The notes beneath the pieces were generated by a model, which saw only the letters and a list, made by a program, of their open reading frames with translations, searched no databases and had not been told where the DNA came from. 64,000 nt of DNA, from NCBI RefSeq assembly GCF_000230715.2, contig NC_019792.1, forward strand, positions 62,001 through 126,000, written 5' to 3'. The number at the start of each line of letters is the position of its first letter. The first letter of the stretch is position 1. The translations under genes were made by a program, and so were the position numbers. Shown one piece after another: positions 1 through 64,000 of the stretch. This DNA comes from Natronobacterium gregoryi SP2. Lineage in GTDB: Archaea; Halobacteriota; Halobacteria; Halobacteriales; Natrialbaceae.

Positions 1-602
1 CTGCTGCACTGATGTCCCGACGCGACCGCGCTCCTGCGGTCGCGCCGGAACTGACTGACAGCAAACCCGAAGCGGTTGCACCGGGACGGCAGTACACCAA
101 CCCGTACACACTGTGACTCGAGCGCCGACGTGAGTGTGGCAGCGAACGGTGAGGGCGGTCCCGTAAGCGGTGGGGTCGGTGGGAAGTCGGCTCGATTTGT
201 TGCGGTCCTTGGGGCGGTGGGCTGACGGTAGTCGGGGCCTGACAGAGCAACGGTTCTTCAGTCGGTGCGATCTCTTCTGTAGTATCGGTGGTGGAGTCGC
301 TACTGACAAACTCAATATGGCTATATAGAACGTGGAGGGAACTGAACACGGTAACCGCAGCGTAATCGATTGGCTCCAACTGGTTCTTGCTGACGACAAA
401 CTCCGATGAACCGTCGCGGGGTTATGTGGTTCGAGACACCTTCGGCGTCTCGTCATCAAGCGAGATCAGGTCTCGCAGATATCGTGGAGTTTGCTCCGCT
501 CAGTCACGGAAACCTCTGATTTCCGTATGACTCCGAGGCACTCGGCCTGTCCCGTCTGTAGATCCGGAGAAAATAAGTTTATGTTCTCGGATTGTTATAT
601 TG
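1..602. other. Intergenic stretch with palindromic repeat and promoter
   Basis: No convincing gene is visible. Bases 1-66 hold a partial copy of the dispersed palindrome described at 59949-60028, with a perfect 9-bp stem (21-29 with 36-44). Bases 425-515 share a diverged block with 11570-11645 (both contain GTGGTTCGAGAC, GGCGTCTCGTC and a form of TCTCGC-GA). The right end carries the promoter of the next gene. Confidence 0.6.
568..602 (+). promoter_or_regulatory. TATA promoter of the ABC-2 permease gene
   Basis: An AT-rich box (AAATAAGTTTAT) lies about 25-30 bases before the ATG at 603. This is the usual archaeal TATA distance for a leaderless transcript starting at or next to the start codon. 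Confidence 0.45.
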
Positions 603-2474
603 ATGCCCTCCATTACGGTTGCCCGAACTGAGTGTCGTCGCTATCTCCGCGGAAAGACGCCCTGGATTGTCGGCATTGTGTTCGTTCTCTTAACGTGGGA
701 TGGGATCTCAGCACAACCAACCGAGGAAGAGATACGAATTCTCGGTGATGCGGTCACACTACTGAGCGCACAAAATTCTGTCTTGGTGGTCGTACCGTTT
801 GCCGCGGCGGCACTGGCGTTCCGGTCGATTATCGGTGAACGTGAATCCGGAACCGCTCGTATAACACTTGGAACCAAGCTTAGCCGACACAGGCTCGTCT
901 TAGAGACGATGTTCGGACGTGGGACAGCGCTGCTCGTCCCCGTCGTCGCTAGTACGCTTCTCGTGGTCGGCTACGATGCCGTCCAGTATGGTCGGTTCTC
1001 GCTTGCGTTACTTCTCGGATTGGTGCTGTTGTCGACGGTGTACGTGTTCGTATGGATGGGACTGCTCGTCGGTATCTCCGCCATGAGTTCCTCGACGACC
1101 CGTGCAGTCGCCATCGGTTCCCTGGTCACGACCGTCTTCTTCCTCTGGAACGACCTCACCGCCCCCGTCCTTTGGAACTTCGTGACCGGAACCACACCCG
1201 GAACCGAGCTAGCGTATCCGGCGTTATTCGAAGCCGCTAAATGGGTATCGCCGTTCAGCGCGTACAACGTCGTCGCAAGCTGGCTGTTTGGTGCTCCTCT
1301 CGGTCCCGAGGTCCCGCTTTCGCAGGTCGCCGACGCATTCAACGACGCCGGCGAGTTCGTCCCCGCCGACCCCCCGCTTCCGTCGTGGTCCGGGGCAGTC
1401 TTCCTTCTTTCCTGGCCTGTCGTGTCGCTGGTCGCCGGAATAATGTCCTTCCAGCGAACCGACCTCGCCCCGCATAACAGCACGCGACTTCGTGCGCTCT
1501 TCCATCGGTTCCCCGTTCCCGCTCTTCCCGGCGGCCGGGGCCTTCGGAAGGCCGGAGCTACACTTTCCGGCTTACTTCCCGGCTCGTGGCAACCGCTCGC
1601 GCGTCGTGAGTTTCGCCGTCTCGTTCGGAGCCCACTCGTCTGGGTCGTCGGTGCGCTCGTCTTTCTCGATGGAATCATCAGCCTCTCCCCCGAAGTGTAC
1701 GTCCAGGAAGCGCTTGGCTCGAGCGTCCCGCTCGCCGCCGTTCAGCGGCCTATTATGGCCATAGCGGCTATCGGAGTTCTCTTTGGAACGTTCCGGTCGG
1801 TTGTCCGTGAACGAGACACTGGACGGATTCGGCTGACTGCTGGCACCGCTGTTTCACGGACGGAGTCGCTCCTCGGATTCGTTCTCGGGCGAGCAAGCGC
1901 GTTTGCCGTGCCGGTTTTCGCTGCGGTTCTACTAACATGTCTCATCGCGGGTCCGCAATACGGCCTCGTTCCTGCTGGGGAACTGGTTGCCTTCCTCGCG
2001 CTTACCTTCCTCTTTCTGGTTGTCATGGCCGGAATCGGTGTTGCGATATCGACCGTCCTGCGGAGCCAGTCCGTTGCCGGCTTTGCGGCTATGGTATTCG
2101 TGGTTGTCTCTATCATGTGGCAGTTTGTTGCCAATACGGTATACGAAGTCGTTACTGGGACGGCTGTCACCGGGTTCAACCCGCCGGAAAACCTGCTATA
2201 CGTCCTTCTCCGCTGGCTTCCGCCGGGGAGCCTGTACAACGTTGCGACGAACTACATCATCGACGTTCCGAACTCGGGGGCAATCTCCTCATTGGTAATC
2301 AGCCATCTCCAGCCGAACCGGATCTCAAACGCCGTCGTCGTACGGATAAGCTACGGTACTGACGTTCCGGTCTGGTACCTACATCCCTCGGTCGGCCTTG
2401 TCGGACTGCTGCTCTGGTTTGTCGTCCCGCTCGGGCTGTCGGCACTGGTCCATCGGCGCCGGAGCGTCGATTGA
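603..2474 (+). CDS. Fused double ABC-2 type transporter permease
   Basis: Membrane subunit of an ABC-2 export system, 623 residues. The protein is two related permease halves in one chain: each half begins with a short charged stretch and a membrane segment, followed by an extracellular loop, an ERE/ERD-SGT/TGR-R motif (about residues 80 and 405) and five further hydrophobic segments. ABC-2 permeases are normally about 250-300 residues, so this is an internal duplication that could form the whole membrane pore by itself. The ATG at 603 is preferred over the TTG just before it because of the TATA spacing. The matching ATPase gene lies tail to tail five bases away on the other strand. The substrate cannot be inferred. 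Confidence 0.8.
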   Translation: MPSITVARTECRRYLRGKTPWIVGIVFVLLTWDGISAQPTEEEIRILGDAVTLLSAQNSVLVVVPFAAAALAFRSIIGERESGTARITLGTKLSRHRLVLETMFGRGTALLVPVVASTLLVVGYDAVQYGRFSLALLLGLVLLSTVYVFVWMGLLVGISAMSSSTTRAVAIGSLVTTVFFLWNDLTAPVLWNFVTGTTPGTELAYPALFEAAKWVSPFSAYNVVASWLFGAPLGPEVPLSQVADAFNDAGEFVPADPPLPSWSGAVFLLSWPVVSLVAGIMSFQRTDLAPHNSTRLRALFHRFPVPALPGGRGLRKAGATLSGLLPGSWQPLARREFRRLVRSPLVWVVGALVFLDGIISLSPEVYVQEALGSSVPLAAVQRPIMAIAAIGVLFGTFRSVVRERDTGRIRLTAGTAVSRTESLLGFVLGRASAFAVPVFAAVLLTCLIAGPQYGLVPAGELVAFLALTFLFLVVMAGIGVAISTVLRSQSVAGFAAMVFVVVSIMWQFVANTVYEVVTGTAVTGFNPPENLLYVLLRWLPPGSLYNVATNYIIDVPNSGAISSLVISHLQPNRISNAVVVRISYGTDVPVWYLHPSVGLVGLLLWFVVPLGLSALVHRRRSVD

Positions 2475-2478
2475 CCGT

Positions 2479-3375
2479 TTACTCCGCCAACTCGACGAAG
2501 GCGTCTTCGATAGTTCCTTGTTCGCCCTCGAACGACCGGACGGGTGCGCCGGCGTCCTGCAGTGTCTCCAGAACCACCGGTCGTGTCGAACGAGGACAGG
2601 TGACGGTAACGTGGCCGTCGTTCCGAACGGCACCGTCGACATCGCTGAGTTCTTCGACAGCCTGTACCGCAGTCTCATCAGCGTCGGTCTCTACTCGGAG
2701 CTGGGTCTCGACGCCGGCCGTCGCTCGAAGCTCTGCAGGGGTCCCTTCGGCGATCAGCCGCCCATCGGAGATCAGCCCAACCCGGTCACAGACACGTTCT
2801 ACCTGGTCGAGGACGTGACTGGAGAAGAAGACCGTCGCCCCACGGTCACACTCTTGGGCGACAAGTTCACGGACGAGTCGTATGCCGTACGGATCGAGTC
2901 CCGAAAACGGTTCATCCAGGATTAGCAGTTCTGGAGCGCCCGCAATCGCCATCGCAAGCCCGAGCCGCTGGCACATCCCCTTGGAATAACCGCCAGCACG
3001 CTGATCGATTGCGTCACTGAGACCGACACGCTGGAGGGCCGTTTCGGGGTCCCCGCTCGTGTCGTTTGCGTCAAGAATGTATCTGACGTGTTCGCGGCCA
3101 GTAAGCGTGCCGTAGACGCCGAATTTATCGGGCAGGATGCCGGTTCGTGCATGGATTGCGCTGGCCTCTTCGCGGGTGTCCATCCCGAGAACGGTTGCGG
3201 TCCCTTCGGTTGGCCGCGTGTAGTCCATCAGCATGTCGATCGTAGTGGACTTCCCCGCCCCGTTTGGACCCAAGAACCCGTACACCTCTCCCTCTCGAAC
3301 GGTGAGATCGAGATCGCTAACAGCTCGGTTTCCGTCGTACTGCTTCGTGAGTTCGTCCGTCTCGATTGCTTCCAT
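2479..3375 (-). CDS. ABC transporter ATP-binding protein (ABC-2/DrrA-like)
   Basis: Cytoplasmic ATPase of an ABC exporter, 298 residues. The Walker A motif GPNGAGKST is near residue 38, the signature is YSKGMCQRL (the form typical of DrrA/CcmA-like exporters), and Walker B with the following loop reads LLILDEPFSGLDP. The C-terminal 90 residues form the regulatory tail seen in DrrA-type proteins. It most likely energises the fused permease, whose gene ends only five bases from the end of this one. The convergent arrangement is unusual, since these partners are normally in one operon, so the two must be transcribed from separate promoters. Confidence 0.85.
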   Translation of the reverse strand: MEAIETDELTKQYDGNRAVSDLDLTVREGEVYGFLGPNGAGKSTTIDMLMDYTRPTEGTATVLGMDTREEASAIHARTGILPDKFGVYGTLTGREHVRYILDANDTSGDPETALQRVGLSDAIDQRAGGYSKGMCQRLGLAMAIAGAPELLILDEPFSGLDPYGIRLVRELVAQECDRGATVFFSSHVLDQVERVCDRVGLISDGRLIAEGTPAELRATAGVETQLRVETDADETAVQAVEELSDVDGAVRNDGHVTVTCPRSTRPVVLETLQDAGAPVRSFEGEQGTIEDAFVELAE

Positions 3376-3481
3376 TATCGAATAAACTTGGTGTTGCTGA
3401 CACTTGAAAGGCGACGCTTTCCAACAGCGTTGCTCGTCTCGACAACGACCGCGGTCGGCCCAGCCGTGCAGGCATGGCCCG

Positions 3482-3591
3482 CTAGTACCGTCCCAAGTCT
3501 ACTCTGGCTAGTGCACTCCACTTCTGATCGAGAATCGTGATCGGTTTGGGCCAACTCTCAACTAGTCAGTCGACGATTGGGACGGTACTAG
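3482..3591. repeat. Miniature inverted-repeat element, CTAG-ended
   Basis: A 110-bp segment bounded by perfect 14-bp inverted repeats (CTAGTACCGTCCCA at 3482-3495 and its complement at 3578-3591). The right-hand 27 bases (3565-3591), read in reverse complement, match the left ends of the elements at 32591 and 59834. The interior differs. It overlaps the stop codon of the neighbouring lipoprotein gene. Confidence 0.7.
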
Positions 3592-5006
3592 TACCCCGGC
3601 CACTCATCGCTGATATCCTCGAGTTCGAGTTCTCGGTTTCCTGAAGCAGTTCTCGTAAGCGGCGCTGGATAGGTGATCTCGACGTACGTGTATCCGTCGC
3701 CGTCGTCGACCTGTGGCCCACCGAGATCGGTCGTAAAAATGTCGCTCTTGATCGTGAGCCCGATGTGCTCTGTCCGCGACTGGAACAGGTTCCCCGCCGA
3801 GGGGTTCCGGAAGATGTAGTACTTGTCCATCACGTACTCTGGGAACGGGTCCTGGTAGAGAATCGACGTGGCGGCGATGACCTTGTCGATACAGTCACCA
3901 CGCCCGCGTGCAAAGAAGTTCACCGGATGCTGTACCTCGGGAATGCCCTGCCACTTGCGCTCGTCGTCGGTTTCGTAGGGCATCCACTGGACGACATCTG
4001 CGACGAAGCGGAGCTTCTCTTCGGGCGTCTCGAGTCCGAGAAGCGTTGCCTTTTCGGCGAACGTCTCGGCGAGTCGCTCGATCGGTGTAAGGGTATCGTG
4101 TGGGATTCCCCACTCTTCGCCGCCGTCAAGGTAATATCGCCACGCAGGCGCTAGCTGGTCTTCGTCGCTTCCGGTGTGTTTGTAGTGGTTCTCCCAGTGG
4201 CGAAGGGCAGCGTCGTACTCTTTGTCAGTGATTTCGTACTCGATTCCCCAGGGACGCTCGAACGCCCCCAGCTCGTAGCGATCGTATCCGATGTCGTCGT
4301 TCCGGTTTGGAATCCCGTCGTGTGAGGGCGCGTGGTGGCGAGTGTCGTTCGTTCCTGTGGCCATCCGGACGCGGTAGCCATCGTCTGTCTTCTCCTGGCC
4401 GAAGAACACGGGGCTCTCGTCGCTGTGACGCAGCGGTTCGTACCCGCTGCTCGAGCGCTGTACCGAGAGCGTCTCGTCTTCGCCGGGGACGAGCGTAAAC
4501 GGTTGGGTTGTCCCGAGAGAGTACGTCTCGTCGTCGACGTCGCCGGTCGTCTTCAGGGCAAACTGGAGTGGGACTCCTTCGGGAAGCTCCTCGTTCAGTT
4601 CGAACGTGATCTTCGCGAAGTCGGCGGTCTCGCCTTCGACTCGCTGCTCGTCGACGATTTCGGCTTCGAGCGGTCCGTCCGCTGACGGAAGGTCGAGCGT
4701 CGGGCGTGCGACGACTTCTTTTTCGATTTCCCATCCCTCCGCAGGGTCGCTCGGCGTCGGGGCGTCGAGATAGAGCTGTAACGACCGCTGTCGGACCAGT
4801 TCGGCGTCGGTAACGAGAAGCGTGACGTCGGTGGCGGACACGCTAGACGCCGCTTCGAGAGCACCGATTCCGGGAGATGACGAGCTTCCGTCGTCACTGG
4901 CAAGCGGCAGCCAGCTGTCTCGAAAGCCGTTGAGGCCTCCCACACAGCCAGCGATAGCGATCGAGCCGGTAGCTCCGAGAGAGGCAATGAGCGTCCGCCG
5001 ATCCAT
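3588..5006 (-). CDS. Transglutaminase-like exported lipoprotein
   Basis: Predicted cell-surface lipoprotein of 472 residues. The N-terminus reads MDRRTLIASLGATGSIAIAGC: a short charged region, a hydrophobic stretch and a lipobox Cys at residue 21, compatible with Tat export followed by lipid attachment. The C-terminal half resembles the transglutaminase-like cysteine-peptidase fold: a helical lead-in (FVADVVQWMPY), then GRGDC with the candidate catalytic Cys, and a later His in EHIGL. The start at 5006 is chosen because it gives the export signal and sits 25-30 bases after an AT-rich TATA-like sequence (about 5031-5041). Its substrate is unknown, and catalytic activity is an inference from motif order only. 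Confidence 0.7.
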   Translation of the reverse strand: MDRRTLIASLGATGSIAIAGCVGGLNGFRDSWLPLASDDGSSSSPGIGALEAASSVSATDVTLLVTDAELVRQRSLQLYLDAPTPSDPAEGWEIEKEVVARPTLDLPSADGPLEAEIVDEQRVEGETADFAKITFELNEELPEGVPLQFALKTTGDVDDETYSLGTTQPFTLVPGEDETLSVQRSSSGYEPLRHSDESPVFFGQEKTDDGYRVRMATGTNDTRHHAPSHDGIPNRNDDIGYDRYELGAFERPWGIEYEITDKEYDAALRHWENHYKHTGSDEDQLAPAWRYYLDGGEEWGIPHDTLTPIERLAETFAEKATLLGLETPEEKLRFVADVVQWMPYETDDERKWQGIPEVQHPVNFFARGRGDCIDKVIAATSILYQDPFPEYVMDKYYIFRNPSAGNLFQSRTEHIGLTIKSDIFTTDLGGPQVDDGDGYTYVEITYPAPLTRTASGNRELELEDISDEWPGY

Positions 5007-5202
5007 GGATACCCATTGGAGGTGTCCCTTTATAATATTCTTGGCAGCCGATCGTTCGTGCGAGCGTAACTGATCCAGTGGTGTCATCGACGGATCGCCG
5101 GAGGGGTAGACGTCGAGACTGGGGATCGGGCGGTGTCGTCGGACTTCCTGTCGTGGGAGCCGACGAGAACCTATTTCACGTCTCCACTCCGACACTCGGA
5201 CA

Positions 5203-6093
5203 ATGGTTTCGGAACTCTTCGACGACGAGCAGTGGGAACGGGTCGAGGATGTCCGCGAGTTTCAGGACATCACGTACCATCGTGCAGTCGAGTCGGGGAC
5301 CGTCCGAATCGCGTTCGACCGGCCCGAGGTCCGCAACGCCTTCCGACCGGGAACAGTCGACGAACTCTACGATGCACTCGAGCACGCGAAACGTCAGACG
5401 GACGTCGGCTGCGTGCTCCTGACGGGGAACGGCCCGTCCCCGAAAGACAGTGGCTGGGCGTTCTGTTCGGGCGGCGACCAGACGATCCGCGGCGAGGACG
5501 GCTACCAGTACGACGGGGACGAAAAACGGGCGTCCGAGCAGGGCAGATTACACATTCTCGAGGTGCAGCGGCTCATCCGCCACATTCCAAAGGTCGTCGT
5601 CTGCGTCGTTCCCGGCTGGGCTGTCGGAGGCGGTCACTCGTTGCACGTCGTCTGTGACCTCACACTCGCCAGCGACGAACACGCGAAGTTCCTCCAGACC
5701 GATCCCGACGTCGCCAGCTACGACGCTGGCTTCGGTTCGGCCTATCTCGCAAAACAGATCGGACAGAAGAAGGCCCGAGAGGTGTTTTTCCTTGGAAAGA
5801 CCTACGACGCCGCCGAAGCCGAGGAGATGGGGATGGTCAACGAGGTCGTCCCCCACGAAGAACTCGAGGCGGTCGCTCTCGAGTGGGGCGAACGGATCAA
5901 CTCGAAGAGTCCGACGGCGATGCGGATGCTCAAGTACGCGTTCAATATGACCGACGACGGTATGATCGGCCAGCAGGTGTTTGCCGGCGAGGCGACTCGG
6001 CTGGGGTACATGACCGACGAGGCAGAGGAGGGCCGTACCGCATTCGTCGAGGACCGCGAACCCGATTTCGACGACTACCCGTGGCACTACTGA
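5203..6093 (+). CDS. menB: 1,4-dihydroxy-2-naphthoyl-CoA synthase
   Basis: Crotonase-fold enzyme, 296 residues, that closes the naphthoquinone ring by converting o-succinylbenzoyl-CoA to 1,4-dihydroxy-2-naphthoyl-CoA in menaquinone synthesis. Features visible are the AFDRPEVRNAF start of the fold, the oxyanion-hole loop FCSGGDQ, the second oxyanion element PGWAVGGGHSLHVVCDLTLA, the SYDAGFGS loop and the characteristic C-terminal DDYPW-Y ending of MenB. Length and ending match MenB rather than a general enoyl-CoA hydratase. The other men genes are not in the window. A palindromic repeat begins directly after its stop codon. Confidence 0.92.
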   Translation: MVSELFDDEQWERVEDVREFQDITYHRAVESGTVRIAFDRPEVRNAFRPGTVDELYDALEHAKRQTDVGCVLLTGNGPSPKDSGWAFCSGGDQTIRGEDGYQYDGDEKRASEQGRLHILEVQRLIRHIPKVVVCVVPGWAVGGGHSLHVVCDLTLASDEHAKFLQTDPDVASYDAGFGSAYLAKQIGQKKAREVFFLGKTYDAAEAEEMGMVNEVVPHEELEAVALEWGERINSKSPTAMRMLKYAFNMTDDGMIGQQVFAGEATRLGYMTDEAEEGRTAFVEDREPDFDDYPWHY

Positions 6094-6173
6094 TGCGGAC
6101 TGCTGTCCCGATGTACCGGCGCGACTGCAGGAGCGCTTGCGGCCGCGCCGGACATGACGGACAGCAAACTGTA
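6094..6173. repeat. 80-bp dispersed palindrome, copy B
   Basis: Starts right after the menB stop. The outer arms TGCGGACTGCTGTC and GGACAGCAAACTGTA are imperfect inverted repeats. The inner stem CCGGCGCG (6116-6123) pairs with CGCGCCGG (6144-6151). It has the same length and layout as the copies at 35670 and 59949. Confidence 0.7.
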
Positions 6174-6983
6174 CGAGCGACCGGACAAACCGTTGGTGTG
6201 TGCCGCGGACCGCCTTCTCGGAACGAGTGGCCTGGCTCGAAGATGCCAGTTCGTCGTCGCCAGTACTGCTCCCATCGTCGGGACAGCAGACTGGCTCGAG
6301 ACTGTCGCCGGAAGTCCGCGTGAGGAAGAGGCCGACGACAGCGTCGCCGTCTGACACGGGTACAGCGTGAAATTTCACGGTGCCAGTCGTGAGAGGCGGT
6401 CAGCGAAGCGACAGACAGCCTTTGCACGGCCAGACTGTCGACTCGAATGCTGCCGGTTTCCGGGCGGATTCTGTTCGATTGCTCCTGCGGAGCGGTCAGT
6501 ATCGTTTAGTAGTTCCATCGGAAACAGTTGTCTGCTTCCGTATCGGAAGCAGCGAGTGGGGAGGTGACTCGAACGGTAGGTGGTGGTTGCTCCCCACTGC
6601 ACCTTGCGGTGCGGTTCCCCGTTAGCGGAGATATCACTTAGACCTAGTTGATTCGGTCAACTGCCTGTCTTGTTCTACTCGGTCTGACGGAGTCACTCGG
6701 CGAGTGGCGAGATCGGCCTCGAGTCGCCGAGGATGGGGTGGTTCTCCGGTTAGCTATCGCCGTCCCGGACTGCAGGTGTGTCGATTCGTACGACTGTCCG
6801 TCGTCACCGGTACACCGTGCTCGCCCGTAGCCGTACCGGCAACGACAGTTCGTCCGAGCCGTCGATGTCGGGTGGGGTTTCGTCGCTTCGAGTTCGCATT
6901 TCGGTCGTGGAGAGTGCCAGTCAGAAGTAGTATTTACTACGGATACGGTAAATTCTTTATTCGTCGGAGCCGTTGTCTCGAGT
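6174..6983. other. Long non-coding stretch with hairpins and the gdh promoter
   Basis: About 800 bases with no gene I can support. Between 6481 and 6612 there are several short perfect hairpins: 6481-6493, 6532-6552 (9-bp stem around TAT), 6553-6571 and 6599-6612. An inverted repeat GTAGTATTTACTAC at 6927-6940 and an AT-rich box at about 6949-6960 precede gdh and are likely its operator and TATA region. Confidence 0.5.
6927..6962 (+). promoter_or_regulatory. gdh promoter with inverted-repeat operator candidate
   Basis: A perfect 6+6-bp inverted repeat, GTAGTA-TT-TACTAC, lies at 6927-6940. It is followed by an AT-rich TATA candidate (AATTCTTTATT) ending about 22 bases before the ATG at 6984. 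Placement just upstream of the TATA box fits a regulator-binding site. No matching box was found before the next gene. Confidence 0.4.
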
Positions 6984-8057
6984 ATGAAAGCGATCGCTGT
7001 CGAGCCAGGGGCCGGGGAACCGGCGCTCGTCGAGCGACCACAGCCCGAACCGGACGACGGCGAAGCACTGGTTCGAACGCTGCGGGTGGGCGTCGACGGA
7101 ACCGACCACGAAGTTATCGCGGGACACCACGGCAAAGTGCCCGCTGGCGCAGACCGACTCGTGCTCGGACACGAAGCCGTCGGCGTCGTCGAGGATTCGA
7201 ACGGGACTGATCTCGAGGACGGCACGCTCGTTGTCCCGACCGTTCGACGATCACCGACGGTGGGCAGTCAGAACGACTACTTCGGGCGCGGTGAGCCCGA
7301 CATGGCACCCGAAGGCGAGTACGTCGAACGCGGAATCGTTGGCGAACACGGGTTCATGATGGAGTATTTCACTAGTCCCGTGGAGTACCTCGTCCCACTC
7401 CCCGAGGAGTATGCGTCGCTTGGCTTTCTCGTCGAGCCGATCAGTATCTCAGAGAAGGCGCTCGAACACGCCTTTGCCTCTCGGTCGGCGTTCGATTGGA
7501 CTCCCGAGTCGGCGCTGGTGCTTGGCAACGGCTCGCTCGGACTGCTCACCCTGGCGATGCTCGCGGAGGTCGTCGAGTTCGAGCGAACGTACTGTCTCGG
7601 CCGCCGCGACCGGCCAGACCCGACGATCGACATCATCGAGGAACTCGGCGCGACGTACGTCGACTCCCGCGAGACGCCGGTGTCCGAGATCCAAGACGAG
7701 TACGAACCGATGGACTTCGTCTACGAAGCCACGGGCTATGCCAAACACGCGGTCGAGACGGTCGACGCACTGGCCCCCAACGGCGTCGGTGCACTGCTCG
7801 GCGTCCCCGAATCCTGGGAGTTCGAGGTCGACGGCGGCCGCCTCCATCAGGAGATGGTGTTGCACAACAAGGCACTGGTCGGCACCGTCAACTCCCATCG
7901 CGGTCACTTCGAGACCGCTATCGACACGCTCGCTCACCTTCCCGACTGGCTCACCGAGGACCTCGTGACAGGTGTCTACGACTTAGCGGAGTACCAGAAG
8001 GCCTTCGAAACTGGCGACGATGTCGTGAAGACGGCCGTCGAGTTCACGCCCCGATAG
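6984..8057 (+). CDS. gdh: Glucose 1-dehydrogenase (medium-chain, zinc-dependent)
   Basis: Oxidises glucose to gluconolactone/gluconate with NAD(P)+, the first step of the haloarchaeal semi-phosphorylative Entner-Doudoroff pathway. It has 357 residues, the length expected of archaeal glucose dehydrogenases. The N-terminal GroES-like half has GHEAVGVVEDS with the zinc-ligand His/Glu pair. The C-terminal Rossmann half has LVLGNGSLGLLTLAM. The DHEVIAGHHG segment near residue 38 is typical of the glucose dehydrogenase branch, where Asp replaces the usual catalytic-zinc Cys. The gene is followed 63 bases later by a gluconate-dehydratase-type gene on the same strand, which supports the sugar-acid role. 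Confidence 0.88.
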   Translation: MKAIAVEPGAGEPALVERPQPEPDDGEALVRTLRVGVDGTDHEVIAGHHGKVPAGADRLVLGHEAVGVVEDSNGTDLEDGTLVVPTVRRSPTVGSQNDYFGRGEPDMAPEGEYVERGIVGEHGFMMEYFTSPVEYLVPLPEEYASLGFLVEPISISEKALEHAFASRSAFDWTPESALVLGNGSLGLLTLAMLAEVVEFERTYCLGRRDRPDPTIDIIEELGATYVDSRETPVSEIQDEYEPMDFVYEATGYAKHAVETVDALAPNGVGALLGVPESWEFEVDGGRLHQEMVLHNKALVGTVNSHRGHFETAIDTLAHLPDWLTEDLVTGVYDLAEYQKAFETGDDVVKTAVEFTPR

Positions 8058-8120
8058 CGCCCGGCGATCGGCCGGTGCGTGATGAAAACCATTACTTGCG
8101 CTCGAGTTATTATTTCTCCC

Positions 8121-9359
8121 ATGGGAGTCGATTACGCGGATCTACGCGACCCGAACGCGGAGTATACGATGCGAGATCTCTCCGCGGAGACGATGCAAGT
8201 CACTCGCGAGCGCGGGGGTGGACGGGACGTCGAGATTACGGACGTCCAGACGACGATGGTCGACGGCAACTTCCCGTGGACGCTGGTTCGGATCTACACC
8301 GACGCCAGCATCGCCGGCACCGGGGAAGCCTACTGGGGTGCGGGCGCGCCCGAACTGATCGAGCGAATGGCACCGTTTCTCGAGGGCGAGAACCCACTCG
8401 ACATCGACCGTCTCACGGAGCATCTCGTCCAGAAGATGTCCGGCGAGGGCTCGATCGGCGGCGTCACCGTCACCGCGATCTCGGGCATCGAAGTCGCACT
8501 GCACGACCTCGTGGGCAAGATCCTCGAGGTACCGGCCTATCAGTTGCTCGGTGGCAAGTACCGCGACGAAGTGCGGGTCTACTGTGACTGTCACACCGAA
8601 GCAGAAGCCGATCCGATCGCCTGTGCGGACGAGGCCGAACGCGTCGTCGACGAACTCGGCTACGACGCACTCAAATTCGACCTCGACGTCCCCTCCGGCC
8701 ACGAGAAAGATCGTGCCAACCGCCATCTACGTTCACCCGAGATCGAACACAAGACGAGCATCGTCGAAGCCGTCACCCAACGCGTCGGCTCGCGGGCCGA
8801 CGTCGCCTTCGACTGTCACTGGACGTTCTCGGGTGGCTCCGCGAAACGACTCGCAAAGCGCCTCGAGGAGTACGACGTCTGGTGGCTCGAGGACCCAGTG
8901 CCGCCGGAGAATCACGACGTCCAGCGCGAGGTCACCCAGTCGACGACGACCCCGGTTGCGGCCGGCGAGAACGTCTACCGCACTCACGGGCAGCGCCGGC
9001 TACTCGAGGAGCAGGCAGTCGACATTATTGCACCGGACATGCCCAAGGTCGGCGGGATGCGAGAAACCCGGAAGATTGCCGATCTGGCCGATCTCTACTA
9101 CGTTCCGGTGGCGATGCACAACGTCGCCTCGCCGGTCGCGACGATGGGCAGCGTCCACGTCGGCGCGGCGATTTCGAACACGCTCGCGGTGGAGTACCAC
9201 TCCTACGAACTCGGCTGGTGGGAGGATCTCGTCGAGGAAGACGTCATCGAGGACGGCTACATCGAGGTTCCCGAAGAGCCGGGACTGGGGGTGACGCTGG
9301 ATATGGACGTCGTCGAGGAGCAGATGGTCGAGGGTGAGGAACTCTTCGACGAAGCGTAG
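8121..9359 (+). CDS. gnaD: Gluconate/sugar-acid dehydratase of the enolase superfamily
   Basis: Mandelate racemase/muconate lactonising-type enzyme of 412 residues, predicted to dehydrate D-gluconate to 2-keto-3-deoxygluconate. The capping domain is residues 1-130. The barrel shows KFDLDV in the place of the acid/base Lys region, metal ligands in AFDCHW and WLEDPVPPEN, then AAGENVY and the C-terminal catalytic-His region VAMHNVASPV. The start at 8121 gives a good alignment to the family and follows an AT-rich box (about 8105-8117). Its position next to glucose dehydrogenase favours gluconate as substrate, but the closely related D-xylonate or galactonate dehydratase activity cannot be excluded. 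Confidence 0.78.
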   Translation: MGVDYADLRDPNAEYTMRDLSAETMQVTRERGGGRDVEITDVQTTMVDGNFPWTLVRIYTDASIAGTGEAYWGAGAPELIERMAPFLEGENPLDIDRLTEHLVQKMSGEGSIGGVTVTAISGIEVALHDLVGKILEVPAYQLLGGKYRDEVRVYCDCHTEAEADPIACADEAERVVDELGYDALKFDLDVPSGHEKDRANRHLRSPEIEHKTSIVEAVTQRVGSRADVAFDCHWTFSGGSAKRLAKRLEEYDVWWLEDPVPPENHDVQREVTQSTTTPVAAGENVYRTHGQRRLLEEQAVDIIAPDMPKVGGMRETRKIADLADLYYVPVAMHNVASPVATMGSVHVGAAISNTLAVEYHSYELGWWEDLVEEDVIEDGYIEVPEEPGLGVTLDMDVVEEQMVEGEELFDEA

Positions 9360-9448
9360 TGTCGGCACGCAGCGGCGCTGTCCCTCGAAGGAAGACCGAT
9401 CGCCAGCACGCTCGAGTCCCGACAGAACGGACGCCGTGGACTGTCCTC

Positions 9449-9877
9449 TCACATCGAGAACGACTGTTCGGGCGGCTGTGCCTCGATAATTTCGAGTGGT
9501 TGGCGCTCGCCCATGCGGTCGAACGCAGCGAACGAATCCTCTTTGTCGGACCAGGGTGGGACGGCGACGAAGACCACTTCTGCGAGATCGTCACGCTTTG
9601 TCACCTCGAGTTCTCGGATCGGATGCGAGACGAACTGACCCTGTGCCTGTCGAGCGGGCGTCGAGAGGTCGACGCCGAAGACGGCGTTGACCGCGTTGCC
9701 GGGATCGGGGAGGAGAAAGTCCGTAAAGACCGGCGTCTGTGGTGGGAGCACATCGGCATCGTGACCCTCGAGTTTGCGTGCGGGAGTCACCGAGACGCCC
9801 GTCCCGACGCGGTCTGGGTCGGCGTCGCTAGCGAGGTCGATGAGGACGTCGACGAGCGCACGCGTGATGTAGACCAC
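9449..9877 (-). CDS. Conserved haloarchaeal protein of unknown function
   Basis: A 142-residue acidic protein that I do not recognise by function. It begins with a helix (ITRALVDVLIDLASDADPD) and continues as alternating strands (PVFTDFLLPD, AVNAVFGVDLSTPARQAQGQFVSHP, EVVFVAVPPW). The overall order resembles a JAB/MPN-type core, but there is no His-x-His metal motif, so that comparison is weak. Codon use is typical of its neighbours. It converges with gnaD and lies upstream, on the same strand, of nothing related. A copy of the dispersed palindrome follows its start. Confidence 0.6.
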   Translation of the reverse strand: MVYITRALVDVLIDLASDADPDRVGTGVSVTPARKLEGHDADVLPPQTPVFTDFLLPDPGNAVNAVFGVDLSTPARQAQGQFVSHPIRELEVTKRDDLAEVVFVAVPPWSDKEDSFAAFDRMGERQPLEIIEAQPPEQSFSM

Positions 9878-9945
9878 GGTCGTCCTAGGTGCTGGCAGTA
9901 GTTAGATGTGTCCCCCACAGACCATCGACAGCCGTTTCGTGTGGC

Positions 9946-10020
9946 TTACTGTCGGTTAGTGTCGGTGCAACCGCGAGCCGACGTGGTTGTGCCGGGAAAT
10001 CGGGACAGCACCGTATCAGA
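9946..10020. repeat. Dispersed palindrome, diverged copy E
   Basis: Diverged copy of the palindromic family. The stem CGGTGCAACC pairs imperfectly with GGTTGTGCCG, and outer arms containing ACTGTC and GACAGC can also be aligned. It fills most of the gap between two minus-strand genes. Confidence 0.45.
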
Positions 10021-10705
10021 CGGGAAGCAGCGCGCGAACAGTCTTAGCGTACAGGAACGGCGCTCGCCGCCGCGATCCCTCGAGTGCGTTCTCGAGTGCT
10101 GCGGTCCCGCCCTGGAGAACGCCGGCTCCGTGTCCGACGAGGATGCGGTCGGGATCGAGGCCGCCCAGTTCCTCTCGGGGCGGGACTGCCCGTCGCATCG
10201 GGTGGACGCCGAGGCGTTCGTCTCCGACACGGAAGTAGTCGGCCGCGCCGACCGACTCTGGAACCACCAGCGTCCCGCCGTCGCGGTCGTACAGTGCGGC
10301 TTCCTGCCAGAACCTGTTGTCGACGACCGTGTGTGCCTCGAGACCGGTGTCGGCGAGTTCGTCGTCGAACCGGACGATCGGCGTCTCGGCCGCGAGGTCT
10401 TCGGCGACGCTCTCGAAAAACGCCGGGAGGTAAACGGGAACGTCGTGACGGTTGGCGATGGCGTCGGCGTCTCGCTTGTGCCGGTCGAGGAGAACGACGA
10501 CGCCGGCAACCTCGCCGAACCCTCCCAGGAGGTCGTCGAGTCCGGCTGCGTCGATGGGGTCGATCACCCAGATGTCGCCGTCGATGTCGAGAGCGTGGCT
10601 CGCGCGTTGCATCCGCTCGTCGGGGTGGGCGATCCAGCCGACGCCCCCGTCGAACCGATCGATCTCGTGGAAGTCGGTCGCACGTTCGTCGATCCGGAAA
10701 CTCAT
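10016..10705 (-). CDS. Metallo-beta-lactamase-like protein lacking metal ligands
   Basis: A 229-residue protein with the layout of the metallo-beta-lactamase fold: strands DGDIWVIDPID and VAGVVVLLDRH, then HKRDADAIA where true family members have HxHxDH, then a region matching the ligand-bearing segment and a final DPDRILVGHGAGV like the usual conserved GHG segment. Two of the expected metal-binding residues of the HxHxDH motif are replaced, so hydrolase activity is doubtful. The start at 10705 is preferred: an earlier in-frame codon at 10843 would overlap the divergent VOC gene. Function unknown. Confidence 0.65.
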   Translation of the reverse strand: MSFRIDERATDFHEIDRFDGGVGWIAHPDERMQRASHALDIDGDIWVIDPIDAAGLDDLLGGFGEVAGVVVLLDRHKRDADAIANRHDVPVYLPAFFESVAEDLAAETPIVRFDDELADTGLEAHTVVDNRFWQEAALYDRDGGTLVVPESVGAADYFRVGDERLGVHPMRRAVPPREELGGLDPDRILVGHGAGVLQGGTAALENALEGSRRRAPFLYAKTVRALLPV

Positions 10706-10801
10706 AGGGACGCGTACGCCCCTCGTAACTATAAACACGGGAGAACCGGTCGATTTCGCGTCGGCGACGGGTCTTTCACCACGGTCCGTGTAGCCGGGGA
10801 C

Positions 10802-11497
10802 ATGCTCTCGAGGGTAGCCTGGCTCGCACTCGAGGTCAAACACCTCGAGTCAGCACGAGCCTTCTACGGGGAGACGCTCGGAATGGCGACTCGACCGGAG
10901 CGCGAGGAGCGGTCGGAACTCGTCTTCGCCGCCGGCGAAACCGACCTCGTCCTCCGGCGACCGACCGCCGTCCCCCGCGGCGGCCTCCACACTCACTTCG
11001 CGTTCTCGATTCCGGCTGACGAGTACGGCGACTGGTGGAGTCGACTCGAGGAAGAGTACGACCTGGAGGAAGCGAAGTTCGGTTCCTCGAAGTCGCTGTA
11101 CCTGTACGATCCCGACGGTAACTGCGTAGAACTCGGCCAGCAAGACGTCGGGGGGCCGGGCATCGACGGCATCTTCGAGGTCGTTCTCGAGGTCGAAGAT
11201 GTGGCGCGGGCCGAGTCGTTCTACGCCGACCTGGGGTTCGAGACGATCGACACCGGCGACGATCGGACCCGCGTACGGATGCACGGCCCGATGGCGCTCG
11301 AGTTGTGGGAGCCACACCTCGGGATCGCAGACGCCCGCGGCGGGGTCCACGTCGACCTGGGGTTCGAAGCCAGCGAGCCGACGGCAGCGCTCGAGGCAGT
11401 TTCCGACCGAGTCCAGCAGATCGACCAGATCGATGACGAGCAGGTCGTCGTCCGGGACCCTGACGGTCACGTGCTGACGGTCACGAGAAAGCCGTAG
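10802..11497 (+). CDS. Two-domain VOC (glyoxalase/dioxygenase-like) protein
   Basis: A 231-residue protein made of two vicinal-oxygen-chelate modules. Module one (1-115) begins VAWLALEVKHLESARAFYGE and ends LYLYDPDGNCVELGQ. Module two (120-231) begins FEVVLEVEDVARAESFYADL and ends VVRDPDGHVLTVT. This two-module layout is that of catechol 2,3-dioxygenase-like and glyoxalase-like proteins. Candidate metal ligands are the His in GGLHTHF, Glu in CVELG, and His in GGVHVDLG. The substrate is unknown. The ATG at 10802 fits the start of the first module exactly. It is divergent from the metallo-beta-lactamase-like gene, with a 96-base shared promoter region. Confidence 0.75.
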   Translation: MLSRVAWLALEVKHLESARAFYGETLGMATRPEREERSELVFAAGETDLVLRRPTAVPRGGLHTHFAFSIPADEYGDWWSRLEEEYDLEEAKFGSSKSLYLYDPDGNCVELGQQDVGGPGIDGIFEVVLEVEDVARAESFYADLGFETIDTGDDRTRVRMHGPMALELWEPHLGIADARGGVHVDLGFEASEPTAALEAVSDRVQQIDQIDDEQVVVRDPDGHVLTVTRKP

Positions 11498-11569
11498 TGT
11501 TCGAAGTGGAAGCCGTCTGTCGGTTCGCTACTCGAGTGCAGGTTCACGATTGCTGTGAACTGCCTCGGG

Positions 11570-11645
11570 GTCGAGTGGTTCGAGACGCCGAGGCGTCTCG
11601 TCGTCAAACGAGACCAGAGTCTCGCGGACATCGCGGAGCGTTGCT
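11570..11645. repeat. Diverged duplicate of the block at 425-515
   Basis: Shares the ordered words GTGGTTCGAGAC, GGCGTCTCGTC, TCAA-CGAGA, GTCTCGC-GA and ATCG-GGAG with bases 425-515. Neither copy encodes a protein I can support. It may be the remnant of a mobile element end. Confidence 0.4.
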
Positions 11646-11746
11646 CTGTCTGGTGGGGCCAGTAACCGGTTCGACACGGCGCTCACATCGTACAGCGACT
11701 TCTCGAGGCACTCGACGACTCCGAGGAGACTGCCGCGAGATGTCGC

Positions 11747-12037
11747 TCAGAGTCGATCCGTATCGACGTCGACGCCAGGCGGCGTCACGATCAGAAACCC
11801 CCGAAAGTGAACCAGGTTGCCACCGGCTTCCTTGACGTCGCGGGCGAAGCCGGCGGCCAGTTCGTTGACGTCGCCTTCGACGGTGAGCACGAGCACGTTC
11901 CCCCTCGAGACGGCCTCGAGCCACTCGTCGGCTGGCGTCGTGCCGTCGAGGATCCCGAGGACGATGCTGCCGTCGAGGTCGAGTTCGTCGTCGATGTGTT
12001 CCTCGACCGTCCGCAGATCGAGGTCGAAGTCGCTCAT
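11747..12037 (-). CDS. Small conserved haloarchaeal protein (DUF5779-like)
   Basis: A 96-residue acidic protein found, from memory, throughout haloarchaea and classed there as DUF5779; the family name is my recollection and not checked. It begins MSDFDLDLRTVEEHIDDELD and contains SIVLGILDGTTPADEWL, RGNVLVLTVEGDVNELAAGF, GGNLVHFRGFLIVTPPGV and ends with VDTDRL. The pattern of strands and amphipathic helices suggests a small globular alpha/beta domain. No catalytic residues are evident. It is monocistronic as far as the sequence shows. Confidence 0.7.
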   Translation of the reverse strand: MSDFDLDLRTVEEHIDDELDLDGSIVLGILDGTTPADEWLEAVSRGNVLVLTVEGDVNELAAGFARDVKEAGGNLVHFRGFLIVTPPGVDVDTDRL

Positions 12038-12136
12038 GTAGGGCCTCTCGAAGCCCGACGAGAAAAACGTTCCTCTCTCCCGAACGCTCGCTTCTCGTGC
12101 TCGTCGGAGAGTGGAGCCCGACAGCGCCGTGCTCAG

Positions 12137-12212
12137 ACGATTGCTGTTCGGATTTTCCCGTACAACCCTGTCCGAAGCGGTTGCACCGACACTGACAGGA
12201 ACCGTGTCAATC
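12137..12212. repeat. Dispersed palindrome, diverged copy F
   Basis: CCGTACAACC and GGTTGCACCG form an imperfect stem. The right half GCGGTTGCACCGACACT is also found, inverted, in copy E near 9951-9980. Confidence 0.35.
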
Positions 12213-12450
12213 TGCCGAAAACGTCTTTTGGAACCCGTAACACTCCGTCCGGTGTGTTTTCTCGTCGACGAGCAACGTCACCGCCACGTCCTCCGTGACG
12301 GACGTTCGCGTCGTCCGCGACAACAGTCACCGTCGGTCGTCTCCACGGGCGGCTGGAGGGTCGTTGGGCCGCGAACTCCTCCGAGCCAGATGGCAACGCG
12401 TCGAGTTGCTCGAGTCGCCCGCCGAGTGTGTGAACGTGCCCGAGTTCTTC

Positions 12451-12594
12451 CTAGTTGTCCGTCTCGAGACTCTCCGTTCTTTCTTCGGCGTGGACGCCGT
12501 CGAGGATGATAGCGTGTGTCGTGTCGTTCGTGACGGTCTCGAGGTTGGCGAAAGATGCGTCGGTCAGTCCGTCGGTGATTTCGTCTGTCGTCAT
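12451..12594 (-). CDS. Possible small acidic protein, 47 residues
   Basis: Open frame starting MTTDEITDGLTDASFANLE and ending in a run of acidic residues (ESLETDN). The Asp/Glu/Thr-rich composition is like real haloarchaeal proteins and unlike the Arg-rich composition of out-of-frame shadows. No TATA box or Shine-Dalgarno site is clear. It could be the reminder of a larger decayed gene or a genuine small protein. Confidence 0.35.
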   Translation of the reverse strand: MTTDEITDGLTDASFANLETVTNDTTHAIILDGVHAEERTESLETDN

Positions 12595-12746
12595 CGCAAG
12601 CAACGCGCCCACGCCGGGGTGACGTACTCACACGGCGACGATGATCGATACCGAACGACTACCGGGAGACGTGGCTACTTCTCGCTGTCCGCCGTACAGG
12701 CCAGAGACGGGACACACTCTTTTCGCTCCCACTCCAATCCCTGCGC

Positions 12747-13340
12747 ATGCGTGACCTCGACGAAACGGATCTCGAGATCCTCGAACTGCTTACCGAAGAC
12801 GCCCGACGCCCCTACAGCGAGATCGGCGACCACGTCGACCTGACGCCGCCTGCGGTCTCCGATCGCATCTCCAGACTCGAAGAGCAAGGTATCATCCGAG
12901 GGTTCACGATCGACGTCGACCGCGAGAAACTACGAGACGAGACGGCTGCGTTGGTCGAACTCGAACCGCCGCCGGCCGCCGTCGACGACGTCTACAGGGC
13001 CGCGGCGGAACTCGGAGGCGTCGAGGGGATCTACGAGGGGGGAGACGGTCGGGTACTGGTACAGGCGACGCTGCCGGGGTCCGACGTTCGGTCGTGGCTC
13101 GAGACGGAACTCGATCTCGAGGTCCTCGAAGGATACGACGTCACGCTGCTCTCTCGGTCGGACCGCGTGGTCGGGGTCTCGGCGGACGGGTTCGCACTCG
13201 AGTGTGTCGTCTGCGGGACGGAAGTCGTCGGCGACGGGGTCACTGCGACGGTCGACGGTGAGGTGAAGACGTTTTGTTGTCCGTCCTGTGAAGACCGGTA
13301 CGTCAGCCGCTACGAATCCCATCAGGACGCACTCGAGTGA
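12747..13340 (+). CDS. Lrp/AsnC-type regulator with C-terminal TRASH metal domain
   Basis: DNA-binding regulator of 197 residues. Residues 1-60 are an AsnC-type helix-turn-helix (DLDETDLEILELLTEDAR ... PPAVSDRISRLEEQGIIRGF). Residues 65-145 are a RAM-like ligand-binding domain. Residues 150-190 form a TRASH zinc-finger-like module with CVVCGTEV followed by FCCPSCEDRY, a Cys arrangement used for metal sensing. The family is known in haloarchaea, where Lrp-TRASH proteins respond to copper or other soft metals. Which metal applies here is unknown, and no copper gene is adjacent. It precedes the branched-chain amino-acid cluster but is separated from it by 333 bases with its own promoters. Confidence 0.8.
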   Translation: MRDLDETDLEILELLTEDARRPYSEIGDHVDLTPPAVSDRISRLEEQGIIRGFTIDVDREKLRDETAALVELEPPPAAVDDVYRAAAELGGVEGIYEGGDGRVLVQATLPGSDVRSWLETELDLEVLEGYDVTLLSRSDRVVGVSADGFALECVVCGTEVVGDGVTATVDGEVKTFCCPSCEDRYVSRYESHQDALE

Positions 13341-13673
13341 CGAGTCATCGAACATCGACGCCGGGAGGAGAGAGATTTTGAACGGATGTGCAGATTACAG
13401 GTTGTTACTGCCGTCGTGGTGCCCATCTGTCAACTCGAGATCGCGCGCCAGCGCGAGAGCACCCCCGAACGCGGTATCACTGGCTAATACACTTGGTTGT
13501 GGGCTGTCGGCTGGCAACTGCAGCCATATGATATAATTTCGTATTACCTATATAAGGACGTTGGGGTCGTGTGGTTTTTTGTTTCGACGCGACGAGCGGC
13601 ACGGACGTTCACTGCCACGGCCCGGTTGCAGCACCAGATTTATATACGACCTCCCGCCTGGGATTCGAGTACA
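13341..13673. other. Leader region of the leu/ilv cluster with two TATA boxes
   Basis: No gene is supported. Two archaeal TATA-like boxes stand in tandem: CTATATAAG at about 13548-13556 and TTTATATA at 13639-13646. The second lies 28 bases before the ATG at 13674, the correct distance for a leaderless message. The first would start a transcript near 13580 with an approximately 95-base leader. Confidence 0.5.
13639..13646 (+). promoter_or_regulatory. TATA box of the leu/ilv operon
   Basis: TTTATATA centred about 31 bases before the ATG at 13674. The predicted transcript begins at the start codon. It also argues that translation cannot begin at the in-frame ATG further upstream at 13561. Confidence 0.6.
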
Positions 13674-14907
13674 ATGTCTGTACAAGACGAGCAGTCCTCT
13701 GACACCAGTCAGGGGGGTCGAGTTCTTCCAGGGCACGTTAGATTCTACTGACGAAATAACGTCAGCACGTGTTTTCGACACGACCCTGCGAGATGGTGAA
13801 CAGTCACCCGGTACTTCGTTCTCGTACGACGACAAGCGACAGATCGCCTCGATTCTGGACGAGATGGGGACCCACGTCATCGAAGCGGGGTTCCCCGTCA
13901 ACTCCGACGCTGAGTTCGAGGCCGTCCGTGATATCGCTTCCTCGACGTCGACGACCACCTGCGGGTTAGCCCGCGTCGTCGACACTGACATCGAAGCGGC
14001 GCTTTCTTCCGGCGTCGGGATGGTCCACACCTTCGTGTCCACCAGCGATGTCCAGATCGAGGACTCGATGCACGCCACGCGAGCAGAAGTCCGTGAGCGC
14101 GCAGTCGAATCGGTCGAACGCGTCGTCGAGACGGGAACGACCTGTATGTTCTCGCCGATGGACGCGACGCGAACAGACGAGGAGTTCCTCGTCGACGTGA
14201 TCGAAGCCGTCACGGAAGCGGGTGTCGACTGGATCAACGTTCCCGACACCTGTGGCGTCGCCACGCCCGGTCGGTTCCGGGCCATGATCGAGAAGGTCAC
14301 GGCCCACACTGACGCGCGGATCGACGTCCACACCCACGACGACTTCGGGCTGGCAACTGCCAACGCCTTGGCCGGCATCGAGGCCGGCGCGGACCAGGCC
14401 CAGGTCTCGGTCAACTCTATCGGGGAACGTGCCGGCAACGCCGCCTACGAGGAGTTCGTGATGGCAGTCGAGTCGCTGTACCAGACCGATACGGGAATCG
14501 ACACGACCCGCATCACCGAGCTCTCGGCGGTCGTCGAGGAGAAAAGCGGGATGGACACGCCGAGCAACAAACCCGTCGTCGGTGACAACGCTTTCTCCCA
14601 CGAGAGCGGCATCCACGCCGCCGGCGTCATCGAAAACTCCGACACCTTTGAACCCGGCGTGATGACTCCCGAGATGGTCGGTGCCGAACGCCGACTCGTC
14701 ATGGGGAAACACACCGGCACCCACTCGGTCCGAGAACGCCTGCACGAACGTGGGTTCGACCCCACCGACGAGCAGGTACGCGCGGTCACCCGCCGCGTCA
14801 AAGACTACGGAGCCGAGAAACGGCACGTCACGGTCAACGACCTCGAGCGGTTCGCACAAGAGACCGACATCGACCGGCAACAGGAGCGAGAGGGGGTGCG
14901 ACTCTGA
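13674..14907 (+). CDS. leuA: 2-isopropylmalate/citramalate synthase, 5' frameshift
   Basis: HMGL-like Claisen condensing enzyme making 2-isopropylmalate (leucine) or citramalate (isoleucine). The catalytic domain shows RVFDTTLRDGEQSPG, VIEAGFPVNSDAEF, the metal-binding HTHDDFGLATAN and ERAGNAAYEE. About 410 residues are encoded, without the C-terminal allosteric LeuA dimer domain of full-length leucine-regulated enzymes. The start fitting the promoter is ATG 13674 (MSVQDEQSSDTSQG), but a run of six G at 13712-13717 puts it out of frame with the rest. With five G the protein reads QGVEFFQGTLDS smoothly. So there is one extra base: either a sequencing error, a true mutation or a slippery site. 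It leads the ilv/leu cluster. Confidence 0.8.
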
Positions 14908-15254
14908 GAGATGACGGTCGTCTCTCCGTTCGCCACTGCTCGAGAGCATCGGCTGTTGCACTCGGTGGCTTCGAAAACTCGCCTCACTCACAACAGTTAT
15001 GTCGGCCGGGGTCCGTACGTGGACAATAATGACGCTCCGCGCTCGTCTGTCCGCTCGATCCGAGGGCGACAGCAGCGCGTTCGCCGCGATCCGTATTGTA
15101 GGGGCGTACTAGCCCCTCACCTATTACTCCGTCACGACCTCGGCTTCGTATCGGTTTCAGAGCGACCAGCAATCCAGCAGATGACATCACACTATCCAGG
15201 GTCCACCACCGGACCAACGAACACGGATCGCCGCGAGAACGCGGGAGATACTCG
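14908..15254. other. leuA-ilvB gap with leader reading frame
   Basis: 347 bases without a confirmed gene. No clear TATA box near ilvB was found, so ilvB may be read from the leuA transcript. A 25-codon frame at 15181-15258 ends across the ilvB start (listed separately). Confidence 0.4.
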
Positions 15255-15258
15255 ATGA
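15181..15258 (+). CDS. Possible 25-residue leader peptide before ilvB
   Basis: ATG frame whose TGA overlaps the ilvB ATG in an ATGA junction, allowing coupled translation. The peptide (MTSHYPGSTTGPTN...) has no Leu, Ile or Val, so it is not a classical amino-acid attenuator. The overlap may be chance. Confidence 0.25.
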   Translation: MTSHYPGSTTGPTNTDRRENAGDTR

Positions 15259-17042
15259 GCGAACGCGCAGCGAAAATTACGCCACCCGACGAACAGCACG
15301 ACGAACAACCGAATCCCGATACGGCGGCTGCCGCGGACGACGACCAGTCGACGCCAGTAACGACGGGTGCAGAAGCCGTCGTTCGTGCACTCGAGAACGC
15401 GGGCGTCGAGTATGCCTTCGGCGTGCAGGGCGGGGCGATCATGCCTGTCTACGATGCGCTGTACGATTCGGATATCCGTCACGTGACGATGGCCCACGAG
15501 CAGGGCGCGGCCCACGCGGCCGACGCCTACGGCATCGTCTCGGGCGACCCCGGCGTCTGTCTGGCCACGTCCGGTCCGGGTGCGACGAACCTCGTGACCG
15601 GGCTCGCCGACGCCGACATGGACTCTGATCCGCTGGTCGCCCTGACGGGCCAGGTGCCGACGGCGTTCGTCGGTAACGACGCGTTTCAGGAGACGGATAC
15701 GACTGGCGTGACGACGCCGATCACGAAAGACAACACGTTCGCGTCCGACCCCGGGACGGTCGGCGACGACGTCGGCGAGGCGTTTGCCCTCGCGGGCGAG
15801 GGTCGACCCGGTCCGACGCTGGTCGACCTGCCGAAAGATGTCACGAAAGCCGAGACGAAGACCGCGCCCGGCGAACCCGAGACGCCCGAGACCGACGAGT
15901 ACCAGGATCGGGCAGATCCGGAGATCGTCGAGGCTGCGGCCGAATGGATCGAGAACGCCAGTCGACCGGTCATGCTTCTGGGCGGCGGCGTCATCAAGGC
16001 CGAGGCCAGCGAGACCTGCCGTGAGTTTGCGGTCGAACGCGAGATCCCGGTGGTCACGACGATGCCCGCCCTCGGGTCGTTCCCCGAAGACCACGGACTC
16101 TCACTGGAGATGGCGGGGATGCACGGCACCGGCTACGCGAACCTGGCCATCTCGAACTGTGACACGCTGATCGCGGTCGGCACCCGGTTCGACGACCGAC
16201 TCACCGGCGGGATCGAGACGTTCGCGCCCGACGCGGAGGTCGTCCACGTCGACATCGACCCCGCAGAGATTTCGAAGAACATCTACGCGGACTACCCGCT
16301 GATCGGCGACGCCGACACCGTCGTCTCGCAACTCGCGGATGCCGTCGACTCCTCGCCCGAAGCGACGAAGTGGCGCGCCCAGTGCCAGCAGTGGAAGTCC
16401 GACTACTCGATGGCTTACAATGCACCCGACGACGAGCCGGTCCAGCCGGAGTTCGTCGTCGAAGCACTCGACGAGGCCACGAGCGACCGAGCGATCGTCA
16501 CCACCGGTGTCGGGCAACACCAGATGTGGGCCTGCCAGTACTGGACGTTCACCGAGCCCCGGACGTGGGTCTCGAGTCACGGACTCGGAACGATGGGCTA
16601 CGGCCTGCCGGCGGCGATCGGCGCGCGACTCGCGGCCGACGACGACCAGGAAGTGGTCTGTGTCGACGGCGACGGCTCGTTCCTGATGACGATGCAGGGG
16701 CTGTCCGTGGCCGTCCGCGAGAACTTAGACATCACGGTCGCCGTGCTCAACAACGAGTACATCGGCATGGTCCGGCAGTGGCAGGACGCCTTCTTCGAGG
16801 GCCGACACGCCGCCTCGGACTACGACTGGATGCCGGAGTTCGACAAACTCGCCGAGGCCTTCGGCGCAGAAGGGTACCGCATCGACGACTACGACGAGGT
16901 CGCCGACACCATCGCCGACGCCGTTGCCTACGACGGCCCCTCGGTGATCGACGTCCACATCGACCCCGAGGCGAACGTCTACCCGATGGTGCCAAGCGGC
17001 GGCGACAACGCTCAGTTCGCACTGACGGAGGAGCAGCTATGA
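15255..17042 (+). CDS. ilvB: Acetolactate synthase, large subunit
   Basis: Thiamine-diphosphate enzyme of 595 residues that condenses two pyruvates (or pyruvate and 2-ketobutyrate) at the entry to valine, leucine and isoleucine synthesis. The pyrimidine-binding domain has YAFGVQGGAIMPVYDAL and the catalytic Glu in MAHEQGAAHAADAY. The central domain is FAD-binding-like. The C-terminal diphosphate-binding domain has GDGSFLMTMQGL followed by NNEYIGMVRQWQ, the GDG-N metal motif. The first 35 residues are an acidic, disordered haloarchaeal extension. Its stop overlaps a short frame (ATGA), followed by ilvN. Confidence 0.95.
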   Translation: MSERAAKITPPDEQHDEQPNPDTAAAADDDQSTPVTTGAEAVVRALENAGVEYAFGVQGGAIMPVYDALYDSDIRHVTMAHEQGAAHAADAYGIVSGDPGVCLATSGPGATNLVTGLADADMDSDPLVALTGQVPTAFVGNDAFQETDTTGVTTPITKDNTFASDPGTVGDDVGEAFALAGEGRPGPTLVDLPKDVTKAETKTAPGEPETPETDEYQDRADPEIVEAAAEWIENASRPVMLLGGGVIKAEASETCREFAVEREIPVVTTMPALGSFPEDHGLSLEMAGMHGTGYANLAISNCDTLIAVGTRFDDRLTGGIETFAPDAEVVHVDIDPAEISKNIYADYPLIGDADTVVSQLADAVDSSPEATKWRAQCQQWKSDYSMAYNAPDDEPVQPEFVVEALDEATSDRAIVTTGVGQHQMWACQYWTFTEPRTWVSSHGLGTMGYGLPAAIGARLAADDDQEVVCVDGDGSFLMTMQGLSVAVRENLDITVAVLNNEYIGMVRQWQDAFFEGRHAASDYDWMPEFDKLAEAFGAEGYRIDDYDEVADTIADAVAYDGPSVIDVHIDPEANVYPMVPSGGDNAQFALTEEQL

Positions 17043-17149
17043 CCGTCGGACGACTGCCGTCGCCCGACTGCATGCGGACCTGCGAGACGGCGTCGCCGTC
17101 TCGACGTTCGTTTCACTTCGGTCAGCGAACCACGGGGTGGTCCGCATGA
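17039..17149 (+). CDS. Possible 36-residue spacer peptide between ilvB and ilvN
   Basis: This frame starts in an ATGA overlap with the ilvB stop and ends in another ATGA overlap with the ATG of ilvN at 17146. It therefore bridges the two subunit genes without leaving untranslated bases. The peptide is basic and Ser/Arg-rich (MTVGRLPSPDCMRTC...), unlike the acidic proteome, so it may serve coupling rather than function as a protein. Confidence 0.3.
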   Translation: MTVGRLPSPDCMRTCETASPSRRSFHFGQRTTGWSA

Positions 17150-17811
17150 CCCACGGACTCGACGGACCGGCACCCGAGAAGCGACGGCTGCCAAACGGCC
17201 GACGGAACGAACAGGGCATTCGCGTCGACCCCGAGGTCGAGGTGACCCACGAGCCCCGGCGGACCGTCATCTCGGCGCTGGTCCAACACGAACCCGGCGT
17301 GCTCGCCGAAGTCTCGGGACTGTTCTCGAGACGGCAGTTCAACATCGAGAGCCTGACGGTCGGCCCGACGAAGAACGAAGACCGCGCTCGGATCACTCTC
17401 GTCGTCGAGGAGCCCGATCCTGGGATCGATCAGGTCAAAAAACAGCTGCGGAAGCTGGTACCGGTCGTCTCCGTCCGAGAACTCGAGCCCGACGCGATGT
17501 CTCGCGAACTCGCCTTGATCAAGGTCGACGCTCACGACCCTGCTGCAGTCAACGCCGTTGGCGACATGTACGACGCAAAGACCGTCGACTCGAGTCCGGA
17601 GACGGCCACCTTCGAGGTCACTGGCGCACGCCAGAAGATCGAGGCTGCGATCGAGACGTTCGGCCAGTTCGGCATTCGGGAGATCGACCGGACCGGTACG
17701 ACGGCGCTGGCCCGTGGGACCGACGAAACCGCTGGCCCGACGCCCGCAGAGGAACGCGTATCGACCGCCGACGAGGCGAACCAGCAGTACACCACCGCAG
17801 ACGATGACTGA
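17146..17811 (+). CDS. ilvN: Acetolactate synthase, regulatory small subunit
   Basis: Activates the large subunit and confers feedback control by valine. It has 221 residues. The ACT domain lies at about 40-110 ([34 protein letters not shown]) and a second C-terminal regulatory domain follows ([13 protein letters not shown] ... [13 protein letters not shown]). The acidic tail after residue 190 is typical of haloarchaea. ATG 17146 is preferred over the GTG at 17137 because of its ATGA overlap with the preceding short frame. The 3' end overlaps ilvC by eight bases. Confidence 0.92.
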
Positions 17812-18847
17812 CGAATTCACCACCGACATCTACGACGACGACGACGCAGACGTATCGACGCTCGACGACGAGACCGTGGCCGTCCTTGGCTACGGCAGCC
17901 AGGGCCACGCTCATGCGCTGAACCTGAACGAGAGTGGCGTGGACGTAGTCGTCGGCCTGCGCGAGACCTCTTCCTCGCGTTCGGCCGCCGAAGCCGACGG
18001 ACTCGCGGTGACGACGCCCGCAGACGCCGTCGCACAGGCGACCTACGTCTCCGTGCTCGTGCCCGACACCGTCCAGCCGGCCGTCTACGAGAACGCGATC
18101 GAACCGAACCTCGAGGTCGGCGACACCCTGCAGTTCGCCCACGGACTGAACATCCACTACGACCAGATCGAACCCCCGGAAGACGTCGACGTGACGATGG
18201 TCGCACCGAAGAGTCCGGGCCACCTCGTGCGGCGCAACTACGAGAACGACGAGGGAACGCCCGGCTTGCTGGCGATTTACCGGGACACGACCGGCGACGC
18301 CCACGAACGAGCGCTCGCGTACGCGAAGGCGATCGGCTGCACTCGAGCGGGCGTCATCGAGACGACGTTCAGAGAAGAGGTCGAGTCCGACCTCTTTGGC
18401 GAACAGGCAGTACTCTGTGGCGGCGTCACCGCGTTGGTCAAGCACGGCTACGAGACGCTCGTCGACGCGGGCTATTCGCCCGAGATCGCCTACTTTGAGT
18501 GTCTGAACGAACTCAAACTCATCGTCGATCTGATGTACGAAGGCGGGAACATGGGGATGTGGAACTCCGTCTCGGATACGGCCGAGTACGGCGGCCTCAC
18601 TCGCGGTGAACGCATCGTCGACGAGAGTGTCCGCGAGAACATGGAGGAAGTCCTCGAGGAAGTCCAGAACGGGGAGTTCACCCGCGAGTGGATTCTCGAG
18701 AACCAGGCCGGTCGCCCGAAATACGGGCAGCTCCGGGAGGCCGAGAAGAACCACGAGATCGAGGCGGTCGGGGAGCGACTCCGCGATCTGTTCGCGTGGG
18801 CCGAGGAAGCGGAACCGGAAGACGCCGAGGTGCCGGCGGACGACTAA
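17804..18847 (+). CDS. ilvC: Ketol-acid reductoisomerase (class I)
   Basis: Converts acetolactate to 2,3-dihydroxyisovalerate with NAD(P)H and Mg2+. It has 347 residues. The Rossmann motif [13 protein letters not shown] is near residue 27. The metal-binding KARI domain has [31 protein letters not shown] and [18 protein letters not shown]. The length matches class I enzymes. The start overlaps the end of ilvN, indicating coupled translation. The acidic C-terminal tail [14 protein letters not shown] is a haloarchaeal addition. Confidence 0.95.
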
Positions 18848-18877
18848 CGCACCACCAGAATACACTACCACAGACCA

Positions 18878-19135
18878 ATGAGCGAAACCGAGACCAACAC
18901 AGATGCGATGGGCGAAGTCAGTCACACCAATCCCTACACCGGCCGAACGGTCGGGCAGTTGTTCAGCCGCGGGCCGACGGCCGTGACCGACGGGGGCGAG
19001 CCAGCTGACGCCGAGACGAACGAACGATCGCACGGAACGATGAAAGACGTCGCGCACACACCGCCACACGACGCCGACGACGCGAACAGCGTCTTCGAAC
19101 GCGGCAGCGAACACGCAGACGTCGGAGAGGAATGA
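18878..19135 (+). CDS. Small acidic protein of the ilvC-leuC gap
   Basis: An 85-residue, probably disordered protein between ilvC and leuC. It has the recognisable block [23 protein letters not shown], then a Thr/Asp/Glu-rich linker, then [19 protein letters not shown]. From memory, short proteins with this NP-GRTVG-LF-RGP pattern recur at the same place in other haloarchaeal leu clusters, which suggests a conserved but unknown accessory role. The start is 30 bases after ilvC, and the stop overlaps the leuC ATG (ATGA), so it is co-translated with the isopropylmalate isomerase genes. Confidence 0.7.
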
Positions 19136-20556
19136 GCGAGGGAACGCTGTACGACAAGGTGTGGGACCGCCACAGGGTGACGACGCTGCCGACCGGCCAG
19201 GACCAGCTGTTCGTCGGCCTCCACCTCATCCACGAGGTGACCAGTCCCCAGGCCTTCGGCATGCTCCGGGAACGGGACCTCGAGGTCGCCTACCCCGACC
19301 TCACCCACGCGACGGTCGACCACATCGTCCCGACGGCCGATCAGTCCCGACCATACGAGGAAGACGCCGCCGAGGAGATGATGGCCGAACTCGAGGAGAA
19401 CGTCCGCGAAGCGGGAATCGAGTTCTCGGACCCCGACAGCGGCGACCAGGGGATCGTCCACGTCATCGGCCCGGAGCAGGGGCTGACCCAGCCCGGAAAG
19501 ACCATCGTCTGTGGTGACTCACACACCAGCACGCACGGTGCTTTCGGCGCGCTCGCCTTCGGCATCGGCACCAGCCAGATCCGCGACGTGCTCGCGACGG
19601 GCACCGTCGCCATGGAGAAGCAAAAGGTCCGAAAGATCCAGGTCGACGGCGAACTCGGCGAGGGCGTCGAGGCGAAAGACGTCGTCCTCGAGATCATCCG
19701 CCGTCTCGGTACGGAGGGTGGCGTCGGCTACGTCTACGAGTACGCCGGCGAGGCCATCGAGAACCTGGGCATGGAGGGCCGGATGTCGATCTGTAACATG
19801 TCCATCGAGGGCGGTGCCCGCGCGGGCTACGTCAACCCCGACGAGACCACCTACGAGTGGCTGAAGGAGACGGACTACTTCCAGGAGAACCCGGAGAAGT
19901 TCGACGAACTCGAGCCCTACTGGGAGTCGATCCGGTCGGACGAGGACGCGGAATACGACGACGTCGTCCACATCGACGCGAACGAACTCGAGCCGGTCGT
20001 CACCTGGGGTACCACTCCCGGCCAGGGAATCGGCATCATGGACCCGATTCCGGCACCGGCGGACCTGCCCGCGGACAAGCAGGACACGGCCCGACGCGCC
20101 CAGGAGCACATGCGCGTCGAGCCCGGCGAGACGATGGACGGGTACGAGGTTGACGTCGCCTTCCTCGGCTCCTGTACGAACGCCCGGCTGCCCGACCTTC
20201 GGCGGGCTGCCCGGATCGTCGAGGGGCGCGAGGTCCACGACGACGTCCGCGCGATGGTGGTTCCCGGCAGTCAGCGCGTCCAGGAGGCCGCCGAGGAGGA
20301 AGGGCTGAAGGACGTCTTCGAGGAGGCCGGCTTCGAGTGGCGCAACGCCGGCTGTTCGATGTGTCTCGGCATGAACGAGGACCAGCTCGAGGGCGACGAG
20401 GCCTGCGCATCGTCGTCGAACCGGAACTTCGTCGGGCGCCAGGGATCGAAGGACGGCCGCACAGTCCTGATGAACCCGCGGATGGTCGCCGCGGCGGCGC
20501 TCGAGGGTGAAGTGACCGACGTTCGCGACCTGCCGGAAGTGGAGGTGACCGCCTAA
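19132..20556 (+). CDS. leuC: 3-isopropylmalate dehydratase, large subunit
   Basis: Aconitase-family [4Fe-4S] enzyme that isomerises 2- to 3-isopropylmalate with LeuD. It has 474 residues. Family motifs are [45 protein letters not shown], and [15 protein letters not shown] with the second and third cluster Cys. ATGA overlaps link it both to the preceding small gene and to leuD. Confidence 0.95.
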
Positions 20557-21197
20557 TGGCCGACACAGACGAAGTCGAGATCCCCGAAGTCGACTACGTC
20601 TCCGGATCGGGTATCCCGATCCGCGGGAACGACATCGACACCGACCAGATCATCCCCGCGCGGTTCATGAAGGTCGTCACCTTCGACGGCCTGGGCGAGT
20701 TCGCGTTCTTCGATCTGCGGTTTACCGAGGACGACGAACTCAAGGACCACCCGATGAACGAGGAGCGGTTCCAGGATTCGTCGGTCATGGTCGTCAACAA
20801 CAACTTCGGCTGTGGCTCCTCGCGCGAGCACGCCCCGCAGGCGCTGATGCGCTGGGGGATCGACGCGATCGTCGGGGAGAGCTTTGCCGAGATCTTCGCG
20901 GGCAACTGCCTCGCGCTCGGCATCCCGACCGTGACGGCCGACGCCGAGACGATCGAGGAACTGCAGGACTGGGTCGACGAGCATCCCGACGGCGAACTCG
21001 AGATCGATATCGAGGCCGAAACGGTCACGTACGGTGGTGAAACGATCGACGTCACCGTCGACGACGCCCAGCGCAAGGCGCTCGTCGAGGGCGTCTGGGA
21101 CACGACGGCGCTGATGAAGTCCAACGCCGGCGAAGTCGCGAAGTTGGCCGGGGATCTGCCGTACGTCGAGGACGCGGCGATTCCCGAATCGGAGTAG
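20556..21197 (+). CDS. leuD: 3-isopropylmalate dehydratase, small subunit
   Basis: Swivelling-domain partner of LeuC, 213 residues. Motifs are PIRGNDIDTDQIIPARFMK, the NNNFGCGSSREHAPQAL substrate loop and GESFAEIFAGNCLALGIP. It overlaps the LeuC stop by one base. After its stop the sequence GGAATTTTTGGGG (about 21217-21229) contains a T-run that may end transcription, since the next leu gene is 3.2 kb away. Confidence 0.93.
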   Translation: MADTDEVEIPEVDYVSGSGIPIRGNDIDTDQIIPARFMKVVTFDGLGEFAFFDLRFTEDDELKDHPMNEERFQDSSVMVVNNNFGCGSSREHAPQALMRWGIDAIVGESFAEIFAGNCLALGIPTVTADAETIEELQDWVDEHPDGELEIDIEAETVTYGGETIDVTVDDAQRKALVEGVWDTTALMKSNAGEVAKLAGDLPYVEDAAIPESE

Positions 21198-21589
21198 CGA
21201 GTCGGGGTCGCTCGAGTGGAATTTTTGGGGTAAGGACGTGTGTGCGGAGGAATCTTGTACAAGGGTGGAGACTGGGGGCCTTGTACAAGAGTGGTGGCTG
21301 GAGGCACCGTTCGTCGTCGGGACGGTGTGCTGAACCAACTCGTCAGTATCCTAACGTTCTTTACGAATGATTCCGTATCGAACAGATGCGCACGAAAGTG
21401 CGCCGAGCCGGAGCCTTGCCACCAAGCACGTACTCCGGCTCACACACGGCCCCCGCATAGCGGGAGCAATCCATCATTGGCGTTGGCGAAATAAAGAAGT
21501 GCCGACGTTCCGCCGAGCCAGTCGCAACTGCGACCGACTCTCTCGCTGGGTTGCGTTTCTCGTCGCTGGGGTCGAAACCAACGCAAAAC
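21198..21589. other. Gap with paired palindromes and hairpins
   Basis: Holds two copies of the self-complementary word CTTGTACAAG (21254-21263 and 21280-21289) and then a 9-bp hairpin (21405-21413 with 21433-21441) plus a CCCGC-ATA-GCGGG hairpin (21452-21464). No gene is supported before 21590. Confidence 0.5.
21254..21289. promoter_or_regulatory. Paired palindromic operator candidate
   Basis: CTTGTACAAG, a perfect 10-bp palindrome, occurs twice 26 bases apart. Each copy is followed by the same context (G/A-GTGG). This is the layout of a cooperative binding site for a dimeric regulator. The regulated gene is not obvious. Confidence 0.4.
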
Positions 21590-21769
21590 ATGGTCTCGAG
21601 AACTCCCATCCACTGCGACTGTGGTACCGACGTCAGCGTCGCGATGGCCGTCGATCCGGGTCGGTGTCCGGACTGCGAGACGGCGTCCGCGACGACGATT
21701 ACCGAACCCCCTACCGATCACGATGCACCCCGCACTCACGACAGTACTCGCACGTATCGCGGCCCGTGA
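21590..21769 (+). CDS. Small zinc-ribbon protein
   Basis: A 59-residue protein with a CDCG motif (Cys at about residues 9 and 11) and a CPDC motif (about 25 and 28). This Cys-x-Cys / Cys-x2-Cys spacing can hold one zinc ion. The rest is Thr/Pro/Asp-rich and probably unstructured. It overlaps the next gene by 47 bases in another frame, so the two are likely translated from one message. The role is unknown; a pairing with a HalOD1 protein suggests a signalling or regulatory function. Confidence 0.55.
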   Translation: MVSRTPIHCDCGTDVSVAMAVDPGRCPDCETASATTITEPPTDHDAPRTHDSTRTYRGP

Positions 21770-21941
21770 GGACCGCGAACGGACGGCGTTGCCACCGCTG
21801 TACGAGGCCGTCGATCCCGAGGCGGTTGCCTCGTTGCTCGAGTCTTCGACGCCCGTCGTCGTTCAGTTCGAGTACGACGGCTACTCGGTCGTGATCGGAC
21901 CTAGCCCTCACGAGGTGACAGTGATCGACGAGGAGCGGTAA
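21723..21941 (+). CDS. HalOD1-type output-domain protein
   Basis: A 72-residue single-domain protein with the HalOD1 pattern: an N-terminal helix (ALTTVLARIAAREDRE), the signature LPPLYEAVDPEAVASLLE, and two final strands (VVVQFEYDGYSVVIGPS, EVTVID). HalOD1 modules are small haloarchaeal output domains of unknown mechanism, often linked to bacterio-opsin activator-like regulators. Its start at 21723 lies inside the zinc-ribbon gene. Confidence 0.7.
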   Translation: MHPALTTVLARIAAREDRERTALPPLYEAVDPEAVASLLESSTPVVVQFEYDGYSVVIGPSPHEVTVIDEER

Positions 21942-22009
21942 CGGCTCGTCGATCGCTTTTCTCGAGTCGACAGTCACGCTTAACCGGACCGACTGTCTCG
22001 AGTCGAGTA

Positions 22010-24322
22010 ATGTCTCGCCCGTCGACTGGTTCGCCGAGCGTGTGGCGACCGGTGGGGACGGTACTGGTTCTCGTACTCCTCGTGGTGCTCGCCTCGAGCG
22101 GTGCGGTAGCAGTCGGAACGGCGGACGGCGGGTCGTCCGCGTCGGCTCTGGTTTCGCCGGAGTCGGCTCATCCGACCGAGGAACCGAGGTCGGCGATCGA
22201 TCCCGCACTCGAGAACGCCACCGGCGAAGTTCGCGTCGTCGTCCAGTTCGAGGACCTCGAGTCCGACACGATCCCCGCCAGCGAGGACGCGATCGAGCAT
22301 CGACAGAGCCACGCGAACGAGAGCCAGGAGTCCCTCGAGCGCTACGCAGACGAGACGGCAGGGGTCACGTTCGAGCGTGGGTTCTGGATCACAAACGCCG
22401 CAGTCGTGACGGTGGACAGCGACAGTGCGGACGTCAGGGAACTGGCGAGGGTCGACGCCGTGACTGGCGTGCACGCCGACAACGCAGTCGTCGCCTCGAG
22501 TGGGGCGGCCGACGGTGCGACGGCGGCGGCGAGCGACGAGTCCGGCGTCGAGTACGCCGACGGCCTCGAGACGATCAACGTTCCGCAGGCGTGGGAGGAG
22601 TTCGACACGCGGGGCGAGGGTGCGACCGTCGTCGTCCTCGACTCGGGCGTCGACGCGGATCACCCGGACCTCGAGGTCGACGGCTGGAAGGACTTCTCGG
22701 ACGCGGCCGCCGCCGATCCGATCGACTACGACGGCCACGGCACCCACGTCTCGGGGATCGTCGCGGGTGGCGACGAGAGCGGAACCCAGATCGGGGTGGC
22801 TCCCGAGGCCGAACTCGTCCACGGGGCGATCGTCACCGACTGCGAGAACGAGTGTCGTGGCCGGGAGTCGACCGTCCTCGAGGGGGTCGAGTGGGCGATC
22901 GAGCAAGACGCCGACGTCGTGAGTATGAGTTTCGGCTGGAAGGGGTACCGCCCGAGCATGATTCGGGCGGTCGAAAACGCCAACGACGCGGGTGCGGTCG
23001 TCGTCGCCGGCAGCGGAAACGAGGGAGAGGGGACGTCGATTTCGCCGGGGAACGTCTACGACGCTGTCGCCGTCGGTGCGAGTACCGGTTCCGACTCGAT
23101 CGTCGACTTCTCCTCGGGCGAGGAGATCGCTACCGACGACGCGTGGGACCGACACGCGCCCGACGATTGGCCCGCCTCGTACGTCGTTCCCGACGTCGTC
23201 GCGCCAGGTGTCGGCGTGAAAGGGCCGGTCCCCGGCGGCGACTACGCTTCTCGGAGTGGGACGAGCAAAGCTACGCCACACGTCGCGGGAACGGTCGCAC
23301 TGATGCAATCCGCGACCGAGGACGACCTGACTCCCGACGAAATCCAGCGCGCGCTCCGGGAGACCGCCTGGAAACCAGACGACGAACCCGACGACCCCGA
23401 CACCCGGTACGGTCACGGGATCATCGACACGCGCGAAGCCATCGATGCGGTCGGCGATCACTCGAGCGTCGAGGGGACCGTTACGGACGCCGTGACGGAC
23501 GAACCGCTCGCGGAGGCGACCGTCGAGATCGTCGCCGAGGATGGAACGGTTGCCGAGATCGAGACCGACGAGGACGGAACGTTCGACCGCTTCGGACTCG
23601 AGGGCGACGAGGAGTACACCGTCGTCGTGGCGAAGGAAGGATACGAGACGACCGCAGAGACGGCGTTCGTCCCTGCCGACGAACGAGTCACGATCGACGT
23701 CGTCGCGGCCGGTGACGGCGAACTCGAGGTCACGGTCAGGGATGCTCACTTCGACGCTGGCATCGAGGACGCGTCGGCCGCTCTGAACGGCAGTCGCGGC
23801 GTTTACCCCGGAAATCACCTCGAAAACGGGACGTACGTCGTATCCGACGTACCGACGGACGAGTACTACACCCTCGAGACGAACGCGGACGGCTACGGCG
23901 ACGAAACGCGACGGATAGCAGTCGAGGACGACGCAGCGACGAGGACGGTTGCGATGACAGGCGACGCAACGCTCGCGGTCACAGTCGAGAGCGAGGAAGC
24001 AGATGATCCGATCGAGAACGCCTCGGTCGTACTCGAGCGCGGCGACGGGGAATCCTATGAAACGGCCAACTTGACGGACGAAACCGGACAGCTAACGATA
24101 ACGCTTCCTGGGACGGGCGAGTCCTACACGGTCGAAGCCACGGCACCGGAGTTCGTGACGACCGCCGTCGAGAGCGATCCGGTGGAGAGCGAGGCGACGG
24201 AGGCGGTGACGGTCGTTCTCTCCGAGCCGTTGCTGCCAGTTCCCGGCTTCGGGCCGGCGGTTGCGGTCGTGGCGCTGCTGGCGTTCGCGCTGCTGGCGAC
24301 GCGAATCGACCGTCGAGCGTGA
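22010..24322 (+). CDS. Secreted subtilisin-like protease with PGF-CTERM anchor
   Basis: Exported serine peptidase (S8 family) of 770 residues. Residues 1-45 are a signal peptide. About 60-165 look like an I9-type propeptide ([29 protein letters not shown]). The catalytic domain has Asp near 210 ([15 protein letters not shown]), His near 246 (GHGTHVSGI), Asn in AGSGNEGEG and Ser near 418 ([12 protein letters not shown]). Residues 480-730 hold three carboxypeptidase-regulatory/Cna-B-like beta modules. The end, [20 protein letters not shown] plus RIDRR, is a PGF-CTERM tail processed by archaeosortase. It probably acts on the cell surface. It separates leuD from leuB. Confidence 0.9.
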
Positions 24323-24399
24323 CGCCGCCGCGAGGGCGAGCCAATCGGAGAACTGACGGTACCGATACCCTCTTTTCGGCCCCGGATCGAAGAGTGCGT

Positions 24400-25380
24400 A
24401 TGACTCACGAGATCGCCGTCATTCCCGGCGACGGCATCGGACAGGAGGTCACGCCCGCAGCGGTCGAAGTGCTCGAGGCGCTCGAGATCGAGTTCGAATT
24501 CCGCGAGGGTGAGGCGGGCGACGCGGTGAAAGAGGAAACTGGCGAGGCGCTGCCCCAGGAGACCTACGACCTCGCGGCGTCGGCCGACGCGACGCTGTTC
24601 GGTGCCGCCGGCGAGACGGCCGCCGACGTGATCCTCCCGCTTCGAGAGGCCGTCGACTCGTTCGTCAACGTTCGACCGGCGAAAGCGTATCCCGGGGTCG
24701 ACGCCGTTCGGCCCGAGACGGACCTGGTCTTCCTGCGCGAGAACACCGAGGGCGTCTACTCGGGCCACGAGGACCGCCTGACCGACGACGTCGCGACGCT
24801 GACTCGCGTCGTCACGGAGTCGGCCTCTCGGCAACTCGCGGAGTTCGCCTGCGAGTACGTCGCAGACAACGACTACGACGGCTTCACGACCGTCCACAAA
24901 GCCAACGTCATGCGGGCGACGGACGGCCTCTTCCGGGACACGGTCGCGGAAGTCGCCGACGAGAACGACATCGAGACCGACGAGGTACTGATGGACGCGT
25001 TCGCGACGCACGTCTGTCTCGAGCCCGACCAGTTCGACGTGGTCGTTTGTCCGAACCTCGCGGGCGACGTGCTCTCGGATCTCGCAGCGGGGCTCGTGGG
25101 AGGACTCGGACTCTTGCCCTCCGCCAACGTCGGCCCCGACCGCGCACTGTTCGAACCCGTCCACGGAACTGCTCCCGACATCGCCGGCAAGAGTGTCGCC
25201 AACCCGGCAGCGACGATTCTCTCGGCGGCCATGCTCGTCGAGTACCTCGGCTACGACGAGGAGGGTGCTGCCATCCGCGAGGCCGTCGAGACGACACTCG
25301 AGGAGGGGCCGCGCACGTCCGACCTCGGCGGCGACGCGTCGACCGGCGGCGTCACCGAAGCGATCGTCGACCGCCTGTAG
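24400..25380 (+). CDS. leuB: 3-isopropylmalate dehydrogenase
   Basis: NAD-dependent beta-decarboxylating dehydrogenase, 326 residues, that produces 2-oxoisocaproate in leucine synthesis. Motifs are [20 protein letters not shown], the substrate-binding [25 protein letters not shown], the metal-binding [17 protein letters not shown] and the dinucleotide-binding [13 protein letters not shown]. Isocitrate dehydrogenases are longer, and position near leuCD supports LeuB. ATG 24400 gives the family N-terminus exactly. It is separated from the rest of the cluster by the protease and two small genes, and probably has its own promoter (an AT-rich stretch about 24370-24378). Confidence 0.9.
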
Positions 25381-25448
25381 CGAGACCAGTCTCTCGCAAA
25401 TTCGAGCCACGGCCGAACGTTATCACGAGAAGCGTGGTATCCCAGCTA

Positions 25449-26315
25449 TGGCTCGAGACGAGACCCTGGCTGGCGTCGAGTCGCGTACGATCGAGACCGG
25501 TCGCCTCGAGACGCACCTCCTCGAGTCGGGCGACCCCGCCGATGGCGGTTCGGTCGTCTTCCTCCACGGCAACGTCTCTTCCGCTCGGTTCTTCGAAGAC
25601 GTGATGGCCGACCCGCCGTCCAGCAGGTACGCGATCGCACCCGACCTCCGAGGGTGTGGCGACAGTGAGACGAAACCGCTCGACGCGACAACGGCCTCGA
25701 CGACTTCGCGGCCGATCTCGAGGTGCTGGTCGACGAACTCGGCCTCGAGACGCCCGTAACGCTGGTCGGCTGGTCGAACGGCGGCGGGGTCGCGATGCAG
25801 TATACGCTCGAGGGTCCCGAGCGCGTCTCCACGCTCGTACTCGTCAACCCGCTCTCGCCGTACGGGTTCGGTGAGACGAAAGACTTCCAGGGGACGCCGT
25901 GTTTCGACGATTACGCCGGTTTCGGTGGCGGTATCGGCAACAACGCGTTCGTGGCCGGGCTTGCCGACCGTGACTGGGGCGAGGTGGGACAGGCCAGTCC
26001 ACAGAAGATCCTGCGGACCGACTACGTCGACCCGGCCCACGAGTTCGACGAGGTGCGCGAGGAGTCGTACCTGGCGGGGATGCTCGATACGGCCACTGGC
26101 GACGAGAACGACCCCGGACGGAGCAAGTGCCGGGCTGGCCCGGCGACGACGTCTTTTCGCCACAGTCGATGGTCGACAAGACCCGTGCCGTCCTCGAGGC
26201 CTACGAAGACGCCGGCGGCGAATTCGAGGAGGTCGTCTTCAGCAAGGTCGAACACACGCCTCACCTCGAGATTCCGGGCGAATTTCCGGGGCGACTCGGG
26301 GGTGGCCTCGAGTGA
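25449..26315 (+). pseudogene. Alpha/beta hydrolase with two frameshifts
   Basis: A coherent alpha/beta-hydrolase can be read only by changing frame twice. Part one (25449 to about 25689): LLESGDPADGGSVVFLHGNVSSARFFEDVM. Part two (about 25690-26126) has the nucleophile elbow VGWSNGGGVAMQ with Ser as nucleophile. Part three (26127-26315) has PGWPGDDVFSPQSMVDKTRA and the catalytic-His region KVEHTPHLEIPGEFPG. Each join needs one missing base (near 25689-25691 and near 26126). All three parts are otherwise intact and well conserved, so either the gene died very recently or the sequence carries two deletions by error. The substrate is unknown. Confidence 0.75.
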
Positions 26316-26394
26316 GCGGCCGGGACACCCGTCCGAACTATCGAACATTCTACACGGCGATTTGAACAACCGGGATAAATACGCTGTGAGAGAT

Positions 26395-26415
26395 CCGGTT
26401 CCGAAACCGGCCCTT
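26395..26415. terminator. Hairpin between converging genes
   Basis: CCGGTT-CCGA-AACCGG forms a 6-bp stem, followed by CCCTTTCAG, exactly between the hydrolase and the tail of the convergent dphB. It may end transcription from one or both sides. Confidence 0.35.
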
Positions 26416-27204
26416 TCAGACGACATCGAGCGCGTCCCGATCCGCACCCGCGAGTTCGACGAGCGCGTCGGCCTCGAGGAGGTGACACTCACCGGGGACG
26501 ACGAGCAGGTGTAGCGGATCGCCGAAGTCGCGGTCGGCGAGTTCGGTCATCGTGTCGGCCTCCACCAGCGGGTCGGGGCTGCCCGCACGGGCGACGACGA
26601 CGCCGACGAGGTCTGGATACTCCTCGGCGAGCAGTTTCGCACCGAGGTCGGCAGTCATGTACTCGTCCTCTTCGGTTCGGTCGTGGTCCACTTTGATGTC
26701 GAGGTAGACGACAGTGTGCAGGCCGTCCTCGCGATTCGCGTCGATCGTCTCGGTCACGCTCGTGGGAAGGCCGTCGGCACCGTGGGCGTAGGGGAAGGGA
26801 AGAGTCGTGGCCTTGCCAAAACGGTAGTTCTGCAGGCCGGTCAGCGAACTCGTCGCCGTCTGAGCGGTGACTCCGTGGATCACGCGGGTCTCGATGCCGC
26901 GTTCGTGGGCCCGCAGACGCAGATCGACGTGGGTCGTCGAGATCATGGTGTCCCCAGCCGTGAGGAAAGCAACCGTCTCCTCTTTGGCCGCCTCGAGTAT
27001 CTCGTCGGGTTCCTGTTCGACGCCCGTGCGGTCGCGGACTTCGATCTCGATTCCGTGGTGGACCTCGAGGTCTTCGACCGTCGTGCCGATTAGCTTGCTA
27101 GTGTAGAACTCGGCGTAGACGCGGTCGGCGTTTCGGAGGGCCTGCTGGCCCTCGACGGTGATCGATCGCTCGTCGTAGAGCCCGAGACCGACGAAGGTGA
27201 GCAT
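26416..27204 (-). CDS. dphB: Diphthine synthase
   Basis: SAM-dependent methyltransferase, 262 residues, that methylates the modified His of translation factor aEF-2 during diphthamide synthesis. It begins MLTFVGLGLYDERSITVEG. The tetrapyrrole-methylase fold shows AGDTMISTTHVDLRL, VIHGVTAQTATSSLTGLQNY, FGKATTLPFPY and DGLHTVVYLDIKVDH. Although in the same fold superfamily as the cobalamin methyltransferases farther along the window, its family motifs are those of DphB. ATG 27204 is the family start. Confidence 0.93.
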   Translation of the reverse strand: MLTFVGLGLYDERSITVEGQQALRNADRVYAEFYTSKLIGTTVEDLEVHHGIEIEVRDRTGVEQEPDEILEAAKEETVAFLTAGDTMISTTHVDLRLRAHERGIETRVIHGVTAQTATSSLTGLQNYRFGKATTLPFPYAHGADGLPTSVTETIDANREDGLHTVVYLDIKVDHDRTEEDEYMTADLGAKLLAEEYPDLVGVVVARAGSPDPLVEADTMTELADRDFGDPLHLLVVPGECHLLEADALVELAGADRDALDVV

Positions 27205-27510
27205 ACTGACCGTACTCGGAGACAGCGGGTCAAGCTTTCGAGTCGCCGGTGGTCGTGCGGTCGGGCGCTCCCTCGAGACGTCTACCTGTCCGAAGCTGTG
27301 GACGGCTCGAGCGGGACATCGACGGCTGACCGTGACCACGACGGGCTTGCCTCTCGAATTACTCGGCTGACAGCACGGCCAACTACAGAGTAGCGGACAC
27401 GAGTATCGCAAGCACCAGTCGTGATTCGTAACCTGTGTCGGAGTTAGACAGACCTAATCCCAAATTTCATCAAGGCAAACTTATTGTATACCACCGAAAA
27501 ATACCCGTCG
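27205..27510. other. Divergent promoter region of dphB and the metal regulator
   Basis: No gene. It carries the metal-box 27444-27457 and an AT-rich TATA candidate (about 27478-27487) 25-30 bases before the regulator's ATG. Confidence 0.6.
27444..27457. promoter_or_regulatory. Metal box 1 (TTAGACAGACCTAA), own regulator
   Basis: First of five matches in the window to TTAG-N6-CTAA. It lies 53 bases before the ATG of the DtxR-type regulator and about 20-25 bases before its TATA candidate, so it probably mediates autoregulation. Confidence 0.65.
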
Positions 27511-28191
27511 ATGGATCTCAGTCCCATCGCGGAGGACTACCTCACGGTCATCTACCGCCTCGAGAGCGAGCACGGACGGCCGGTTCGAACCGCCGAAATC
27601 GGTGACGAAATTGGCGTGACAGCCCCGTCGGTAACGAGCATGCTCGACAACCTAAACGAGGAAGGGTTGGTCGACTACACGCCCTACGAGGGGGTCGAAC
27701 TGACCGAAGAGGGGGAACTGGTCGTTCGTCGGCTGATCAGGAATCATCGACTGCTCGAGACGTTTCTGACCGACCACCTCGGCTACGACTGGACCGAGGT
27801 CCACGAGGAGGCCGACCGCCTCGAACACCACGTCAGCGACGAACTGGCCCGCCGGCTTTCGGCGTTTCTGGGTGATCCGGCGACCGATTCCCACGGAGAT
27901 CCGATCCCGAACGCGGATTTGACGATGCCCGAGGAAACGCCGTACACGCCGCTTTCCGAGTGTGAGGCCGGTGAGACTGTCGTCGTCGAGCAGGTACCAC
28001 ATCGGGACCCAGACGTTCGGGAGTTTCTCTCGGATGCTGGCGTTGGGCCCGGGACAAGGATAACGATCGACGACGTGCCACCGGTTGATCTGCTCATCGT
28101 CGAACTCGAGTCCGAGGGTCACACGGTGACGTTACCGATACGCGTTGCACGCCGTATCGGAACTCGGTCTGTGGATGATAGAGTTTATTAG
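27511..28191 (+). CDS. DtxR/MntR-family metal-dependent regulator
   Basis: A 226-residue dimeric repressor that senses a divalent metal. Residues 1-65 are a winged helix (AEDYLTVIYRLESEHGRPV, VTAPSVTSMLDNLNEEGLV). Residues 66-140 are the metal-binding/dimer domain, with RNHRLLETFLTDHLG and EEADRLEHHVSDELARRL supplying Glu/His/Asp ligands. Residues 155-220 are an SH3-like FeoA domain. ATG 27511 matches the family N-terminus and the leaderless spacing; a TTG farther upstream is less likely. Its box recurs before the ZIP, znu and P-type ATPase genes, so it is the likely controller of this island. Whether it reads Mn, Fe or Zn is unknown. Confidence 0.88.
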   Translation: MDLSPIAEDYLTVIYRLESEHGRPVRTAEIGDEIGVTAPSVTSMLDNLNEEGLVDYTPYEGVELTEEGELVVRRLIRNHRLLETFLTDHLGYDWTEVHEEADRLEHHVSDELARRLSAFLGDPATDSHGDPIPNADLTMPEETPYTPLSECEAGETVVVEQVPHRDPDVREFLSDAGVGPGTRITIDDVPPVDLLIVELESEGHTVTLPIRVARRIGTRSVDDRVY

Positions 28192-28201
28192 ACTACTCTA
28201 A
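28188..28201. promoter_or_regulatory. Metal box 2 (TTAGACTACTCTAA), ZIP gene
   Basis: Overlaps the stop codon of the regulator and lies 162 bases before the ZIP transporter ATG. It matches TTAG-N6-CTAA. Confidence 0.6.
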
Positions 28202-28255
28202 GATTCTCATTCTAACGAGCAAACTTCAAATATCGTGCCTCTAAATGAGGGTGTG

Positions 28256-28363
28256 ATGACGGGTACTTGGCTCGGTAGACGCGACTCGTCCACGAGCACG
28301 GCCGTATCGACGGTATCATCGACGAAGGAACTGCAGTCCCGAACGTTTGGGGGTGAAAACTGA
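28256..28363 (+). CDS. Possible 35-residue upstream frame coupled to the ZIP gene
   Basis: ATG frame (MTGTWLGRRDSSTSTAV...) whose TGA overlaps the ZIP ATG in the junction TGATG, the classic form for translation reinitiation. The peptide is Ser/Thr-rich and not strongly acidic. It may be a leader or chance. Confidence 0.3.
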   Translation: MTGTWLGRRDSSTSTAVSTVSSTKELQSRTFGGEN

Positions 28364-29295
28364 TGATCGGTCGGGAGTCGGTCCCACGATGGATGCTGGC
28401 GGCTGGGCCGGTCGTCGTGCTTGCCATCGTTGCAGGGCTGTTGTACTTCACCTCTCCGTTCGGGAATTTCGAGGGACTGGCCGAGGCATCGACGACTGAC
28501 GTGATGTGGATGATGACCGTTATCGGAGTCCTCGCCGGAGTGATGCCGGTGACGATCGGGATGTTGTGGTTCCCGTTTATCAAGTCGCTCGATAGCCTGT
28601 GGGTGCACGCGATGCTTGCGCTGTCGGCGGGCATCCTCGCCTTTATCGGCGTCGAGATGATCGAGGAGATGGTCGAGAACGGCGAGGCGATGGCAGCAGC
28701 CGGTGCCAGCACGGCGGAGCTCGCCGCCACCGGCGTCGCTGGAGTCGCTACTGTCGCCGGGACGTTCTACCTGATGAAGATCTTCAGCCGGTGGCGCTTG
28801 GACGCCGCGTTGGGCGAAACGAACGTCGGTCTCAAGGTGGGGTACATGATCGCGATCGGCCTCGGCCTACACAGTGTCGGTGAAGGGCTGGCGATCGGGA
28901 CCTCGTTTGCCACCGAGGCGTACTCGGCCGTGACCATCCTCGTGATCGGCTTCGTCCTCCACAACATCACAGAGGGGCTGTCGATCGTGGCTGCTCTCGC
29001 TCGTGACGTCGACCGACCACCGCTGTATCACTTCGCCGCCGTCGGCCTCCTCGCTGGCGGCCCGTTAGTGTTTGGCAGTTGGCTCGGCGTCTTTGCGTTC
29101 TCGCCGCTGATCGCGATCGTTTTCCTCGGAATCGGCGTCGGCGCGATCGTCGAAGTTATCTGGGAGGTCACGGAACTCGTCCGTTTCGATGCCCAGACAG
29201 TCGTCGGGTGGACGACCATCGTCCCCTTCGTCGCTGGCGTCGTGTTGATGTACCTCCTCGAGGAGGTACTCGTCGAGGGAATACTGCTCGCCTGA
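28363..29295 (+). CDS. ZIP-family divalent metal transporter
   Basis: Integral membrane carrier of 310 residues with about eight hydrophobic segments, predicted to take up Zn2+ or a related metal. ZIP signatures are visible in the later segments: IGLGLHSVGEGLAIGTSFAT (segment IV, with the metal-binding His and Glu) and VLHNITEGLSIVAAL (segment V, H-x3-E). Control by the DtxR-type regulator is suggested by the upstream box. Metal specificity is not evident. It could also export, but ZIP proteins normally move metal into the cytoplasm. Confidence 0.85.
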   Translation: MIGRESVPRWMLAAGPVVVLAIVAGLLYFTSPFGNFEGLAEASTTDVMWMMTVIGVLAGVMPVTIGMLWFPFIKSLDSLWVHAMLALSAGILAFIGVEMIEEMVENGEAMAAAGASTAELAATGVAGVATVAGTFYLMKIFSRWRLDAALGETNVGLKVGYMIAIGLGLHSVGEGLAIGTSFATEAYSAVTILVIGFVLHNITEGLSIVAALARDVDRPPLYHFAAVGLLAGGPLVFGSWLGVFAFSPLIAIVFLGIGVGAIVEVIWEVTELVRFDAQTVVGWTTIVPFVAGVVLMYLLEEVLVEGILLA

Positions 29296-29455
29296 CGCCC
29301 GAGAACGCGTTGCTATAACTGACTCACCATCGGCCAGCGTTCTCTCCCCGCTGATCGGTACCGTGTCGTTTCGGGGAGTCTCTCGTTCGGACAATCACCG
29401 TAGCGACGACCCATACGTCGTGTCGGTACTCGAGTATCGCCAGACAGCTCGTGGA

Positions 29456-29469
29456 TTAGATCTATCTAA
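29456..29469. promoter_or_regulatory. Metal box 3 (TTAGATCTATCTAA), znu operon
   Basis: Perfect extended palindrome around TTAG-N6-CTAA. It is directly followed by an AT-rich TATA candidate (ATTATTTA, 29473-29480). Binding here would block the transcription machinery, as expected for repression of metal uptake. Confidence 0.7.
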
Positions 29470-29522
29470 TCTATTATTTAGGTTCGGAAAACTCAAGTAT
29501 GGTTACGTCGAACGAGTAGTTG

Positions 29523-30500
29523 ATGAAATCTGACGAAAGCGGTTCACGTGTCGTATCACGACGGAGCTTTACCGCGCTCACCGGAGGGGCCCTTACTGCG
29601 GGGGTAGCTGGCTGTCTCGGTGACGATCCACAGGAGGATGAGGACGGGAACGGTGATGCGGAGTACACAATCTTCGCGTCGATGCCTGCCGTCTGGGACT
29701 TCGTCCGCCAGGTTGCCGGCGAGCACATGGAGGCAATCGACCTCGTCCCTGTCGGTGAACACGGCCACGACTGGACCCCAGAACCGGGGATGGTAGAGGA
29801 ACTCGACATCGCAGCCGGCTTCGTCTACCTCCGTGACTTCGCGGCCTGGCAGGACGACGCCGCAGACCAACTCGCGGAACGCGACGATGTCGTCGTGATC
29901 GAGGCGACCGAAGGGATCGAGTTCTTCGATAGTCCGGCGGAGGACGACGACGAACACTTCTGGATGGACCCGATCGCGTGCCAGGAAGGTGTTCTGAACG
30001 TCGCCGATGGCCTCGCCGAGATCGACCCCAACAACGCCGACGACTACGAGGCAAACGCCGAAGCGTTCAACGACGAACTGGAGCAACTCAACGACGATAT
30101 CCACGACATCGTCGACCGAGCGGAACTCGAGGACATCGTCCTCGCCACCCACGACTCCTTCCAGTGGTGGAACCGCCGCTACGGAATCAACATTCACTCG
30201 CCGATCGGCACCTCGCCCGACGACGCCGCCTCGGCAGCCGACGTCGAGGAAGTCGAAGAGTTGGTCGAGGATCTCGGGATCGAACACGTCTGTTACGACG
30301 TCGGTGAGCCAGCCCCGCTCGCAGAGTCACTCGCCACCGAGGTTGGCGCGGAGATTCTGCCACTCTCGCCGATCGAAACCCAGATCGACGGGAGTCCGGA
30401 GGTCGACCCAACCGTCGAGATGGAACCCGACTGGGGGTACGTCGAGCACTTCCGAGAGATCAATCTGCCGACGCTCGAGACGGCGCTCGAGGCAGAATAG
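29523..30500 (+). CDS. znuA: Metal ABC transporter substrate-binding lipoprotein
   Basis: Cluster A-1 binding protein for Zn2+ or Mn2+, 325 residues, anchored outside the membrane. The N-terminus has a twin-Arg motif (SRRSFTALTGG) and a lipobox ending AGVAGC, so Tat export with lipid attachment is likely. Conserved points are VGEHGHDWTPEPG with the first His ligand, HFWMDP with the second, and LATHDSFQWWNRRYG with the third. The acidic DDDEH loop replaces the His-rich loop of bacterial ZnuA. The start at 29523 is preferred over a TTG three bases before. It is followed by ATPase and permease genes in an operon. Confidence 0.87.
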   Translation: MKSDESGSRVVSRRSFTALTGGALTAGVAGCLGDDPQEDEDGNGDAEYTIFASMPAVWDFVRQVAGEHMEAIDLVPVGEHGHDWTPEPGMVEELDIAAGFVYLRDFAAWQDDAADQLAERDDVVVIEATEGIEFFDSPAEDDDEHFWMDPIACQEGVLNVADGLAEIDPNNADDYEANAEAFNDELEQLNDDIHDIVDRAELEDIVLATHDSFQWWNRRYGINIHSPIGTSPDDAASAADVEEVEELVEDLGIEHVCYDVGEPAPLAESLATEVGAEILPLSPIETQIDGSPEVDPTVEMEPDWGYVEHFREINLPTLETALEAE

Positions 30501-30566
30501 AACTAGCCTAGTCGACGCGTCTAGTTAGTCACCTCAAACATACTCACACCAACCAATCAGCATATC

Positions 30567-31319
30567 ATGACTCGTGCAATCGACGTCGAAGACGTTACGT
30601 TCGCATACGACGGCCAACCGGTGTTACGGGACGTTACCATGTCGGTCGACGAAGGTGACTTCGTCGGACTGATCGGACCGAACGGCTCGGGAAAGACGAC
30701 GCTGTTGAAGATCATGCTCGGTCTGCAGACGCCCGATTCTGGCCGCGTCGAACTGTTCGGGACGCCAGCAGCGGAGTTCTCCGAAGGGACCCGCCTCGGG
30801 TACGTCTCACAGCAATCGACCGAGGCCGAGACGATGATGCCGGTCACCGTCCGGGAAGTCGTAACGATGGGGCGGTATCCACACGCCGGCAGTCGACGAC
30901 TGACCGACGAGGACCGAGAGATCGTCGACGACGCACTCGAGCAAGTCGAGATCACCGACCTCGCTAGCCGACGGGTCAACCGCCTGTCAGGTGGGCAGCG
31001 ACAGCGAGCGTACATCGCTCGAGCACTGGCCTCCGAAGCCGACCTGCTGGCACTCGACGAACCGACCGTCGGCGTCGACGCCGATTCGGTCGACGCCTTC
31101 TACGCTCTCTTGGACGACCTCAACGATCGAGGAATCACGATCGTCCTGATCGAACACGACATCAGTGCCGTCGCCGAGCACGCGAGCACGATGGCCTGTC
31201 TCGACTGTGAGCTGTACGAGCACTGCGCGACAGACCGATTCCTCGAGAGCGATGCCCTCGAGCAGGCGTTCAGTTCGGCCCGCGTCGTCAGCTCTGCCGG
31301 GCTCGCTGCGGGTGATTGA
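30567..31319 (+). CDS. znuC: Metal ABC transporter ATP-binding protein
   Basis: ATPase of the importer, 250 residues. Walker A is GPNGSGKTTLLK near residue 35, the signature LSGGQRQRAYIARALA near 140, Walker B LLALDEPTVGVD and the switch His in IVLIEHDISAVAEH. The C-terminal Cys pairs (ACLDCELYEHC) are commonly seen in archaeal members and might bind metal. Its end overlaps the start of the permease gene. Confidence 0.9.
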   Translation: MTRAIDVEDVTFAYDGQPVLRDVTMSVDEGDFVGLIGPNGSGKTTLLKIMLGLQTPDSGRVELFGTPAAEFSEGTRLGYVSQQSTEAETMMPVTVREVVTMGRYPHAGSRRLTDEDREIVDDALEQVEITDLASRRVNRLSGGQRQRAYIARALASEADLLALDEPTVGVDADSVDAFYALLDDLNDRGITIVLIEHDISAVAEHASTMACLDCELYEHCATDRFLESDALEQAFSSARVVSSAGLAAGD

Positions 31320-32404
31320 TCGTGGCGACCGAACACGTCGGCTCGAGCTATGGTTTCCGAGAGGAGTACACGGTCGTGGGGGCTCTCGCCGCCGTGATGG
31401 TTGCCTCCGGACTGTTCATCCTGGGGTGGCTCCCGGCCCTCGCTCCCGGTGCGTGGCCAACGCTGTTCGAGCTCTCGCTTGGCGGCTGGTCGCTCGAGGT
31501 TCCGGTGCCAAGAGAGTGGTCGTTCGTGACTGTCGGTTTTCCGGAACTGTACGAAGCGTTCTGGGGGGCGACGTGTGGCGCAGTCGGGTCGTGGCTCGTC
31601 TGTAGTGGCTTCCTCCAGCGGGGATTCACCGCCGGGGTTCTCATCGGGATCACCGCACCGATCGTCGGCACTTATCTCGTCAACCGGCAGATGGCGCTGA
31701 TCGGTGAGGCACTTGCACACACGGCGTTCGGCGGCGTGGCGATCGGGCTGTTCGTCGGTGCGGCCGTGCCACGGTTCGATTATCCGCTCTTGTTCGCTCT
31801 TGTCACTGCAGCTATCGCCGCCCTGGGAATGCAGTACATCGCCGTTACAACCGACGGCTACGCCGACATTCCGATTGCGATCATGCTCACTGGTGGTTTC
31901 GCGGTCGGGATCGCCGTGATCTCCTATGGCGTCGTCTTCAGCGCGACCGTCGAGAGCTACCTGTTCGGGGACATCCTCTTCGTTCCCTTCGAGAACGTCC
32001 AGCTCATGGTCGCGCTCACGATGACCGTCGCGGCGATGGTCGCACTGACCCACAAACAGCTCCTGTTTATTACGTTCGACCGGGAAGCTGCGCGGCTCGC
32101 CCGAATCAACGTCTGGTTCTACGACACGCTGTTGATCGTACTGACGGCACTCGTCGTCGTCGCGGCGATGCAGGTCCTCGGGGCGATTCTGGTCGCCGGA
32201 ATGCTCGTCATCCCCGTCGCCGCGGCGATGCAGTTGACGACCGGCTTCAATCGCGGGCTCGTCCTCTCCGTGGTGCTCGGACAGATCGCGGTCTTCGGTG
32301 GGATCTTCCTCTCGTATTACTGGAACGTTGCGACTGGTGCGATGATCATCATCGTCGCGATCGTCCTCTACATCTGGTCGGTACTCGGAAAGCCGATCTG
32401 GTAG
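31316..32404 (+). CDS. znuB: Metal ABC transporter permease
   Basis: Membrane subunit of the importer, about 362 residues, with an extra N-terminal pair of hydrophobic segments before the ABC-3 domain (which starts near residue 85 at FLQRGFTAGVLIG). Family landmarks are LIGEALAHTAFGGVAIGLFVG, SATVESYLFGDILFV and AMQVLGAILVAGMLVIPVAAA. The start is uncertain: a TTG at 31316 would give the usual overlap with the znuC stop, and a GTG at 31322 is equally possible. Substrate as for znuA. Confidence 0.87.
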   Translation: MIVATEHVGSSYGFREEYTVVGALAAVMVASGLFILGWLPALAPGAWPTLFELSLGGWSLEVPVPREWSFVTVGFPELYEAFWGATCGAVGSWLVCSGFLQRGFTAGVLIGITAPIVGTYLVNRQMALIGEALAHTAFGGVAIGLFVGAAVPRFDYPLLFALVTAAIAALGMQYIAVTTDGYADIPIAIMLTGGFAVGIAVISYGVVFSATVESYLFGDILFVPFENVQLMVALTMTVAAMVALTHKQLLFITFDREAARLARINVWFYDTLLIVLTALVVVAAMQVLGAILVAGMLVIPVAAAMQLTTGFNRGLVLSVVLGQIAVFGGIFLSYYWNVATGAMIIIVAIVLYIWSVLGKPIW

Positions 32405-32458
32405 CTTTCACTCTCGAGACGGCTCATCGCCACCGACTACAGTTCACGACACTCCTCA

Positions 32459-33379
32459 ATGAATGGACACGATCGCACTGACCGACCGCTGACGGCGACG
32501 CGCCGCGGCTCCGGCCACATCGAGACGAACTCGCACCTCCCGGCAGCTATCGACTGCCTCGAGACCGAACAGACCCACGTCGAAGACAAACTAGTACCGT
32601 CCCAACCGTCGACTGACGGGCCGAATCGGGCCACACCGCCAGATTCGGCCCATCAGTTCAGGCCTGGCCCGCCACTAGCCGCGATAGGGCAGTTCGAAGA
32701 TGCCATCGAGGAGATCGAGCCTGTTCGGGAACCGGCCGCGAGAGCACACGCGACCGACGGCGGTGTGACGACCATTTCTCACCGACGGTCCGAGCTGAAC
32801 GACCGCTGTCGCCGGGTTCGGGCGCTGTTTGCCGACACGGTCCGGTCCTACAGTATCGAGGACGTCGACGGCTCCGAGCCGCTGCTGGAGACGATCCGGG
32901 CAGAACTCGGCGACGAGATAGCGATCGCACTCGCTCCGTCGACCGCCAGTCGATTCACTCCGCCAGTAAAGCAAGCGATACGCTCGGCGACGCGGCAGCG
33001 ACGCGAGGAACTCGAGACCATGGCCCGGATACTGACCCAGGAACGCGAGTCCCTCGAGTCGGCAGCGGGCGAACTCGAGCAGGTTGTGGCGGCGATTTCG
33101 TCGATGGGAACGGCATCGCTGCTGGAGTTGGGGTTTGACGGACTCGCCAAGCGACACGAGGGGATAGAAACACAGCGTGAGCGGTGTCGTCGGCTCTGTC
33201 GGGAGCGCCAGACGCAAATACGCCAGCGAGTCGGTCGACTGTCCAGGGACGAATTCGCCGAATTCCTGTACAGCGATCTTTCCGTTTCCTATCCGGTGTT
33301 GGCGACGGCCACTGCACTCCATCGGTGCTGTCTCGACGTCCAGCGGCTCGTTCACGATCACCTGGCCCGACGCGCCTGA
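32459..33379 (+). CDS. Haloarchaeal coiled-coil protein with inserted mobile repeat
   Basis: A 306-residue soluble protein, mostly helical with heptad-like stretches (ETMARILTQERESLESAAGELEQVVAA), resembling what I remember as the DUF7260 family; the name is unverified. Residues about 45-72 (VPSQPSTDGPNRATPPDS...) are encoded by an 84-bp CTAG-flanked repeat. Removing it joins VEDKL directly to AAIGQFEDAIEEIEPV without a gap in the helix. The insertion is a multiple of three and adds 28 residues while leaving the frame open. Function unknown. It follows the znu operon after 54 bases. Confidence 0.65.
   Translation: MNGHDRTDRPLTATRRGSGHIETNSHLPAAIDCLETEQTHVEDKLVPSQPSTDGPNRATPPDSAHQFRPGPPLAAIGQFEDAIEEIEPVREPAARAHATDGGVTTISHRRSELNDRCRRVRALFADTVRSYSIEDVDGSEPLLETIRAELGDEIAIALAPSTASRFTPPVKQAIRSATRQRREELETMARILTQERESLESAAGELEQVVAAISSMGTASLLELGFDGLAKRHEGIETQRERCRRLCRERQTQIRQRVGRLSRDEFAEFLYSDLSVSYPVLATATALHRCCLDVQRLVHDHLARRA
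32591..32678. repeat. CTAG-flanked 84-bp element inside a gene
   Basis: It starts CTAGTACCGTCCCAACCG and ends GGCCCGCCACTAG. The flanking CTAG words (32591-32594 and 32675-32678) look like a 4-bp target duplication. It is about 90% identical by eye to the element at 59834-59920. Confidence 0.75.
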
Positions 33380-33505
33380 GTCCGCCGCTGTGGACTCCCC
33401 ACCTCCTCTCGAGATCGGGCGCGTCGGCCGGGTCGAAGCGTCGGTGTCGGTGACCAGCTTCGATAGCACGGATTTGGCTCAGTATTTTGAGATGCGCGGA
33501 ATCTT

Positions 33506-33519
33506 TTAGTCTGACCTAA
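33506..33519. promoter_or_regulatory. Metal box 4 (TTAGTCTGACCTAA), P-type ATPase
   Basis: Located 54 bases before the ATPase ATG and immediately before an AT-rich TATA candidate (AAAATTTATTC, about 33519-33530). The same placement is seen at znuA. Confidence 0.65.
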
Positions 33520-33572
33520 AAAATTTATTCTTATTGACAATATTTATTTTGCGGAGGGGCATAGGTGTGGGC

Positions 33573-35588
33573 ATGCAACAGCCCTCGAGTCCCGAGGAGG
33601 TCGATGACGCACTCGGGACCAGAATGGATCGATCGGCGTCTCACGACGCGTCGGTAGACGGTGACGAGGCGGCTCCGGACCGGTCGACGCTCCGTCGGGA
33701 GGGGGCGTTCGTCGTTCTCACCTTCGTCGGGATGATCGGTGGACTTCTCGCTAGCTGGTTCGGTGGGCCGTCGTGGCTCGTCTGGACCTGTTATATCGGA
33801 GCCTACGTCTTCGGTGGCTGGTACGGACTCAAAGAGAGCATCGAGGCCCTTCAGGAGCCAGCCGTCGAAATCGACCTGCTGATGATCATCGCGGCACTCG
33901 GTGCGCTGACTATCGGTGCACCCTTCGAGGGAGCGATGCTTCTCTTTCTGTTCTCGCTGTCGAACGTGTTACAGCACTACGCCATCGGCCGCTCGAGGGA
34001 CGCGATCCGCTCGCTGATGCAGATGCGTCCCGAGTCCGCTCAGCTTCTCCGTGACGGAGAGGAAGTGACGGTCCCCATCGACGACGTCGAGATCGGCGAG
34101 GTGTTCGTCGTCCGCCCCGGCGATCGAATCCCGCTGGACGGCGTCGTCGACTCCGGCGAGACCACGGTCGATCAGTCCTCGTTGACCGGCGAGTCCGTCC
34201 CCGTCCCGAAAGCACCCGGCGACGAGGTGTTTGGCGGGACCATCAACGAGACCGGAAGCCTCGAGGTGCGAGTGACTCGTGAGGCCGAGGAATCTGCCAT
34301 CTCGAAGCTCATCCACATGGTCGAGGAGGCCCGAAGCGAGAAGGCCCCGACCCAGCGGCTCATCGATCGGTTGGAACAGCCGTACGTCTTGAGCGTCTTC
34401 GCTTTTACCGCAGTCGCGATCGCACTTCCGCTGGCGCTCGGTCACGAGTTCGACTCCACGTTCTACCGCGCGATGACGCTCATGGTCGCCGCCTCACCCT
34501 GTGCTGTTATCCTCTCGACGCCAGCCGCAGTGCTCTCGGCGATCACTGCCGGCGCACGTCAGGGCGTTCTGTTCAAGGGTGGCGAACACGTCGAGCGGAC
34601 CGCGACCGTCGACGCCGTCGCCTTCGACAAGACCGGCACGCTCACCGAAGGCAACACCCGACTGACCGACGTGACGACCCGTGACGGGGCGAGCCTCGAA
34701 GGTGACGACCGACTGCTCGCACTCGCCGCAGCAGTCCAGTCCCGCTCGGAGCACCACTTGGCGGAGGCGACCGTCGAGGCTGCCGAAGAGCGGGGACTCG
34801 AGACGGCCACTGCGAGTGGCTTCGAAGCCGTCGTCGGCAAAGGAGTCCACGCGACAGTCGACGAGCGGACGATCCACATCGGTAACGCCCGCTACTTCGA
34901 GACGGTGACCGACGGAGAGACGATCGCGGGACTCGAAGACGGTCTCGCGGCCGTCCGCTCGCTCGAGAACGACGGGAAGACGAGCGTGCTCGTCGCCCGC
35001 GAGGATGGGGGCGACCTCGAGGTGCTGGGCTGGCTCGCCTTTACCGATACGGTCCGTGAGACCGCCGCCGAGACGATCGAACGTCTGCGCGAGCTTGGCG
35101 TCGAACAGATCGTCATGCTGACCGGCGACAACGAGCGCGTGGCCCGATCGATCGCAGCGGAACTCGGGATCGACGAAGTGTACGCGGAGTTGCTGCCCGA
35201 GCAGAAAGTCGACCGGATCGAACGCCTCCAAAAGCGCCACGAGGCAGTGGCGATGGTCGGTGATGGCGTCAACGACGCCCCGGCGCTCGCCACGGCAGAC
35301 GTAAGCGTCGGGATGGGCGGCGCGGGGACCGACGTCGCCCTCGAGACCTCCGAGGTCGTGTTGATGTCCGACGACCTCGAGAAGTTGCCGTACGCACTCG
35401 CACTCGGCCGGGAGACGCGTAAGACCCTGTTCGTGAACCTCGCCATCGCGTTCGGGGCGATCGTGATCATGATCGTGGCGATCCTCACCGCGGGAATTCC
35501 GCTTCCGCTCGCGGTGATCGGCCACGAAGGATCGACCGTGCTGGTCTGCCTGATCGGTCTGCGACTGATCGGCTTTCAAGGAGCGTGA
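33573..35588 (+). CDS. P1B-4-type heavy-metal transporting ATPase
   Basis: Membrane pump of 671 residues. It has no N-terminal metal-binding HMA domain and starts with an acidic, disordered 45 residues. The sixth membrane segment has SPCAVILSTP, Ser-Pro-Cys instead of Cys-Pro-Cys, and the last has HEGSTVLVCLIGLRL. Together these define the P1B-4 group, which exports Co2+, Fe2+ or Zn2+. The actuator TGES is present (SSLTGESVPVPKAPG), as are the phosphorylated Asp near 352 (DKTGTLTEG) and the hinge MVGDGVNDAPALATADV. The start at 33573 is preferred over an earlier ATG because of TATA spacing. Control by a metal box suggests it balances the importers upstream. Confidence 0.88.
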   Translation: MQQPSSPEEVDDALGTRMDRSASHDASVDGDEAAPDRSTLRREGAFVVLTFVGMIGGLLASWFGGPSWLVWTCYIGAYVFGGWYGLKESIEALQEPAVEIDLLMIIAALGALTIGAPFEGAMLLFLFSLSNVLQHYAIGRSRDAIRSLMQMRPESAQLLRDGEEVTVPIDDVEIGEVFVVRPGDRIPLDGVVDSGETTVDQSSLTGESVPVPKAPGDEVFGGTINETGSLEVRVTREAEESAISKLIHMVEEARSEKAPTQRLIDRLEQPYVLSVFAFTAVAIALPLALGHEFDSTFYRAMTLMVAASPCAVILSTPAAVLSAITAGARQGVLFKGGEHVERTATVDAVAFDKTGTLTEGNTRLTDVTTRDGASLEGDDRLLALAAAVQSRSEHHLAEATVEAAEERGLETATASGFEAVVGKGVHATVDERTIHIGNARYFETVTDGETIAGLEDGLAAVRSLENDGKTSVLVAREDGGDLEVLGWLAFTDTVRETAAETIERLRELGVEQIVMLTGDNERVARSIAAELGIDEVYAELLPEQKVDRIERLQKRHEAVAMVGDGVNDAPALATADVSVGMGGAGTDVALETSEVVLMSDDLEKLPYALALGRETRKTLFVNLAIAFGAIVIMIVAILTAGIPLPLAVIGHEGSTVLVCLIGLRLIGFQGA

Positions 35589-35669
35589 TCCAGTCCGCGC
35601 CACTCACAAAGATCGAACGGAAAAGACGTATCGCTCCTAGAAAACGACGGGACAGTAGACGACCACTCA

Positions 35670-35749
35670 TACGGATTACTGTAACGATTTACCGGCGCAA
35701 CCGCCGCCCGGGTCGCGGTTGTGCCGGAACTGACGTACAGCAGTTCGTA
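35670..35749. repeat. 80-bp dispersed palindrome, copy C
   Basis: The outer arms TACGGATTACTGTA (35670-35683) and TACAGCAGTTCGTA (35736-35749) pair at 11 of 14 positions. The inner 13-bp stem joins CCGGCGCAACCGC (35692-35704) and GCGGTTGTGCCGG (35715-35727). Confidence 0.75.
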
Positions 35750-35781
35750 TCAGGAGGACAGCCGGATATCGGACACGCGAA

Positions 35782-35795
35782 TTAGATTAGGCTAA
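35782..35795. promoter_or_regulatory. Metal box 5 (TTAGATTAGGCTAA), orphan
   Basis: Matches TTAG-N6-CTAA and is followed by a TATA box (TTTTAA, 35818-35823) pointing right, yet no protein gene starts downstream on the plus strand. The box-to-TATA distance resembles that at the regulator gene. Confidence 0.6.
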
Positions 35796-35844
35796 TCTTT
35801 GAATTTGCTTACACTAATTTTAAGTAGCTGTTCGAAGTACTGCC

Positions 35845-35930
35845 AATGCGTTCCGCACGAACGGAACGCAGGTCGCCGGGTGAGCTCCTGTGGCGACCGT
35901 AAGTGGACGTGGTCAGTCCACTACCACACA
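35845..35930 (+). ncRNA. Candidate metal-regulated structured small RNA
   Basis: The predicted transcription start, about 26 bases after the TATA box at 35818-35823, falls at about 35845. From there three perfect hairpins follow one another: 35847-35870 (9-bp stem, CACGAA loop), 35871-35898 (7-bp stem GGTCGCC/GGCGACC) and 35902-35922 (7-bp stem AGTGGAC/GTCCACT). The third can instead form GTGGT/ACCAC (35909-35913 with 35923-35927). The 3' end is unknown. An 18-codon frame at 35846 exists but is Arg-rich and lies over the first two hairpins. The existence of this RNA is inference. Confidence 0.4.
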
Positions 35931-36007
35931 CTGTTAGACGACGATTCGAAGCAACAAGCCCCTGGGAGAGACGTCCCCACAAACGACCGAACGCGAACAC
36001 GCTACGA

Positions 36008-36421
36008 TCAAAACGAGATATGTGACGTCGACGACGGACCATCATCGCCGTCGTCGATCCCACCCTCGTGGAGAAACTGCACGTCGTCGTCGGTCAAGTA
36101 GACATCGCCGTCCTCGAGTTCGACTTCGACTCCCGGCAGCGTCGTGTCGGCGGCAGGGCCGTTGTCACACTTGCCCGAACAGGCGTCGAACATCGAGCCG
36201 TGTCGCGGACAGACGATTTCGGCGTTTCGAATCGGCGCGCCACGACCGGTGTCGAACGGCTGGGCCTCGTGCGTACAGCGGTTGCTCCAGGCCTCGACAC
36301 CCCCATCGCAAGGGACGACGATCACCTCTTTGCGTTCGCCGTTACGATTCCTGACCGTAAACAGCCACGACCCCTCTTCGTTGACCGTCTCGAGAGCGGT
36401 GAGTCGCATTCTGACGCCCAT
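36008..36421 (-). CDS. Rieske [2Fe-2S] protein
   Basis: A 137-residue soluble ferredoxin-like protein. The cluster motifs are CTHEAQPFDTGRG (Cys-x-His) and CPRHGSMFDACSGKC (Cys-x2-His), the pattern of Rieske-type ferredoxins that pass electrons to oxygenases or act alone. There is no membrane segment or signal peptide, so it is cytoplasmic and not part of a bc1 complex. An acidic tail follows after residue 120. A second possible start (MRLTAL) is four codons in. The partner enzyme is not in the neighbourhood; the divergent gene is trm5. Confidence 0.85.
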   Translation of the reverse strand: MGVRMRLTALETVNEEGSWLFTVRNRNGERKEVIVVPCDGGVEAWSNRCTHEAQPFDTGRGAPIRNAEIVCPRHGSMFDACSGKCDNGPAADTTLPGVEVELEDGDVYLTDDDVQFLHEGGIDDGDDGPSSTSHISF

Positions 36422-36511
36422 ACCGACGAGTACTGTTCGTGATACGAAAACGTTCGGGACGGCGGCGATTGGAAACGCCAGCGTTACAGCGACTCCGAAG
36501 CGAGTAGACGT

Positions 36512-37492
36512 ATGGAAGTGCCGTGCGTTTGCGTCCCCCGCGAGGAGGGTGAAGCGGCGCGACGACGACTGGCCGAAGACGACCTGATCGACGACGACTA
36601 CGAAATCGCCGTCGAAGAAGGGGCGCTTTACGTTCCAGTCGCCGATCCCGCCGCCGTCCCCGACGACCTCGAGATCGTCTCCCGATCGCCCTCGGAACGC
36701 GAGACCCAGACGACACCCGCAGACGGACTCGAGTTCGCCCCCTCCTACGAACGACTGGGAAAAGCTGCGCTGCTCGACGAGGACGATCTGGATCGCGCCC
36801 GCGAAATCGCAGACGCCATCCTCGAGTCAGATCTGCCCGTCGAGACGGTCCTGAACAAGGCCTCGAAAGTCAAAGGCGAGACCAGGGTCCGAGACTGGGA
36901 GTTACTTGCCGGCGACGATACGGAGGTCCGCCACCGCGAGTACGGCTGCGAATACGTCCTCGACCTCGCGGAGGTGTACTTCTCGCCGCGGCTCGCGACA
37001 GAGCGCAACCGGGTCGTCCAACAGGTAAGCGATGGCGAGCGAGCGTTCGACATGTTCGCCGGCGTCGGCCCCTTCGTCATCCCCGTCGCGAAACGCGGCG
37101 CGGCGGTCGTCGGCGTCGACCTCAATCCCGACGCGATCGAGTACCTCCGAGAGAACGCCTGTCGCAACGACGTCGAAGACCACGTGACCGCGATCAACGA
37201 CGACGTCCGGGAAGTCGCCAGCGAGTACGATGACTGGGCCGATCGGATCGTCATGAACCTCCCACACAGCGCCGACGACTTTCTCGAGTCGGCCGTTCGA
37301 ATCGCGGCCGACGACTGCGTGCTCCACTACTACGACATCCAGCACGAAGACGACCCCTTCGGCCCCGGCGAGCGAGCGATCCGCGACGCTGCCGAGCCGG
37401 AGTACGACGTGACCGTCGAAACCCGCCACACCGTGCGTTCGTACGCCCCTCACGAGCTGAACGTCTGTCTGGACGTGCGACTCGAGCGGTAG
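36512..37492 (+). CDS. trm5: tRNA (guanine-37-N1)-methyltransferase, Trm5-type
   Basis: Methylates G37 next to the anticodon, needed to hold reading frame. It has 326 residues. An N-terminal domain (1-110) is followed by KASKVKGETRVRDWELLAG, REYGCEYVLDLAEVYFSPRL, the SAM-binding FDMFAGVGPFVIPVAKRGA and catalytic-site VMNLPHSADDFL, all typical of archaeal Trm5. The fold is class I (Rossmann) as expected. It lies 82 bases before a tRNA gene. Confidence 0.92.
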   Translation: MEVPCVCVPREEGEAARRRLAEDDLIDDDYEIAVEEGALYVPVADPAAVPDDLEIVSRSPSERETQTTPADGLEFAPSYERLGKAALLDEDDLDRAREIADAILESDLPVETVLNKASKVKGETRVRDWELLAGDDTEVRHREYGCEYVLDLAEVYFSPRLATERNRVVQQVSDGERAFDMFAGVGPFVIPVAKRGAAVVGVDLNPDAIEYLRENACRNDVEDHVTAINDDVREVASEYDDWADRIVMNLPHSADDFLESAVRIAADDCVLHYYDIQHEDDPFGPGERAIRDAAEPEYDVTVETRHTVRSYAPHELNVCLDVRLER

Positions 37493-37574
37493 CCCGGCCA
37501 CGCAACACCGTCGCACGACGGCCACGATTCGCAATCCTTATGCATCACATCGCTCCTACGAATGAGTGCACGGT

Positions 37575-37648
37575 GCCGGTGTAGCTCAGACTGGCAGAGC
37601 GAATCCTTCGTAAGGATTAGGTCGAGGGTTCAAATCCCTCCACCGGCT
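37575..37648 (+). tRNA. tRNA-Thr, anticodon CGU
   Basis: A full cloverleaf can be drawn: acceptor stem GCCGGTG with CACCGGC, D-arm GCTC-GAGC, anticodon stem AATCC/GGATT with loop TTCGTAA giving anticodon CGT, and T-arm GAGGG-TTCAAAT-CCCTC. The discriminator base is T. No CCA is encoded and no intron is present. It reads the ACG threonine codon. Confidence 0.93.
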
Positions 37649-37845
37649 TATTTTGCTGCGAGTAACGCCGAGAGACGCAAATACGTTCTGGAGGACTCGA
37701 ACGAGACACAACGCGTAGCGAGTGGCGGCGGCGTTCGACTCCTGCAATCGACCTGCTTCTGTGACGAACACTGCCTAGGACAAAACAGTGGTTTCAGGTC
37801 TGTGACTAACTGACGGGATTCGACGTGTGACGACAGGACGACCAG

Positions 37846-40347
37846 TCAGGAATCGGGCCGGTCGGCGAGACGGTCCCAGACAACGATTGCTGACGGGAGG
37901 ACGACGATCGCCGAAAGCCAGGCATAAAAGACGCCGAGTGCGAGTAACAACCCAAACTCGATGAGGACTGGGATCAGCGCCACGTACAAAATACCCAGTC
38001 CCGAAACGGTGGTAATCATACTTCCCGTGAGTGCTCCACCGGTTCCCCGTACGGTCGTCACGAGTGCCCGAAAGACGTCGTCGTTCGTCTCGTACTCGTC
38101 GACGAATCGGTGCATAAAGTGAACCGTGTAATCGACGCCGAGTCCGATCGCTACTGCCAGAATCGGCGCGGTAATCGGACTCAGTGCGATGTCGAGGTAG
38201 CGCATCGTCGCTACCAACAGCGCAACCGAGCCAAGCACCGGAACGAGGTTCAACAGTCCGTACACCGCTCGCTCCTCGAGCGAGCGAAACGCGATAACGA
38301 GGACGATTCCGGTAAGGAGACTCGCAAGAACGAGGTTCACGATCGCCGCTTCGGTCGTTTCCTCTGCGACATCTTCGAAGATCACGAGTTGTCCGGTGGC
38401 AACGGCGTCGAGTTGCATGCCGTCGGCAATCCGGCGCGTTTCCGTGGCAACCGCGTCTTGGTCGGCGTCGGCGGTTAGCTGGATATCGATTCGCGTTGCT
38501 GTGTAATCGGTCGTCAACTGATCGCGTGCGTCGTCACCTGCAGCCGAAGCGAACAACTCGTCGTAGACTGTGGCAAGTTCCCGGTTCGGGATCTCGTCGC
38601 CAGTCGCATCGTATCGTGTGACAGTGTCGGCGAACTCGGGGTCAGACTCGGCGTGTGACTCGATGACGCCGAGAATCGAGTTTGCTTCCGCCTGTCTGTT
38701 TTCGCTCTGGTAAACCGCAGGGGGATCGTGAAGCGCTCGATCGATTTCCGAGAGGCCATCGCCCTCTCGCAAGTCCGGATCGTCGACGTATATCGTCACT
38801 GACTCCTCGAACGGAATCTCGAAGTCCTCTTCGATGTATTCCAGGTACTCGATGAACACGTATTCGTCGACGCCGAGTGGAGCAGGTAGTTCCTGGTACT
38901 GTTCGACCCGTTCCTGTTCGGGGAAGAACACTTCTTCGTCGAAGTCGGCGTCTACTCCAGTCCCGTAGACGGCGACACTCCCGCCGAAGACGAGCATCAC
39001 GACCAGGAACATGGCGGGCGCGACGCGTGAAATGGACACTCCCACTGACAGCCCACGGGCGACCAGTGACCCTTCACTGAGGATGGGTTTTGTCCCGAAG
39101 GCTGGGATTCGCCGATCTGCTCGAGCCCGGTCCAGGCCAACCTTCCCGGCAGGGAGAAACAGGCTAAAAATCAAGAACGTGAAAATAACACCGGCAGAAG
39201 CGACGATGCCGAAGTTCTGCGTCTGGTCGCTGACGATATTCGCACCGAAGCTAAACGTCGTCGTCAGCGCGACGATGACGAACGCGATCAGCAACTGCCG
39301 AGTGGATACCACCATCGCCTCGTCGATATCGGCCCCCGCCGTCCGTTCCTCACGGTACCTGTTGATACTGTGAATGCCAAAGTCGATGCCGACCGCTAAT
39401 ATCAGCGCGAAGACAGTGATGATCGACTCGGAGAAGGGGATGCCGGCAAGCCCCATAAACCCGAAGGTCCAGACGAACGTCAGCAACAGTGAGACGAGGC
39501 CCAGTGCCAGGTCGAACGGGTCCCGGTATGCAACGATCAAAAAGAAGAGAATTAAGACGATCGATGCCGGAAAGACGACTGCCGCGGAGTCACCGAGTAG
39601 TTGTTCGTTTTCTTGTTCGACGATTGCCTCTCCGAAAAGCAAGATGTTGTCGTCGCTATCGAAGCCGTCGACGCTGTTTGCGACCGCTTCGGTACGGTCT
39701 AGTAGGTCGATCTCGACATCGGTATCTGCGTTTGGCGGCAGGTCGTAGGTTATCCCAACCTGTGTGACCGCAGCCCTAGCAGATTGGCGTGTGAAGTCTG
39801 TGCTGACCGGGAGCTCCGCTTCGGCATCCGCGTCGGCAATAGCTCCCCTGAGCTGTCGCGGTGATGCCTCTTCGACCGCCTGAGACATTTCTTCTGGTGT
39901 CTCCGCCGCTGGATCGAGCTGCTTTGCGACGAACGTAGCGGAACTCGTCGTCGACTCGACGCGGAGCTCTTCTCGCGTTTCGATCCGGTCTTGGAACGTT
40001 AGAATTCGCAGGAGGTTTTGTTTTGCGAGGACGTTTCTGTCGGTATCGACGACGAGTTGTGCAGTCACCGCCCCAGTATCGCGGTCCCCACGCTCGAAGT
40101 CCTCCTGGATCTCTTCGAACGCCTGTTCGGACTCAGTTCCTTCGGTAAACTGGTCGTCACCGGCCTCGATGCCCGCATCTGCGACGATTCCAGTAACGAA
40201 GAACCCAGTCAGAACAAAAAAGACAGCGACAACCGTCCACGGCCTGTTGGTCACGACGTCTGTTGTCTTTTCGGCAACTCGACCGACAGACCCGGAACTG
40301 GCCGTCCGGTCTCCCTGCTTCGGTCCCCCGCCGGATCGGTCCGTCAT
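37846..40347 (-). CDS. RND-superfamily (MMPL-like) membrane exporter
   Basis: Large membrane protein of 833 residues built as two repeated halves. Each half has one membrane segment, a long extracellular domain and a five-segment bundle. The first bundle includes LILAVGIDFGIHSINRYREE and the second LAVAIGLGVDYTVHFMHRF; the Asp/His-bearing GxDxxxH motifs are the proton-relay segments of MMPL/HpnN-type exporters. There are no companion periplasmic or outer-membrane proteins, as expected in archaea. Lipid or hydrophobic-compound export is the likely role by family. The gene is divergent from the cobalamin cluster and probably unrelated to it. Confidence 0.85.
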   Translation of the reverse strand: MTDRSGGGPKQGDRTASSGSVGRVAEKTTDVVTNRPWTVVAVFFVLTGFFVTGIVADAGIEAGDDQFTEGTESEQAFEEIQEDFERGDRDTGAVTAQLVVDTDRNVLAKQNLLRILTFQDRIETREELRVESTTSSATFVAKQLDPAAETPEEMSQAVEEASPRQLRGAIADADAEAELPVSTDFTRQSARAAVTQVGITYDLPPNADTDVEIDLLDRTEAVANSVDGFDSDDNILLFGEAIVEQENEQLLGDSAAVVFPASIVLILFFLIVAYRDPFDLALGLVSLLLTFVWTFGFMGLAGIPFSESIITVFALILAVGIDFGIHSINRYREERTAGADIDEAMVVSTRQLLIAFVIVALTTTFSFGANIVSDQTQNFGIVASAGVIFTFLIFSLFLPAGKVGLDRARADRRIPAFGTKPILSEGSLVARGLSVGVSISRVAPAMFLVVMLVFGGSVAVYGTGVDADFDEEVFFPEQERVEQYQELPAPLGVDEYVFIEYLEYIEEDFEIPFEESVTIYVDDPDLREGDGLSEIDRALHDPPAVYQSENRQAEANSILGVIESHAESDPEFADTVTRYDATGDEIPNRELATVYDELFASAAGDDARDQLTTDYTATRIDIQLTADADQDAVATETRRIADGMQLDAVATGQLVIFEDVAEETTEAAIVNLVLASLLTGIVLVIAFRSLEERAVYGLLNLVPVLGSVALLVATMRYLDIALSPITAPILAVAIGLGVDYTVHFMHRFVDEYETNDDVFRALVTTVRGTGGALTGSMITTVSGLGILYVALIPVLIEFGLLLALGVFYAWLSAIVVLPSAIVVWDRLADRPDS

Positions 40348-40691
40348 AACTCTCGGAGTCTGTCTCTTCTACTCTGGTTCGACCGCCGACAGGAGCCTGG
40401 CGACGTGAGAGCGGACCCGGAGCGTAAAGTGTGACTCGAGTGGACCAGCACACAAACTGGGCGCACCTGCTTTCTCCGTCTGCACAACGGCGTGTGCTGA
40501 CCGGTCACTACTCGGTACGCGTTGGGACCGCGGGAATAAGAAGACTACGCTCCGTTGAACCACTCGGCTATCCAGGGTTGGTTCGTAGCATAGTACGAAA
40601 CCGACACTCGAGTCAATCACGGGAGCGAGTCGTCGCACGAGACGACGAACACAAATAGATTGAAGTTACTGCAATTTTCTATTAACTCGCG
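40348..40691. other. Divergent gap before the cobalamin cluster
   Basis: No gene. An AT-rich stretch at 40649-40685 (ACAAATAGATTG and TTTTCTATTAA) is the likely promoter of the cobalamin genes. A 6-bp hairpin (GTCGTC-GCACGA-GACGAC) lies at about 40629-40646. I see no cobalamin-riboswitch core. Confidence 0.45.
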
Positions 40692-41567
40692 ATGGAAGAC
40701 GACACTGCTCGAGAGAGCCCAGAATCGATCGACTCGTGCCCGACTCCGGGAGAAGAGGGTGGGACGAGAATGCCGTCGGTCCCCGAGCGGTGTCGTGCTT
40801 CGTCCGGCCAGGTGTACTTGATCGGTGCGGGACCGGGTGACCCCGATCTGCTCACCGTCCGGGCGCGCTGGTTGATCGAAACGGCGGACGTCGTTCTTCA
40901 CGACGCACTCGTTCGAAAGGTAATGCTCGAGAGTCTTCCCGACTCCGCCGAGATCGTCGATGTCGGGAAACGCGTCGAGTACAAGACGCCGCAGTCGGAG
41001 ATCAACGACCTGCTGGTCGAACGCGCCCGTGCCGGCGACGCCGTCGTTCGGCTGAAAGGCGGTGACTCGTTCGTCTTCGGCCGTGGCGGCGAGGAAGCCC
41101 AGTATCTCACCGCTCACGACGTTCCATTCCAGATCGTTCCCGGTGTCTCGAGCGTGCTCGCGGCCCCTGGCGTCGCCGGTATTCCACTGACTCACCGCGA
41201 CGTGTCCTCGCGGTTTACGGTCATTACCGGCCACGAAACCCCCGAGAAAGACGAGAGCGCACTCGAGTGGGACGCGATCGCCGCCGCAGTCGAGAGCGGC
41301 GGCACGCTCGTCGTCCTCATGGGCGTTCGGACTCTCGAGCGAAACGTCGAGGCGTTGTGCGCACACGGAGTCGACGCCGACAAACCGGTCGCGCTCGTAC
41401 AGAAAGCGACCTGGACGGACCAGCAGGTCGTTCGCGGGACACTCGAGACGATCGTCGATCGAGCCGAGACCGAGTCGGTGTCGCCGCCAGCCACGGCGAT
41501 CGTCGGCGACGTCGCCGCGATCAGGGACGAAATCGAGGCCGAACTCGTCGCGTTCGATCCTGCCTGA
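40692..41567 (+). CDS. cobA: Uroporphyrinogen-III C-methyltransferase
   Basis: SAM-dependent enzyme that adds methyl groups at C2 and C7 of uroporphyrinogen III to give precorrin-2, the branch point to siroheme, archaeal haem and B12. It has 291 residues, the first 38 an acidic disordered leader. Motifs are VYLIGAGPGDPDLLTVRA, the VVRLKGGDSFVFGRGGEEA loop, PGVSSVLAAPGVAGIPLTHR and VLMGVRTL. Some family members are fused to uroporphyrinogen synthase; this one is not. It precedes sirC by six bases and is likely the first gene of the cluster. Confidence 0.93.
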   Translation: MEDDTARESPESIDSCPTPGEEGGTRMPSVPERCRASSGQVYLIGAGPGDPDLLTVRARWLIETADVVLHDALVRKVMLESLPDSAEIVDVGKRVEYKTPQSEINDLLVERARAGDAVVRLKGGDSFVFGRGGEEAQYLTAHDVPFQIVPGVSSVLAAPGVAGIPLTHRDVSSRFTVITGHETPEKDESALEWDAIAAAVESGGTLVVLMGVRTLERNVEALCAHGVDADKPVALVQKATWTDQQVVRGTLETIVDRAETESVSPPATAIVGDVAAIRDEIEAELVAFDPA

Positions 41568-41573
41568 GACACG

Positions 41574-42197
41574 ATGTTGCCGCTCTTTCACGACTTCGAG
41601 GGGCGATCGGTCGTCGTCGTCGGTGGCGGCTCCGTCGCCTTGCGAAAGACACGATACTTTGCGCCGGAGGCTGACGTGACGGTCGTCGCCCCCGAGTTCG
41701 TCGACGGGTTCGAGAATCTCGAGTGTACGCTCCAGCAGCGCGCGCTTGCCCCCGGCGAGGCCGGGGACGTCGTCGACGGGGTCGCACTCGTCGTGCCAGC
41801 GACGGACGATCGTGAACTCAACGACGCTATCACGGACGCCGCACGCGAGGCTGGCTGTCTGGTGAATCGAGTGGACGAGCCCGGAGACACCGTCACGCCG
41901 AGTCGCGTGGAATCCGCCCAGGTCACCGTCGCCATCTCGACCCACGGGGCCAGTCCCGCGACGACGAAGTATCTCCGGCAGCGAATCGAAGCGGAACTCG
42001 AGCGTGCAGATCCGATGGTTGCTCTGCAGTCGGAACTGCGTGACGCGTTACGATCCGCTGTGGCGTTCCCGCCAGCAAAGCGCCGTGATGCTCTCTGGCG
42101 AGTCTTAGAAGACGAGACCGTCTGGGAGTGTCTCGAGGCGGGCCGCGAGGCCGACGCACGGACGCGAGCGTGGGAAATAGTCGACGATCTCGAGTGA
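41574..42197 (+). CDS. sirC: Precorrin-2 dehydrogenase (SirC-type)
   Basis: NAD-dependent enzyme of 207 residues that oxidises precorrin-2 to sirohydrochlorin. The Rossmann motif VVVVGGGSVALRKTRYF is near residue 13. The central segment VNRVDEPGDTVTPSRVESAQVTVAISTHGASPATTKYLRQRIE is the family's conserved block. It corresponds to the N-terminal module of CysG without the methyltransferase. It lies six bases after cobA and 95 bases before cbiT, where a new promoter may begin. Confidence 0.9.
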   Translation: MLPLFHDFEGRSVVVVGGGSVALRKTRYFAPEADVTVVAPEFVDGFENLECTLQQRALAPGEAGDVVDGVALVVPATDDRELNDAITDAAREAGCLVNRVDEPGDTVTPSRVESAQVTVAISTHGASPATTKYLRQRIEAELERADPMVALQSELRDALRSAVAFPPAKRRDALWRVLEDETVWECLEAGREADARTRAWEIVDDLE

Positions 42198-42233
42198 CAC
42201 CGTCGCTGGAGGAGGTCGACGGAACGTGTGAAA

Positions 42234-42270
42234 CTACAGTTGGTGTAGAGCAAACAAAATTGATTTTAGG
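42234..42270 (+). promoter_or_regulatory. Internal promoter before cbiT
   Basis: An inverted repeat CTACA-GTTGG-TGTAG (42234-42248) precedes an AT-rich TATA candidate (AAAATTGATTTTAGG, about 42255-42270). The ATG is about 23-35 bases further. This suggests that the corrin-ring genes have their own start of transcription. Confidence 0.4.
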
Positions 42271-42292
42271 AACGAGCGAAACAGTTCAGGTG

Positions 42293-42850
42293 ATGTCCCA
42301 GGTAGCCTTACCACACGACGCGAAAGCCGGACCGACGAAATCCGAGGTCCGTGCGGTGACACTGTCGAAACTCGACCTTCAGCAGTCGGACCACTTCGTC
42401 GATGTCGGTTCCTGTACCGGTGCAGTCACCGTCGAGGCAGCTCGTCGAGTCGGACGTGTGACGGCTCTCGAGCGGAAAGCCGAGCGACTCGAGGTCACAG
42501 AGAAGAACCTCGCGGCAAACGAGTACGACGCCGCGGTGACGGTGCGACACGCGGAGGCACCCGAGGAGTTCCCCGAGGACGCCGACGCCGCGTTTCTCGG
42601 TGGCAGTCGGAACTTCGAGGCCGTGCTCGATCGTGCCCTCGAGTCCGGCGTCGACCGGGTCGTGATGAACGTCGCGCGTCTCGAGGTCGCCGGCGAAGCG
42701 GTCGAGGCCTTCCGCGATCGAGGAGTACTGTCCGAGGTCGTCCAGTTGCAGGTGAGCCACGGCTACGAACTCGCCGGCGCGACGAGTTTCGACGCACAGA
42801 ACCCGGTGTACGTCGTCGTCGGTCGTCGGGACGCGGAGGGGATGGCGTGA
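42293..42850 (+). CDS. cbiT: Cobalt-precorrin-6B C15-methyltransferase (decarboxylating)
   Basis: Class I SAM methyltransferase of 185 residues that methylates C15 and removes the acetate carboxyl at C12. The motif VDVGSCTGAVTVEAAR is near residue 37, followed by VTALERKAERLEVTEKNL and AAFLGGSRNFEAVL. It is separate from CbiE, as in the anaerobic pathway, whereas aerobic CobL fuses the two. Its stop overlaps the GTG start of cbiL. Confidence 0.88.
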   Translation: MSQVALPHDAKAGPTKSEVRAVTLSKLDLQQSDHFVDVGSCTGAVTVEAARRVGRVTALERKAERLEVTEKNLAANEYDAAVTVRHAEAPEEFPEDADAAFLGGSRNFEAVLDRALESGVDRVVMNVARLEVAGEAVEAFRDRGVLSEVVQLQVSHGYELAGATSFDAQNPVYVVVGRRDAEGMA

Positions 42851-43563
42851 CCGTCTACGGCGTCGGCCTCGGGCCCGGAGACGCGGACCTAGTGACGGTA
42901 AAAGGCAGACGCGTCCTCGAGTCGGTCGCAACCGTCTACTCGCCAGGCCGGCTCTCGCGGTCGGTCGCCCTAGAGCACGTCGCGGAGTCGAAGATCGGCG
43001 ATCTCGAGTTCCCGATGACGCGTGATCCCGACGAGCTCCGGAGCGCCTGGAAGGACGCTGCCACAGAGGTGGCAAGCGAGGCCCGCGAAGACGACGTTGC
43101 CTTCGTCACGCTTGGCGACCCAAACGTCTACTCCACGTTCGGGCATCTCCGGCGGACGCTCGATACGTTCCACCCCGAGATCGAACTCGAGGTCGTTCCT
43201 GGCGTGAGCGCGATGACGGCATTTGCGACGGCACTCGACGTCGAGGTCGAAGCCGGAACGGGACTGGCACTCCAGGAGGCCGAAGGCGGCTCGGTCTCCA
43301 CCGATCCCGATCGCATGATCCTGTTCAAGGTGACCGACGCGCCGGCCACGTACGAGACGCTAACCGAGGCAGGCTACGACGTGCAGTTCGGCCGACGCCT
43401 GTTCATGCAACAGGGCGAAACGGTCGTCACCGACGATCCCAGTGACGTCGACGACCGGGACTACTACACGCTCGCGTACGCCGAACGACGGGGGCTCGAG
43501 CGCGACCTCGCGACGGCGGAGTTCGATGTCGAGGGCACCGCCAAACGGGAGGAGTCAACGTGA
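42847..43563 (+). CDS. cbiL: Cobalt-precorrin-2 C20-methyltransferase
   Basis: Tetrapyrrole-methylase-fold enzyme, 238 residues, that adds the C20 methyl. Motifs are VYGVGLGPGDADLVTVKG, the FVTLGDPNVYSTFGHLRRTL loop and EVVPGVSAMTAFAT. It begins with GTG overlapping the cbiT stop and ends overlapping cbiF, so it is translationally coupled on both sides. Confidence 0.9.
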   Translation: MTVYGVGLGPGDADLVTVKGRRVLESVATVYSPGRLSRSVALEHVAESKIGDLEFPMTRDPDELRSAWKDAATEVASEAREDDVAFVTLGDPNVYSTFGHLRRTLDTFHPEIELEVVPGVSAMTAFATALDVEVEAGTGLALQEAEGGSVSTDPDRMILFKVTDAPATYETLTEAGYDVQFGRRLFMQQGETVVTDDPSDVDDRDYYTLAYAERRGLERDLATAEFDVEGTAKREEST

Positions 43564-44381
43564 CCGACGAAGAGTACACCGCCGGCGACGTCCGCGAGGG
43601 AATCCCCTTCGTCGGAGCCGGCCCCGGTGACCCTGGCCTGCTGACCGTGACGGGCAAGGAACTGCTCGAATCCGCGGACCTCGTCGTCCACGCGGGCTCG
43701 CTGGTCAACAGCGACCTGCTCGAGGCCTACTGCGATCACGCCGAACTGGTCAACTCCGTCGGCAAGGATTTAGCGGAGCTGATTCCGCTGATGACTGAGG
43801 CCTACCACGAAGGCCGGGAGGTCGTTCGCTTACACAGCGGTGATCCGGCGATTTACGGGGCTGCACTCGAGCAGATGGACGCCCTCGAGAGCGAGGGCGT
43901 GCCGACCTATTTCGTCCCCGGTGTCACCGCCTCCTTCGCGGCGAGTGCGACGCTTGGCACGCAACTCACGCTGAACGAGGTGTCAAATCACGTCGCGTTC
44001 ACTCGACCGCAGGGCAAGACCTTAAGCGAGGACGAAGACCACATCAGCGACTTCGTCGGGATGGGCGACGTGACGACCTGCATCTACCTGGGCACCCACG
44101 CCGTGGGTGAGACGATGGATCGACTGCTCGAGGACGGGCACGACTCCGACACTCCCGTTGCAGTCGTCTACCACGCCTCCTGGCCCGACGAGGACGTCAT
44201 TATGGGGACGATCGGGACGATCGCAGACGAAGTCGAGGAGGCCGGCTATCGAGCGTCGGCGCTGGTACTGATCGGCGAGGCCGTAACGGCTGCGGGCTAC
44301 GAGCGGTCGTACCTCTACGGCGAGTGGGCAAACCGCGGATCGAACGAGAGTGAGGAGACGGAGGAGGGGTGTTCGGACTGA
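43560..44381 (+). CDS. cbiF: Cobalt-precorrin-4 C11-methyltransferase
   Basis: Methylates C11 of the contracted ring. It has 273 residues. Motifs are PFVGAGPGDPGLLTVTGKEL, VVRLHSGDPAIYGAALEQM, YFVPGVTASFAASATLG and TRPQGKTL. It uses a GTG start overlapping the cbiL stop. The acidic C-terminal 20 residues (SNESEETEEGCSD) are a lineage-specific tail. Confidence 0.92.
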   Translation: MTDEEYTAGDVREGIPFVGAGPGDPGLLTVTGKELLESADLVVHAGSLVNSDLLEAYCDHAELVNSVGKDLAELIPLMTEAYHEGREVVRLHSGDPAIYGAALEQMDALESEGVPTYFVPGVTASFAASATLGTQLTLNEVSNHVAFTRPQGKTLSEDEDHISDFVGMGDVTTCIYLGTHAVGETMDRLLEDGHDSDTPVAVVYHASWPDEDVIMGTIGTIADEVEEAGYRASALVLIGEAVTAAGYERSYLYGEWANRGSNESEETEEGCSD

Positions 44382-44533
44382 GATGACTGAGAGAGCAACA
44401 CGGAGTCAAAAAGCGGGTGAAAGCCCTCGGACTCTTGCTTTCCCATCCGGAACGGTTGGTCGGCAGGCCGACTCGGGTGGTCGGACAGGCACGCGACTCG
44501 AACGTGGAAAATTCGGCAATTCGGAGGAACACG

Positions 44534-45505
44534 ATGGGTACTGACAGCAACGATTCGGACGACAGCGGACACTGCAAGACGCCCGACAGCGACGGTGAAA
44601 TCGCCGAAGAGATCGCGATCGTCGCCTTCGAGCGAAAAATGGACACTGCCGAGGAGATCGTCGCGGGGATCGGCGACCGCTACGAGTCCATCGAGATTCT
44701 CGAGTATCACGGCGACGTGTTCGCGGAGCAGTGGGGCGAGTACGACTGTTTCGTCGGGCTGATGGCGAGTGGTATCGCGATGCGAAAGACTGCAGGGCTG
44801 CTCGAGGACAAATGGGACGATCCCGCAATCGTCGTCGTCGACGAGGCGTTGACGTGGGCGATCCCGATCACGGGTGGCCACCACGGCGCGAATCAGGTCG
44901 CACAGGACCTGGCGACGATGGGTGCCGTGCCGGCGATGACGACCGCGAGCGAGGCGGCGGGAAAGCAAGGCGTCGAGGCCCGCGCGAAGGCGATGGACGC
45001 CCACGTGGTCAACGGCGACTCGACGGTCGCGACGAACCTCGCTGTCCTCGACGACGAACTCGGTCCCGTCGCCCGACTCGACGGCCCGAAGGCGGTGCTG
45101 GTCGGCGACGACGTGACCGTCCTCAAGCGGAATACCGAGGACGGCGTCGTCATCGGCACCGGCAGCGTCTCGGGAGCGAAAAAGGAGACGTTCCTGGAGG
45201 CCTGGGAGCGTGCACTCGAGGGGACCGAGTACGAGAGAGACGACGTCGAGTTCGTCGCGACGGCGACCCGGAAAGAAGACGAGCCGGGACTGCTCGCCGC
45301 GGCCGACGAACTCGGACTGGGCGTCGTTGCCTTCGACAAAGAGACGCTACTCGCCCACGAGGGGCCGACGCCCTCGAAGTCGAAGGAGTTGATCGGCTGG
45401 CCGGGCGTCTCGGAGTCGTCGGCGATCGCCGGCGGACGCGAGCAGGAACTGGTCGTAGAGAAGAGCAGCCACGAAGACGAGGTAACGGTGGCGATTGGTC
45501 GATGA
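44534..45505 (+). CDS. cbiG: Cobalt-precorrin-5A hydrolase
   Basis: Opens the delta-lactone and releases acetaldehyde from the C20 extrusion in the anaerobic route. It has 323 residues from the chosen ATG. The N-terminal domain has [22 protein letters not shown] and [24 protein letters not shown], typical of CbiG. The C-terminal domain has [23 protein letters not shown]. The ATG at 44534 begins an acidic leader ([11 protein letters not shown]). A GTG start 117 bases earlier remains possible. The presence of CbiG shows that the pathway follows the anaerobic (cobalt-early) chemistry at this step. Confidence 0.88.
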
Positions 45506-46350
45506 CTGGTGGTACTCCCGAAGAGTACGGCACTCTCTACGTCGTCGGCATCGGTCCCGGCCTGCCCGATCACATGACCAAACGGGCAAAAGACGTGATC
45601 GAGACGGCCGACTGCGTGATCGCTTCCAATCTCTACCAGAAGTTCCTCCGCGAGGACGGCACGCTGCCGCCCGAAGAGGAGTTCGACGACGACGGCTGCG
45701 TGACTCGAGACGATGGTCACGAACAGCAACTCGTCCGGTCGTCGATGGGTCGCCAGATCGAACTCGCACGCGAGGCCTTCGAGCGAGTCCGTGCCGGCGA
45801 GGACGTCGCTCACGTCTCCGGCGGCGATCCCTCCGTCTACGGCAAGTCCGACCTCATCTTCACGATGGCCAGAGAGGAGGCGGCGACGGACGTGCCGATC
45901 GAGATCGTTCCCGGCATGACGGCGGCACTCGGCGGCGCGGCAAACGTCGGCGCGCCGTTGTGTAACGACTTCTGTACCGTCTCGCTGTCGGACAAGTGGC
46001 GCGGCTGGGACGAGATCGAGGAGAAGTTGCGCGCAGCGGCAATCTCTAGTTTCGTGATCGTCCTCTACAACTGCTGGCGCAACTACGAGAAGGCAATCGA
46101 GATCGTCCGCGAGGAACGAACCGACGACGCCTACGTGGCGATCGTCAACGACGCTGGCCGTGCCGATACTGGACGAAACGGCGAAGACCAGTTCGTCACG
46201 ACGCTCGGCGAAGCCGCCGATCACGACGACAAGGTCTCGGGGATGGGCACCTCTCTCATCGTCGGCACCCACGAGACCGACACCTGGAGCAACGACGATC
46301 GAACGTACCTGGTCACCCCGCGTGGCGGGCGTGACGTGGCGGACTTCTAA
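45502..46350 (+). CDS. cbiH: Cobalt-precorrin-3B C17-methyltransferase, first paralogue
   Basis: Ring-contracting methyltransferase of the CbiH/CobJ family, 282 residues. Motifs are LYVVGIGPGLPDHMTKRAKD, AHVSGGDPSVYGKSDLIFTM, EIVPGMTAALGGAANVGAPL, CNDFCTVSLSDKW and VIVLYNCW. It starts in an ATGA overlap with the cbiG stop. A second, different member of the same family follows after two bases; one of them probably does the C17 methylation while the other has an additional role. Confidence 0.88.
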   Translation: MTGGTPEEYGTLYVVGIGPGLPDHMTKRAKDVIETADCVIASNLYQKFLREDGTLPPEEEFDDDGCVTRDDGHEQQLVRSSMGRQIELAREAFERVRAGEDVAHVSGGDPSVYGKSDLIFTMAREEAATDVPIEIVPGMTAALGGAANVGAPLCNDFCTVSLSDKWRGWDEIEEKLRAAAISSFVIVLYNCWRNYEKAIEIVREERTDDAYVAIVNDAGRADTGRNGEDQFVTTLGEAADHDDKVSGMGTSLIVGTHETDTWSNDDRTYLVTPRGGRDVADF

Positions 46351-46352
46351 CC

Positions 46353-47429
46353 ATGAGCACTGACACTGACACTGACGCTGACACTGACCGCGAATCCGAC
46401 AAATCGAACTCGCACTGTGGCGCAAGTACCGGCGACACGGCCGGGACCGCAAGCGACTCCGGTTCGACGTGTGGAGCCTCGAGTAGTGACGACTCGAGTG
46501 CCTCGAACTGTGGAGCCTCGAGTAGTGACGACTCGAGTGCCTCGAACTGTGGAGCCTCGAGTAGTGACGACTCGAGTGCCTCGAACTGTGGAGCCTCGAG
46601 TAGTGACGACTCGACGGAGAAAGAAGTCGACGCGACCGTCGACGATTTCGATGCCGACCCCGGCAAACTGGTCGCCGTCGGCCTCGGTCCTGGTCATCCG
46701 GAGGGGATGACCGAGCGAGCACGAGCGGCTCTGCTCGAGGCCGACCACATCGTCGGTTACACGACCTACATCGAGTTGCTCCCCGACGAGGTCGTCGAGG
46801 GGGCCGACGAGATTTACGACACGCCGATGTGTGGCGAGGTGTCTCGGACCGAGGAGTCGGTCGACCGGGCTCTGGCTGGCAACGATGTCGCAATCGTCGG
46901 TAGCGGCGACCCGAACGTCTACGCGCTCGGAGGGTTGGCTCTCGAGATTCTCGAATCGAAGGGTGCGACGCCCTCGCTGGTCGACTTCGAGGTCGTCCCG
47001 GGTGTGCCGGCGGCCCAGTCCTGTGCTGCGCGTTTGGGCGCACCGCTGGTGAACGACACCGTCTCGATCTCGCTGTCGGATCACCTCGTCCCGATGCCCG
47101 AGATCGAGTCGCGTCTGCACGCCGCGGCCAAAGAGTCGTTCACGATCACGATCTACAATCCCTGGAGCCGCAAGCGCAGGGAGAATTTCCAGAAGTGCTG
47201 TGAGATCCTGCTGACTCATCGCGATCCGGAGACGCCCGTCGGCATCGTCCACGCTGCTGGCCGCGAGGACGAGGAGGTGCTGATTACCGACCTCGGCGAA
47301 CTCGCGGGGCTCGGAGAGAACGAGATCATCGACATGACGACGACGATCGTCGTCGGCAACGAGGAGACGTACGCTTGGGACGATCGGATGGTCACGCCGC
47401 GTGGCTACGAGACGAAGTACGACTACTGA
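46353..47429 (+). CDS. cbiH2: CbiH-family methyltransferase with Cys-repeat N-terminus
   Basis: Second member of the precorrin-3B C17-methyltransferase family, 358 residues. Residues 1-95 are a low-complexity extension: an Asp/Thr-rich start, then four repeats of a 13-residue unit with core CGASSSDDSSAS, placing Cys at about 40, 53, 66 and 79, plus one at 22. The methylase domain starts near 105 (LVAVGLGPGHPEGMTERA) and has VGSGDPNVYALGGLAL, EVVPGVPAAQSCAARLGAPL and TIYNPWSRKRRE. The repeats could bind metal or a cluster, or be a disordered salt-adapted tail. The following ferredoxin gene is three bases away, suggesting that electrons are needed here. Confidence 0.87.
   Translation: MSTDTDTDADTDRESDKSNSHCGASTGDTAGTASDSGSTCGASSSDDSSASNCGASSSDDSSASNCGASSSDDSSASNCGASSSDDSTEKEVDATVDDFDADPGKLVAVGLGPGHPEGMTERARAALLEADHIVGYTTYIELLPDEVVEGADEIYDTPMCGEVSRTEESVDRALAGNDVAIVGSGDPNVYALGGLALEILESKGATPSLVDFEVVPGVPAAQSCAARLGAPLVNDTVSISLSDHLVPMPEIESRLHAAAKESFTITIYNPWSRKRRENFQKCCEILLTHRDPETPVGIVHAAGREDEEVLITDLGELAGLGENEIIDMTTTIVVGNEETYAWDDRMVTPRGYETKYDY
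46470..46614 (+). repeat. Tandem 39-bp repeat in cbiH2
   Basis: Four head-to-tail copies of a 39-base unit starting TGTGGAGCCTCGAGTAGTGA at 46470, 46509, 46548 and 46587. The first three are identical as read and the last is incomplete. The unit is a multiple of three, so copy-number changes keep the frame. Confidence 0.9.
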
Positions 47430-47432
47430 CCC

Positions 47433-47705
47433 ATGCCAAAGTACGAAATCACGCTCGAGAAAGCGACCTGTGACGGTATCTTCGCCTGCCTGACCCGCGA
47501 TCCGCGGTTCGTCGAGGACGACGACGGGTTGGCGACGATCGATCCCGACGCCGACCCGGTCTACGACGCGACCGGCGAGGAGTCGGTCAGACTCGAGGAC
47601 GGTCGCATCGTCGCTACGTTCGACGACGATCGGCTCGCGGAGACGAGACAGGCCGCCAAAGCCTGTCCAGTGAACGCGATCGACGTCCAGGAGGTGGGCG
47701 AATGA
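47433..47705 (+). CDS. Ferredoxin-like protein of the cobalamin cluster
   Basis: A 90-residue protein with a divided ferredoxin motif: CDGIFAC near residues 13-19 and KACPVNAIDV near residue 77. Only three Cys are in position, with Asp after the first, which fits a [3Fe-4S] or Asp-ligated [4Fe-4S] cluster. The middle is an acidic insertion. It lies between cbiH2 and cbiX with overlapping or near-zero spacing, so it probably supplies electrons to a redox step of corrin synthesis. Proteins at this position are called CbiW-like in some haloarchaeal accounts; that name is from memory. Confidence 0.75.
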   Translation: MPKYEITLEKATCDGIFACLTRDPRFVEDDDGLATIDPDADPVYDATGEESVRLEDGRIVATFDDDRLAETRQAAKACPVNAIDVQEVGE

Positions 47706-48643
47706 GCCACGACGACGAGGCTGTGCTGGTCGTCGGCCACGGCTCTCGCCGCGAGAGGTCAAACGAGCAAGTCCGAGACATCGCTGCCGACCTCGAGTCG
47801 GCTATCGGCGTGCCCGTCGTGGCCGGCTTCATCGAGTTCGCCGAGCCGTCGCTGATGGACGCTCTCTCGACGCTCGCGGCGAAGGCGTCGACGATCACAG
47901 TCGTCCACTGCTCGCTGTTTGCTGCCGGCCACGTCAAAAACGACGTCCCGCTCGCGTTGAACGTCGCACGCGAACGGTACGATGTCGAGATCCACAACGG
48001 CTCACACATCGGCGTCCACCGGTCGATCCTGGAATTGCTCGACGACCGCATCGCGGCGGTCGAGCGTGACCGCGGCATCGACCGTGAGCAAGCGACAGTC
48101 GAAGTCGTCCTCACCGCTCGCGGCTCGAGCGATCCGGACGCCAACGGTGACGTGTTCAAACTGGCTCGGATGCTCTACGAGGGTCGATCGTTCGGCCGCG
48201 TCGAACCGGCGTTCGTCGGTATCACCGACCCACGACTCGAGACGGCCGTCTCAGAGCGGGTCGTCCACGACCCCGACGCGATCGTGGTCGTTCCGTATAT
48301 GCTCGGCGACGGCGTGCTCACCCAGCGTCTCTACGGCTGGGTCGACGAACTCGACGAGGAACACGACGACGTCGCGATCGGTGTGAGCCGTCCGCTCGGA
48401 ACGGACAGGCGACTCGTCGAGGTCCTGGCCGATCGGTACCGACAGGCTCGCCGCGGCGGCGTCGACATGTCGTGTGATACGTGCAAGTACAAGGTCAGGC
48501 TCCCAGGTCACGAAGACGAGGTTGGCGGTGAGGCGGCACTGGAACACGCCCTCGAACACCTCGGGGGACACGAGCACGATCACGGACACCAGCACGATGG
48601 CGGTGGACACGACCACAGCCACGCACACGAGGGTGGAACCTGA
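47702..48643 (+). CDS. cbiX1: Sirohydrochlorin cobaltochelatase with His-rich tail
   Basis: Inserts Co2+ into sirohydrochlorin (early cobalt insertion). It has 313 residues with two CbiX-type halves: VLVVGHGSRRERSNEQV with the catalytic His at the start and TVVHCSLFAAGHVKNDV (His), then VLTARGSSDPDANGDVFKLA and VVVPYMLGDGVLTQRL. A CxxC segment (MSCDTCKYKV) near 255 is shared with the second paralogue. The last 30 residues are a His/Asp-rich tail (HEHDHGHQHDGGGHDHSH) that probably stores or delivers cobalt. It starts in an ATGA overlap with the ferredoxin gene. Confidence 0.92.
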   Translation: MSHDDEAVLVVGHGSRRERSNEQVRDIAADLESAIGVPVVAGFIEFAEPSLMDALSTLAAKASTITVVHCSLFAAGHVKNDVPLALNVARERYDVEIHNGSHIGVHRSILELLDDRIAAVERDRGIDREQATVEVVLTARGSSDPDANGDVFKLARMLYEGRSFGRVEPAFVGITDPRLETAVSERVVHDPDAIVVVPYMLGDGVLTQRLYGWVDELDEEHDDVAIGVSRPLGTDRRLVEVLADRYRQARRGGVDMSCDTCKYKVRLPGHEDEVGGEAALEHALEHLGGHEHDHGHQHDGGGHDHSHAHEGGT

Positions 48644-48654
48644 CGGAGACGACG

Positions 48655-49887
48655 ATGAGTAGCCACGACCAGACGGGAGCCGAACTCTCGGCGGCGTTCG
48701 ACGACGAGGCCGTACTGATCGTCGGGCACGGCTCTCGGCGCGAGAAATCCAACGAACAGGTCCGGGAACTGGCGGCTGACCTCGAATCGCGTCTCGGGCT
48801 CCCGGTCGACGCGGCGTTTCTGGAACTCGCCGACCCGTCGATCGACGACGCACTTGCAGCGCTCGCGACCGTCGTCTCGCGGGTGACTGTCGTCCACTGC
48901 TCGCTGTTCGCCGCGAGTCACGTCAAAAACGACGTGCCGCTTGCGATCGAACAGGCTCGCTCCCGATACGAGCTCGAGATCGACAACGGAGCACACCTAG
49001 GCGTTCACCCGGCTCTCCTGGCTCTCCTCGACGATCGGGTCGCCGAAGTCGAGGTGAAACTCGGCGTGGATCGCGAGAGCGACGACGTCGCAGTCGTGCT
49101 CTGTGGTCGAGGATCGAGCGATCCGGACGCCAACGGCGACGTCTACAAACTCGCCAGGTTGCTATACGAGGGGCGGGCGTTCGATCGCGTCGAAGCGTCG
49201 TTTGTCGGTGTCACCGACCCGCGACTCGAGGAGACGCTGCACGACCTCTCGAAGCATCGGCCGGACGCGGTCATCGTCTTGCCGTACATGCTCGGCGACG
49301 GCGTGCTCACCCGTCGCGTCCGCGACTGGACCGATGAGTTCGACGACGAGTATCCGTACGTCGACGCACTGGCGGGCGATCCGCTCGGGACTGATTCGAG
49401 GCTGCTCGACGTCTTCGCCGACCGCTGGCAGGAGGCTCGCACCGGAGACGTCGAGATGTCGTGTGACACCTGCAAGTACAAGGTCGACCTCGAGGGGTAC
49501 GAGGAAGATGTCGGCGGCGCTCGCGCCATGCTGCGTGCGCTGGCCCACCAGGAGTCACACGCCGACAGAGAAGACGTCGACGACGAGCCACACGTTCACG
49601 ACGCTCCCGAGAAACACGTCGCCGTCTGTACGAACCAGACCTGTGCTGATGACGGTTCGACGACCGTCCTCGAGCGACTTCGGCAGGCGGTTCGTGACGC
49701 CGAGGTACGTGACGTCCACGTCACGCGCAGTTCCTGTCTGGGTCAGTGCGGTGACGGACCGATAGTCACCGTCTATCCCGACGGGATCTGGTACGGTGGC
49801 GTCTCGCCCGACGACACGGAACGTATCGTTTCGTCCCATCTCGAACGGGACCGCATCGTTTCCGATCTGGTCCACCAGACGCTGTAG
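48655..49887 (+). CDS. cbiX2: CbiX paralogue fused to a [2Fe-2S] thioredoxin-like domain
   Basis: A 410-residue second cobaltochelatase. Residues 15-260 repeat the CbiX layout (VLIVGHGSRREKSNEQV, VTVVHCSLFAASHVKNDV, VVLCGRGSSDPDANGDVY) with the same MSCDTCKYKV segment at about 265. Residues 310-400 form a thioredoxin-like ferredoxin with VCTNQTC and SSCLGQCGDGP as the four Cys ligands. The His-rich tail of cbiX1 is missing. The fusion suggests redox control or an electron-linked function for this copy. It starts 11 bases after cbiX1. Confidence 0.9.
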   Translation: MSSHDQTGAELSAAFDDEAVLIVGHGSRREKSNEQVRELAADLESRLGLPVDAAFLELADPSIDDALAALATVVSRVTVVHCSLFAASHVKNDVPLAIEQARSRYELEIDNGAHLGVHPALLALLDDRVAEVEVKLGVDRESDDVAVVLCGRGSSDPDANGDVYKLARLLYEGRAFDRVEASFVGVTDPRLEETLHDLSKHRPDAVIVLPYMLGDGVLTRRVRDWTDEFDDEYPYVDALAGDPLGTDSRLLDVFADRWQEARTGDVEMSCDTCKYKVDLEGYEEDVGGARAMLRALAHQESHADREDVDDEPHVHDAPEKHVAVCTNQTCADDGSTTVLERLRQAVRDAEVRDVHVTRSSCLGQCGDGPIVTVYPDGIWYGGVSPDDTERIVSSHLERDRIVSDLVHQTL

Positions 49888-49928
49888 GAACCAGACGCTG
49901 TAGGACCACGAACACACACGACAGTACA

Positions 49929-50306
49929 ATGGCTTGCGCAGAACTCGAAGCACTGAGACTTGCACTGATGACCCTCAACGGAACCGTCGACGAGAGCGTC
50001 AAACGACACGCCGAGGCCGAAATCGGCGACGAACTCGAGAATAACGGCCCGATCGCGGCCCTGGCGAGCGCGGAGACGCTCGAAGAGATCCAGCGCCATC
50101 TCGACGCGGCGCTAGTCGACCTCGAGGAGGAGGCGGCCGACGCCGACTCGACCGACCCCTACGGAGCCTACCTCCGTGGGCGGATCGTCGCCGTCCGGGA
50201 CGCCGAACAGCGGATTCGACGGCTCCGCGAGCGAACTGACGGCCTTCTCGAGGATTTCGGGGAGACCCATCATACGCTCCACGAGACGTTCCCGATCGAG
50301 GAGTGA
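49929..50306 (+). CDS. DUF3209-like protein of the cobalamin cluster
   Basis: An all-helical 125-residue protein, MACAELEALRLALMTLNG..., with long amphipathic helices (ETLEEIQRHLDAALVDLEEEAA; RIVAVRDAEQRIRRLRERTDG) and a His-containing end HHTLHETFP that could bind metal. From memory it matches the DUF3209 family, whose members recur in cobalamin clusters of haloarchaea; this is unverified. It lies between the chelatase genes and a beta-propeller gene whose start nearly overlaps its stop. Its role is unknown; metal handling is a possibility. Confidence 0.7.
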   Translation: MACAELEALRLALMTLNGTVDESVKRHAEAEIGDELENNGPIAALASAETLEEIQRHLDAALVDLEEEAADADSTDPYGAYLRGRIVAVRDAEQRIRRLRERTDGLLEDFGETHHTLHETFPIEE

Positions 50307-50308
50307 GG

Positions 50309-51580
50309 ATGAACGGAACGCTGGATGCCGACGGCGACGGCCCCCTCGAGCGCGAAATACGAGTATTGCTCGGGGACCTCGGTCCGGCCGCGAGCCGACA
50401 CAACTGGCGTCGATCGGCCGTCGCCGTCGGCGAGGAGTGCGTCTTCGCCGGTCTCGCGGACGGTCGAGTGGTCGCCTACGACCTCACGGACGGCGAGCCA
50501 CGGGAACGCTGGAGCGTCGCCGGCGACGGGGAGCGTTACGTCGTCTCGATAGCCGTCGCCGACGGCTACCTCGTCGTCGGAGAACGAGGTCCCGAGGGGC
50601 GGATTCGCGTCCACTCGAGCGAGACCGGTGACCTCCTGTGGGAGTACGTCACCGCCGAAGACGTCGGCTCGCCCGCCGACGAGACGTTCTTCGCCCAGCC
50701 GTTCGTCGTCGACGTTCGGGTCGCCGACGGAACGGTCGTCGCCGCCTCCCGCCGGTACGAACGCGACGGCGACCTCCAGCAGTGGTCGAGCGTCGTCTAC
50801 GGCTTCGACCTCGAGGGTGGCCTCGAGTGGGCCTACAATGCCCGAGCCTCGCCGATCGCGTTCGACGTCGACGATCGTCGAGTAGCCGTCGGCTACAATC
50901 GCTGTCCGCCGAACCACGACCACGATCACGGACTCGTCGTGCTCGACAGAGAGACCGGTGACGAGATAGCGAACTGGGACCCCGGTACGTCGGGGGAGCG
51001 CCGCGTCGGTGACGTTTCCCTCACCGATGCGGGCATCGCCGTTGCCAGTCACGGCGACAAGCACGGCTATTTCCTCGACGACGACTGCGGCGAAGGATGG
51101 GGCATCGACCTCGCTAGCGAACGCGACCTCGACGGTGAGACGCTCTACGCCTATCCGAATCACGCCACCGTCGTCGACGGAACCGCCGTTTTCGTCACTG
51201 GGAACACCTTCGCCGAGGAGACTCGCGATCCCGACGGCCGCCATCCGCACGAGCATACGGCCGTCGGCGTCGATCTCGAGGACGGGACGAAACGCTGGTC
51301 GCACGACGTCCGCGGCTTCGCCCGCGGTGTCGCTCGAGACGGCGATCTCGTAGTGATCCCGTCGACACAGAACTTCCGTGAACGGGACGCCGAAACCCAC
51401 GCCGTCCACGTCATCGAGCCCGAAACAGGGCCGATCGAGCGTCGTCCGATCGAGGGGATCTCGACTGTGGCTTCCCTGTCGAACGATCGACTCGCCGTCA
51501 TCGAGGAACCGGTCGAATACCACGACGAAGGGGTTACGCGAGGGGCCTATCGGCTTCACACGTGGCGACTCGAGCGGTAG
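50309..51580 (+). CDS. Beta-propeller protein of unknown role in the B12 cluster
   Basis: A 423-residue soluble protein made of repeated four-stranded blades of the PQQ/quinoprotein kind. The repeated pattern is strand-G-VVAYDLTDGE, IRVHSSETGDLLWEYV, VYGFDLEGGLEWAY, VVLDRETGDEIANWD, VGVDLEDGTKRWSHD, VHVIEPETGPIERR. There is no signal peptide, so it acts in the cytoplasm, unlike periplasmic quinoproteins. Two His-rich spots (PPNHDHDHG and GRHPHEHT) could bind metal. Its tight coupling to the DUF3209-like gene suggests that the two act together. A GTG six bases earlier could be the start instead. Confidence 0.75.
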   Translation: MNGTLDADGDGPLEREIRVLLGDLGPAASRHNWRRSAVAVGEECVFAGLADGRVVAYDLTDGEPRERWSVAGDGERYVVSIAVADGYLVVGERGPEGRIRVHSSETGDLLWEYVTAEDVGSPADETFFAQPFVVDVRVADGTVVAASRRYERDGDLQQWSSVVYGFDLEGGLEWAYNARASPIAFDVDDRRVAVGYNRCPPNHDHDHGLVVLDRETGDEIANWDPGTSGERRVGDVSLTDAGIAVASHGDKHGYFLDDDCGEGWGIDLASERDLDGETLYAYPNHATVVDGTAVFVTGNTFAEETRDPDGRHPHEHTAVGVDLEDGTKRWSHDVRGFARGVARDGDLVVIPSTQNFRERDAETHAVHVIEPETGPIERRPIEGISTVASLSNDRLAVIEEPVEYHDEGVTRGAYRLHTWRLER

Positions 51581-51641
51581 GCGCTCACGGAGTCGCGATC
51601 GAGCGCCTTCTCTGCAGCCTTCGAATGCAAAATCGCGACAG

Positions 51642-51727
51642 TTATAGTAGCCACTGCAAGTCAATGCACACCTGATCGCACGAGTGCTGTGCGATCAGTG
51701 TGTAAATCGTTGCAGTTGTTACTATAG
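51642..51727. repeat. Long imperfect hairpin between converging genes
   Basis: Read as one strand, 51642-51681 folds on 51689-51727 with about 34 paired bases. The tip is a perfect 8-bp stem GATCGCAC/GTGCGATC with a 7-base loop, and the outer part pairs TATAGTAG...ACTGCAA with TTGCAGT...TACTATA. It could be a bidirectional terminator or a small mobile element. Confidence 0.65.
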
Positions 51728-51775
51728 AGTGGTTCGACGGCGGTTTGGTTGCGGGTCGATGCTCCTGTTTCGAGA

Positions 51776-52123
51776 TTACTCGTGGTCCCCGGGAGGCTCG
51801 CCGTCGACGCGGGACGCCTCGGGGCCGAACTCGCGTTCGAGCAGGGCAGGGATGTCGTCGGGCTGAACGTCGGAGTACCATTCGTTCTGGGGCTGGATCG
51901 TGATCGCCGTCCCGCCCTCGCTACAGAGTGCGAGACAGCCCGTGGTCGACACACCGATCGGCGACCAGAACGCGTTCCGCTCTCGAAGCCAATCTTTGAC
52001 GGCTTCGAGCGTCTCTTCGGCGCCGGCGTCGTGACAGCACGCGTACTCGGAGTCGCGGTCGGTCGTACAGACGAAGACGTGTGCGTCGAGCCGTTCTCGC
52101 TGTTCGGGTGTGCGGCGTTTCAT
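51776..52123 (-). CDS. Thioredoxin-like [2Fe-2S] ferredoxin
   Basis: A 115-residue protein of the thioredoxin-like ferredoxin family. The four likely cluster Cys are in HVFVCTTDRDSEYACCHD and TTGCLALCSEGG. The final strand TITIQPQNEWYSDVQPDDI is also family-like. It resembles the domain fused to cbiX2 and may be an alternative electron carrier. The ATG at 52123 gives the natural N-terminus (MKRRTPEQRERLDAHVFVC). It lies downstream of the chelatase gene on the same strand, 134 bases from its end. Confidence 0.8.
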   Translation of the reverse strand: MKRRTPEQRERLDAHVFVCTTDRDSEYACCHDAGAEETLEAVKDWLRERNAFWSPIGVSTTGCLALCSEGGTAITIQPQNEWYSDVQPDDIPALLEREFGPEASRVDGEPPGDHE

Positions 52124-52257
52124 TTGTATTCGGGACGGACGACGGGTTCGTTCACGTGCTGACGAGGACCTCGTCGGTTGCGGTTTCTCGCACGATTCCA
52201 CCTTCGTATCGCCGGAGTCAGTTGCAGTTTGTCCATCGATTGAAACCTCAGTTGTCT

Positions 52258-54330
52258 CTAATTTTCTCCGCATCCGACCGCCGATGCCGTTTCTGCCACC
52301 CGCTCGGCCGAGAGCTCCGAGAGTGGGAGCCGTTTCCCCCCGGTTTCGGTTTCGAGGATGCCGACCAGCCCTGCCCCATCGTCGCCGGCGTCGACGACCA
52401 CGACCTCGGAATCGGTTCGAGCCAGTCGACGCGCCGCTTCTCGCGTACTCGCCGTCGGGCTTCCCTCAGCGACGTTCGCCCGCCCGTCGGTCACGACGAC
52501 CACGAGGCTCGCGTCAGCGTCGGTTCGCGTCACGAGTCGGGTGGCTTCCTCGAGACCCGACGGCAGCGGCGTCCGGTCACCGGTCGGGAGTTCCTTCAGA
52601 TGGCGAGCGGCGAGCGTGACGCTATCGGTCGGCGGCAGGGCGACTTCGGCCTCCTCGCCGGCGACGGCCACGAACGCCACTTCGTCGCGGTGTTCGTAGG
52701 CGTCCTGCAGCAGGTTCATGACCGTCCCCTTGGCCTCGGCCATCGCCGGACGCATGGAGGCGCTGGCGTCGACGACGAAGACGATCAGGGAACCGGCTCG
52801 AGATTGTCTGACGGATTTTCGGAGGTCGCCTTCCTCGACGCGCGTCCGACCGTCAGTCGCAGCGGCCCGGACCGACGCGGCCGTGTCGACCGACTCGTCG
52901 GCGGTTGCACGCTCCGTCCGCACCCGTGCGCCACGGCCGCGGTCCGACGCCTGTGCGCGCACTCGAGTGCCATCGCCTCGAGTCGACGCGTCAGCTTCGA
53001 CGTCGTCGACGGGCGGCCGTTCTGCATCGCCGATTTCGGCCCGTTGCTGGCCCGGGACGAGCGGCGTCGCCTCGTCTTCGTCGTCGCCCTCGGCTGGCGC
53101 GTCCGCATCCTCCGGCTCACCGTCTCCAGTTCCGTCGTCATCGTCGGAGGCGTCACTCGAGGGCTGGCTCGAGCTGTCAGCGCCGTTACTGCCAGTGTCA
53201 CTCGAGTCGCCGGAGCCGTCGCCTCGAGCGTCGTTTCGGGGTTCGTCGTCCTCGCTCGCTTCGTCGCTGCTCGCTTCCGACTCGTCGGCTTCGCCCTCGC
53301 CGTCTCTCTCCTCGTCGTCCTCGTCGAAGTGATCCTCGAGTACGTCCTCCGGGTCCGGCGCGTCCTCGAACGGTCGACTCTGGAGGCGATGTGGTAGCGC
53401 CAGCCGAGCGGCCTCCGTCACGTCGGGTTGGATCACCTTCCGGCGACCCTCGAGCGCAGCGAGCGTCCGGGCAGTACGGGCGATGGCGATGTCTCCGCGG
53501 TGGCCGTCGACGCCCGCGTCGAGACAGAGGTCGGCGATTTCGCGCTTGAACTCGTCGGGGAGGGAAACCGTCTCGAGCAGGTCCCGTGCCTCGCGTAGCT
53601 GCTGTCGTCGGGCGGCGATATCGGCCTCGTAGCCGGCGGCGAACGTTTCGGGATCGGCGTTTCGCTCGAGTGCACGATCGATCACCGCGATGCGGTCGTC
53701 GACGTCACGACAGCCGGTGACGGTCGCCTGGAGGGAAAATCGATCCCGGAGCTGTGGCCGCAACTCGCCCTCTTCGGGGTTCATCGTCCCGATCAGGGTG
53801 AAGTCGGCGGGATGAGAGACGCTTACGCCGTCGCGTTCGACACGGTTGACGCCGCTCGCGGCCGCATCGAGGAGGACGTCCACGAGGTGGTCCTCGAGCA
53901 GGTTGACCTCGTCGACGTACAGGAACCCCCGATTCGCCTGCGCGAGCAGTCCGGGATCGAACTCTGCCTCGCCCTCGAGTGCGTCGGCAACGGAGAGCGT
54001 TCCGACGACGCTCTCGCGGGTTGCTCCGAGCGGAAGTGTTACCAGCGGAACGGGCCGGGTTTCGACTGCGAGGTCGTCGTGGTCGCGCGATCGACACGTC
54101 TCACACTGGCTGGCCGGATCGTCGGGTGGACAGCCGTACGGACAGTCCGCGACGGCCCGTTGGTCGGGTAGCAGGTCGACGAGTCCGCGGACGGCTGTCG
54201 ACTTCGCGGTTCCTTTCTCCCCCTGAACGAGCACGCCGTCGAGTCCGTCGTCGACTGCAACGGCGAGCAACGCCCGCTTCAGTTCCTCCTGTCCGACGAT
54301 CGCCGAAAACGGCGCTCGGTGACGCTCCAT
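52258..54330 (-). CDS. ChlI-ChlD-type chelatase AAA+/VWA fusion protein
   Basis: Motor subunit for the CobN cobaltochelatase, 690 residues. Residues 1-330 are an AAA+ ATPase of the Mg-chelatase I type: Walker A GEKGTAKST near 40, GTLSVADALEGE, Walker B GFLYVDEVNLLEDHLVDVLL, and TMNPEEGELRPQLRDRF. Residues 335-470 are a very acidic Asp/Glu/Ser linker. Residues 510-690 are a von Willebrand A domain with the MIDAS motif DASASM. This architecture joins BchI and BchD in one chain; in aerobic B12 synthesis the roles belong to CobS and CobT. It is divergent from cobN across a 48-base promoter. The ATG at 54330 is preferred over a TTG at 54342. Confidence 0.9.
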   Translation of the reverse strand: MERHRAPFSAIVGQEELKRALLAVAVDDGLDGVLVQGEKGTAKSTAVRGLVDLLPDQRAVADCPYGCPPDDPASQCETCRSRDHDDLAVETRPVPLVTLPLGATRESVVGTLSVADALEGEAEFDPGLLAQANRGFLYVDEVNLLEDHLVDVLLDAAASGVNRVERDGVSVSHPADFTLIGTMNPEEGELRPQLRDRFSLQATVTGCRDVDDRIAVIDRALERNADPETFAAGYEADIAARRQQLREARDLLETVSLPDEFKREIADLCLDAGVDGHRGDIAIARTARTLAALEGRRKVIQPDVTEAARLALPHRLQSRPFEDAPDPEDVLEDHFDEDDEERDGEGEADESEASSDEASEDDEPRNDARGDGSGDSSDTGSNGADSSSQPSSDASDDDDGTGDGEPEDADAPAEGDDEDEATPLVPGQQRAEIGDAERPPVDDVEADASTRGDGTRVRAQASDRGRGARVRTERATADESVDTAASVRAAATDGRTRVEEGDLRKSVRQSRAGSLIVFVVDASASMRPAMAEAKGTVMNLLQDAYEHRDEVAFVAVAGEEAEVALPPTDSVTLAARHLKELPTGDRTPLPSGLEEATRLVTRTDADASLVVVVTDGRANVAEGSPTASTREAARRLARTDSEVVVVDAGDDGAGLVGILETETGGKRLPLSELSAERVAETASAVGCGEN

Positions 54331-54378
54331 GTCGATGTACAAGTTTATTTGTAGTACCGAAATAATACTTTATCATCG
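54331..54378. promoter_or_regulatory. Divergent promoter between chelatase ATPase and cobN
   Basis: Only 48 bases separate two start codons. They contain the inverted repeat TACAA-GTTTAT-TTGTA (54338-54353) and AT-rich TATA candidates for both directions (AAGTTTATTT and AATAATACTTTAT). A regulator bound here would control both chelatase subunits together. Confidence 0.5.
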
Positions 54379-57300
54379 ATGCCGACGATCGGGTTATACA
54401 CGGCGACCGAAAACGAGTTAGGCGCGATACAGGAAGCCGCGAACCGGCTCGAGGGAATCGACCTCGACGTCCGTTCGGAGAGTGACCTCGAAGACGAGAC
54501 CGAACTCGAGACGTTCCTCGAGGCTCTCGAGTCCACCGACGTGGTGGTCTTCTGGCTCCACGGGGGCGAAGACAGTATGCCAGGATACGGGATGGCGACC
54601 GAGCGACTCGCCGAGGCGGGCGTCCCGCTGGTCGTGAAGGCGACGGGCGACGCCTACGCGCTCGAGGACACGACCGTCGCCGAACGCGACCGCGAACGAG
54701 TCTACGACTATCTCGAGCGAGGCGGAACGGTCAACGTCGCGAACTGCTGTCGGTATCTCGCAGCGGAGTACGGCGACTACGACGGCGAGTACGACGACCC
54801 AGTCGAACTTCCGACAGAAGGAGTCTACCATCCCGACTATCCAGCCGTCGAGTACGAAGACCTGCTCGAGACGCACGATCCAGGCCGGCCGACGGTCGGC
54901 GTCTGGTTCTACGAGTCCCACTGGACCCACGCCAACACCCGCTACGTCGACGCGCTCGTCGACGCACTCGAGGAGCGCGGCGTGAACGTGTTGCCGGCGT
55001 TCTGTAATCCGGCGACCGACGAGGAGGGCCAGGAGAACGCCGAGTGGGTCGCGAGAAACTGGTTCAGCGACGAGGACGGGCCGATCGTCGACGCCGTCGT
55101 CAGTTCCTTCATGTTCTCGCTGGGGATGAGCGAACGCGGTCGGTCGGCAAGCGATGAGGGTGGCACGGAGGAGATCTTCTTAGAGGAACTGGGCGTGCCC
55201 GTTCTGCAGGCGATCACGACGATGCGCTCGCGGTCGCGCTACGAGGCCAGTGATACGGGCGTGATGGGGTTCGAACTCGCGCTGTCCGTGGCGCTGCCGG
55301 AGTTCGACGGCAACGTTGTCACCCATCCCATCAGCGGGAAAGAGCGGATGGGCGACGAGGCCGGCGTCGGCACCGCGCCGAAACAGCATTTCCCGATCGA
55401 AGACCGGATCGACCACGTCGCCTCGCTCGCGGTCAACTGGGCGCAACTCCGTCACACGCCCAACGAGGAGAAGCAGGTCGCCGTCGTCCTCCACAACTAC
55501 CCGCCGAGCGACGACGGCATCGGAACCGCCTTCGGCCTCGACAGCCCCGAGAGCACGATCAACCTGCTCGAGGAACTCGAGGCTCGAGGCTACGACCTCG
55601 AGGATCGACCCGAGGACGGGCAGGCCCTCATCGACGAGTTGACCTCGCAACTCACGCTCGAGGATCGGTGGGTCGCTCCCGAGGACGTCCGCGAGTTGAG
55701 CGTCGACACCGTCTCGCCCGACCGATACGCGGAGTGGTTCGCGGACGCCGACGACCGGTTCTGCGAGCACGTAATCGAGGAGTGGGGCGAACCCCCCGAA
55801 CGCCCGTTCGCAATTCCTGGGATGGAGTGTGGCAACGTTCTGGTGACCGTCCAGCCGCCGCGCGGATTCGGGATGGACCCCTCCAAGGTCTACCACGATT
55901 CGGATCTGCAGCCGCCACACGACTACTACGCCTTCTACGCGTGGCTACGCGAGGCGTTCGAAGCCGACGCCGTCGTTCACCTGGGGACCCACGGCAGCCT
56001 CGAGTGGCTCCCCGGCAAGACCGTCGGGCTGGACGGCGAGAGCGCGCCCGACGCTCTGGTCTCCGATCTGCCGAACGTCTATCCCTACATCGTCAACAAC
56101 CCCGGCGAGGGAACCCAGGCCAAGCGGCGATCCTACGCTGCGATCGTCGACTACCTCACGCCCGTGATGCGGGCCGCCGGAACCTACGACGACCTGGCCG
56201 AACTCGAGGAACTGGCAAGCGAGTACCGCCAGGCCGGGATGGAAGACGCCCGAGCCGACGACGGAACGCAACTCGAGGCGCTGCTCCGGGAGAAAGTCGA
56301 GGAACTGGACCTGGCGGTGGAACTCGACATTGCGGGTTCGATAGACGAGAAGGCCGACGTCCGCGGCCCCGACGAAGCCGGCTCGAGTCTGGCGGAAGGT
56401 GACGTAGACGGCGAGGAGGTCGGTATCGACGACCTCGTCGAGCGGGTCCACGAGTACCTCACCGACGTCAAGACCACCCAGATCCGGATGGGGCTGCACA
56501 CGATGGGCGAGCCCCCGGAGGGCGACCGTCTCGTCGAGTATCTCGTCGCACTCACGCGCCTCGAGAATCCCGGCGCGCCGAGCCTGCGGGAAAGCGTCGC
56601 GGGCGCACTGGGCGTCGACTACGAGACGATGCTCGAGTCGCCGGGAACCTACGACGAGGACCTGGGACTGACCTACGCCGAGGCCGCCGACGTCGTCTAC
56701 GAGCAAAGTGTCACGTTGATCGAGACGCTCGCGGAACACGAGTTCGACGTACCCGTCTCCGAACTCGAGGGCGGTCCCGAAGACGAGGTCAACATCAACC
56801 TGCTCATCGTCGACCTCGAGACGATCGGCGACGCGCGCGCGAAACCCGGTGCACACGACGACCTTCGGGAGGTGCTCGCGTTCATCTGCGAGGAAGCCCA
56901 GCCCCGCGTTCAGGGGGCCGACGAGGAGGTTCCACGGACTGCCGACGCTCTCGAGGGCGAGTACGTTCCACCGGGAGGGTCGGGCGCGCCGACTCGTGGC
57001 GGCGTCGACCTGCTGCCGACTGCACGGAACTTCTACACGCTCGATCCCCGGAAGGTGCCCGCGAAAGCCGCCTGGCAGGTCGGCAAGGAGGTGGCGGAGG
57101 GTGTCCTCGAGCGCCACCACGAGGAGAGCGCGACTCCGAAGCAGTCGCAAGAAGGCGAGTACCCCGAGGAGATCGGGGTCGTCGTCTGGGGAACCCCGAC
57201 GATCCGGACCCGCGGGGAGACCATCGCCCAGGTGCTTGCGATGATGGGCGTCGAACCAGTCTGGACCGACGCGGGCCGGGTCGACGACGTCGAGCCGATC

Positions 57301-58281
57301 CCGCTCGAGGAACTCGGTCGTCCGCGGGTCGACGTCACCACGCGCGTCTCCGGACTGTTCCGCGACGCTTTCCCCGCCGCGGCGGGCGTGATCCACGACG
57401 CCGTCGACGCGGTGGTCGACCTCGACGAACCCCACGACATGAACTACGTGAAAAAGCACGTCGAAAAAGAGGCCGCGGAACTCGAGGCGGAGGGCCTCGA
57501 GGCCGACGAGGCTCGCGACGCCGTCATGGATCGGGTTTTCACCACGAAACCCGGCGGCTACGGAGCCGGGACGAACAAGGCCGTCGACGAGGGCAACTGG
57601 GACGACCGGTCGGATCTCGCCGACGTCTACGTCCAGTGGGGTGGCTACGCGATGGGCTCGAGAGGACGGGTCTCCGATGCCCACGATTCCTTCGAACGAC
57701 GGCTCTCGAACGTCGACGCCACCGTCAAACTCGAGGACACGATGGAACAAGACGAGTTCGACTCCTCGGACTGGTATGCCTTCCACGGCGGCTTCATCTC
57801 CGCAGTCTCGGAGGTCTCCGGTGAGGAACCCGCATCGTACGTTGGGGACTCTTCCGATCCGGACAACGTGGACGTCTACACCAACGAGGAGAAGGTCCGC
57901 AAGGCGATGCGCGCCCGCGTGCTCAACCCCGACTGGCTCGACTCCATGGAGGAACACGGCTACAAGGGCGCGGGCGACCTCTCGACGACGGTCGACGTCA
58001 CGCTGGGCTGGGACGCCACGACTGGCGTCGTCAGTGACCACCTCTGGGAAGAGGTCGCAGAGGCCTACGCCTTCGACGAGGATCGCCAGAAGTGGATGAC
58101 AGACGTCAATCCGTGGGCCCTCGAGTCGATCACGGCGACGCTGCTCGAGGCGATCGACCGGGGACTCTGGGGTGCAGACGAGGAGACCGAAGACAGGCTC
58201 CGGGACATCAACCTCTCCGTTGAGGGTGATCTGGAGGCGAAGACGACAGCGGAGATGGCGGAGGTGACCAACGATGACTGA
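54379..58281 (+). CDS. cobN: Cobaltochelatase, CobN subunit
   Basis: Large catalytic subunit of the ATP-dependent late cobalt-insertion complex, 1300 residues, homologous to Mg-chelatase H. Conserved blocks are HGGEDSMPGYGMA near 60, AFCNPATDEEGQENAEWV near 210, VVLHNYPPSDDGIGTAFGLD near 370, HLGTHGSLEWLPGKTVGLD near 535, GEGTQAKRRSYAAIVDYLTPVM near 575, and the C-terminal RVFTTKPGGYGAGTNKAVDEGNW near 1055 and VYVQWGGYAMGSRGR. Length agrees with CobN. Its stop overlaps the next gene, cbiC. Both the ATPase partner and the CbiX enzymes are nearby. Confidence 0.95.
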   Translation: MPTIGLYTATENELGAIQEAANRLEGIDLDVRSESDLEDETELETFLEALESTDVVVFWLHGGEDSMPGYGMATERLAEAGVPLVVKATGDAYALEDTTVAERDRERVYDYLERGGTVNVANCCRYLAAEYGDYDGEYDDPVELPTEGVYHPDYPAVEYEDLLETHDPGRPTVGVWFYESHWTHANTRYVDALVDALEERGVNVLPAFCNPATDEEGQENAEWVARNWFSDEDGPIVDAVVSSFMFSLGMSERGRSASDEGGTEEIFLEELGVPVLQAITTMRSRSRYEASDTGVMGFELALSVALPEFDGNVVTHPISGKERMGDEAGVGTAPKQHFPIEDRIDHVASLAVNWAQLRHTPNEEKQVAVVLHNYPPSDDGIGTAFGLDSPESTINLLEELEARGYDLEDRPEDGQALIDELTSQLTLEDRWVAPEDVRELSVDTVSPDRYAEWFADADDRFCEHVIEEWGEPPERPFAIPGMECGNVLVTVQPPRGFGMDPSKVYHDSDLQPPHDYYAFYAWLREAFEADAVVHLGTHGSLEWLPGKTVGLDGESAPDALVSDLPNVYPYIVNNPGEGTQAKRRSYAAIVDYLTPVMRAAGTYDDLAELEELASEYRQAGMEDARADDGTQLEALLREKVEELDLAVELDIAGSIDEKADVRGPDEAGSSLAEGDVDGEEVGIDDLVERVHEYLTDVKTTQIRMGLHTMGEPPEGDRLVEYLVALTRLENPGAPSLRESVAGALGVDYETMLESPGTYDEDLGLTYAEAADVVYEQSVTLIETLAEHEFDVPVSELEGGPEDEVNINLLIVDLETIGDARAKPGAHDDLREVLAFICEEAQPRVQGADEEVPRTADALEGEYVPPGGSGAPTRGGVDLLPTARNFYTLDPRKVPAKAAWQVGKEVAEGVLERHHEESATPKQSQEGEYPEEIGVVVWGTPTIRTRGETIAQVLAMMGVEPVWTDAGRVDDVEPIPLEELGRPRVDVTTRVSGLFRDAFPAAAGVIHDAVDAVVDLDEPHDMNYVKKHVEKEAAELEAEGLEADEARDAVMDRVFTTKPGGYGAGTNKAVDEGNWDDRSDLADVYVQWGGYAMGSRGRVSDAHDSFERRLSNVDATVKLEDTMEQDEFDSSDWYAFHGGFISAVSEVSGEEPASYVGDSSDPDNVDVYTNEEKVRKAMRARVLNPDWLDSMEEHGYKGAGDLSTTVDVTLGWDATTGVVSDHLWEEVAEAYAFDEDRQKWMTDVNPWALESITATLLEAIDRGLWGADEETEDRLRDINLSVEGDLEAKTTAEMAEVTNDD

Positions 58282-59017
58282 TGGGGAATACGACAGAGAG
58301 TACGCCGATCTTGGCGCAACGACACAGGAAGCGATGGACATCGCGGAGACGAGCATGGACATCGTCCAGCAGTTCGTTCCCGACGAGACGCTCGCCGACC
58401 GAGTACGTCAGAAGTCGGTCCACTCGATGGGTGACATCGAGTTCCAGCACCTGATACGCTTTACCGGCACGGACGATATCGGTGACGACGAGGACGCTCC
58501 CGTCCGGGCCGGCGCGAGAGCCGTCCTCGAGGAAGCCAACGTCGTCACGGACATCACGATGGCTCAGGCCGGAATTACTGGACGGGGTCACGACTGTGAA
58601 AAACACAAGGCGATCGGCCACGGAGCCGACCTCGCGAAAGAGACGGGGATAACCCGGACTGCTGCGGGCGTCCTCGAACTCGACGACGACGGCGTCTACG
58701 ATGGCGCGATCGTGACGATCGGCAACGCACCGACGGCCGCGTTCACACTGGCCGACTGCATCGAGAACGGAACGCGGCCGGCAGTCGTCGTCGCGACGCC
58801 TGTTGGCTTCGTCAAAGCCGAAGAGAGCCGCGAGCGCATCCGCAGTGTCAGCGACGAGTACGGTGTGCCAGCGATCACGAACGTCGGCCGACGCGGTGGC
58901 AGCGGCCTCGCCGCCGCGCTGACGAACGAACTGATCCACGTCGCTACGGACGCTCGAGCGGGCGATATCGACCTCGAGCGGACGGCCGACGCTCGAGCGA
59001 CCGAGGGGAGACGATGA
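58274..59017 (+). CDS. cbiC: Cobalt-precorrin-8 methylmutase
   Basis: Moves the methyl from C11 to C12 to give cobyrinic acid. It has 247 residues. Features are VRQKSVHSMGDIEFQHLIRF with the His that acts in the [1,5]-shift, VVTDITMAQAGITGRG, and ITRTAAGVLELDD followed by GAIVTIGNAPTAAFTL and PVGFVKAEESRE. It overlaps the cobN end by eight bases and the cbiE start by four. Confidence 0.92.
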   Translation: MTDGEYDREYADLGATTQEAMDIAETSMDIVQQFVPDETLADRVRQKSVHSMGDIEFQHLIRFTGTDDIGDDEDAPVRAGARAVLEEANVVTDITMAQAGITGRGHDCEKHKAIGHGADLAKETGITRTAAGVLELDDDGVYDGAIVTIGNAPTAAFTLADCIENGTRPAVVVATPVGFVKAEESRERIRSVSDEYGVPAITNVGRRGGSGLAAALTNELIHVATDARAGDIDLERTADARATEGRR

Positions 59018-59808
59018 GCGACGAGTACGACCTCGAGGCCGGTCCTGATCCGGCGACGTTCGCAGCCGCCGTCCCGGAGCCGGAGATTGACGGCTCGGTC
59101 GTCGACCCTGTCTACGCCGTGGGCGTCGGACCGGGAAACCTCGAGTACCTCACTCCTCGTGGCGAGCGAGCCATTCGGGAGGCCGACGTCGTGGTCGGGT
59201 TCACGACCGTCGTCGAGTTCGTCGAGGGCCGGACTGACGCGGAGCTTTTGACCTGTGGCTACAGAGACGAAGCAGCGACGCTCGAGACCTTTGCCGAACG
59301 GGTCGCGGCCGGCGAGTCGGGGACGGCCGTCGCGATGGGCGATCCGAATCACTCGGGTTACCAGTTCGTCGGGAAAGTCCAGCAGGCCGTCGAACGCGAA
59401 GCTGCCGGGACGCCAGTGCAAGTGATCCCTGGCATTTCCGCGATACAGGTCGCCGCGAGCCGTGCGCGAACGCCGATGGAAGAGACCGAGTTCGTGACGC
59501 TGCACAAGAGCGGCGACCTTACAGCGGAGATGGAACGTCTCGCGATGACGGCCGGCGACCGACACGTGCTCGTGCTCCCGCGGCCCTACGACCGGATGCC
59601 CGGCGATATCGCTGCGTTCCTGCGCGAAACTGGTGTGTCCCCCGAACTCGAGGCGCTGGTGCTCGAGAGGTTAACTCACGACGACGAGCGGATCTATCGG
59701 TTCGAACTCGACGAACTCGCAGAGCACGCAGGTGGTGACGAGAAAACGGACACGCCGTTTTCGGATCTTGTCGTCCTCGCGATTCGTCGCAGAGACGAGA
59801 GCAGCTGA
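59014..59808 (+). CDS. cbiE: Cobalt-precorrin-7 C5-methyltransferase
   Basis: Tetrapyrrole methylase of 264 residues that methylates C5. Motifs are VYAVGVGPGNLEYLTPRGER, VAMGDPNHSGYQFVGKVQQA, VIPGISAIQVAASRARTPME and HVLVLPRPYDRMPGDIAAFL. It is the partner of the separately encoded CbiT. It ends the run of overlapping genes that starts at cobN. Confidence 0.9.
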   Translation: MSDEYDLEAGPDPATFAAAVPEPEIDGSVVDPVYAVGVGPGNLEYLTPRGERAIREADVVVGFTTVVEFVEGRTDAELLTCGYRDEAATLETFAERVAAGESGTAVAMGDPNHSGYQFVGKVQQAVEREAAGTPVQVIPGISAIQVAASRARTPMEETEFVTLHKSGDLTAEMERLAMTAGDRHVLVLPRPYDRMPGDIAAFLRETGVSPELEALVLERLTHDDERIYRFELDELAEHAGGDEKTDTPFSDLVVLAIRRRDESS

Positions 59809-59833
59809 CTACTGCTGAGCGGAATCGAAGATT

Positions 59834-59920
59834 CTAGTACCGTCCAACCGTCGACTGACGGGTCAAATCGAGCCACACCGCCAGATTCGACCCATCAGTT
59901 CAGGCTTGGCCCGCCACTAG
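59834..59920. repeat. CTAG-flanked element, second full copy
   Basis: Differs from the copy at 32591 by one missing C and a few substitutions. It begins CTAGTACCGTCCAACCG and ends GGCCCGCCACTAG, with CTAG at both ends. Confidence 0.75.
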
Positions 59921-59948
59921 GGACGGTCACTTCTCGACTGACATCTGA

Positions 59949-60028
59949 TACGGACTGCTGTACCGATATACCGGCGCGACCGCAGGAGTGCTCGCGGTTG
60001 CGCCGGAAGTGACGTACAGCAAGCCGTA
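59949..60028. repeat. 80-bp dispersed palindrome, copy D
   Basis: The outer arms TACGGACTGCTGTA (59949-59962) and TACAGCAAGCCGTA (60015-60028) pair at 12 of 14 positions. The inner 13-bp stem joins CCGGCGCGACCGC (59971-59983) and GCGGTTGCGCCGG (59994-60006). It is the best-preserved copy. Confidence 0.8.
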
Positions 60029-60144
60029 CGATACGGGGTACTGTAGTCAATTACCGCCGATCACCGACCCTGTTCTGGTGAGTGGCGGGAAACAGTTACA
60101 GCAATCCGTCTGAGAGTTCCCTCGAAGAAGGCAAGTCGAGTGCT

Positions 60145-60510
60145 CTAGAATCGGCCCTTCGCGTCCATCCAGATGTCGGCGGGTACGTCGCTCGAGCGAC
60201 CGACGTCGACGTCGAACGACCGATCGTCGTCGAGGCTGATCGAGATGCGATCGAAGTCGCCGATATATCGTGCTTTGTGGTGGCTTCCCTGTCGGATGCC
60301 GCTGGTTTCGGTGACGAGACGCGCCTCGGTCAGCCGGTCGAGTTTCCGGTAGGTCGTCGACAGCGGGAGTTCGGTTCGGTCGGCGAGTTCCGTGACCGTC
60401 AGTGGCTCCTCGAGAGCGGCGACGATCTGCCGACAGCCGTCGTCGTCCAGTGCGCCGACGACTGCATCGAGATCGACGGAGTCGTGGGACGGCGAACCGC
60501 CGAGTGACAT
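60145..60510 (-). CDS. Winged-helix transcriptional regulator
   Basis: A 121-residue protein with an ArsR/TrmB-like winged helix at residues 15-85 (DLDAVVGALDDDGCRQIVAALE, PLTVTELADRTELPLSTTYRKLDRLTEARLV). The C-terminal 35 residues (FDRISISLDDDRSFDVDVG) form a short beta strand pair. There are no Cys metal-sensing residues. It lies within the cobalamin region but is on the opposite strand with its own start. It might control neighbouring genes, but no shared operator was found. Confidence 0.75.
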   Translation of the reverse strand: MSLGGSPSHDSVDLDAVVGALDDDGCRQIVAALEEPLTVTELADRTELPLSTTYRKLDRLTEARLVTETSGIRQGSHHKARYIGDFDRISISLDDDRSFDVDVGRSSDVPADIWMDAKGRF

Positions 60511-60662
60511 AGCAGGGGGTTGTGAGTGGAGGCTAAAGACACGTTTGGTTAGCGAAGACCGAGTCCCGTTTTACTCGTCTTGCTGGTTCGGATCGACACG
60601 ACCGGATACGATCCAGCGGGGCAGGGAGACCGCCACGCACTCGAGTTGCCGTGGGAAATGCT

Positions 60663-60701
60663 GGGGTGGGGTGGGCTGGGGGAGGCTGGGGTGGACTGGG
60701 G
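60663..60701 (+). repeat. G-run tract with G-quadruplex potential
   Basis: Six runs of at least three G (60663-66, 60668-71, 60673-75, 60678-82, 60688-91, 60698-701) lie on the coding strand. The first four are separated by loops of only one or two bases. The tract also reads as degenerate repeats of CTGGGGTGG. It ends 40 bases before the cob(I)alamin adenosyltransferase ATG. Confidence 0.6.
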
Positions 60702-60741
60702 TGTCGGTGGCTACATGTGTGAGGGAGTCGAGGGGTGGAAT

Positions 60742-61431
60742 ATGAGTGACGAACGAACACCGGACGGAACGGTCGAGAACACGCCTGGTCGAGGGGAACG
60801 CCCAGAAGCCGATGGGATCGAGCCGGCGGCACCGGAGGAGTTCGGCCTCGTGCAAGTCTGGTGGGGCAGTGGCAAAGGGAAGACGACGGCCACGCTCGGC
60901 ATGGGAATGCGCGCGGCGGGACACGGCCACCGCGTCCACGTCCTGCAGTTTATGAAAGGCGGTGCCTCGAGCGTCGAACCGGTTCGTGGAGAGTACAACG
61001 CTATCGCGGCGCTACCGGGAATGAGCTACGAGAATCTCGGTCACTACGGCTGGCACGGGATGGCCGACGGCAGTGACGAGGAAGGCCACGAGGCACAGGC
61101 TCGCGCAGGACTCGAGCGCGCTCACGAGTTGCTCGCGGCTGCTTCGGCGGCCGATCTCGGCGAGTCGATTCCGCTAGACGCACCGCCTGAGGACGGCGTC
61201 CACATGCTGATTCTCGACGAGATACTCTACGCCGCCGATCGAGATCTGATCTCGACAGACGACATCCTCGAGTTGCTCGAGTCGAAACCCGACGCCCTCG
61301 AACTCGTGTTGTCGGGGAGCCACGCGGAGCCGACATACCTGCAGGAGGCGGCCGATCTGATCACGAACGTCCGCAAGGAAAAGCACCCGATCGACGCTGG
61401 ACAGCGCGCGCGACGTGGGACCGAGTTCTGA
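60742..61431 (+). CDS. cobO: Cob(I)yrinic acid a,c-diamide adenosyltransferase (CobO-type)
   Basis: Adds the 5'-deoxyadenosyl group to cobalt, making the coenzyme form. It has 229 residues. The first 35 residues are acidic and disordered. The P-loop VWWGSGKGKTTATLGMGMRA is near residue 43. HVLQFMKGG follows, then LDEILYAADRDLIS, VLSGSHAEPTYLQEAADLIT and EKHPIDAGQRARRGTEF, all typical of the BtuR/CobA/CobO family. The ATG at 60742 gives a natural N-terminus. A G-rich tract precedes it. Confidence 0.9.
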   Translation: MSDERTPDGTVENTPGRGERPEADGIEPAAPEEFGLVQVWWGSGKGKTTATLGMGMRAAGHGHRVHVLQFMKGGASSVEPVRGEYNAIAALPGMSYENLGHYGWHGMADGSDEEGHEAQARAGLERAHELLAAASAADLGESIPLDAPPEDGVHMLILDEILYAADRDLISTDDILELLESKPDALELVLSGSHAEPTYLQEAADLITNVRKEKHPIDAGQRARRGTEF

Positions 61432-61558
61432 TCTCGAGGCGTGTCGCCTCCGCTGTGATTCCTGCCCGTGCTGCGTTCTGCTCGAGCACTGCGTTTTGCC
61501 CTAACGGCCTTTCGGCTGCAAGCCACACCGGGAAAGACAGTGAGTTGATAGGATTGGT

Positions 61559-61771
61559 ATGCGAGTCGTCTACAAACCCGGGAATTCCTACGAGGAGATC
61601 GACTGCTTCGACTTCCGCGAGTACGACTACGGCATCGTTCTCCACGACGAAGAGGGACACAACGTCGGCTACGTCCCCCACGATATTTTGAGCCACATCG
61701 AGCCCCACGAGGGAGAGACAGTCGAGTTCGAGAGCGGACAGCCGCCGGAGCCAGCGTTCGACGATGAGTAG
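61559..61771 (+). CDS. Small conserved haloarchaeal protein
   Basis: A 70-residue acidic protein reading MRVVYKPGNSYEEIDCFDF..., with strands (YDYGIVLHDEEGHNVGYVP) that look like a small beta-barrel. From memory, similar short proteins are widespread in haloarchaea, but I do not know a function. Downstream of it is cbiP. Confidence 0.6.
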   Translation: MRVVYKPGNSYEEIDCFDFREYDYGIVLHDEEGHNVGYVPHDILSHIEPHEGETVEFESGQPPEPAFDDE

Positions 61772-61836
61772 GCGAGCACTCGGCGAGTGGACCACGGAAC
61801 CGATAAGTGTGTGCGGCGACGGCTGTCGCGTAGCGA

Positions 61837-63390
61837 ATGAGCCGAACGCTTCTCGTCGCCGGGACCGCGAGTCACGTGGGCAAGTCGACCGTCGCGGCCG
61901 GATTGTGTCGGTTGCTGGCCGACCGCGGCGTTTCCGTCGCGCCGTTCAAGGCACAGAACATGAGCAACAACGCCCGTGTGGTCGCCCGGCCGAGCGGCGG
62001 CGACGGCGACGAGTGGGGCGAGATCGGCGTCTCCCAGTTCGTTCAGGCTCGAGCAGCCCGGACGACGCCGACCACCGACTGCAATCCCGTCTTGCTCAAG
62101 CCTCGCGGCGACGGAGAGAGCCAACTCGTCGTCCAGGGAACGGCTCACGATCACGTCCCGGCCGGTGAGTACTACGAGGAGTACTGGGAGTACGCCCGCG
62201 AAGCCGCCGCAGAGTCGTATCAGCGACTGTCAGCAGATCACGACGTGGTCGTCGCCGAAGGTGCCGGCAGCATCGCCGAGATCAACCTCCACGATCGGGA
62301 TCTGGCGAACGTCGAGACGGCCGACTTTACCGACGCCGAGATCGTCCTGCTGGTCGACATCGAACGTGGCGGTGCCTTCGCTAGCCTCTATGGGACCCTC
62401 GAGTTGCTCCCGGACTCGGTCCGCGAGCGCGTCGTCGGTGCAATCGTCACTAAGTTCCGCGGGGACCCGTCCCTGCTCGAGCCAGGCATCGAGGAGATCG
62501 AGTCACGGACTGGCGTTCCGATTCTGGGCGTGCTCCCGTACGACGATCCTGGGCTGCCGGAAGAGGACAGTCTCTCACTGCCCGACGAGGATGAACGCGG
62601 TGTGCTCGGCGACGACGACGGCGTCCCGGCCGACCGCCGCCTTCGGATCGCCGTCCCTCGACTCCCGCGGATCTCGAACGCGACCGACCTCGAGGCGCTT
62701 GCGGCCGAACCGGGTGTTTCGGTGGTGTTCGTCCCGCTCGAGGAGGACGATCCGCTCGCTGGCGTCGACGCGGACGCCGTCGTCGTTCCCGGCACGAAGA
62801 ACACGGTCGACGACCTCCTTGCGCTCCGTGAGTCGGCGTTCGGTGACGCGCTCGCCTCGTTTCCCGGCCCGATCGTCGGCATCTGTGGTGGCTTCCAGCA
62901 ACTCGGCGAGCGAATCACGAACGCCGCGCTCGAGGGGACGGGATCTGACGACGTCGTCGAGGGGCTAGGGCTGTTGCCGGTCGAGACGCGGTTCGAGCGA
63001 GAAAAGCGACTCGAGCGGACGACGGTACCGGTCGACGGGGCGGCGACGCCGCTGTTTGCGGGCGCAAACGGGACGGCTTCGGGGTACGAGATTCACGCCG
63101 GTCGGACCCGACTGCTCGAGTCTGCGACCGGTGTGACGCGTCCGCTCGGAGAGACGAGCGTCGCACGTGGCGGGATCGTGGGGACGTATCTCCACGGGCT
63201 CTTCGACAACGAGAACGTGCGCGAGGCGTTTCTAGAGAGGGTCGCGGCGTCTGCAAGCGTCGATCGACCCACGAAGAGCGAGTCGGACGAGGCGACTCCG
63301 TACGATCGTGCGGCGACGCTGGTTCGAGAACACGTCGACCTCGAGGTGCTGGGGGTCGACGGAGCGGCCTACCCCGACTGCTCACGGTAG
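61837..63390 (+). CDS. cbiP: Cobyric acid synthase
   Basis: Glutamine-dependent amidotransferase of 517 residues that converts adenosylcobyrinic acid a,c-diamide to cobyric acid by four amidations. The N-terminal ATP-binding domain has [19 protein letters not shown] and [14 protein letters not shown], then [19 protein letters not shown]. The glutaminase domain has [13 protein letters not shown] with the nucleophile Cys and an Ile-His-Gly-like ending TYLHGLFDN with His. Length fits CbiP/CobQ. The 3' end overlaps the convergent regulator gene by 22 bases. Confidence 0.94.
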
Positions 63391-63758
63391 GTTCCCAGGA
63401 GTTCCTCGAGGATGATACACTCCTGGTCGGTCGGATCGTAGTGGGTGTCGATGTAGCGTTCTGCGGCCTCGTAATCTCCGCGGAGGCCGTGTTTTCGGAC
63501 CGTAATCACCGAGTCGAGGAAGAAGGTCCCGCCGTCGGTGCCAAGCGCCTTGGCGTGGTCTTCCTCCGAGATGTCGATTTCGGACTTGATCTCGTCGAAG
63601 TTGAACGTCTCGACCTCGTGGTCGGGGTTGATGAGAGTGAGGACGTACTCCGCGGAGAACCGATAGAACTCGGACTTGCTCTCGAACATACCGTCGTCGA
63701 CGAGTTCGTCGATCTCTTCGACGATCTCGTCGGGGTATCTGACGGTATCTTTCGCCAT
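63369..63758 (-). CDS. Ribbon-helix-helix regulator (CdrL-like)
   Basis: A 129-residue protein with a ribbon-helix-helix DNA-binding domain at the N-terminus ([37 protein letters not shown]) and an extra C-terminal helical domain (EERY-like: [26 protein letters not shown]). The length and layout recall CdrL, the long member of the haloarchaeal cell-division regulator pair; that match is from memory and not checked. There are no division genes in the window. It overlaps the cbiP end and its start is divergent from the next gene. Confidence 0.7.
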
Positions 63759-63882
63759 ACTGGCTTTCTCCTCGTTACTACCGTATTACTGTTTCGTCGA
63801 TTTATATGTACGGGTCGCTTCCCGCTAGCCATCCGAGAGCGGTGGCCGCCCTCGATCGTTCGCAGTGCCGACGATCGCAACT

Positions 63883-63924
63883 ACCTACAAATTTATTATT
63901 TATCGTGTCTAACTGTGGGCTGCA
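63883..63924 (+). promoter_or_regulatory. TATA promoter of the right-edge gene
   Basis: ACAAATTTATTATTTATCG (about 63885-63904) precedes the ATG at 63925 by 20-35 bases, matching a leaderless archaeal promoter. Confidence 0.55.
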
Positions 63925-64000
63925 ATGGCAGACGAATCCGAAATCCGCGACCAGATGATCGACGCGTTCGAAGAAGCCGACTACCCGATTTCGAGTCCGA
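63925..64000 (+). CDS. MTH865-like protein, 5' end only
   Basis: The first 25 codons (MADESEIRDQMIDAFEEADYP...) are in the window. The helical start and the ADYPISSP segment agree with small MTH865-type proteins, which are of unknown function. The rest lies outside. Confidence 0.5.
   Translation, partial: MADESEIRDQMIDAFEEADYPISSP

Follow-up and report, generated by a model that had tools for sequence, protein, structure and literature searches.

What does a predicted metal-repressor operator control when no protein gene lies behind it? The question arises at 35782-35795 on the forward strand of the window (the whole 64,000-nucleotide stretch of Natronobacterium gregoryi SP2 analysed here), where inspection of the sequence reveals an exact inverted-repeat TTAG-N6-CTAA box, TTAGATTAGGCTAA. 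It is the last of five exact boxes in the window (27444, 28188, 29456, 33506 and 35782); allowing up to one mismatch gives 11 matches against 2.45 expected, a count reached by none of 100 shuffles. A first-pass annotation had proposed that through this fifth box a metal regulator controls a small RNA, which would be the archaeal equivalent of bacterial RNAs that respond to iron. Conservation of the box, of its TATA spacing and of the RNA stems supports that proposal, which is further strengthened because the predicted target, superoxide dismutase (SOD), is of the same kind as in bacteria. We consider it likely that the locus encodes a metal-repressor-controlled small RNA that pairs with the start of the sod mRNA and blocks SOD translation under metal shortage, a form of metal sparing.

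A metal-uptake cluster and its predicted operators

The remaining four exact boxes had been said to precede genes for metal transport or its regulation, and this is what the protein domains show: the box at 27444 precedes a DtxR-family gene, 28188 a ZIP-like gene, 29456 znuA and 33506 a P1B ATPase gene. The operator type is common to the metal transport and regulator genes of the cluster, which itself encodes a DtxR-family regulator with a FeoA domain. The protein-coding features are:

27511..28188, + strand: DtxR-family metal-dependent repressor with FeoA domain, likely the regulator (Pfam Fe_dep_repr_C 2.8e-31, Fe_dep_repress 2.2e-16, FeoA 8.4e-12; own box at 27444)
28363..29295, + strand: putative ZIP-like metal transporter (weak Pfam Zip match, below cut-off; box at 28188)
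29526..30500, + strand: ZnuA-family metal-binding lipoprotein (Pfam ZnuA 6.1e-49; box at 29456)
30567..31319, + strand: ABC transporter ATPase, ZnuC/MntB type (Pfam ABC_tran)
31367..32404, + strand: ABC-3 family metal permease, ZnuB/MntC type (Pfam ABC-3 4.6e-58)
33576..35588, + strand: P1B-type metal ATPase, optional neighbour of the RNA (Pfam E1-E2_ATPase; box at 33506-33519)

The order is DtxR-family repressor, weak ZIP-like protein, ZnuA, ABC ATPase, ABC-3 permease, DUF7260 protein, P1B ATPase and then the RNA, beyond which lie convergent Rieske and Trm5-like genes. The earlier statement that no protein gene follows the fifth box stands: the P1B ATPase gene stops at 35588, on the minus strand the Rieske gene runs convergently, and no frame is consistently conserved among the homologues. 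A riboswitch was considered and rejected, there being no same-direction gene directly downstream in the window. The P1B ATPase is missing from many RNA-bearing loci, and as a synteny anchor it returned mostly bacterial matches. ATPases of this type are normally exporters; this one shares its box type with the uptake genes.

Positions 35665-35753 hold a near-palindromic dispersed repeat of ~88 bases (ATACGGATTACTGTAACG...CGTAT), with at least 10 further copies in the window genome at 88-93% identity and copies in about 25 other genomes of the family. Outside the window, the same genome (G000) carries 18 further TTAG-N6-CTAA sites, mostly of the form TTAGG-N4-CCTAA, which may serve a second DtxR-family regulator, one for iron, and be distinct from the TTAGA/T boxes of the metal cluster.

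A structured RNA family with a predicted promoter of its own

Downstream of the fifth box the TATA element placed at 35818-35823 by the first-pass annotation is present as TTTTAA, and its spacing leads us to expect an RNA start near 35845. The imperfect second box might allow cooperative repressor binding. The features of the RNA gene are:

35782..35795, + strand: predicted metal-repressor (DtxR-family type) operator of the small-RNA promoter (exact inverted repeat; box kept upstream of homologous RNAs)
35804..35817, + strand: imperfect second box TTTGCTTACACTAA, 22 bases past the first (one-mismatch match; similar second half-box in several homologues)
35818..35823, + strand: TATA-like element TTTTAA (sequence; most homologues have a TATA-like element aligned at equal distance)
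35840..35929, + strand: small RNA gene, model match (R1 and R2 searches; R3 model E 1.1e-7 at C1:97840-97929 in its own genome, for a copy that belongs to the model's training set)
35847..35870, + strand: hairpin 1, TGCGTTCCG-CACGAA-CGGAACGCA (fold; family helix 1 with 98.5% of cells paired and both-side changes in 6 of 9 pairs)
35871..35898, + strand: hairpin 2 with apical motif CRGG-TGAGYT-CCTG at 35877-35890 (fold, conservation)
35902..35922, + strand: hairpin 3, carrier of the antisense loop (fold; both-side changes in 7 of 9 pairs of the corresponding helix in the family)
35908..35918, + strand: predicted antisense segment CGTGGTCAGTC, complement of sod mRNA GACTGACCACG between the G of the AUG and the beginning of codon 5 (complementarity search)

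The three hairpins had been called at these same positions beforehand, and folding bears them out. The 86 nt from 35845 to 35930 fold at -43.2 kcal/mol, compared with -29.2 +/- 3.3 for dinucleotide shuffles (z -4.18), and none of 200 shuffles is as stable, so the hairpins exceed chance. It had also been suggested that hairpin 3 switches between two folds by way of a competing stem (35909-35913 with 35923-35927); that stem exists in the window, but inspection finds it without a counterpart in such homologues as G003 and G088, and a conserved switch is therefore unsupported. No terminator was identified for the RNA gene. Rfam covariance models gave nothing up to E 1 in 35770-36010, and at gathering thresholds their sole match in the whole window is a tRNA; the RNA represents a new family.

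A sensitive DNA search matched two genomes of the same genus, G003 at 71% and G004 in part. The first alignment combined the window copy with those of G003, G004 and G025 and with two found after the P1B ATPase (G135, G020), and revealed two conserved motifs, CAGG-TGAGYT-CCTG and CGTGGTCAG. The family was assembled by pattern search and then by three successive covariance models, which place the RNA in 23 of 125 genomes of the family and in 4 more distant haloarchaea of the wider order (G392, G321 and G288 of family f5, G253 of f4); strict filtering makes both counts minimum figures. Four hairpins are present in most members. The window copy is a short variant with three and, like its counterparts in the genus mates G003 and G004, is without the second one.

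The original annotation had been made to depend on conservation of box and stems in close relatives, with covariation named as a check; box, TATA spacing and stems are conserved, and the stems covary. When 24 copies are aligned by fitting to the model, 92.8% of cells are paired, against 31-50% in slid-partner controls, and both-side changes occur in 19 of 29 pairs, against 8.3 in shuffles. Because model fit favours structure, an unfitted alignment of 7 sequences was also counted: here 94.4% of cells are paired, 4 pairs show double changes and the covariation score is reached by 1 of 500 shuffles, a weaker signal than that of the fitted alignment. With covarying stems and no conserved reading frame, this is a structured non-coding RNA.

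The same data bear on an alternative reading, in which the transcript is a metal-regulated message encoding a very small protein, such as one in the frame GTG AGY TCC TGY (M-S-S-C...). The string GTG/ATG-AGY-TCC-TGY is indeed preserved in most copies, with synonymous changes. However, the frame stops after VSSCG in G004, and it is interrupted in G023 and G136 (by GTGATGCTCC) as well as in G126 (by GTGAACCGC); its remainder is not conserved, similarity extends over several frames at once, and the covariation of the stems also speaks against a coding role. With the frame broken in several homologues we rejected the M-S-S-C protein, and a small-protein mRNA of any kind seems very improbable.

A box with at most one mismatch lies upstream of the RNA in all 27 RNA-bearing genomes, at -56 to -59 from the model start except in G017, where it is at -88 because the model misses the first hairpin of that RNA. 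The covariance models contained no promoter sequence, and the box was no part of them. A TATA-like element follows at matching distance in most homologues. No box was found beside pattern matches outside the family, which fall in coding DNA, or beside weaker covariance-model matches judged spurious. Read from sequence, then, a predicted metal-repressor operator is conserved at the RNA promoter, a defining feature of the class of metal-sparing SOD RNAs.

All 23 copies within the family lie within 10 kb of a dtxR/znuABC-type cluster, in several arrangements, usually 0.2-0.45 kb past the permease gene. In G126, G127 and G129 the RNA and the ABC genes are divergent, and in G132, G017 and G099 the RNA is found next to dtxR. 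Such variation within 10 kb marks the RNA as a unit of its own that travels with the cluster. It bears as well on whether the locus is a leftover promoter followed by chance hairpins, or the 3' untranslated region of an upstream gene. Hairpins are common in GC-rich intergenic DNA and the RNA directly follows the permease gene in many genomes, as such a reading would have it; against this, the box-TATA-RNA architecture is conserved and the stems covary, and the divergent copies in G126, G127 and G129 and those by dtxR in G132 and G017 untie the RNA from any one upstream gene. Conservation largely refutes this reading, which we regard as extremely improbable. In G133 a tandem second copy of the RNA gene (L204 1181-1330; G133:C2:78103-78252, minus strand) has its own imperfect box and an altered hairpin-3 region.

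Complementarity of the hairpin-3 loop to the start of sod

The conserved loop of hairpin 3, at 35908-35918 of the window (CGUGGUCAGUC), complements codons 1-5 of sod. In the window genome this gene lies outside the window, at G000:C1:2508631-2509230, and its product is an Fe/Mn superoxide dismutase by Pfam (Sod_Fe_N/Sod_Fe_C), with which PDB relatives agree. The exact 11-mer CTGACCACGAA occurs once in that genome, at the sod start codon. When this loop complement was searched in 12 RNA-bearing genomes and 40 non-self sites were read out, no gene but sod recurred, apart from pairs and one repeated element: the site ATG ACT GAC CAC GAA (MTDHELPPLPY...) was read out in 8 genomes, and sod coordinates place the site at the sod start in the remaining four as well, which makes this the only gene start matched in all 12.

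Each whole RNA was scored for uninterrupted pairing with sod positions -15..+25 and compared with dinucleotide-shuffled RNAs, since duplex free energies with long interior loops separated cognate from non-cognate pairs poorly. For 25 of the 27 genomes, the best run lies between the hairpin-3 region and the sod start and covers 9-18 uninterrupted nt, within codons 1-8 (in G096, -6..+6). Of every 1000 shuffled RNAs, 0-9 reach the observed value in 24 of these genomes; in G129, which is marginal, 45 do. The two exceptions are G017, with 8 nt at codons 3-5 (147 per 1000 shuffles), and G099, with no convincing sod pairing (419 per 1000). Ranked among ATG windows near the RNA, the sod window does well in most genomes, not all; in G025 and G129 it ranks badly because the model match ended before the loop. 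For the window copy the run is 11 nt, partly inside the hairpin-3 stem, and because a match of that length to some gene start is expected by chance in a single genome, the argument rests on recurrence and co-variation.

Co-variation is evident at the third sod codon, which is GAC in 15 genomes whose loop reads TGGTCA and GAT in four (G025, G126, G127, G129) whose loop reads TGATCA, a synonymous change in sod that is matched in the RNA. G025 is not grouped with the other three on a rough SOD tree, used only for its placement and including two mis-cut sequences (G004, G023). The codon is GAT in G024 too, where pairing takes the shifted register TCACGAACTTCC. In the f5 genomes G392 and G321, sod starts such as ATGAGCTACGAACTCGACC face the RNA segment GGTCGAGTTCGTAGTTCA over 17-18 bp including G-U pairs, and in G253 ATGCCCGAGCAC and GTGCTCGGGT form 10 bp. 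A matrix of the groups shows that each divergent group's RNAs have their best pairing with the sod starts of that group or with others much like them, and that pairing with the remaining starts is poor. Kinship among most of the 27 genomes means that they do not count as independent trials; the argument rests on separate lineages sharing gene, codons and hairpin. Judged by these alignments, complementarity to the SOD translation start is conserved, with co-variation, in the 25 genomes.

Could sod nevertheless not be the (main) target of a DtxR-controlled structured RNA, with its loops binding a protein or other mRNAs, or regulating the transporter cluster? The hairpin-2 motif CRGG-UGAGYU-CCUG equals the sod-pairing loop in conservation without an evident sod partner, the complement of the motif falls at the start of a small MKKQELIHLHGLL protein in four of 12 genomes (G000, G004, G020, G096), and the RNA is always near the znu cluster. 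However, complements of the motif are no commoner than those of a reversed-pattern control and mostly fall on QEL codons inside genes; hairpin 2, viewed as a second antisense arm, has recurrent start-codon sites only at the MKKQELIHLHGLL protein and at an acyl-CoA-dehydrogenase-like start, the latter in two genomes. Nor do the genes of the RNA's own cluster show consistent complementarity to it, and an antisense role against znu was rejected, no consistent site being found in 23 neighbourhoods. Such a reading would leave unexplained both the recurrence of the sod start and the matched loop and codon changes across genera and families, and we think it unlikely.

Proposed mechanism and comparison with known systems

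We propose that 35840-35929 encodes a structured small RNA that acts in trans on sod and belongs to the metal-uptake regulon. When the cognate metal is plentiful, the cluster's DtxR-family repressor would occupy the TTAG-N6-CTAA box and keep the promoter off. In metal shortage the box would be freed and an RNA of roughly 85-135 nt would be made from a start near 35845. The hairpin-3 loop, complementary to the AUG and first codons of the sod mRNA and co-varying with them, is predicted to base-pair there, and pairing would block translation of the Fe/Mn superoxide dismutase. Because its most conserved loop complements the sod start codon, the RNA probably keeps the cell from spending scarce metal on this enzyme.

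DtxR-family regulators sense manganese or iron, and haloarchaeal SOD is regarded as Mn-dependent. Together with the precedent of Halobacterium SirR, which represses an ABC importer of this kind in an Mn(II)-dependent manner (PMC3600143), this makes manganese the most likely cognate metal by inference, zinc or iron being possible.

MntR of Staphylococcus aureus belongs to the DtxR family. It controls RsaC, an RNA from the mntABC 3' UTR that represses translation of the Mn-dependent SodA in manganese starvation (PMC9266662, PMC9438474). Both systems join a metal-uptake ABC operon, a DtxR-family regulator and an associated RNA with a sod mRNA as target, here a predicted one. Unlike RsaC, which spans 584-1116 nt and is cut by RNase III from the mntABC 3' UTR, the archaeal RNA would be about 85-135 nt long with an operator and TATA element of its own; it often follows the permease gene, yet keeps its box and TATA-like element and is divergent in G126, G127 and G129. 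Relatedness in sequence is not expected.

RyhB of Escherichia coli (Fur-sodB) and PrrF/BrrF are metal-sparing small RNAs under metal repressors that target SOD mRNAs, and the RyhB and PrrF genes are directly preceded by the operator (PMC7377471, PMC3919588). The archaeal RNA resembles them in the predicted metal-repressor operator before a small RNA and in its predicted sod target. RyhB is Hfq-dependent and included in Rfam; it is bacterial and works with Fur and iron, whereas the archaeal RNA matches nothing in the Rfam library and would work with a DtxR-type repressor and, probably, manganese. In Streptomyces coelicolor, Nur acts through s-SodF, an RNA with an antisense stem-loop against SOD mRNA (PMC3919588); s-SodF differs from the archaeal RNA in being processed from the sodF 3' UTR, targeting sodN and responding to nickel. 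A haloarchaeal small RNA, s479 of Haloferax volcanii, is tied to ZnuABC: it lies between CRISPR and cas genes, is processed by Cas6 with a crRNA-like handle, and lowers znu expression (PMC8155600). The present RNA, unlike s479, lies in a metal cluster and has predicted pairing with sod and no consistent pairing with znu, and we rejected a Cas6-processed RNA of the s479 type on these grounds.

Archaeal small-RNA targets are, to our knowledge, mostly unknown; nor are we aware of a published case in Archaea of a small RNA that is controlled by a metal repressor and targets a metalloenzyme, and a literature search, short on subscription papers, found none. On present evidence the nearest system in its working appears to be S. 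aureus RsaC, with RyhB-sodB as the iron version; we assign the archaeal RNA to neither, because it has its own predicted operator and promoter, probably differs in size and processing, and belongs to another domain of life. Somewhat short of an even chance, we tentatively suggest that DtxR-type repressor, Mn/Zn-type ABC importer and anti-sod RNA form a conserved haloarchaeal module, independent of RsaC and RyhB, whose second loop (CRGG-UGAGYU-CCUG) serves further targets or a protein partner and makes the RNA a multi-target regulator. Haloarchaea are known for their tolerance of oxidative stress, and the proposed RNA, if real, would link that tolerance to metal supply. Target, paired bases and natural compensatory changes are all specified, so that one mutant series would suffice as a test. 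If the proposal is true, the Staphylococcus-like logic of DtxR-family regulator, metal ABC importer and anti-SOD RNA would be a striking case of convergence across domains.
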